Shown here: one piece after another, positions 1-27,099 of the stretch | How the letters are laid out: every line of letters starts with the position of its first letter | Position numbering within the stretch: the stretch's first letter is position 1 | From: a virus | Virus record (IMG/VR): IMGVR_UViG_3300030202_002236 | Location: 22,935 to 50,033 of that record | DNA length: 27,099 bases | Reading direction: 5' to 3' (one strand) | Notes under the pieces: model-generated | Seen by the model: only the letters and a program-made list of their open reading frames with translations | Database searches by the model: none | Told to the model about the DNA's origin: nothing | Made by a program: the position numbers and the translations under genes

Positions 1-972
1 TATACTAGAAAAAATATCCCCTCCAGTTCTTTCGTATTCATCTTTATAAAATACTTCATCCACCAACTCAGCGTGTCTAGCTAGAGCAGCTTCCATTTCG
101 CTGTCTGGTATAGAGCGTTCTCTTAGTCTTTTGTTAAGTAATTTAAGCTCTTTTGTAGCATCACTTGTAGATAAACCTCCGTAAGTTTTAATATCAAGAT
201 CTTCAATATTGCTTAATTGAGTGTTAAAATTGGTAGTATCTTCTTGAGTAAGCTCTTCTTCTGACTTACCCATCAACTGGTTTATAGCGATTACTTCTTG
301 ATCTTTTTCAGCAGAGTCTTTTTCTTGGTTGGTTATTTTACCCCAGGTATTATCCCACATTGTGTCAACATCAAAAAGAGACATATTTTTATACTCCGTA
401 CTACCGTCAGCGTTAGTCATAACTCTGCCCATGCTTTTAAAGAAACCACTATTAGGAATATCGTCAGGAGTAGTTCGCATGTATTCGTAATACTCTTTAA
501 ACACCTTTTTTAGCTCTTCACCAGCTGGATCTTGCACGGCGTAAGCAGCGAAAGCACTTTCGTCTAATGCGTTTGAGCCTAAAGCTTTTTTTACTTTATC
601 TCCAAAATAACTAGACTCTTTAGAGTAAGCGCTTCCAAAAAACTCGCCAAGTGTAACGTTTGATACTTTATTTTCTCTTTGTTTTTCTTCGTCAAAAAAT
701 AAATCCGCTTCTTGCTTTCTTTTTTCTCTTATATCGTCAGGAGAAGCAAGTTCTTGTACTTGTGTTTCTTCAAAACTAGACAACACTGGCGTGTCTACTC
801 TAGTAATATCTGCTTCAAAAGGCTTTGGAGTCAAGTCTAAAGCTTGATCTTTAGGCTTGTCTGCGCCTAATACTTCCATTTTTTGAGCACCAGGGTGATC
901 TATTAAAAACTGATCTAAATTTTCAGCTTCAACATCGTAAATATTACCTTCGTGTATATACTTATCTAGCAT
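1..972 (-). CDS. Large virion protein, N-terminal part (3' end off the left edge)
   Basis: An open frame starts with ATG at 972 and runs without a stop to base 1, giving 324 codons; the C-terminus lies outside the window. The protein opens MLDKYIHEGNIYDVEAENL and continues with an aspartate/phenylalanine-rich stretch ending near a 'DHPGA' motif. A short '..YDV....FL..HP.A' opening of this kind is, from memory, shared by long proteins that follow the internal virion proteins in related marine phages. The rest is hydrophilic, acidic and probably largely helical, with no transmembrane segment in the visible part. It follows the 535-residue gene with an 11-bp gap and no Shine-Dalgarno sequence. 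I infer an internal or ejected virion protein, possibly carrying an enzymatic domain further on. The start and coding status are solid; the function is a position-based guess. Confidence 0.7.
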   Translation of the reverse strand, partial: MLDKYIHEGNIYDVEAENLDQFLIDHPGAQKMEVLGADKPKDQALDLTPKPFEADITRVDTPVLSSFEETQVQELASPDDIREKRKQEADLFFDEEKQRENKVSNVTLGEFFGSAYSKESSYFGDKVKKALGSNALDESAFAAYAVQDPAGEELKKVFKEYYEYMRTTPDDIPNSGFFKSMGRVMTNADGSTEYKNMSLFDVDTMWDNTWGKITNQEKDSAEKDQEVIAINQLMGKSEEELTQEDTTNFNTQLSNIEDLDIKTYGGLSTSDATKELKLLNKRLRERSIPDSEMEAALARHAELVDEVFYKDEYERTGGDIFSSI

Positions 973-983
973 ACTTTATTAAA

Positions 984-2591
984 TTATTTACTTCCAAAAA
1001 GATTGCTGAAAAAACCACCCGAAGCAGCGCCTGGTTTTTTACCAAGACCTAAACCTTGAGACGTTACGCCAACCTCTAAGTTAGGAGGAACTTCTTGCGG
1101 TTGGTCTATACGGTATTTATTCATACGAGTGTTTAAGAATAAATTACCTAAAACTTTTTCTCTTGATACTTTTTCCTTAGGTCCTAAAACACCTTTCCTG
1201 TCGGTTTGACCGCCTTGCGTTAAAGATGACTTCGTCCTAAATTGCTGGTACCATTGTCCATTCTCAAACATATATGAGTGGCCATCAAAACCGTAAAACG
1301 AACCATTGGTTCTTTCGGCATTTTTAAACTGTTCTGCAGCAGCAGCCACAAGACTCTCAGTTACTTTTAAATGTTTAGTTTCACCACTCTCGTCAACAGG
1401 GTAAACGTCTCCAATAAATGGATCATCACCTTTCTTGTCATCATTATCATCATCGACTGTCTTATAAGTTCTATGGCTAGCACCTTCGTTATAAGCCATC
1501 ATACCTTCGCTTTCTATATAGAACTCTGTCAACAGCTCGTGAGCTAGTTCAGTATCTGCAGCGCCTGGATTTATAAGTCTATTAACAAGAGTATTATAGT
1601 TCTCTTCGGTAGCAAAATCTTCTTTCGTTATCACACCGTCTCCGCTGCCTGAGTGTTCATTATTGTCTAACTCAGGGTGAAGCGTTGCTAAAGCTGTAAA
1701 TATTTTTTGACCAGTAGAACTATTAGGATCCATTAACGCTTTGTAAAAAGTAGTATTCTCACCTTTTACAGTTTGATGAATTTGGCTTTTATATAAATTA
1801 GGATTTTTGTTAAGAGCCTGCATAGCTCCATCGTGTAAATCACTAACAACTTGATCTTTTGTTTTAAGGTTATTACCTTTTACGTTTTCGTAAACTTCTC
1901 CAAACACTTCTTCAAACTCGGCAATACCTGTATAATCTGTACGAGATAACATGCCATCTAAGTCAGATAACGTGCCTGATAGCTCGATGCCATCTTGTTG
2001 GTACGTGTACTCATTTACGCCTTGATCATTTTTCTTTACACTAAAACCTTCTGGTAGCGGCGCGTTAGGATTTTTTAGGTGATCAACTAAGTTGGTTGAA
2101 AGTGCGTGAAATCCAGGGTACTCATGCTCTGTTTGAGCGGCGTTATATAAAGACTCATCTACTATCGTGTTGCTAAAAGACTCACCTGCTAAAGCATCAG
2201 CTTGATGCGATTTCATATACCTGTTAACCTTATAGATAAGCGCGTCTCTTTGTTTTTGGCCTTTTTTACCCATAGGAATACCTCTCATCTCTTCCCTAAA
2301 TATATCAAGCTGAGCTTGCATCTCATCTCTTTCTTGCTGACTTTCTACAGTACCGTCTGCTATCATTGTTTGCATCTCGGCCCACTTGTCTTTGAGAGGT
2401 TTATTGAGCTCTTTAACGCCATTAATGTAGTTAGTAGCTGTATCGCCAATAGACTTCATAGTCGCCGCGTGAGTTTCAGCAAGATTTTGATTAATCTTAC
2501 TCATATCAAACGGGTTCTGAGCCTTCGCTAAAGCGCCAGCAGAAGCAACTATTGTAGCATCTGCACCTATATTTAATCCTGTTTTAGCCAT
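984..2591 (-). CDS. Hypothetical virion-associated protein (535 aa)
   Basis: A hydrophilic, mostly helical-looking protein lying between the alanine-rich internal virion protein and another large protein, so probably part of the ejected or internal virion set. Residues about 35-130 are rich in K, E, Q and M and look coiled-coil-like. The middle (about 155-360) is mixed. Residues 314-325 (SGSGDGVITKED) resemble an EF-hand loop, but position 1 is serine rather than aspartate, so calcium binding is doubtful. An Asp-rich patch (TVDDDNDDKKGDD) lies around residue 380. The C-terminus is glycine-rich (GAASGGFFSNLFGSK). The ATG at 2591 follows the upstream stop by 8 bases. I do not recognise a family; the virion role is inferred from position. 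Confidence 0.75.
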   Translation of the reverse strand: MAKTGLNIGADATIVASAGALAKAQNPFDMSKINQNLAETHAATMKSIGDTATNYINGVKELNKPLKDKWAEMQTMIADGTVESQQERDEMQAQLDIFREEMRGIPMGKKGQKQRDALIYKVNRYMKSHQADALAGESFSNTIVDESLYNAAQTEHEYPGFHALSTNLVDHLKNPNAPLPEGFSVKKNDQGVNEYTYQQDGIELSGTLSDLDGMLSRTDYTGIAEFEEVFGEVYENVKGNNLKTKDQVVSDLHDGAMQALNKNPNLYKSQIHQTVKGENTTFYKALMDPNSSTGQKIFTALATLHPELDNNEHSGSGDGVITKEDFATEENYNTLVNRLINPGAADTELAHELLTEFYIESEGMMAYNEGASHRTYKTVDDDNDDKKGDDPFIGDVYPVDESGETKHLKVTESLVAAAAEQFKNAERTNGSFYGFDGHSYMFENGQWYQQFRTKSSLTQGGQTDRKGVLGPKEKVSREKVLGNLFLNTRMNKYRIDQPQEVPPNLEVGVTSQGLGLGKKPGAASGGFFSNLFGSK

Positions 2592-2599
2592 TATTCATC

Positions 2600-3268
2600 T
2601 TAAAATTCTGCAATATCACCTAATAAACTAAATGCAGTACCTGCTGTACTACCAGCCATTTGCGCGGATGTTGCTGCCGCACTCATCTGATTAGCATAGG
2701 CAGCTTGAACACCTGAAGCAGCACCTGCGGCGCCTTGATATGCTACGCCTAACAATGTAGCTTGTCTACGCATTTCAGCTTCTTGAACCATTTGCTCGCC
2801 ACCTCTCATTGCCATCTCTCTAGCGCTATCACCTTGAGCTCGTAATCTTTCATTCATCGCCTCTTGTTTAGCTATGTCTGCAGAAACCTGACGTGTTTGT
2901 AAAGTTCCTTGAGCAGCTAAAGCTTGAGCTAAACTAGCTATACCGCTAGCACCAGCAGCACCGCTAAGTCCTTGCATAATGTTAGCTCTTTGCTGAGCAG
3001 CTTGTTCTAATTGAAACTCAGCCGCTTGCTGGTTAACTGTAATATCTTCGTATGGATTTTCTAAACCAGCATAAGGGTTTGTAAATTTAAACTCTCTATA
3101 CCTTTCGCGCTGTTTTTCAAGAGCTGCCATCTGATCTTTTTGAAGCGCTAGCTGAGCAGCCGCTTGCTCTGAGGCCGCGTCTTGAGCTTTTTTAGCCTGC
3201 TTACTGGCTTTTGCTGATTGGCTAAGACCAAGTAAACCTAAACCTACTTTAATTGCTAACCAACTCAT
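2600..3268 (-). CDS. Internal virion protein, Ala/Gln-rich (222 aa)
   Basis: The protein begins with a short hydrophobic segment (about residues 3-16), then a long Ala/Gln/Lys coiled coil. Next come the motif FTNPYAGLENPYEDITVNQQ (about residues 61-80), a stretch rich in small residues (GLSGAAGASGIASLAQALAA) and further Ala/Gln helices. This layout matches the small internal virion or ejection proteins of short-tailed phages (compare the role of T7 gp14 or P22 gp7), and I recall very similar sequences in marine viromes. Such proteins are released from the capsid and help DNA cross the cell envelope. It sits after the tail genes with a 65-bp gap and before two large proteins that may be co-ejected. 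The role is fairly likely, but no homology search was possible. Confidence 0.75.
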   Translation of the reverse strand: MSWLAIKVGLGLLGLSQSAKASKQAKKAQDAASEQAAAQLALQKDQMAALEKQRERYREFKFTNPYAGLENPYEDITVNQQAAEFQLEQAAQQRANIMQGLSGAAGASGIASLAQALAAQGTLQTRQVSADIAKQEAMNERLRAQGDSAREMAMRGGEQMVQEAEMRRQATLLGVAYQGAAGAASGVQAAYANQMSAAATSAQMAGSTAGTAFSLLGDIAEF

Positions 3269-3333
3269 TGCTCTATATTTATTATATTGTTTTTCATAAT
3301 ACTGTACTGATATATAGTTACATTTTTTAGCGG

Positions 3334-3678
3334 TTATTTACTACTTTTAACCACCTCGGATCCTAAAGAGTATAATTCAGCTCTGTTTATAGTGTCATTA
3401 GACATACGTACAGACGCGTAGTACCCTTTCAAGCTAGACGTATTTACTTGATTGTTTTTAACAAACAGCAAAAACGATTCTTCAGGTATAGTTATATTTT
3501 CAGCAACTTTAATATAACTAGGACCTATCTCCGTTATTTCCATACCACCAGTAGGTAGCATAGAGTAACCGGCTAGTTGATTGTTATTGCTTGACATTTG
3601 AGATACAGGCGAGTAGTATGCTATATCACCGACTTGCAAAGATATATTTGATATTGCTGATGTTAAATTTATTATCAT
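3334..3678 (-). CDS. Small conserved phage structural-type protein (114 aa)
   Basis: A small, beta-rich, neutral protein. Recognisable blocks are SLQVGDIAYY near the N-terminus, a central ITEIGPSYIKVAENITIP stretch and a C-terminal part with SSLKGYYASVRM, NRAELYSLGSEV and SSK. I recall the 'VN.SSLKGYYA...N....AEL....SE...SSK' pattern from many marine phage genomes next to tail genes, without an assigned function. Its ATG overlaps the stop of the 395-residue gene upstream (ATGA), so the two are probably translationally coupled. A tail or virion component is the likely role, inferred from position and company. Confidence 0.75.
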   Translation of the reverse strand: MIINLTSAISNISLQVGDIAYYSPVSQMSSNNNQLAGYSMLPTGGMEITEIGPSYIKVAENITIPEESFLLFVKNNQVNTSSLKGYYASVRMSNDTINRAELYSLGSEVVKSSK

Positions 3679-4862
3679 GACGCTGCTCCTGGTGTTATAA
3701 AGTTGTCTAAATTAAGATTAATAGTTCTGTCTGCTACAGGTTTTCCAAAAGAGTTTGCTATAAACTTTGTTAATACTCTTATTTCGCTATTAGATCCTTT
3801 AAAAGTTAATAACGTACCATCGGGTATTGTTTGCGCTGCTTCTACTACAATACTACCTGCAGAAGAACTAGCGCTTACTGAAGTAACTCTATTTGACGCT
3901 GAATTATCAACACCATTACCAAAGTACGTTGCTAAATTACCTCCAGCGATACCATATGTGCCGTCTAGATTTATTGTTGTGCTACTGCTTGTAGCTGTTC
4001 TAGTCGTTTTTGTAACCTTAGACTCTTTTGTTGTCGCGGCAGACAACGATACTTTTTTCAAAAATATACCAGTTGATTTAGATATAACTTTAGGACCTCT
4101 CGCTTCAAAAGTTAATGTTATACCATCAGCAAACGTTTGCGCTGTTTGCAGTGTTACTGCTTTTCTTTTAGAGTCTATAGCTGTAACAAAACCGTTAGCC
4201 GCTAAACTACCACTACTAACACCAACAATGATCATACCAACAGCTACATCAGTAAGATCATCTAACACTACTTCAGTACCACCAGTTATAGCGCCATCAA
4301 CTGTTTGAGTTTTTCTGTATATTAAATCTTCAGGCAAGGGTTGTCTTATAAGTCTTAAACCAAAGCCGCCAGCGTCAGTAGATGCATTTGTGACTAAGTT
4401 ATTAACACTAAATACAGAAGACACCTTTTTAATAGGAGATCCCGTTATAGCTGTTGAAGACGGGAACGTAGCGTAGTTGTCAGTATTTGCGGTAATATAC
4501 TGATATGTTATTGTAGCGTCTAGTATTTGAGATATTTCAGTATTGAAAACACCACCTATTCTTGATACAGTTGTATCAGTGCTAGCATCAGCGGTAACAA
4601 TAACGTTGTACGTTTTATTTGAACTAATTGATGGAAACTGTATTTTAGTAGTAAAATTTCTACCAGAAATAACACCTTTAAGATTATTTTGAGGAACGTG
4701 ACCGTCTGTAAAAACTTTTGTAACAAAGTTGTAAAACTGGCCTGAACTATTAACAACCACAAGTACAAACCTAGATCCGCTGTCTCCAGTGATTGACAAA
4801 GATCTGTTTTCACCAGATTTAGCTAGAGATGTTGTAGATATATTTAATCCTGTTATTTCCAT
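3675..4862 (-). CDS. Beta-rich tail/virion protein with an internal duplication (395 aa)
   Basis: The protein is rich in Ser, Thr, Val and Gly and looks almost entirely beta. Residues 1-95 resemble an Ig-like or beta-sandwich domain (SLSITGDSGSRFVLVVVNSS, then a strand pattern ending in TYNVIVTADAS). Residues about 183-257 and 286-357 appear to be two copies of one module, each ending in AQT..DG..LTF (241-252 and 343-354). No enzymatic motif is visible. It lies one base downstream of the giant tail gene and overlaps the next gene by ATGA, so it is probably a tail accessory or fibre-attachment protein. The function is inferred only from composition and position. Confidence 0.75.
   Translation of the reverse strand: MEITGLNISTTSLAKSGENRSLSITGDSGSRFVLVVVNSSGQFYNFVTKVFTDGHVPQNNLKGVISGRNFTTKIQFPSISSNKTYNVIVTADASTDTTVSRIGGVFNTEISQILDATITYQYITANTDNYATFPSSTAITGSPIKKVSSVFSVNNLVTNASTDAGGFGLRLIRQPLPEDLIYRKTQTVDGAITGGTEVVLDDLTDVAVGMIIVGVSSGSLAANGFVTAIDSKRKAVTLQTAQTFADGITLTFEARGPKVISKSTGIFLKKVSLSAATTKESKVTKTTRTATSSSTTINLDGTYGIAGGNLATYFGNGVDNSASNRVTSVSASSSAGSIVVEAAQTIPDGTLLTFKGSNSEIRVLTKFIANSFGKPVADRTINLNLDNFITPGAAS
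3792..4316 (-). repeat. Tandem protein-module duplication within the 395-aa protein
   Basis: Two segments of the 395-residue protein, encoded at about 4092-4316 and 3792-4007, share a matching layout: a glycine/asparagine-rich entry, a valine-rich central strand and the ending AQTFADGITLTF versus AQTIPDGTLLTF. They are joined by a K/S/T-rich linker. This is a protein-level repeat; I did not see strong nucleotide identity, which suggests an old duplication. Confidence 0.5.
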
Positions 4863-4863
4863 G

Positions 4864-7800
4864 TTATTCGAATTGTGTTCCGGCTATTATTCCTACACCT
4901 TGCACGTTTAATGATGAAGTATCAACGTTTGAAGATCCAAATATTTGATTACCTTTTATATAGTTAAACCACTTGTTTTCTTTGTTGATAAATTCGTTTA
5001 TTGAACCAGACTCAATATCTGTATATATATTAGATACTCTCCAGCCGTGATTTGGATGAAGACTTAGCGATTGAGGGTAGCTTTGTATCTCAGTTTCTGG
5101 AGCATCGTTGTATAAAGATATGCCACTTACGTTTGCTTGCGAACCTTCGTAAGCTAGCGTTTTAAAGTTTTTTACTGTAGAAGGCTCTGCGTTTAAAATA
5201 CAAGTTAACGTAGATGGATAGCTTTGACCGTAGAAAGTGTTTCTATTGTTATTAATGTAGTGCTGATACAACCTACCTCTATCCATAGTAAAATATTGAT
5301 TAGATAAACTTAATCCATTTTCAGGCACAAAAGATTTAAAACTAACCCAGCCTTGAACGTCTTCGTTGTAAGTTACAGTTTGTATTTCAGCACCTAAGTT
5401 TTGTGGTAATATTGTTCTTACTAAAAATATATTATCAACGGCTCCAGTGGTTGTATCTATTGTACCGTGTGCTTTTATTACTAAGCTGTTGATAGGTATA
5501 TTGTAACTTTGATCAAGTTCAATTTCTTCAATAATTAACGAAGCATTAAAAAACCCGTTGTTAGCTGAGTTTACTATTGAAGAAAAACCATAAGTTATAC
5601 CCTGAATTACCGTGTAATACGACACTTGTAAGGCTCCAGATTCTAACTCAACGTCAAAAGACAGGTCAAATGTAGTGTTAGGTTGCAAAGCACCAATGTC
5701 TTGAGATATAAACACAGCGCCATCTGGTTGAGATTGATTTATAAGCGAAGGAGCCTCGGTAAATTGTATTTGCCCTTCGTTCCAGGCAATAAAGTTTTCA
5801 ACTGTTTGGTCAAAACCGTTTATAGTCCAAGCGTTAACACCTTCACCTTCAGCTCCAGTAGTAGAAAAATAGTTTGTAACATCAACTAGTGATATATTGT
5901 CTACAGAACAAATTGATTCACTAGTAGAGCCTCTAAACTCAATCTTAGCTTGACCAGAGTATTCTTCGACCATAGCAATATCAATTAACTCGCTATTAAG
6001 AAAAACTTGACCCACATTTCCTTCGACTATGTTAAACAACACTTCGTAATCACCAACTTGTGATGCAGCATAGTCTAGCTTAAACCCGTTACTACCTCCT
6101 CTAGCAACTACAACTTTAGCGCCGTCTACAAATTGATCAGCGTCTGTATTTGGACTTACAGTGAAGTTAAGTTTAAAGCCATCGTTAGTAGGATAAAACG
6201 AGCTTATAAATTGTTTTATACCTTTTGTAGACTTGTATATATTAAGTCTGTTATTTTTATAGTAAGCACGTGGGTAAGAATACTCTTCGTCGCTTCCAGA
6301 AACAAAAGCGCGCTCAATAATTATAGAGTTTTCATCTATTAAATCCCAATGTGTAAACGTACCTCCTGCAAAATCTTCGTCCGTTACGTCAAATATTTTT
6401 AAACGCTTACAGTATGCTGGCGCGTTACCGCTGTTTCTTAACTGAAGAATGTCAGTGCCTATAATACCCTCTGCTATATCTTCACCCGTATAAAATAATC
6501 CACGTAAAACAAATTGCGAGCCTCCAGCGTAATCATCTTTAAATATAGGCTTAAGTTTTAAGTTTCGAGTGGCAGAACCCTCAGCTGTAGGTATTGATTG
6601 TCCAATACCGCCAAGAAAGGCCTCTATAGAATTTGTCGAAGAGTTGTTAGGCGCTACACCATAAATTTGAATATTTAAATTAGACAAAAGACTTTCGTCA
6701 TCAATATCTTGCCCTTGCTCGTCAACCATGTACATGTCTACGAGATACCAGTGATTAGCCTTAACATTTGTAGATAAAGACTTGTTGTGATGATTTACGC
6801 TGTTTTGTAGCTTTATAATAGAGCTATTAAATGTCACAGGGTATTCACCGTCGTCAGGAAGATCTGCTAATTCGTTTCCAAAAGGATCTACTGGATTTTG
6901 GCCTTCTTGCCACTCTACAATAGTTCCGTCTGCTAATTCCTCAGAGTTTGTTGCAGTAGGTAGATTTTCAATCCCATATAGCAGCTCGTTACCGTAGTTT
7001 AAATTCCACTCCCAAGCGTTAACACCCTCTGGCGCGGTGTGTGATACTTTAGTCCACGCGGGAATATCATAACCAGGTACGTCATCAATAGGTTGATCTG
7101 GTATTATAGTGTCAGAATCAGTGTATTGCTGCAGCGCATATATTTTTCTAAAACTAAAACCAGTGATAACTACTTCTGGAGCCCTATCAAGGTGGCTGTC
7201 ATAGGTACCGTTGCCATTTTCAAAGTGCGCACCTATTCTAAACTTTAAATTTTGTACTACTACATCTCCGTCATTTAAACTCGAGTTTTTTATTTTAAAG
7301 TACCTTACAGCAGTTTTATCTTTATTATGTATATAACCTTCCGCATCAGGATATCCTACGTCTTCTGGATCGTAGTACCAAAGGTTACCATTCCAAACAC
7401 CATCTCCATTGCCATAAGCGTTTACGTGCGCGATTGGTAAGCTTGCCGAACCCTGTAACACTTGTTTAGATTGGCTTTGATAGGTTAAATCAGGGGTATT
7501 TCCCGCGCCTACCCCACCTACTAGCAAGCTATCATCGAGAATGTTTTCAAGAGGGTCATTACCGTCCATTAAAGCAAGTGTAACTTGAGCTCTACGACTA
7601 GCTGAATCTGAATAGTGATTAACTCTGTAATGAACTCGAACTTCTATTTCCTCGTTGTTGAATATAGTGTTATTTTTAGCGTTAGGAAAATTATCTAATA
7701 CATTTTCAGTTATTTTACTTCTGCTTGCTTCTAAGTGATTGCTAGCAAAACCTCCGTCGCCACCCGCGGCTGGTATCATTAAGTAACCCATAGGTGTATA

Positions 7801-10800
7801 ACCCTCAAGCCACTCGTTGTTAGTTCCGCGTGCTAATCCTCTAAAAACAATACCTTTATTTAGAGTATCTACGGCGTAATTGTTGTCACCAAAACTAGGT
7901 AGGTTAATCGAAAGATCGTCTGGCACGCTGTAAGTTCCGTCGCTCATAAACACTTGAACTGGCGTATTATAAGGCCAGTATGAGCTGTCAAAGTTGTTTT
8001 GCGGTATTGGTTCGTTAATCTCATCGTAATTACTACCAGTAGTCTGTATAGACGCGGAGCTCCCACCCGACTGAGATCCAGTAGGATTATTGTGATTCGA
8101 GTATCTATCAATATAAAACTTAGCGCCTTGCGAGCTTCCAATTCCATCATCAGAATCAAAGCAGTTCGCTGCGTTAGGATCGTTGATAGTAGCGGTTAAA
8201 TCGTCGGCATCAAAATACATCGAAAATCCAGTACCACTTCCAAAAATAGGATTATATTCACCTTCAATTGTTTCTCCTTCTATAACGCCTGCTGATTGAT
8301 ATTCGTTAAATGAAATTGCTGGAAAAGACTGTATTGTAGTAGAGCTATCAAGCGCTTCGTTTTGCGATATTAATACACTAGAATCTAGCTCGGTAACCTC
8401 AGCTACCTCACCAGGAAGATAGTTTTGATTTATTACGTTTTGATTAACAAGCTCGTTTATCGTGTTTTCACCTTGAAAAGGAAAGCCTGAGTTTAAAGCG
8501 CCGTCAGTAACTTTATTAGTATTATTGGTAAACTCTTGAACTACTTCACCTTCAGAAATAGTATCGTTGATAATAGGTGTAGTAAATACTTTTGGCCTTA
8601 TTGTTAAATTATAATGCTTACTATATGCATCAAAGCTGCCTAGAAGCTGAGCGTTGTTGACCAAGTTATCTCTAAACCAGTCTCTCATGCCAGCGTCGGA
8701 TATAGGCGTTAACCCGTCTTTAGATAATCTTAATACAGCACCTCTTTGTCTGTCAGCAAAGTAAGCTCTAAATGAGTCTGCTGCAAATGACTCAGGATGG
8801 GTAGATATTCCGTAATCACCAGCGAAAGGAATAGATTGACCTAAAACTCTTTCGGTAGCTACAAGTTGAGGATTACCATCGGCATTGAATAATGCGTCTT
8901 TGTTTGCTAGTATTTTTAAAACCTTGTCTTCACATAGAGTAACTAGATCAGCATTTCTAGTAAATAACTTTTGTATACTACCATACGTTGGGTTTACATC
9001 TTTTGTTATTTTCTCTCCAGCAATAAACTGGTTTAAATTATTTACTTTAGAATTAGAGTTGTAAATCCCTGAATATATTAAACCGTTGGTCCTGTGCTCT
9101 TCGAGTATAGGTTCTTCTACAGTGGCAGACGCTCTAGCGCCGCTAGATATTCTCATTTCATTAAAACCGTCTCTAACTCTATCTGACTCAATACCATCGC
9201 CAAAACAAAAACAGTTAAACCAATTTAAACCAACATCTAAGGTGGTATCAACTTCTATTTGTACATTAAAGAACTGCTTTAAATCTAAACCTTCGTTGTT
9301 GACTGGATCATTATCAAATATTTTGGCTTGAGTATAGCTACCGTCGGCTCTAGTGAACTTAAGTATCGCGCCAGTGTAGTCAGCAGCGTCGCCTATAACG
9401 TCTGTAGCAGGCAAACCAGGCTCGAGCTTAAGAGTGTTATTTCCAACCCAATTTACAAGTTTTAACTCTTGAGTATCGCCGTTAGTATCAAGAGGAAGCT
9501 CAACAACTAAGCCTGAAGGTAAATCAGACAAGCTTACAGAAGAACCTATAGGTGCAAATATTTCTCTATTTTCACCCTCTATTCTCGTAGGTATGTTACC
9601 ACTCGCTTCAAAGTATATATTTAAATCTGCTAATTGACCAGGCTCTGTTTCCCATATAGTAGGCGCACTAAATAAATCACCGCTAAGAGCTGGCGGTATA
9701 TCTGATAAAAACTCTATTAAATCAGTGCTACTTAAAGTAGCATCGTAATCACCTCTCGGATCATAATGTGTTTCTGGATTTTTGTCAAGCTCTATTACGT
9801 AGCAAACTCTTCTGTTATTTGCTTGACCAAAGTCTACAATTTTTCCACAAAGAGCTTCAGCTAAAGACGCGTCTGTTGGTTCGCCACCTGCGTTAGCCGC
9901 GTTAGCCCACGCGCTAGCCGCCTCTTCAACACTGTTGTCTGCGAAAATATATCCTGTTCCATCATAAAGAACCCTTGTTCTCCAAGAGGTGTGGTTGTAT
10001 AAGTGTTTTTCTTGAACAGACTTAATAGTGTAAACAGTTTCGTCTACATCTCTTTTAAACCTAAACTTACTACCAGCGGTAGTTAACTTACTTACAAAAG
10101 CTTGTATTTCGTTATCTATACCGTTTTCTGAATACGCAGGATTCCATTGCTCAACGTGTTTTTTTGCATACTCTGAATCATAGCCTTCACCAATAGAGTT
10201 TACGCCATTCCAGCCAGGGGCTTCCTCTAAAGCGTTACCTTCAGCATCGTAATTACCCTCAAACTCTACGTATTTTAATTGGCTTTGACCGAAATTACTA
10301 GTTGTTAAAGAACTTACGTTTGTTGTTGAAGCAGTAGGTTGAACTAAGGCGCTTAAAGTAAATACACCGCCTCCCCATATGCCTTGCATTTTGCTAGCTA
10401 TACTATCAGGACCTTTTAAATACACGCCTTCAAGAGTTGTATCTTCAAACCCGTCGTGCAAATCGTCTCCAGGTGCTAGAAAAGAAAGGTGCATAAAAAA
10501 CTTACCGTCTTCTTCGGTATATGTTGCATCATATTCTATAGAAGATCTAGAACCGTATATAGTGTCGTTAACCCACCTTCTAGCGCCTGAAGTGTGAACA
10601 TCTGTAGTTTCAACTATTCCTTCTACAGAATTTATTAGGTTTTCTTTACCAGAGTCTCCAGCTGGCCACTGTGGTGTAGGGGATAGCGAAACTCTAGTAC
10701 TATATTCCCAACCGCTATATACTATTGGCTCATTATCTTCATCTACACCTTCTTCAAAGGAATCTCCAACCCACTCTATAGGTCTATATTCTGTTCTAGC

Positions 10801-13269
10801 TCCACACCATCCTTCACCTGATTCTTTAGCGTATGAAAACTGAGAAGGGTTTGATGATATAAAATAAGCATCGTCTATAAAAAACTGGACACCACTACTA
10901 ACTAAAGTACTCCAATCGCCTTCTTCGTCAGATATAGTTCCTTCTGGAGTTGCTGAAATAGTATTAGGAATAGTTTCTGAATCTGAGTTAATAATACTAG
11001 ATGTTTCATCAAACGTCCCAGGAGTATGAGTGTTTCTTAGATATGCTGATTGCGCGTCAGCAGATAAATAAAACTGATCAGACTGATCTAAAGTGGTTAA
11101 ATAGTTATTATGCTGTATCTTAACAAAAAACTTACCGCTAAAATCTTCTTCACTTCTAAGCTCTCTTTTCTCTATTTTAAATATTAAGTTTAACGCTACG
11201 TTGGTTGCTTCTGGAGTAATAACCCCATTAACAGACGCTAATCTAGCGTCTTTGTTAGATATTTGTTTTTCAAGGCGTAAAGCAAAATTTTCATAACTAC
11301 CAGTTCTAACGTCAGATACTTTGTATCTATCAGAGTGCTGGTCGCCAAGCTGCCATGATACATACATGTTTTGAGCATATGAACCTTGAAGCTCTACGTC
11401 GTCACCACCATCAGTTTTTAATAAAAACGCGCCAAATTCATCAAGCCATACGTCTCTCCTGATAGCAATTAAAGTTGTTTCTCTGTCTATTCTTAAATTC
11501 TCAGTATCGCCAGAGTCAGTGTAAAATAACCCTGAATCTCCATTTAATCCACCGCTATTATTGTCAACCTGACCTAAACTGTAAAACACGTACTTAACAG
11601 CACTAGGAGCGTTGTTACTGATGTCTAATATTTTATACTTGTTTTCTTGAGCTACTTGAGTATTACTGCCATCGTATATTTTCTTAGCAATAATATAGTC
11701 ATCTTCTGTCAACTTGTTTCTATCAGAAGAAGGAAAAGATATATAAAAGTGATCTTGAGTATTTTCAAACTCTGAGTGAGTATGCGGAAAATACGACTTA
11801 TCCATAACTAAGTTATAATACTCAGCTGAGTCTGACTTAACATAAAACTTATAGTATTCAGCCCACTCCGGTAGCGCAGAAGTTAATCTAGCATTGAGCA
11901 TAAACGAGTTGCTTGCAGCTAAACCGTATACACCAGTAGACCATCTTACTTTTAAACCAGCGTCATTAGAGCTAATAACTGGAGTTTCTCTACCGTATTT
12001 ATCACCTACAACATAGCCCAGCTGATATTCTCTAAGTGACTTGATGTGTTTTAAACCGCCTTTAGTAAAGTCTTGATTAGGTCGCCTCTGGTATCCACCA
12101 TCGATACCTGGTATAGACTCTACAAAATCATAGCCCTGTTTGTAGTTGGCGTATACTAATCTATTGCCTACGATCTCTTGAGCAAGAGCTGCTTTAGGCA
12201 CGTTATCAAACGCTCTTAAAAATTGATTCTCTGGAAGCGCCGCCTGTATTGTTTCGTTTGATATTACGTATTTACCCTTATGAGATGTTTCAACACCTTC
12301 AGTAAATTGAGCAGATCCATTTTCACTCCACTCTGAATCTGTATATTTAATATTTGCTACAGAATAAATAACAGGTGAGTTTTCTTGCTTATACAGAATA
12401 TCTACTTGAACTACGTCTTCTGGAATATCTGAAGGCACAAAATCGTATAACTCAATAGACTTTATTAAGTTAACCATAGATTTATTATATGGCTCGTCAG
12501 GAATATAAGAGTTAGATGCGTTTACTAAATTATCGTACTGTGGGTTGAAAATTACCTCAGTAAATGGACCAAACGCTGAGTACTCACCGTCTTTGTACTT
12601 GTATCTAAAACAAAATCTAGGTAAAACTTTTTCAAATATAGCTTCGCCAGCATCTCCTTTAGCGTTTATAGTTTTTACCGTTGGAGCCACGCTAGGCTTT
12701 CTTTTAATTACAGTAACGTGTTTTTCTTCAAGGTGAACGCCTTGTACGCCATCGATATATAAATATGCGTGGTCTTGGTTTTGAAAAGTAAGCGCAGGGT
12801 TAGCTTGGCTAGACTTAGAAATATTTATTTTTTTTGGTTCATTGATTCCATCTGTCCAAAACAAAAAATCATCAACTATATTAATACCGGTTATTTGGCT
12901 TCCTGTAAAGTTTAAAAATGATATTAGACCTTGATACTCGCTGGTGCCAGCTAAGTCAACTGCAATAAACTGAGTAGATCCAGTGTTTTGATCGTACTCT
13001 AGTATAGCGTCTCTGTTTTCGCCTTTAATAAACCAATATAATTTATTTGTTCTTTCATTAGCAATGCTACCAACGCAAACGCAGTTAGAAGAAACCAAAT
13101 ATTCAACTGGTAAATTACCTGGTATGTTTTGAGCTGTACCAGCAGATCCATCTTCAGATGAGGTGATATCTATATTTAAAGCATCTCTATATTGGCCATT
13201 AGGCACAAACCTTTCGTCAAGGTCTTTATTCATTTTACCTTGACTAAAAGTGTTTTTAATTTCCGGCAT
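4864..13269 (-). CDS. Giant tail stabilisation/muzzle-type protein (2801 aa)
   Basis: The largest gene in the window. The N-terminus (KMNKDLDERFVPNGQYRDAL, then GTAQNIPGN) and the following blocks (NKLYWF, DDFLFWTDG, RYKYKDGEYSAFGPFTE, GNRLVYANY, YVVGDKYGRETPV, up to about residue 430) match the tail stabilisation or 'muzzle' proteins of crAss-like and marine phages; the YWF/FWTDG strands suggest a beta-propeller. A second conserved block lies at about residues 1375-1560 (YSGIYNSNSKVN, GSIQKLF, DGLTPISDAGMRDWF). A third is at the C-terminus, about 2625-2801 (WVSFKSF, NKENKWFNYIKG). Between blocks two and three lie several beta-sandwich, carbohydrate-binding-like modules, two ending in VDNISLVD and VDNIFLVR. 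By analogy it forms the distal tail and may contact host glycans. There is no frameshift or stop in 8.4 kb. Family fairly sure; module functions inferred. Confidence 0.8.
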   Translation of the reverse strand: MPEIKNTFSQGKMNKDLDERFVPNGQYRDALNIDITSSEDGSAGTAQNIPGNLPVEYLVSSNCVCVGSIANERTNKLYWFIKGENRDAILEYDQNTGSTQFIAVDLAGTSEYQGLISFLNFTGSQITGINIVDDFLFWTDGINEPKKINISKSSQANPALTFQNQDHAYLYIDGVQGVHLEEKHVTVIKRKPSVAPTVKTINAKGDAGEAIFEKVLPRFCFRYKYKDGEYSAFGPFTEVIFNPQYDNLVNASNSYIPDEPYNKSMVNLIKSIELYDFVPSDIPEDVVQVDILYKQENSPVIYSVANIKYTDSEWSENGSAQFTEGVETSHKGKYVISNETIQAALPENQFLRAFDNVPKAALAQEIVGNRLVYANYKQGYDFVESIPGIDGGYQRRPNQDFTKGGLKHIKSLREYQLGYVVGDKYGRETPVISSNDAGLKVRWSTGVYGLAASNSFMLNARLTSALPEWAEYYKFYVKSDSAEYYNLVMDKSYFPHTHSEFENTQDHFYISFPSSDRNKLTEDDYIIAKKIYDGSNTQVAQENKYKILDISNNAPSAVKYVFYSLGQVDNNSGGLNGDSGLFYTDSGDTENLRIDRETTLIAIRRDVWLDEFGAFLLKTDGGDDVELQGSYAQNMYVSWQLGDQHSDRYKVSDVRTGSYENFALRLEKQISNKDARLASVNGVITPEATNVALNLIFKIEKRELRSEEDFSGKFFVKIQHNNYLTTLDQSDQFYLSADAQSAYLRNTHTPGTFDETSSIINSDSETIPNTISATPEGTISDEEGDWSTLVSSGVQFFIDDAYFISSNPSQFSYAKESGEGWCGARTEYRPIEWVGDSFEEGVDEDNEPIVYSGWEYSTRVSLSPTPQWPAGDSGKENLINSVEGIVETTDVHTSGARRWVNDTIYGSRSSIEYDATYTEEDGKFFMHLSFLAPGDDLHDGFEDTTLEGVYLKGPDSIASKMQGIWGGGVFTLSALVQPTASTTNVSSLTTSNFGQSQLKYVEFEGNYDAEGNALEEAPGWNGVNSIGEGYDSEYAKKHVEQWNPAYSENGIDNEIQAFVSKLTTAGSKFRFKRDVDETVYTIKSVQEKHLYNHTSWRTRVLYDGTGYIFADNSVEEAASAWANAANAGGEPTDASLAEALCGKIVDFGQANNRRVCYVIELDKNPETHYDPRGDYDATLSSTDLIEFLSDIPPALSGDLFSAPTIWETEPGQLADLNIYFEASGNIPTRIEGENREIFAPIGSSVSLSDLPSGLVVELPLDTNGDTQELKLVNWVGNNTLKLEPGLPATDVIGDAADYTGAILKFTRADGSYTQAKIFDNDPVNNEGLDLKQFFNVQIEVDTTLDVGLNWFNCFCFGDGIESDRVRDGFNEMRISSGARASATVEEPILEEHRTNGLIYSGIYNSNSKVNNLNQFIAGEKITKDVNPTYGSIQKLFTRNADLVTLCEDKVLKILANKDALFNADGNPQLVATERVLGQSIPFAGDYGISTHPESFAADSFRAYFADRQRGAVLRLSKDGLTPISDAGMRDWFRDNLVNNAQLLGSFDAYSKHYNLTIRPKVFTTPIINDTISEGEVVQEFTNNTNKVTDGALNSGFPFQGENTINELVNQNVINQNYLPGEVAEVTELDSSVLISQNEALDSSTTIQSFPAISFNEYQSAGVIEGETIEGEYNPIFGSGTGFSMYFDADDLTATINDPNAANCFDSDDGIGSSQGAKFYIDRYSNHNNPTGSQSGGSSASIQTTGSNYDEINEPIPQNNFDSSYWPYNTPVQVFMSDGTYSVPDDLSINLPSFGDNNYAVDTLNKGIVFRGLARGTNNEWLEGYTPMGYLMIPAAGGDGGFASNHLEASRSKITENVLDNFPNAKNNTIFNNEEIEVRVHYRVNHYSDSASRRAQVTLALMDGNDPLENILDDSLLVGGVGAGNTPDLTYQSQSKQVLQGSASLPIAHVNAYGNGDGVWNGNLWYYDPEDVGYPDAEGYIHNKDKTAVRYFKIKNSSLNDGDVVVQNLKFRIGAHFENGNGTYDSHLDRAPEVVITGFSFRKIYALQQYTDSDTIIPDQPIDDVPGYDIPAWTKVSHTAPEGVNAWEWNLNYGNELLYGIENLPTATNSEELADGTIVEWQEGQNPVDPFGNELADLPDDGEYPVTFNSSIIKLQNSVNHHNKSLSTNVKANHWYLVDMYMVDEQGQDIDDESLLSNLNIQIYGVAPNNSSTNSIEAFLGGIGQSIPTAEGSATRNLKLKPIFKDDYAGGSQFVLRGLFYTGEDIAEGIIGTDILQLRNSGNAPAYCKRLKIFDVTDEDFAGGTFTHWDLIDENSIIIERAFVSGSDEEYSYPRAYYKNNRLNIYKSTKGIKQFISSFYPTNDGFKLNFTVSPNTDADQFVDGAKVVVARGGSNGFKLDYAASQVGDYEVLFNIVEGNVGQVFLNSELIDIAMVEEYSGQAKIEFRGSTSESICSVDNISLVDVTNYFSTTGAEGEGVNAWTINGFDQTVENFIAWNEGQIQFTEAPSLINQSQPDGAVFISQDIGALQPNTTFDLSFDVELESGALQVSYYTVIQGITYGFSSIVNSANNGFFNASLIIEEIELDQSYNIPINSLVIKAHGTIDTTTGAVDNIFLVRTILPQNLGAEIQTVTYNEDVQGWVSFKSFVPENGLSLSNQYFTMDRGRLYQHYINNNRNTFYGQSYPSTLTCILNAEPSTVKNFKTLAYEGSQANVSGISLYNDAPETEIQSYPQSLSLHPNHGWRVSNIYTDIESGSINEFINKENKWFNYIKGNQIFGSSNVDTSSLNVQGVGIIAGTQFE

Positions 13270-13272
13270 GAA

Positions 13273-14694
13273 TTAGTGTTTTATGTGTTTAGACTGACCT
13301 CTAAGTATTTGAGTAAGCTCTTCTAGCTTAATGTTAGATAATCTTAACTTAGCTTTTCTAACAGCCGCGAACTTTTCTTTTTTATGGAAAGCTAATCTGC
13401 CTCCACCAATATTTGATCTAGTCGATATTAAATCGTACAAGATGTGCTTGTACATAGCGTCTTCAGCTAGTTTAGGTACTTGCATTTCTTCGTCAGTACC
13501 TAAGCCATCGCTTATATAATCTAAGATTACAGTTTTTCCACTAATGTTAGAAGAAAAATGTACTTTACCTAATCTTTCGTCAATATAGAAACTACCGTTA
13601 GTTTGAGCTAACTGCGTGTCTAAACCATATCTATTAACTAGGTCAACATATCTATTAGGGTATTTATAGTCGTCTACGTCTTCGGTAGAGTCAAAAGATT
13701 TGTAACTATCCCAAGTTGAAGAACTAACACCGTCAGCGGCGGCGTGTATTAAAAAGTTACCTGCTTGAGCGTTGGTAACTGATACGTTATCTATTGTGTT
13801 AATAATACTAGCAGCGCCAGAAGTTGCAAACTCAGCGTTAGACGTTATTAAGACAAATATACTTTGGTAGTTACTCACATCGATATTAGATAGGGTTTGT
13901 GTGCTCGTAACACCATCCCACTCTAAAAACGCATTTTGCAAGTATATGTCTGAAGTAGAATTAGTTGATGCAGATTGAGTCACTCCAATGCCACCAAAAT
14001 CAGGGCCATTAGTAGTAACAGAAATACCTATATTATTGTAGTCTCCTGGGGTAGCGCTTAATCCTAGTCTGACGATACCTACGCCTTCTGCAACGCCATC
14101 GGCTGATATGTTCACTGTGTTAACGTTTGACACGTCTATCTCTTGCCATACGCCATAAGAAAAACCATGAAAATTATCTCCAAGAATTTCGGGCTTATGT
14201 AAAAAAGTTAAAACCCCTTCTTTTGTTTTTACATTTGGCGAGTACTGATAACCATTTAAATTATCAGAAAAATCCCCATTAATTAAAAGGTTAGAAGACG
14301 TAGGGAAACTATACTCACCATTTTCCTCTTGTTTAATTTGAAAAGGATTTGAAGTATATTTAGTAGGATATAAAACTCTTTTTATACCGTTTTCTTCGAC
14401 CCTAGATATCTTAGTATAGTTTACGTAATCATGAGGAAGCACCATTGTTAAGCTAGGTGGCACTTCAATCTCTTGAGACTTGTATGATTTAAAAACGTCA
14501 AATGATAGCTCAGCTAAAGCTCTATGAGCATGAAAAGATATGTCAGCTCGTTTTGCTTTATTTATTAATTTATCTTCGCCAACGTACATAATCTCAAACT
14601 GAGTTATAATATCATCTAGCGATATGAACTGATAATTACCAAAGTTATTGCCTTGATAGTATTGTTTGTGTGTAGTTCCGTCTAGTAAACCCAT
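13273..14694 (-). CDS. Neck/ring (head-tail adaptor-type) protein with an inserted CBM-like module (473 aa)
   Basis: Residues 1-130 and about 312-473 look like one conserved protein. The first part has DDIITQFEIMYVGEDK, AHRALAELSFDV and PPSLTMVLPHDYVNY. The last part ends with a block at about 412-473 (MYKHILYDL, AKLRLSNIKLEELTQILRG, SKHIKH) that I recall as highly conserved in marine and crAss-like phages. Between them, residues about 134-310 read as a beta-sandwich carbohydrate-binding-like module: it opens with NLLINGDFSDNLNGY and closes with TIDNVSVTNA, the typical ends of CBM4/9-like domains. The gene sits between another ring-type gene and the giant tail gene, so a neck or upper-tail ring is the likely site. 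No catalytic motif is visible. Ring role by position and memory; insertion by reading. Confidence 0.75.
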   Translation of the reverse strand: MGLLDGTTHKQYYQGNNFGNYQFISLDDIITQFEIMYVGEDKLINKAKRADISFHAHRALAELSFDVFKSYKSQEIEVPPSLTMVLPHDYVNYTKISRVEENGIKRVLYPTKYTSNPFQIKQEENGEYSFPTSSNLLINGDFSDNLNGYQYSPNVKTKEGVLTFLHKPEILGDNFHGFSYGVWQEIDVSNVNTVNISADGVAEGVGIVRLGLSATPGDYNNIGISVTTNGPDFGGIGVTQSASTNSTSDIYLQNAFLEWDGVTSTQTLSNIDVSNYQSIFVLITSNAEFATSGAASIINTIDNVSVTNAQAGNFLIHAAADGVSSSTWDSYKSFDSTEDVDDYKYPNRYVDLVNRYGLDTQLAQTNGSFYIDERLGKVHFSSNISGKTVILDYISDGLGTDEEMQVPKLAEDAMYKHILYDLISTRSNIGGGRLAFHKKEKFAAVRKAKLRLSNIKLEELTQILRGQSKHIKH

Positions 14695-14698
14695 TTAA

Positions 14699-15484
14699 TT
14701 ATGCTTTTTCAAGTTGAATCATATTTACTTCTTTGCCTGAACTCGCTTGCGCTAACTCAAAGTCTTTAATAGATAGTCCAGCCATTTGTAAAATTTTTAC
14801 TACTAAATTTTTTTCTTCAGAAGGGTGAAGCTCAAAGTCTCGCCATCCAGCTTCTAAGCTTGGATTAAATAACGCGTTTTGATTTATTACTACATACGTC
14901 CAATTAGGAGTATTAGGTTTTCTAATATAATCAACTTTAACTTTGTCTGTTTGAGGGTTTGGCGCTGGGTATATGCTAATAGAACCGTATATACCACCTG
15001 ATCTTGTAAATACTGGCCTTTTAAACGTGGGTGCTGTAAGTCTAGCGCTACTCCTTTTTTTCAGTTCACTAGCGTTGTTTAATTCTTCTGCTACAACATA
15101 AATATCTGAGCTACCTGATGATGAATATCCATATGAAGCCGCGGATGGTTGATTTTTGTAACACACGCAAACAGACTCTAGCTTGTGAATATCAGATATG
15201 TTATTTAGATTCAAATACTCACCACTTACATCAACGTTTTGGTCGGGAGGGCTTACCTTAAATAAAGATATTTTTTCTTCTATAATATCTCTTGGATCTG
15301 ATATTACTGTTTCATTACCCGGAACTCTGCGTGATTGGTTGAGGTCATAAAAATATTGCTCAAATATTTCGTTTTGAGCCTGGTTGGCGAATAAGTTAAA
15401 CTCCTGTGGAGTTATATAACCTCTTTGTTCTTTATTAGCTATTGCTAATACTGTTTGATATACTCTATCTACACTTACTGCCAT
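14699..15484 (-). CDS. Ring/tail-adaptor-type protein (261 aa)
   Basis: Recognisable blocks are DRVYQTVLAIANKEQRGYIT at the N-terminus, then PQEFNLFANQAQNEIFEQYF, a central SISIYPAPNP, VKVDYIRKPNTPNW and a C-terminal FELHPSEEKNLVVKILQMAG. From memory this protein is constant in marine and crAss-like phages just after the capsid genes, where a dodecameric adaptor or ring below the portal would be expected. A functional parallel with T7 gp11 (tail tubular A) is plausible but not shown by sequence. The start follows an AT-only leader (TAAATAACGAATT) with no Shine-Dalgarno motif, downstream of a UUCG hairpin. Its stop is 4 bases before the next ATG. Confidence 0.75.
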   Translation of the reverse strand: MAVSVDRVYQTVLAIANKEQRGYITPQEFNLFANQAQNEIFEQYFYDLNQSRRVPGNETVISDPRDIIEEKISLFKVSPPDQNVDVSGEYLNLNNISDIHKLESVCVCYKNQPSAASYGYSSSGSSDIYVVAEELNNASELKKRSSARLTAPTFKRPVFTRSGGIYGSISIYPAPNPQTDKVKVDYIRKPNTPNWTYVVINQNALFNPSLEAGWRDFELHPSEEKNLVVKILQMAGLSIKDFELAQASSGKEVNMIQLEKA

Positions 15485-15505
15485 AATTCGTTATTTATAG
15501 TTAGT

Positions 15506-15525
15506 GACCACCCCGAAGGGTGGCC
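15506..15525 (-). terminator. UUCG-tetraloop hairpin (terminator-like or RNA-stabilising)
   Basis: On the minus strand GGCCACCC-TTCG-GGGTGGTC folds into an 8-bp stem (one G-U pair) with a C(UUCG)G loop. Outside it TTAGT (from 15535) and ACTAA (to 15501) could add five more pairs after an asymmetric 5-nt bulge. No U-run follows, so it is a weak candidate for intrinsic termination and may instead protect or punctuate mRNA between the 282- and 261-residue genes. Confidence 0.6.
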
Positions 15526-15542
15526 GCCCAACTAAGTGATTA

Positions 15543-16391
15543 TTAATTTAATCGTTTTTCTATACTTGCATAAACTTCCATACCTTCATCAGTCTTAAAC
15601 CAAGCGGCAAGCGCTGAATATGGATGTTCGTCAAATGGAATAGTCATTAGTTTCCTGTTGTTACTACCCCACATAAAATGTCGCTGATCATTAGACAGCT
15701 TAATAATACCCAGCTCAGTGGCTTTAATACCAAAGTTTCTAAGTTGAACATTATCGTCTTTAGCTAATTCTAAGAACAAACTAGGATTATTGCGTGCAAA
15801 TAGCAATGAATCACGTTTAACCTCCTTAGAGCTCATCTCTGCTACTTTAGAACCAACTTCTACTCGCATAACAGCTTCTAAGAAGTCAATATCTAAAGAC
15901 CTTGCTAAATCTAGAGCCTCTATTTCCATTTCTAAAATATCCAACTCGTTAGCAGCAACCTCTACTGGTTTATACTCGTAAAACATCTGATCTCTATGAG
16001 GGTGGTATAGCGACAGTAGCTTTTGAAGTACTGTTTTGTTTTTAGGTACAAACAAAGCTCCGTTTCTAAAAATAACATGCGACAATCTTTGATCGCCCTT
16101 CATTTCGTCTACAAAACAAGTTCGTTGATTTTCGCAATACTTAAGCTCTCGCTCAAAACCTTTTTCCTCGTCAAACCAGAATATATTAGTAGATCTAATA
16201 GATCTAGACAAAGGCTTTTTGTTACCTGTCAAGTAGTATACTCTATCTTTTATCTCCCAAGTATTAGCGGCTGGTTTTTCAGCAACCACAACTTTAGGTG
16301 TTGGAGTTTCTTCAACTACAACTTCTTCAACAGCCACGAGCTGTTCTAGAGGTTCTTCTACAACCTCTACTTCTTTTTTCTTTTTTGCCAT
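15543..16391 (-). CDS. Conserved phage protein following the capsid gene (282 aa)
   Basis: The first 45 residues are low-complexity and probably disordered (lysine start, then Val/Glu and proline). The folded part begins at NTWEIKDRVYYL and contains FWFDEEKGFERELKY, LQKLLSLYHPHRDQMFYEY, SKEVKRDSLLFARNNPSLFL and PYSALAAWFKTDEG near the C-terminus. I recall this protein as well conserved in marine and crAss-like phages directly after the major capsid protein, with no established function. A head-completion, capsid-auxiliary or neck role fits. It is an isolated unit between two UUCG hairpins, with an AT-only leader and a doubled TAA TAA stop, which suggests its expression is set apart from the capsid gene. 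Confidence 0.75.
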   Translation of the reverse strand: MAKKKKEVEVVEEPLEQLVAVEEVVVEETPTPKVVVAEKPAANTWEIKDRVYYLTGNKKPLSRSIRSTNIFWFDEEKGFERELKYCENQRTCFVDEMKGDQRLSHVIFRNGALFVPKNKTVLQKLLSLYHPHRDQMFYEYKPVEVAANELDILEMEIEALDLARSLDIDFLEAVMRVEVGSKVAEMSSKEVKRDSLLFARNNPSLFLELAKDDNVQLRNFGIKATELGIIKLSNDQRHFMWGSNNRKLMTIPFDEHPYSALAAWFKTDEGMEVYASIEKRLN

Positions 16392-16410
16392 AATATAATA
16401 TAATAAAAGT

Positions 16411-16447
16411 TAATATAAAACTACCCCACCCGAAGGCAGGGTAGTTT
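16411..16447 (-). terminator. Intrinsic terminator after the major capsid gene
   Basis: On the minus strand the sequence AAACTACCCTGCC-TTCG-GGTGGGGTAGTTT forms a 13-bp stem with two adjacent G-U pairs and a C(UUCG)G tetraloop, 14 bases after the capsid stop codon. A TTTT run at the foot of the stem is followed by AT-rich sequence. Stem bases are 16418-16430 and 16435-16447. It probably ends or attenuates the abundant capsid transcript before the downstream neck genes. Confidence 0.85.
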
Positions 16448-16460
16448 CACCAAATATAGT

Positions 16461-17936
16461 TTAGTTCATCAACATAAAGTTGTTTGCTCCTTGAACGATC
16501 AAGCAACGCTCAGATAGCATATGAAGCTGCATCGCGTCAAGCGCAGATGTAGCAGCACCTACTGAACCAGTCACCCAAGTCTTCATACGACGATCGTCAG
16601 TTTGAGAAGCTCTGTAACGTACGTGTAGGAACGGACGTCTTAGGTTTCTACCAAGCTGCTGATCGTATACAGTTGAAGTACCAGCTGGAATAATAACGCC
16701 GCGAATAGCAGCAGAACCAGCAGTATCATTAATACCTCCACGAGTAGCCTTGTCGTTTAAGTAACGGAAGTCAGACTTGTAGAAGTCGTAAGATCCGCGA
16801 CGGAAACCTGAGAACCCAAGGTTTAGAGCCATATCTTCTGACTGATCGAATACTCCATAAGAAGTACCGCCAGCACCGTAAGAATTCATAGACGCAAGCA
16901 TGTCGTCGATAGCTAGGCTAGTCGCACGGTTAACAAACATCATGTTTTCTTCAATAGCACCTTGCTTATCAAACTCAGCTAAGATAGCATCGAACTCAGC
17001 TAGGTCAGTAGCAGCGTTAACACCAGTAACACCTGAAGTTAAGTTACCGCGATCTTCGATTGCAGCAAATAAACCTTCAGTACCGATTGGCTTACCATCT
17101 TCAGCTAGGAATGCGTCAGCGTCGTTAGAACCGCTACCTTTGATACCTTCAATACAAGCCATCTCTAAGTAATCAGTAAAACGAGCGCGCGTGTCAGCCT
17201 CAGCCTTTAGGTACCATAGGTAACCTGATTGGCCATCTTCTGCCGCTACTTCGATCCAACCAATACGAGATGCATCTGATCCAGATACTTCGTAGTAGTC
17301 CTTGATGATGATAGGCTTGTTGCTGAAAGACTTGAACGTAGGCTCGTTAGCTCCACGTCTGTCTGTAGCAGCAGCAGCTGCGCTATTGTAGTTAGTTCCT
17401 TTACCAAACTCAGAGCCGTACACAAGTAGTGTAGTAGCACCCGTACCAGTAGAAAGACCAGTACAGTTAGCAGCATCATAAGGCTCAACCTCGATATCTG
17501 CGCCACTTACTTCAGTAACAAGAGCCTTAATAACCTTGTTGTTAGAAGAAAGGATAACAGTATCATTAACTCTAACACCATGTGTGTCTGTGATGGCTCC
17601 GCCGTCGATATCGCTAGTAACAGTAAACTTACCACCGTTACCGCCAGTAAGACCACCAGCTACAACGACAGTACCTTTGTATGAAAGGTGTAAACGACCT
17701 TGCTCAGACCAAACAACTTGGTCAGCGGTCATTGATTCTTCAGCTCCAACTTGCGAAAGGAAACCTGAGATTGTTCTTGGACCGAACACCTCAGCTTCTT
17801 TCTCCATTAGATCTGGTACGTATTGTTGCGCCCAACCTTGATCAGTTGTAGACGCTAAGTCTAGATAGTTTGAAGGAAGCGTTTGCTTCTGAGAAGCTAA
17901 AACTTTGTTCAAATTATCTCCTGCAGTAATTGCCAT
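16461..17936 (-). CDS. Major capsid protein (491 aa)
   Basis: The shell protein of the head, presumably with the HK97 fold. The N-terminal part contains GWAQQYVPDLMEKEAEVFGP and SQVGAEESMTADQVVWSEQG. The C-terminal block from about residue 435 (RRPFLHVRYRASQTDDRRMK, WVTGSV, MLSERCLIVQGANNF) matches, from memory, capsid proteins of marine crAss-like phages. Gly/Thr/Val-rich stretches at about 90-170 look like a beta-rich insertion, and a glycine-rich loop (SYGAGGTSYG) lies in the second half. It directly follows the scaffold gene and is closed by a strong terminator. Its DNA is visibly richer in G+C than its neighbours, as expected for codon use in a highly expressed gene. The leader has no Shine-Dalgarno motif. 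High confidence from position and motifs together. Confidence 0.88.
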   Translation of the reverse strand: MAITAGDNLNKVLASQKQTLPSNYLDLASTTDQGWAQQYVPDLMEKEAEVFGPRTISGFLSQVGAEESMTADQVVWSEQGRLHLSYKGTVVVAGGLTGGNGGKFTVTSDIDGGAITDTHGVRVNDTVILSSNNKVIKALVTEVSGADIEVEPYDAANCTGLSTGTGATTLLVYGSEFGKGTNYNSAAAAATDRRGANEPTFKSFSNKPIIIKDYYEVSGSDASRIGWIEVAAEDGQSGYLWYLKAEADTRARFTDYLEMACIEGIKGSGSNDADAFLAEDGKPIGTEGLFAAIEDRGNLTSGVTGVNAATDLAEFDAILAEFDKQGAIEENMMFVNRATSLAIDDMLASMNSYGAGGTSYGVFDQSEDMALNLGFSGFRRGSYDFYKSDFRYLNDKATRGGINDTAGSAAIRGVIIPAGTSTVYDQQLGRNLRRPFLHVRYRASQTDDRRMKTWVTGSVGAATSALDAMQLHMLSERCLIVQGANNFMLMN

Positions 17937-17955
17937 GTTTTCTTAATTTTAAATT

Positions 17956-19134
17956 TTATCGTTTATTTTTCATTTTGAACTTAAAAGAGTTTGAATCATC
18001 ACCTAGAACACGAACTTTTATTCCTCCAGTTTTAGCCTCTTCATGAGTACCTCTTGGATTCATATCAATATTCTTAGACTTCTTAATGCTTTCTTTTAAA
18101 GCATCAGCTTTCCCTTGCTCATAAAAATGTTGAGCAACGGCGTCTGCGTTCATAGCTGTATATATAGCTTTGTGGTATCCAGCAGCATCTGATAGCGTTT
18201 TATTTTTATCGACAAACTTTGTCATTAAATTATTTATATCGCTTTGCTTAGCTTTAACACCTTCGACATCTTTTACATTGAATCTGTATCTTTTTTCTCC
18301 GACGTTATATTCAAAACCTTTGAACTTGTCATTAAAAAGATTATTTGTTTTCTTTTCAAAAATGTCGCTGCTTTGTTTTACAGCCTTATTGGTTTGTTCC
18401 GACTCTTTATTGTATCGGTTGAAGAAATCAATTGCTTTTTGCTGCTCAGGTGTGAGCTTACTTCCAGCTTTAATCTCTTCGTAGTATTTAGACTTTTGCC
18501 CGTCTAAGTGGGCTTTGGCCTCGGCAACTTGCTCTTTGAGGGCCAATTTTTTACGTTTAATATCTTTTTCGTCATCTAAATCTTCATCATATGAAAATCG
18601 ATCTTCGATTAAAAAATCAACTTCATCTGAAGATAAATGAGGTTTAGTGTTTTTGTAGTATTCACGTAGAGCTTCAGTATTACTTAAGCCGCTAGTGTCT
18701 CTATTTAACTTAACATAGTCTTCAATATCTCCGCCAGTGTCTTCTATAAAATCTACTAGTTTCTGAATATTTTCAGGTAGTGGCTTTCCAGTAGCTTCTG
18801 ATTCATCAAGAGCCTCCATAACCTCTTCTTTGGTTACAGTATCTTCTTCAGTTACTTCTTCTAGTACTCTAGGTTCTTCTTGTGTTTCTGCTTCCTGTTG
18901 TATTTCGTCTTCAACTTGTGCGGGCTCGGTGTCTTCATCGACTCCAGCCACTCCTGAGTTGTCAACGTCACTTTCTTCAGTTTCATTGGTTGGTGGGTTT
19001 GATAAATCTACTCTAGTAACATTGTCATCACCTTCGCTTTCAAACTTAGGCTCTTCAGTTACTTTTTCTACTGTAGCTTCTTGCTCGACCTTTTGAATTA
19101 CTTCTTCAAGGTCTGTTTGGTTATTGTCTTCCAT
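17956..19134 (-). CDS. Capsid scaffold-type protein (392 aa)
   Basis: It lies between portal and capsid genes, the classic scaffold position. The first 110 residues are strongly acidic and low-complexity (Glu/Asp/Thr/Val). The middle is charged and helical with coiled-coil-like stretches (KRKKLALKEQVAEAKAHLDG; NNLMTKFVDKNKTLSDAAGY). The C-terminus is short and basic (SFKFKMKNKR), as in scaffolds whose basic tail touches the capsid subunit. A block around FEYNVGEKRYRFNVKDVEGV may be a conserved beta-hairpin. No protease motif was seen, so removal of the scaffold, if it occurs, would depend on a protein outside this gene. The role is inferred from position and composition; sequence alone does not prove it. 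Confidence 0.75.
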   Translation of the reverse strand: MEDNNQTDLEEVIQKVEQEATVEKVTEEPKFESEGDDNVTRVDLSNPPTNETEESDVDNSGVAGVDEDTEPAQVEDEIQQEAETQEEPRVLEEVTEEDTVTKEEVMEALDESEATGKPLPENIQKLVDFIEDTGGDIEDYVKLNRDTSGLSNTEALREYYKNTKPHLSSDEVDFLIEDRFSYDEDLDDEKDIKRKKLALKEQVAEAKAHLDGQKSKYYEEIKAGSKLTPEQQKAIDFFNRYNKESEQTNKAVKQSSDIFEKKTNNLFNDKFKGFEYNVGEKRYRFNVKDVEGVKAKQSDINNLMTKFVDKNKTLSDAAGYHKAIYTAMNADAVAQHFYEQGKADALKESIKKSKNIDMNPRGTHEEAKTGGIKVRVLGDDSNSFKFKMKNKR

Positions 19135-19152
19135 AATATAAAATATAAATTG

Positions 19153-21570
19153 TTATTTAGGTCCAAAAGCTTCTAAACTAAAACCCTCTCCCATAGTATC
19201 ATTACCTGCTGACTCAAAGTTTTTAGGCGGTTTTCCACCTTTTCTTTGGTCTATAAGTTCACTTTGTTGAGTAGCTTGTATTTTAGTTCTTTCGTCCTTT
19301 CTGTCTTCTTTTTGTTTTTCGCGCGTTTTTAGATTTTCAGTGTCTGCGCCCTTAAGCTGCATGTTGTATTGGAACTCTAGCTCCATCAGCTCTTTTTTTG
19401 CTTGCATTTCAAATTGAAGCTTTTGAGTGTCAACTTCCGCCTGAGCCTGTACCAGCTGTATCTTGCTCTGTGTAATAGCGTTTTGCTTTTGCACTTCAGT
19501 TTGCGCGGCAGCTTGCGCTGAGGCCTGATTAGACTGTGTTTGCGCTTGTATGTTTTGCATTTGCTGCTGTCTGTCCTGCTCAATCTTTTTAGCTCTACGT
19601 ATTTTTAATAATTGATTAGCTAGCTTTAAATTCTTTATTTCTCTTATATCAATAGCATCTTCAAGCTCAATACTGTTCTTTTGAAGAGCCATTTGTATAT
19701 TGTTTTCAAGTAATTGCTTTTCTTCTTCGTCAGGTGAAAGCTGTATGAATATACCAAAGTCATGTAAATGTAGATCTGATATCTCTTCTAGCTTAGCTAC
19801 ATTTCTATGACCGATAGCCTCTACAAAGGCTTCTTTAGTAGGTGAGTACTCAATAATATCAGATATACGTAAAGATATTTTTTCCGCTGTTTCAGCAGTA
19901 ATTAATAAACCAGCTTGAAGTATATGTCTAGTAGCTGTATTTGAATTAGCTGCAGCTAGCTTTTGAATACCTACTAATGCGTTTTTGTCAGGCATACTAC
20001 CGTCACGAGCTTCGTTAAGACCTGTTACGTCACGTATCATTTGCACGTAATAGTTGTAGGTTTGTATTAACGACTGTAACTTTGCACCTTTACTGCTGGA
20101 GTTTATTTCTTGAATAGGTACTTTACCAGGATTCATATCACCTTCAGAGGTAAAACTTCTACCTATAATACTACCAGTTTGGAAGAACATATTAAGCGCT
20201 TCTTGCGGGTTATAGTTCGTGCCGTTGCCTAAATCTATTTCAGCAAGCCCGTCTGCATCGAGGTACACACCATCTGGCACCATCTTAGACATAACCTGCT
20301 GTAATTTTAAATGCGTAAGCTGAATCATGTCAGCAAACCCAGTAATTCTACTAACTAAACTTTCAATACGGCCATTGTACAAACGTGGCGCTACAATACT
20401 GTAATTCATTTTTACTTTATTGTAGTTGCTCTTAGGTCGCATCATATTAGTACATAATCCCCATTGCAGTAGCTTTTGACAACCAAGAACAAACACACCG
20501 CTGTAAAGCACTTCAACTTTTTTAGACTCTCTAGTAAAATCACCAGTCTTATCGCTTGGTGGGTTGAATTTGTCTGTCTTTCTTATAGCGCGCTCTCCAC
20601 CGGTGCCTGTAGTTTTTACTTTATATACTTCGTTATTATATGTTTTATAATCAAAGTAAAGAACTGTTACTTGGTTTCTATCGGCTCTAGGCTTACCATA
20701 CTTATAATCGTGCTGTTTGTCTTGATAATAGTTTTTATCTAATATCTCTTCAATTTCTGCTTCAGTAAGATCTGGAAACTGTCGAACTAGCTCGTTAATA
20801 GGAAACGTCTTTATTTCACCAGCGTAGTATATATCCTCAAAGTAAGGAGAGTTTGTTTTAGAATAAACTAAATTAGCTGGATCTACATAATCTACAGTAA
20901 CACCTTGAGATTTATTAAAACCTGTTCTTACTGATCCAATACCTAGTACAGCTAAATCGTAGAAAAATCTTTTCTTAGTTGACTCATAATTATTTCCTTC
21001 AAACATGAGATCTACAGCCTGCTCTTCCGCTATCTCTATCGCCTGTTTGTATTCAAGCTGCATATACAACTCTAGCTCTTCTTTTGAACCAGGTAATTCT
21101 CGTCTGCCACTTTGAGACGTATCGAAACCAAGCTGCCCCATCATTTGAGAGTCAAACTCCTCCATTTCCATATCACCGGCAATAGCATCCATGAAGTTAG
21201 CTCTTTCTTCAGAGCCTGACTTATCTATAGAAAAAGCCTTAATGTCATATGTTCTTTCAGCAATACCGTTAACAACTATATCTACGAATTTAGATACAAT
21301 TGGTACTGGCTTCCAGTCTAAATTAAGATAAGACAAGTCACCGTTGATAGATAACTCATCTTTATATTTTTGAACTGGTTGCTCTCCACGTGCATATAAT
21401 CTTAGCCTATGAAACTCATTAGAAGAAGACGAATACTTACTAACGCTATACTCATTACCAAACCACTCTTGGTTGATAGCTTTAGCAATTTTTTCACCGT
21501 ACTCTATAGAGTTTTTTTCTTCATCACTAACATCTTGCCTTGGAAAACTAACATATACTGACTCAGCCAT
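19153..21570 (-). CDS. Portal protein (805 aa)
   Basis: It would form the dodecameric ring through which DNA enters and leaves the head. The block SYLNLDWKPVPIVSKFVDIV and the following NGIAERTYDIKAFSID (about residues 80-115) match crAss-like portals as I remember them. Further portal-like parts are FYDLAVLGIGSVRTGF, VDYVDPANLVYS, a helix region around MIQLTHLKLQQVMSKMVPDG and VQMIRDVTGLNEARDGS. From about residue 658 to 775 the protein becomes a long Gln/Ala/Lys-rich coiled coil, followed by a short glycine-rich tail. The ATG lies 2 bases after the TerL stop, so coupling with packaging genes is likely. Leader AT-rich without Shine-Dalgarno. High confidence from sequence blocks, size and position. 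Confidence 0.88.
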   Translation of the reverse strand: MAESVYVSFPRQDVSDEEKNSIEYGEKIAKAINQEWFGNEYSVSKYSSSSNEFHRLRLYARGEQPVQKYKDELSINGDLSYLNLDWKPVPIVSKFVDIVVNGIAERTYDIKAFSIDKSGSEERANFMDAIAGDMEMEEFDSQMMGQLGFDTSQSGRRELPGSKEELELYMQLEYKQAIEIAEEQAVDLMFEGNNYESTKKRFFYDLAVLGIGSVRTGFNKSQGVTVDYVDPANLVYSKTNSPYFEDIYYAGEIKTFPINELVRQFPDLTEAEIEEILDKNYYQDKQHDYKYGKPRADRNQVTVLYFDYKTYNNEVYKVKTTGTGGERAIRKTDKFNPPSDKTGDFTRESKKVEVLYSGVFVLGCQKLLQWGLCTNMMRPKSNYNKVKMNYSIVAPRLYNGRIESLVSRITGFADMIQLTHLKLQQVMSKMVPDGVYLDADGLAEIDLGNGTNYNPQEALNMFFQTGSIIGRSFTSEGDMNPGKVPIQEINSSSKGAKLQSLIQTYNYYVQMIRDVTGLNEARDGSMPDKNALVGIQKLAAANSNTATRHILQAGLLITAETAEKISLRISDIIEYSPTKEAFVEAIGHRNVAKLEEISDLHLHDFGIFIQLSPDEEEKQLLENNIQMALQKNSIELEDAIDIREIKNLKLANQLLKIRRAKKIEQDRQQQMQNIQAQTQSNQASAQAAAQTEVQKQNAITQSKIQLVQAQAEVDTQKLQFEMQAKKELMELEFQYNMQLKGADTENLKTREKQKEDRKDERTKIQATQQSELIDQRKGGKPPKNFESAGNDTMGEGFSLEAFGPK

Positions 21571-21572
21571 GC

Positions 21573-23792
21573 TTATTTTATTAATTTAGAGTTTACACCC
21601 TCGTTGTTGTATTTTGCTATATTCAAGTTTAAAGGTTGTCTTTGACGCTCTGCGTGTGGAGCATATAAGTGTCTGTTGCAAGCCATAATAGCTAAACCAG
21701 TACTTATAGAAGCGTCATGCTTAGTTCTTTTGTTTATATCAAACTTGGCCCAGTCTTGTAATGTATCATTAAAATACATAGTACCGTAATTGCCTTCGCC
21801 TATATGACCAACGTGATCGTTAATATACATTTCAATAGCTGCAGCATGAGCTTGTTTAATATCTTCACTTGAGTTTGGTATACCACCAACTTCTTTTTCA
21901 GCAGTCGATAGTTTGTTCCATGATTTATCAGGTCTGTTCATACTATAACCTCTATAGCCTCTACGGCGTAGATAATACAATAATCTAGGTTTGTTGTTCT
22001 CTGCAAGCAATGGCATGCCGTAAAACACTAGTGCCATTAGAACGTCTTCAAAAAACATTTCTGCGGTTTGTGGTCTTGCTATATACTCTAAGAAGAACGA
22101 GCTCGGTGGCGCGTCTTCCATAGAAAATTTTGTAAGTCCGTGTAAAGCTCCTTTAGAACCGCGACCATCAACTGTGCCACTGATGTCATAACTATCGCAA
22201 CCAAAGGCGCCAACATGATCGTTACCGGGATATTTAATTCCATTTTTAATTATCTGCCTATTCTGTAAGTGAACTGGCGGCACCCAGCTTACTTTAAACC
22301 TACCTGTTGGATCTGGGTTAAAAACAACTTTACTATCTTTAACACCGCTGATCCAGCCAAAACTACCAGTAGTTACATGTGCACCGTGTCTACTACCTTC
22401 GTTAAAATCTATCTGCTCGTATATCTTAATTAAGTTAAATATACTGTTTTTAGTCTCATCTCTAAACGCGTGTTCTTCAGTACGTGGAAACTGTCTGTAA
22501 AACTCGTTGAGCGCATCTTGATCGTCACGCAAGCCATCAGCTTCATTTTCCCAGTTTTCTATAACACCTACGTCTATCAGTTCACCGTCTGGTCCATGTC
22601 GTTCATCATCACGTCCACAATTAAAGACTGGAAGTCCGTGCTCGTCAATAAATCCTTCATAGTTCCATTCCATTGGGATAAAGAGAGAATAAAGCCCAGA
22701 CTTTGTTTGTCCATTACGATTTCGTCGTGTGACGTCAGAATCATTGTATAGTTTTTTAAAGTTATCTCCACCTTTGTCAAGCGCATTACTGGTACTACCC
22801 ATTAAGCACTTACCAACGATTCTACTACCTAACCTTAAGCAGGTTTTAGTAACTCGCCAGTTGTTTAATATGTTATCAGGTCTCTCCCACTTACCACTCT
22901 CATCATGTACTAGCAAGCTCAGCTTTTCACCGTCATAGCTGTTATCACCAGTGTTCTTCCAGTCGATTGTAGTGTCAAGACCTACTATCTCTTCAAGCTG
23001 TTCGTTGCTCTGTATTTTCTTACGAGTAAACTTACTAGCCGGAACTCTATACGCAAGCTCAGACTTTGGACGATCCATACCGTCTTGTATGGGCTTGAAG
23101 AAAAAAGGATAATTTATAGATATAGGTACAACCTTATCAGTAAACATCTTCTTTGCATCGGCTCCAGACTTAGAGAGTATCCCATATCTACTATCACTCG
23201 ATATAGTGGCTAAGTTAACTGTTTCAGCTGACGACATAAACGAGAAACCTGAACGACGGTTTTTAAGGTAGCACATCCCATAGCATCTCTTATCAGCTTT
23301 ACAGGCTTCCCAGAATATAAAGAATAGTCTGTTCGCCTCTCTAAAATCTGGAGCTCCAACGTCAATCTTGCTCCATTGCAGGTACATATAATGTGCACCT
23401 GTTATGTACGTTGGTACGCTTTTATTGATAAACCAGAATCCTTCGTCTCTACGCTTGAACTCTTCGTCAATATAGTCGTACCATATTTCTTTCTGTTCGT
23501 CTGGATAGTCTCTCCAGTCGAATATACTTTTTATACGGCTGAGCTCTTTTGGGTATTCAGCTCTTACCCATTTCTCTTCTTTATGTCGAAGCACATTCCC
23601 GGTGGGCACTCTAGGCAACGCAATTTGCAACCCTTGGATTTCAAGGATTTCGCCGATCTGCCCAGTCTTTGATATAACAATGATATCATGGTCTTTATCA
23701 TAACCGTATTTCCATTTTTTACCACGATTAAGCCTCGTGATAGTTGTTTTCTTAACTGGCTCTACAACCTTAACTAAACTTTGCTCGTACAT
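21573..23792 (-). CDS. terL: Terminase large subunit (739 aa)
   Basis: The DNA-packaging motor: an N-terminal ATPase drives translocation and a C-terminal RNase H-like nuclease cuts the genome. The Walker A region is atypical, KNRRSGFS at residues 177-184, with no GK[ST]; a displaced basic residue is also found in terminases such as lambda gpA. Walker B with the catalytic glutamate is LSLLVHDE at 291-298 (D297, E298), and the coupling motif is MGSTSN at 331-336. Candidate nuclease acids are D533 (GCDSYD), E598 (MPLLAEN) and D693 (KHDASISTGL). Length and order fit the crAss-like and marine group. The start overlaps the upstream stop as TAATG, so translation is probably coupled to the small terminase candidate. 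Confidence 0.92.
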   Translation of the reverse strand: MYEQSLVKVVEPVKKTTITRLNRGKKWKYGYDKDHDIIVISKTGQIGEILEIQGLQIALPRVPTGNVLRHKEEKWVRAEYPKELSRIKSIFDWRDYPDEQKEIWYDYIDEEFKRRDEGFWFINKSVPTYITGAHYMYLQWSKIDVGAPDFREANRLFFIFWEACKADKRCYGMCYLKNRRSGFSFMSSAETVNLATISSDSRYGILSKSGADAKKMFTDKVVPISINYPFFFKPIQDGMDRPKSELAYRVPASKFTRKKIQSNEQLEEIVGLDTTIDWKNTGDNSYDGEKLSLLVHDESGKWERPDNILNNWRVTKTCLRLGSRIVGKCLMGSTSNALDKGGDNFKKLYNDSDVTRRNRNGQTKSGLYSLFIPMEWNYEGFIDEHGLPVFNCGRDDERHGPDGELIDVGVIENWENEADGLRDDQDALNEFYRQFPRTEEHAFRDETKNSIFNLIKIYEQIDFNEGSRHGAHVTTGSFGWISGVKDSKVVFNPDPTGRFKVSWVPPVHLQNRQIIKNGIKYPGNDHVGAFGCDSYDISGTVDGRGSKGALHGLTKFSMEDAPPSSFFLEYIARPQTAEMFFEDVLMALVFYGMPLLAENNKPRLLYYLRRRGYRGYSMNRPDKSWNKLSTAEKEVGGIPNSSEDIKQAHAAAIEMYINDHVGHIGEGNYGTMYFNDTLQDWAKFDINKRTKHDASISTGLAIMACNRHLYAPHAERQRQPLNLNIAKYNNEGVNSKLIK

Positions 23793-24067
23793 TACTTTGA
23801 TCTACCCTCAGCAAAACCCTTGAATACTCTTTCTTTCTTTTCTTCAGGTGCTTTACCTTCTAAAAGATTCTCTTCTTCTTGGATTCTGTTTAGTATCTCG
23901 AAGGCGTCGAAGATCGCGAGCTTTTTTGTGGCAGCGGCATTCTTGAGTCTATCAGCTGATATATCATCATCTGAATCAACAATAGCTTCTTTAGCTACTT
24001 TGATTAATTCCTCAACCGCTCTGTGCCCAGCTTGGATTATATTCTTCTTCGTCTCCTTGATATTCAT
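23792..24067 (-). CDS. Candidate terminase small subunit (91 aa)
   Basis: A short, charged, helical protein directly before TerL and joined to it by TAATG. The sequence (MNIKETKKNIIQAGHRAVEE, then SADRLKNAAATKKLAIFDAF) contains at least two amphipathic helices and a lysine-rich C-terminus. Small terminase subunits are usually of this size and kind and sit here; they recognise the packaging site and regulate TerL. The frame stays open up to an ATG at 24130, but I chose the ATG at 24067. It leaves only a 56-bp overlap with the upstream gene, and the residues before it (VYHLNLLQLN) look like read-through of that gene's end. No DNA-binding motif is certain. Coding status good; identity from position. 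Confidence 0.65.
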   Translation of the reverse strand: MNIKETKKNIIQAGHRAVEELIKVAKEAIVDSDDDISADRLKNAAATKKLAIFDAFEILNRIQEEENLLEGKAPEEKKERVFKGFAEGRSK

Positions 24068-24602
24068 ATTTAATTGTAATAAATTGAGATGGTATACGGT
24101 ATAAGCGCTTACCATCAATAACGAACTCACACTCTACTCTAGGTCTAAAACCTACAAGAGAGTTTAGCTCTGCTCTGCCATCAGTATGTTTAACAACACC
24201 AACCAAAGGTAATTCAGTGTCAACGCTTAGTTTGCTATTGTCCTTAATGGGTTGCACAAAGCAGTAACCTTGAGGGCATATCCACTCAGAGTCACGCTTG
24301 TACAAAAATATCTGATCATCATTCACAAAGTATTTATTTTCTTTGTAATATGATCTACTGTTACGCTCTCTACCCTTTACATCGTGCCAACGTCTAAATA
24401 CGTTGAAGTGTACTAGTACAGTATCACCAACTTGTATTTCAGTCTTAGTGAGCTTGGGTATAGATAAAACTTTAGCTAGTCTATTAACGTAATGATGATT
24501 AAACACCTCAGTGTTAAGTATTAACTCTTTATCACCTACTTTAGCTTTGTTGTTATATCTTTCACCTATAGGCTCTACAATAAAGTTGTAAAGCGACTGC
24601 AT
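24012..24602 (-). CDS. Tandem GroES/Cpn10-like protein (196 aa)
   Basis: Read as two GroES-like beta-barrel domains. Domain 1 (about 5-103): FIVEPIGERY corresponds to the first strand of GroES. It is followed by a loop holding LIL at 27-29, where GroES has the mobile-loop tripeptide IVL that binds GroEL. Then come RLAKVLSIP (GroES 'GEVLAVG'), IQVGDTVLVHFN ('VKVGDIVIFN') and FVNDDQIFLYK ('EEVLIMSESDILAIV'). Domain 2 (about 112-180) repeats this as GYCFVQPI, PLVGVVKHTDG, VGFRPRVECEFV and YRIPSQFITIKYE. Phage co-chaperonins (T4 gp31) replace GroES for capsid folding, and chloroplast Cpn20 is a tandem Cpn10. The gene lies just before the packaging and head genes, which fits. The fold is my inference from pattern; plain GroES identity is low. 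Confidence 0.6.
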   Translation of the reverse strand: MQSLYNFIVEPIGERYNNKAKVGDKELILNTEVFNHHYVNRLAKVLSIPKLTKTEIQVGDTVLVHFNVFRRWHDVKGRERNSRSYYKENKYFVNDDQIFLYKRDSEWICPQGYCFVQPIKDNSKLSVDTELPLVGVVKHTDGRAELNSLVGFRPRVECEFVIDGKRLYRIPSQFITIKYEYQGDEEEYNPSWAQSG

Positions 24603-24823
24603 TAATATTCTAAGTTATATTCTACAGATATAGCCATATTCTTGTTAAAATCTTTCCAAGGAATAACAGCTTTGTCTTTTCTAATATATATAGAATACTT
24701 TTCAGCTTCTTCTAGTATATCACAAATAGTATGACCGCCATACACTTCTTGCCCAACGGCATAGTGCATAGCGTCATTCTTGTAGTCTTTACCTATCGTG
24801 ATCTTACGAATCAGATGGCTCAT
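24602..24823 (-). CDS. Small protein of unknown function (73 aa)
   Basis: A short protein with mixed composition (MSHLIRKITIGKDYKNDAMH, then GQEVYGGHTICDILEE). No domain is recognised; GQEVYGGHTICDIL could be a beta-hairpin of a small barrel. It overlaps the upstream gene by 20 bp and ends in TAATG with the GroES-like gene, so it is embedded in the same operon and probably co-translated. The compact overlaps at both ends are the main reason to accept it as a real gene. Confidence 0.65.
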   Translation of the reverse strand: MSHLIRKITIGKDYKNDAMHYAVGQEVYGGHTICDILEEAEKYSIYIRKDKAVIPWKDFNKNMAISVEYNLEY

Positions 24824-25085
24824 CTTCTTTGTAATTTATAGTTCCGTCTTGAATATTAATATCAAACGTACCATATTGCTCTTCAAATTCTTTCTGCATA
24901 CCGCTTAGCTGCTCTTGAATACCGCTAACTTGGTGTAGCATCATGTGTTTGCGAGTTTCAATAGTTCCGAGCTCAAGCTGACCACGGTTAATAGCATTGA
25001 TAAGATCCTGAACTTTTTTAAGCTGTTCGTCAGTAATCTTTTCTGGCTTTAGGTCTACGACCTTTTCTTTTTTCTTTTTTCCCAT
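24804..25085 (-). CDS. Small coiled-coil protein (93 aa)
   Basis: A lysine-rich start (GKKKKEKVVDLKPEKIT) is followed by a long helical coil (about residues 20-70, with EQLKKVQDLINAINRGQLEL and GIQEQLSGMQKEFEEQY) and a short beta-like end (TFDINIQDGTINY). Proteins of this type occur at this place in many marine phages, without a known function. The ATG follows a 27-bp leader made only of A and T apart from one end base, so no Shine-Dalgarno sequence is possible. The coil suggests self-association or binding to another phage protein; nothing more can be said. Confidence 0.7.
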   Translation of the reverse strand: MGKKKKEKVVDLKPEKITDEQLKKVQDLINAINRGQLELGTIETRKHMMLHQVSGIQEQLSGMQKEFEEQYGTFDINIQDGTINYKEDEPSDS

Positions 25086-25112
25086 AATTAAATTATATTA
25101 AATTAAAATTGT

Positions 25113-25472
25113 TTATCTTGCGCAAGTTGTTCTACTTGCAACAACTCCTGATGAGTTTATTTCTATACTATAAAACGATTTACCGAAAGGCCCAACTTTG
25201 TAATGCCCAGACTGTAATAAAAACTTATCGTTAGCTCTTGCTCTTGAGTAAACCTTATCTCCAACGGCCGGTGCTGCCGCGCTACCATCGTGAACATAGC
25301 TTTGAGTCAACCCTGATATGCTGTTAACACTACAAGCGTCTTGAGTTTGTTTTGGGCTGCCATTCATTACATTATATGATTTAGCAACCACAACTTCCTT
25401 CCTGCGTCTTACCTTTACACCTTTATTTTTACCTCTAGCTTGAGCTGACGTATTAGCGTTACCTAGTGACAT
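25113..25472 (-). CDS. Small virion-type protein with a Bacteroidota-like C-terminal pattern (119 aa)
   Basis: The N-terminus (NTSAQARGKNKGVKVRRRKE) is basic and flexible. The C-terminal half is a short beta domain with Y59, the HDGSAAAPAVGDKVYS stretch, a glycine-tyrosine turn (SGHYKVG) and SSGVVASRTTC. The order 'Y..DG....P..GD.VY....G.Y....I..SG.V.S...C' is one I associate with small repeats in Bacteroidota proteins. Two cysteines (C47, C117) bracket this domain and could form a disulfide. It ends 27 bases before the coiled-coil gene and starts in a TAATG overlap with the gene upstream. A head-decoration or fibre-tip role is possible; it is a guess from position and composition. Confidence 0.65.
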   Translation of the reverse strand: MSLGNANTSAQARGKNKGVKVRRRKEVVVAKSYNVMNGSPKQTQDACSVNSISGLTQSYVHDGSAAAPAVGDKVYSRARANDKFLLQSGHYKVGPFGKSFYSIEINSSGVVASRTTCAR

Positions 25473-25834
25473 TAAAACCCAAAGTAAGCGATGATTCCAC
25501 CAGCACCCTCTACGTTAGCTAATGAAACCGCAGTCCATCTACCGTATAAAGTAGTACCATCTGCAATTGTAACAGAAGAATCTAAAGCCTCTCCATTACC
25601 GCCAGTGTTAGCGTTAGTTATACCAAAGTAGCAGTTATTAGTTTCAGTTCCACCATAAACTAAAGAGTTAGAAGTGTCCGCTGTTAAAACGTCTAGCTCT
25701 ACTTCACTAAGAGCTGTAATAGCTACTATCACCATACCGTCTGGAGGGGTTAGACTGTTGCTGTTAGAGTTGTGAATATGCGCGCTACCTAACTGTCCAA
25801 AGTTGTAAGCTGTAGCTGTTGAATTTAATCCCAT
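25472..25834 (-). CDS. Small beta-rich phage protein, possible decoration protein (120 aa)
   Basis: A compact, Gly/Ser/Thr/Asn-rich beta protein: NSTATAYNFGQLGSAH at the N-terminus, MVIVAITALSEVELDVL in the middle and a C-terminal part with VTIADGTTLYGRWTAVSLA and GIIAYFGF. The start 'TAYNFGQLGSAH' and the ending 'W...L..G..IAYFG' are, from memory, typical of small structural proteins in marine phages. A virion surface or decoration protein is the likely role. Its stop overlaps the next ATG (TAATG) and its own ATG lies one base after the holin stop, so it is co-expressed with the holin region. Confidence 0.65.
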   Translation of the reverse strand: MGLNSTATAYNFGQLGSAHIHNSNSNSLTPPDGMVIVAITALSEVELDVLTADTSNSLVYGGTETNNCYFGITNANTGGNGEALDSSVTIADGTTLYGRWTAVSLANVEGAGGIIAYFGF

Positions 25835-25835
25835 T

Positions 25836-26228
25836 TTATTTTTTTACTTTTTCTAGTGATCTACCACCAAAGTATGCACCGATCACTGTTATTAATACTA
25901 ATTGAAGAAGATCCACGTATGAATCCTTCACGTTAAAATTGATTGCACCAGCATCAATAAATATCAATAGCATCGTGCATACTATTAAGAACACAAGAGT
26001 TAATGGCCTTACGTTCTTTGAAAGCCACGAGTCAGACTTAAGATCCGCCTCCCATCGAGATGTAATATTCTTTTCCATCTCAACTTCATAATTGGCTACT
26101 AATTCTTTTATTTTTCTTTGAGCTTCAAGCTTCTCTTCTTTCGATGTAGTGAGGTTGTCTAATACTCCACCTACGCCTTCAACAAGATCAGCTGCGCCTC
26201 CAGAAAATATATTAGTTAAGAAATTCAT
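25836..26228 (-). CDS. Holin of the GTA-type three-TM family (130 aa)
   Basis: Holins form lesions in the inner membrane and set the time of lysis. After a weakly hydrophobic, glycine-rich N-terminus (about 1-26) comes a charged helix (about 28-66). Two clear membrane segments follow, at about 73-93 (RPLTLVFLIVCTMLLIFIDA) and 105-121 (VDLLQLVLITVIGAYFGG), and the tail is basic. The motif SWLSKNVRPLTL before the first segment and IGAYFGGRSLEK at the end match the gene-transfer-agent holin family (Pfam GTA_holin_3TM) as I know it. It overlaps the upstream 70-residue membrane protein gene by ATGA, so the two are translationally coupled. Confidence 0.75.
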   Translation of the reverse strand: MNFLTNIFSGGAADLVEGVGGVLDNLTTSKEEKLEAQRKIKELVANYEVEMEKNITSRWEADLKSDSWLSKNVRPLTLVFLIVCTMLLIFIDAGAINFNVKDSYVDLLQLVLITVIGAYFGGRSLEKVKK

Positions 26229-26437
26229 TTCGCAAACTTTTCTACACCACTAATCCCAAATGATCCTAGAACCACCCAAACAAAGGAATTGTACACAAAT
26301 TCGTTTATTACTAGGTCTTTACCTACGGCTCCAGATACAGTATCCACAATCATTACCACCACCATAAGAGCAAAGGCTACAAACCCAACTATTGCTTTTT
26401 CGTTCCATTCGTTATTGTCTTTAAATATTTCAAACAT
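26225..26437 (-). CDS. Small two-TM membrane protein, putative second holin or antiholin (70 aa)
   Basis: A short protein with a charged N-terminus (FEIFKDNNEWNEK), a first membrane segment at about 15-34 (AIVGFVAFALMVVVMIVDTV), a short polar loop and a second segment at about 49-64. It is coupled to the holin gene by ATGA and overlaps the zincin-like gene upstream by 8 bp. Two neighbouring small membrane proteins often form a holin/antiholin pair, but no family is recognised. It could equally be an unrelated membrane protein. Confidence 0.65.
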   Translation of the reverse strand: MFEIFKDNNEWNEKAIVGFVAFALMVVVMIVDTVSGAVGKDLVINEFVYNSFVWVVLGSFGISGVEKFAK

Positions 26438-26807
26438 TTTTTTCCGCTTTCATAGCGCGCTTCTCCCAAGGAAAAACTTTATCTCCTTCTGGGTACCACT
26501 TACCATTGTATTTTATTTTACCGTCTTTTCTAGGATACGTCTTACCGTCACTTCTAACCCAGTCATCTCCATAAGCAATTCTTCCACTAGCCATTTCTTT
26601 ACAGTGGACTTTTTCATGAGCTATAGCTTGTTTATAGAGTTTGCTATCTCTAGGCACGTTTTTATCTACAACAATTTCCTTTTCACTAACAGCTTCAGCA
26701 ACTACGCCTTTTTCAAGGTCTTTATGCTTTATGTTGAGCTTTTTGTTAAGCTGCCCATTTCTAGCGATACCAGGAAGAGGTTTATATCTGTTAAGTTTAA
26801 ATGCCAT
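26430..26807 (-). CDS. Zincin-like (HExxH) putative metallopeptidase (125 aa)
   Basis: The protein contains AIAHEKVHCKEM: H64, E65 and H68 form the HExxH zinc motif. A C-terminal FPWEKRAMKAE supplies E115 as a plausible third ligand, in a 'PWE.(R/E)A' setting I recall from similar phage proteins. A conserved-looking middle (AYGDDWVRSDGKTYPR) separates them. At 125 residues it would be a minimal gluzincin-type domain. It has no signal peptide or membrane segment. The leader TAAAGGAAATA before the ATG is one of the few Shine-Dalgarno-like ones in the window. It may process a phage or host protein or act in lysis together with the two membrane proteins that follow; the substrate is unknown. Confidence 0.7.
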   Translation of the reverse strand: MAFKLNRYKPLPGIARNGQLNKKLNIKHKDLEKGVVAEAVSEKEIVVDKNVPRDSKLYKQAIAHEKVHCKEMASGRIAYGDDWVRSDGKTYPRKDGKIKYNGKWYPEGDKVFPWEKRAMKAEKNV

Positions 26808-26831
26808 TATTTCCTTTAGTGACGCCTACTA

Positions 26832-27099
26832 TTATTTATTACGCTGAGATCTTTGAAACATATGTGCTGCTACTCTATAATCTGCTTCAGTAGGATTTGT
26901 TATTCCTTTATCTTTAAAGTAATTTCTTGTAAATGCATCAACAGGGTATTCATCCGGTTTTTCTCCTCCTGGGTTTTTACCAGAGTCAAGATATCCCTGA
27001 ATTTGCTTTCTTATCCTAGAAGGTGTAGCGGGGTTTTTAGCAGTTCTAGCTAGTTTATTGATTTGGTCTTGTGTAAGCTCTGAATAAGATGTGCCTCCT
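26832..27099 (-). CDS. C-terminal end of an unidentified protein (5' end off the right edge)
   Basis: An open minus-strand frame enters at base 27098 and ends with TAA followed by TAG at 26832, giving 88 residues. The visible part is hydrophilic and probably helical: TSYSELTQDQINKLARTAKN, a lysine/glycine-rich linker (SGKNPGGEKPDEYPVD) and ADYRVAAHMFQRSQRNK at the end. No family is recognised. It ends 24 bases before the zincin-like gene and is the most upstream gene visible in this co-oriented block. Confidence 0.6.
   Translation of the reverse strand, partial: GGTSYSELTQDQINKLARTAKNPATPSRIRKQIQGYLDSGKNPGGEKPDEYPVDAFTRNYFKDKGITNPTEADYRVAAHMFQRSQRNK

Follow-up and report, generated by a model that had tools for sequence, protein, structure and literature searches.

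An exchange loop in a tail-barrel ring protein of a short-tailed marine phage, occupied here by a predicted carbohydrate-binding-like domain

The ring 2 protein of a short-tailed marine phage with kinship to Flavobacteriia phages carries an inserted segment that is predicted to fold as a domain separate from a predicted ring-type core, and among relatives this segment has been replaced repeatedly. Comparison of homologous sequences identifies the loop concerned as an exchange site that is refilled again and again by unrelated modules. The first-pass annotation of this DNA had drawn attention to the insertion; it contained neither the exchange hot spot nor the modules of the same classes that relatives carry in the adjacent ring and in the muzzle.

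The window, by which we mean the whole stretch of 27,099 nucleotides analysed, is a portion (positions 22,935–50,033) of a 50,033-base virus record, IMGVR_UViG_3300030202_002236. On the minus strand its genes run in the order terminase large subunit, portal, a 392-aa protein, a 491-aa virion structural protein at the position of the major capsid protein, a 282-aa protein, ring 1, ring 2 and a 2801-aa protein. The order is identical in Cellulophaga phage Calle_1, the Flavobacterium elemo phages, Maribacter phage Panino and the environmental genome ctfjg026. Phages related through the terminase infect Flavobacterium, Cellulophaga, Tenacibaculum and Maribacter, and one of them, Calle_1, is filed in Pervagoviridae. 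As regards a possible place in Crassvirales, a muzzle C-terminal domain is matched in the window and two ring-like genes can be recognised. The features needed below are as follows, with identities referring to module-less homologues from three uncultured relatives (L098, L104 and L106).

13273..14694, minus strand: ring 2, tail-barrel ring/adaptor protein with inserted module, an ATG-start open reading frame of 473 aa
14320..14694, minus strand: N-terminal ring core, residues 1–125, 63–64% identical to L098, L104 and L106
13726..14304, minus strand: inserted segment, about residues 131–323, missing from module-less homologues
13765..14292, minus strand: predicted jelly-roll domain with CBM-like fold, residues 135–310 (AlphaFold2 and Foldseek)
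13630..13725, minus strand: shared linker SSTWxxYK..., residues 324–355, following the module (comparison with homologues)
13273..13629, minus strand: C-terminal ring core, residues 356–473 plus stop codon, 66–70% identical to L098, L104 and L106
14699..15484, minus strand: ring 1, 261 aa, adjoining ring 2; PHROG 14543; without insert in the window phage
4864..13269, minus strand: muzzle (tail-tip) protein, 2801 aa; Pfam crAss_MUZ_C (PF25729) at residues 2674–2774, E 3.6e-8

A protein of 473 residues with conserved ends, interrupted by an insertion of about 530 bp at 13765–14295, had been proposed from the window sequence. The reading frame is confirmed, the ends are conserved to the extent listed above and, in an alignment with homologues, they join cleanly without the insert. 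The proposed coordinates match residues 134–310, but the extra segment is slightly wider. Its borders are sharp: a G-x-Y-x-F stretch (residues 126–130) lies on one side and the SSTWxxYK linker, which is also found in most module-less homologues and behind other module types, begins at residue 324 on the other. The extra domain thus delimited comprises about 190 residues in the loop that joins two core strands, and the middle region as a whole measures 230 residues in the window protein versus 46–48 in L098, L104 and L106. These three are much closer to the window protein than are the orthologues of the cultured phages Calle_1, elemoE and Panino and of the complete genome ctfjg026, which have 283–307 aa and likewise lack the centre. 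A length census of 79 distinct homologues, keyed on the C-terminal end only, gave a bimodal distribution, with middle regions of 45–65 residues in 28, of 147–502 residues in 51 and of intermediate length in none. The centre is therefore not common to all homologues, and on this sequence evidence its presence or absence is not a matter of chance. A second insertion site within the ring 2 protein is seen in L019–L023 (for example L019:4707–5870), where about 90 extra residues lie near the N-terminus, from YYSGQ to NYGDY, and the central module is absent.

Several lines of evidence place ring 2 in the tail barrel. The protein matches the virion structural proteins of PHROG 13977 (E 1.2e-41), shares its gene position with proteins annotated as structural in Calle_1, elemoE and Panino and is encoded between the capsid and muzzle genes, as judged from gene order, the annotation of those three phages and the crAss_MUZ_C match downstream. 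An AlphaFold2 model of the core, built on module-less L098 with 54 sequences (mean pLDDT 63.8, pTM 0.55), has its best structural matches in φcrAss001 (7qoi_FS, E 3.5e-5; 7qog_B, E 5.2e-5), followed by portal-tail or connector chains of VP1, cyanophage A4, Carin 1, SU10, GP4, KHP30 and N4 and by the T4 neck; the top 26 matches are all portal, adaptor, neck or tail chains of phages, or else assemblies of virions. The model thus assigns the ring 2 core to the phage tail ring/adaptor type, with helices and a beta-sandwich as in the R proteins of φcrAss001. For ring 1 there is a weak SU10_adaptor match below the cut-off.

φcrAss001 has tail-barrel ring proteins R1–R5 and a muzzle, and the gene for R1 (gp43) adjoins that for the muzzle, gp44 (PMC10172136). 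The window phage resembles it in the predicted fold of the ring core, in having a ring gene directly before the muzzle gene and in the family of the muzzle C-terminal domain, whereas two ring genes are recognised here as against four ring proteins there (PMC10172136). Because ring 2 precedes the muzzle gene in the same manner, by analogy it may be an R1-like ring.

In AlphaFold2 models of the window protein and of L098 the order of core helices and strands is unchanged with or without the insert, so the insert is confined to one loop, between strands 105–109 and 369–372. This bears on the view that the centre belongs to the ring core itself and varies in sequence only. Its fixed position is all that speaks for such a view; the joined ends of the module-less homologues and the constant core order speak against it, and on the sequences and predicted structures we regard it as refuted, with a negligible residual probability.

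The insert itself is modelled with higher confidence than the rest of the protein. When the window protein was modelled with AlphaFold2 (57 sequences; pLDDT averaged over blocks of 10 residues), block means across residues 141–310 came to 89–96, except for values of 83 and 74 at 221–240, and the protein ends score lower. Residues from about 140 to 310 are accordingly predicted, with confidence, to form a separate beta-sandwich of the jelly-roll or galactose-binding-like type. When this domain was compared with the PDB by Foldseek, the best small-domain match was TmCBM61 (2xom; E 2.7e-6, TM 0.66 by target length), and the further best small-domain matches include a porphyran-binding CBM (8xmz), CBM16 (2zex) and CBM4 (1gui), with CBM27 also among them. 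The predicted jelly-roll is shared with CBM61, 8xmz, CBM16 and CBM4 at TMt values of about 0.55–0.66 and sequence identities of 9–16%, with no family-level sequence match. A jelly-roll domain set within a ring or neck protein, as originally suggested, is thus supported by the predictions, with CBM folds as its nearest neighbours and a ring-type core around it.

The family assignment is a different matter. The first-pass annotation had recognised ends of CBM4/9 type, and simple patterns do find an NxDF-type motif at the N-terminus of 55 of 58 window-type modules and an IDNV-type motif at the C-terminus of 50 of 58. The label CBM4/9 did not hold, however: Pfam CBM models, CBM_4_9 included, matched 0 of 49 window-type modules, and the sole profile alignment with CBM4/9-type modules covers about 22 columns at the N-terminal motif. 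Profile comparison of window-type modules with CBM4/9-type modules, double-repeat modules and two muzzle segments revealed no significant homology. Pfam gave no CBM match for the full ring 2 protein or for the insert alone, and searches with the module sequence returned no match in the PDB and no family in a collection of annotated phages. The module is CBM-like in its predicted fold, and the call rests on the fold and the two end motifs because no Pfam CBM family is matched by sequence.

The jelly-roll fold is widespread and serves non-glycan binders as well. Cry toxin domains, the sugar-recognition domains of Fbs1 and Eph receptor domains are also among the fold matches, and since Cry and Eph receptor domains occur there, sugar binding is not implied by the fold alone. 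The modules could instead be host-facing adhesion domains for a non-glycan ligand, such as an outer-membrane or gliding-surface protein. The lack of sugar specificity of the fold would allow this, as would the double beta-repeat modules described below, for which no ligand is known. The small-domain matches are nevertheless dominated by CBM61, the porphyran CBM, CBM16, CBM4 and CBM27, and CBM4/9-like modules take turns with the others in this slot, which makes a non-glycan ligand improbable in our estimation.

The variety of modules in the ring 2 slot is seen in 136 distinct homologues: 32 have an empty slot, 59 a window-type module, 28 a double beta-repeat module (VGM..SG type), 15 a CBM4/9-like module and 2 other contents. 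A CBM4/9-like example, in L072, reaches E 8e-4 against Pfam CBM_4_9, below the cut-off; the occurrence of such modules at this very site was counted in favour of the glycan-binding reading. On a tree of the two protein ends (136 rows), at least 25 changes of state are needed, and supported branches alone force at least three changes involving the window-type, at least three involving the double-repeat and at least two involving the CBM4/9-like module. Within the window-type class, median module identity is 31–36% while the ends are 60–90% identical, and the module offers no run of residues constant enough to probe bacterial genomes with. Module identity is thus largely decoupled from end identity, as would fit exchange or rapid diversification. 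The insertion had been thought a possible recent acquisition. This we can discount for the window phage, because the smallest supported clades around it (12 and 14 rows) uniformly have the window-type module. Modules can also be nested: in two 745-aa homologues (L015:3456–5690 and L016:3456–5690), VGM-type repeats lie within a window-type module.

Modules of these classes also occur in the adjacent ring. Of 229 phages in which both ring genes could be seen, 16 have an enlarged ring 1 (302–470 aa); two of the scans were seeded with enlarged ring 1 sequences, so that these and the following proportions are not population frequencies. Two sites in ring 1 are used. After the EEKI helix, CBM4/9-type matches are found in L153, L166, L190 and L278, with similar inserts in L137, L229 and L268; between two C-terminal strands, double-repeat modules are found in L104, L154, L176, L177, L188, L189, L215, L228 and L297. 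The ring 2 slot is empty in all 16 phages with an enlarged ring 1, and none of the 111 phages whose ring 2 slot is occupied has an enlarged ring 1; 102 of the 229 sampled phages are module-free at both rings. The exclusivity gives a Fisher p of 2e-5, a value from which shared ancestry is not removed and which falls short of proof, a phylogeny-aware test being underpowered. It is conceivable, though we think it rather doubtful, that there are three alternative display sites on two rings, all supplied from one shared pool of modules, with at most one module per phage and recombination of modules between sites. The reading of one module per barrel derives from the absence of a ring 1 module in all 111 phages with ring 2 filled, and from ring 1 modules, which would have arisen several times in the lineage where ring 2 is empty. 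If true, it would amount to a rule of one display module per barrel, perhaps arising from the space around the barrel or from function.

The muzzle is a further location, with CBM4/9-type modules in L102, L129 and L046. At 2801 aa, the muzzle of the window phage contains large extra regions, since those of Panino, Calle_1, elemoE and ctfjg026 have about 946–1551 aa. Two of its segments, each ending in VDNI, were suspected of being CBM-like domains; their profile support was weak and we did not retain them. Three other proteins of the window were noted in passing. A 395-aa protein downstream of the muzzle (3675–4862) is weakly similar to double beta-repeat modules, its best domain reaching E 0.005 in a search of limited size. 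A 130-aa protein (25836–26228) matches the GTA holin family below threshold (PF11351, E 2e-4) and is a candidate holin, and a 125-aa protein (26430–26807), to which no family was assigned, has an HEKVH motif resembling HExxH and is possibly a zinc peptidase.

What might a module at this position do? Ring 2 would be one of two adjacent tail-barrel rings whose loop between core strands takes accessory domains. By analogy with the φcrAss001 rings, which have 12 copies, about 12 copies of the module would surround the upper tail, presumably facing outward and away from the tip. They may bind host capsule or exopolysaccharide, at the surface or in released form, through weak, multivalent and reversible contacts, and this adhesion would come before engagement of the tail tip in adsorption. 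The group as a whole can do without the module, because 102 of the sampled relatives have none in either ring. Glycan binding by the module is what we infer from these observations, and the account as a whole, from the exchange loop of a barrel ring and its CBM-like jelly-roll to the dozen or so copies and the adhesion to host polysaccharide, seems to us somewhat more probable than its competitors together.

The main rival to glycan adhesion is a structural one, in which the modules, as beta domains exposed on the ring, serve to attach tail fibres or other proteins of the virion. In φcrAss001, fibre docking hubs sit on R1 and R2 (PMC10172136), a Pfam scan of the window proteins found no tail-hub homologue, one of which may still be present, and different modules could suit different fibre partners. 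Close relatives nonetheless have no module at either ring, glycan-binding modules are what the fold matches best among small domains, and the succession of unrelated folds at one site would demand repeated changes of partner. We therefore consider docking unlikely, if less so than a non-glycan ligand, and prefer adhesion to glycans.

There are precedents for glycan-binding-type modules on conserved neck and tail proteins. In the 936 lactococcal siphophages, CBMs are found in the neck passage structure (NPS), the major tail protein and the evolved Dit, and two of them bound in the authors' fusion-protein assays (PMC6669499). As here, the modules vary between close phages and occur in part of the group only, and the NPS has a near-identical N-terminus followed by different module classes, comparable to the conserved ends and variable module of ring 2 (PMC6669499). 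The two systems differ in that the 936 phages have Gram-positive hosts and NPS modules that are C-terminal on fibres, while the window module is an internal insertion in a tail-barrel ring of a short-tailed phage akin to Bacteroidota phages; the module sequences are unrelated (PMC6669499). The BACON repeats of crAss-like phages, in the part of the source available, are likewise carbohydrate-binding-type domains in Bacteroidota phages, but belong to another domain family and form a tandem repeat, where the ring protein described here has one exchangeable module (PMC6949934). For φcrAss001, the available part of the structural description places insertion domains in the capsid protein and the muzzle and mentions none in the ring proteins (PMC10172136). 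Within the portion of the literature covered, we found no published description of an exchangeable module in a tail ring/adaptor protein.

Accessory adhesion modules, which siphophages are known to have in proteins of the neck, tail and baseplate, are thus extended to the tail-barrel ring, in kin of Flavobacteriia phages that recur in viral metagenomes. The homologues supply many candidate CBM-like domains without sequence match to known families. Matched proteins that differ at one site (empty, CBM-like or repeat-type) make any effect of upper-tail modules, away from the tip, on adsorption to polysaccharide-coated bacteria open to experiment. For the phages themselves, the ring 2 slot appears to be an exchangeable display position that may help adhesion to cell-surface sugars.
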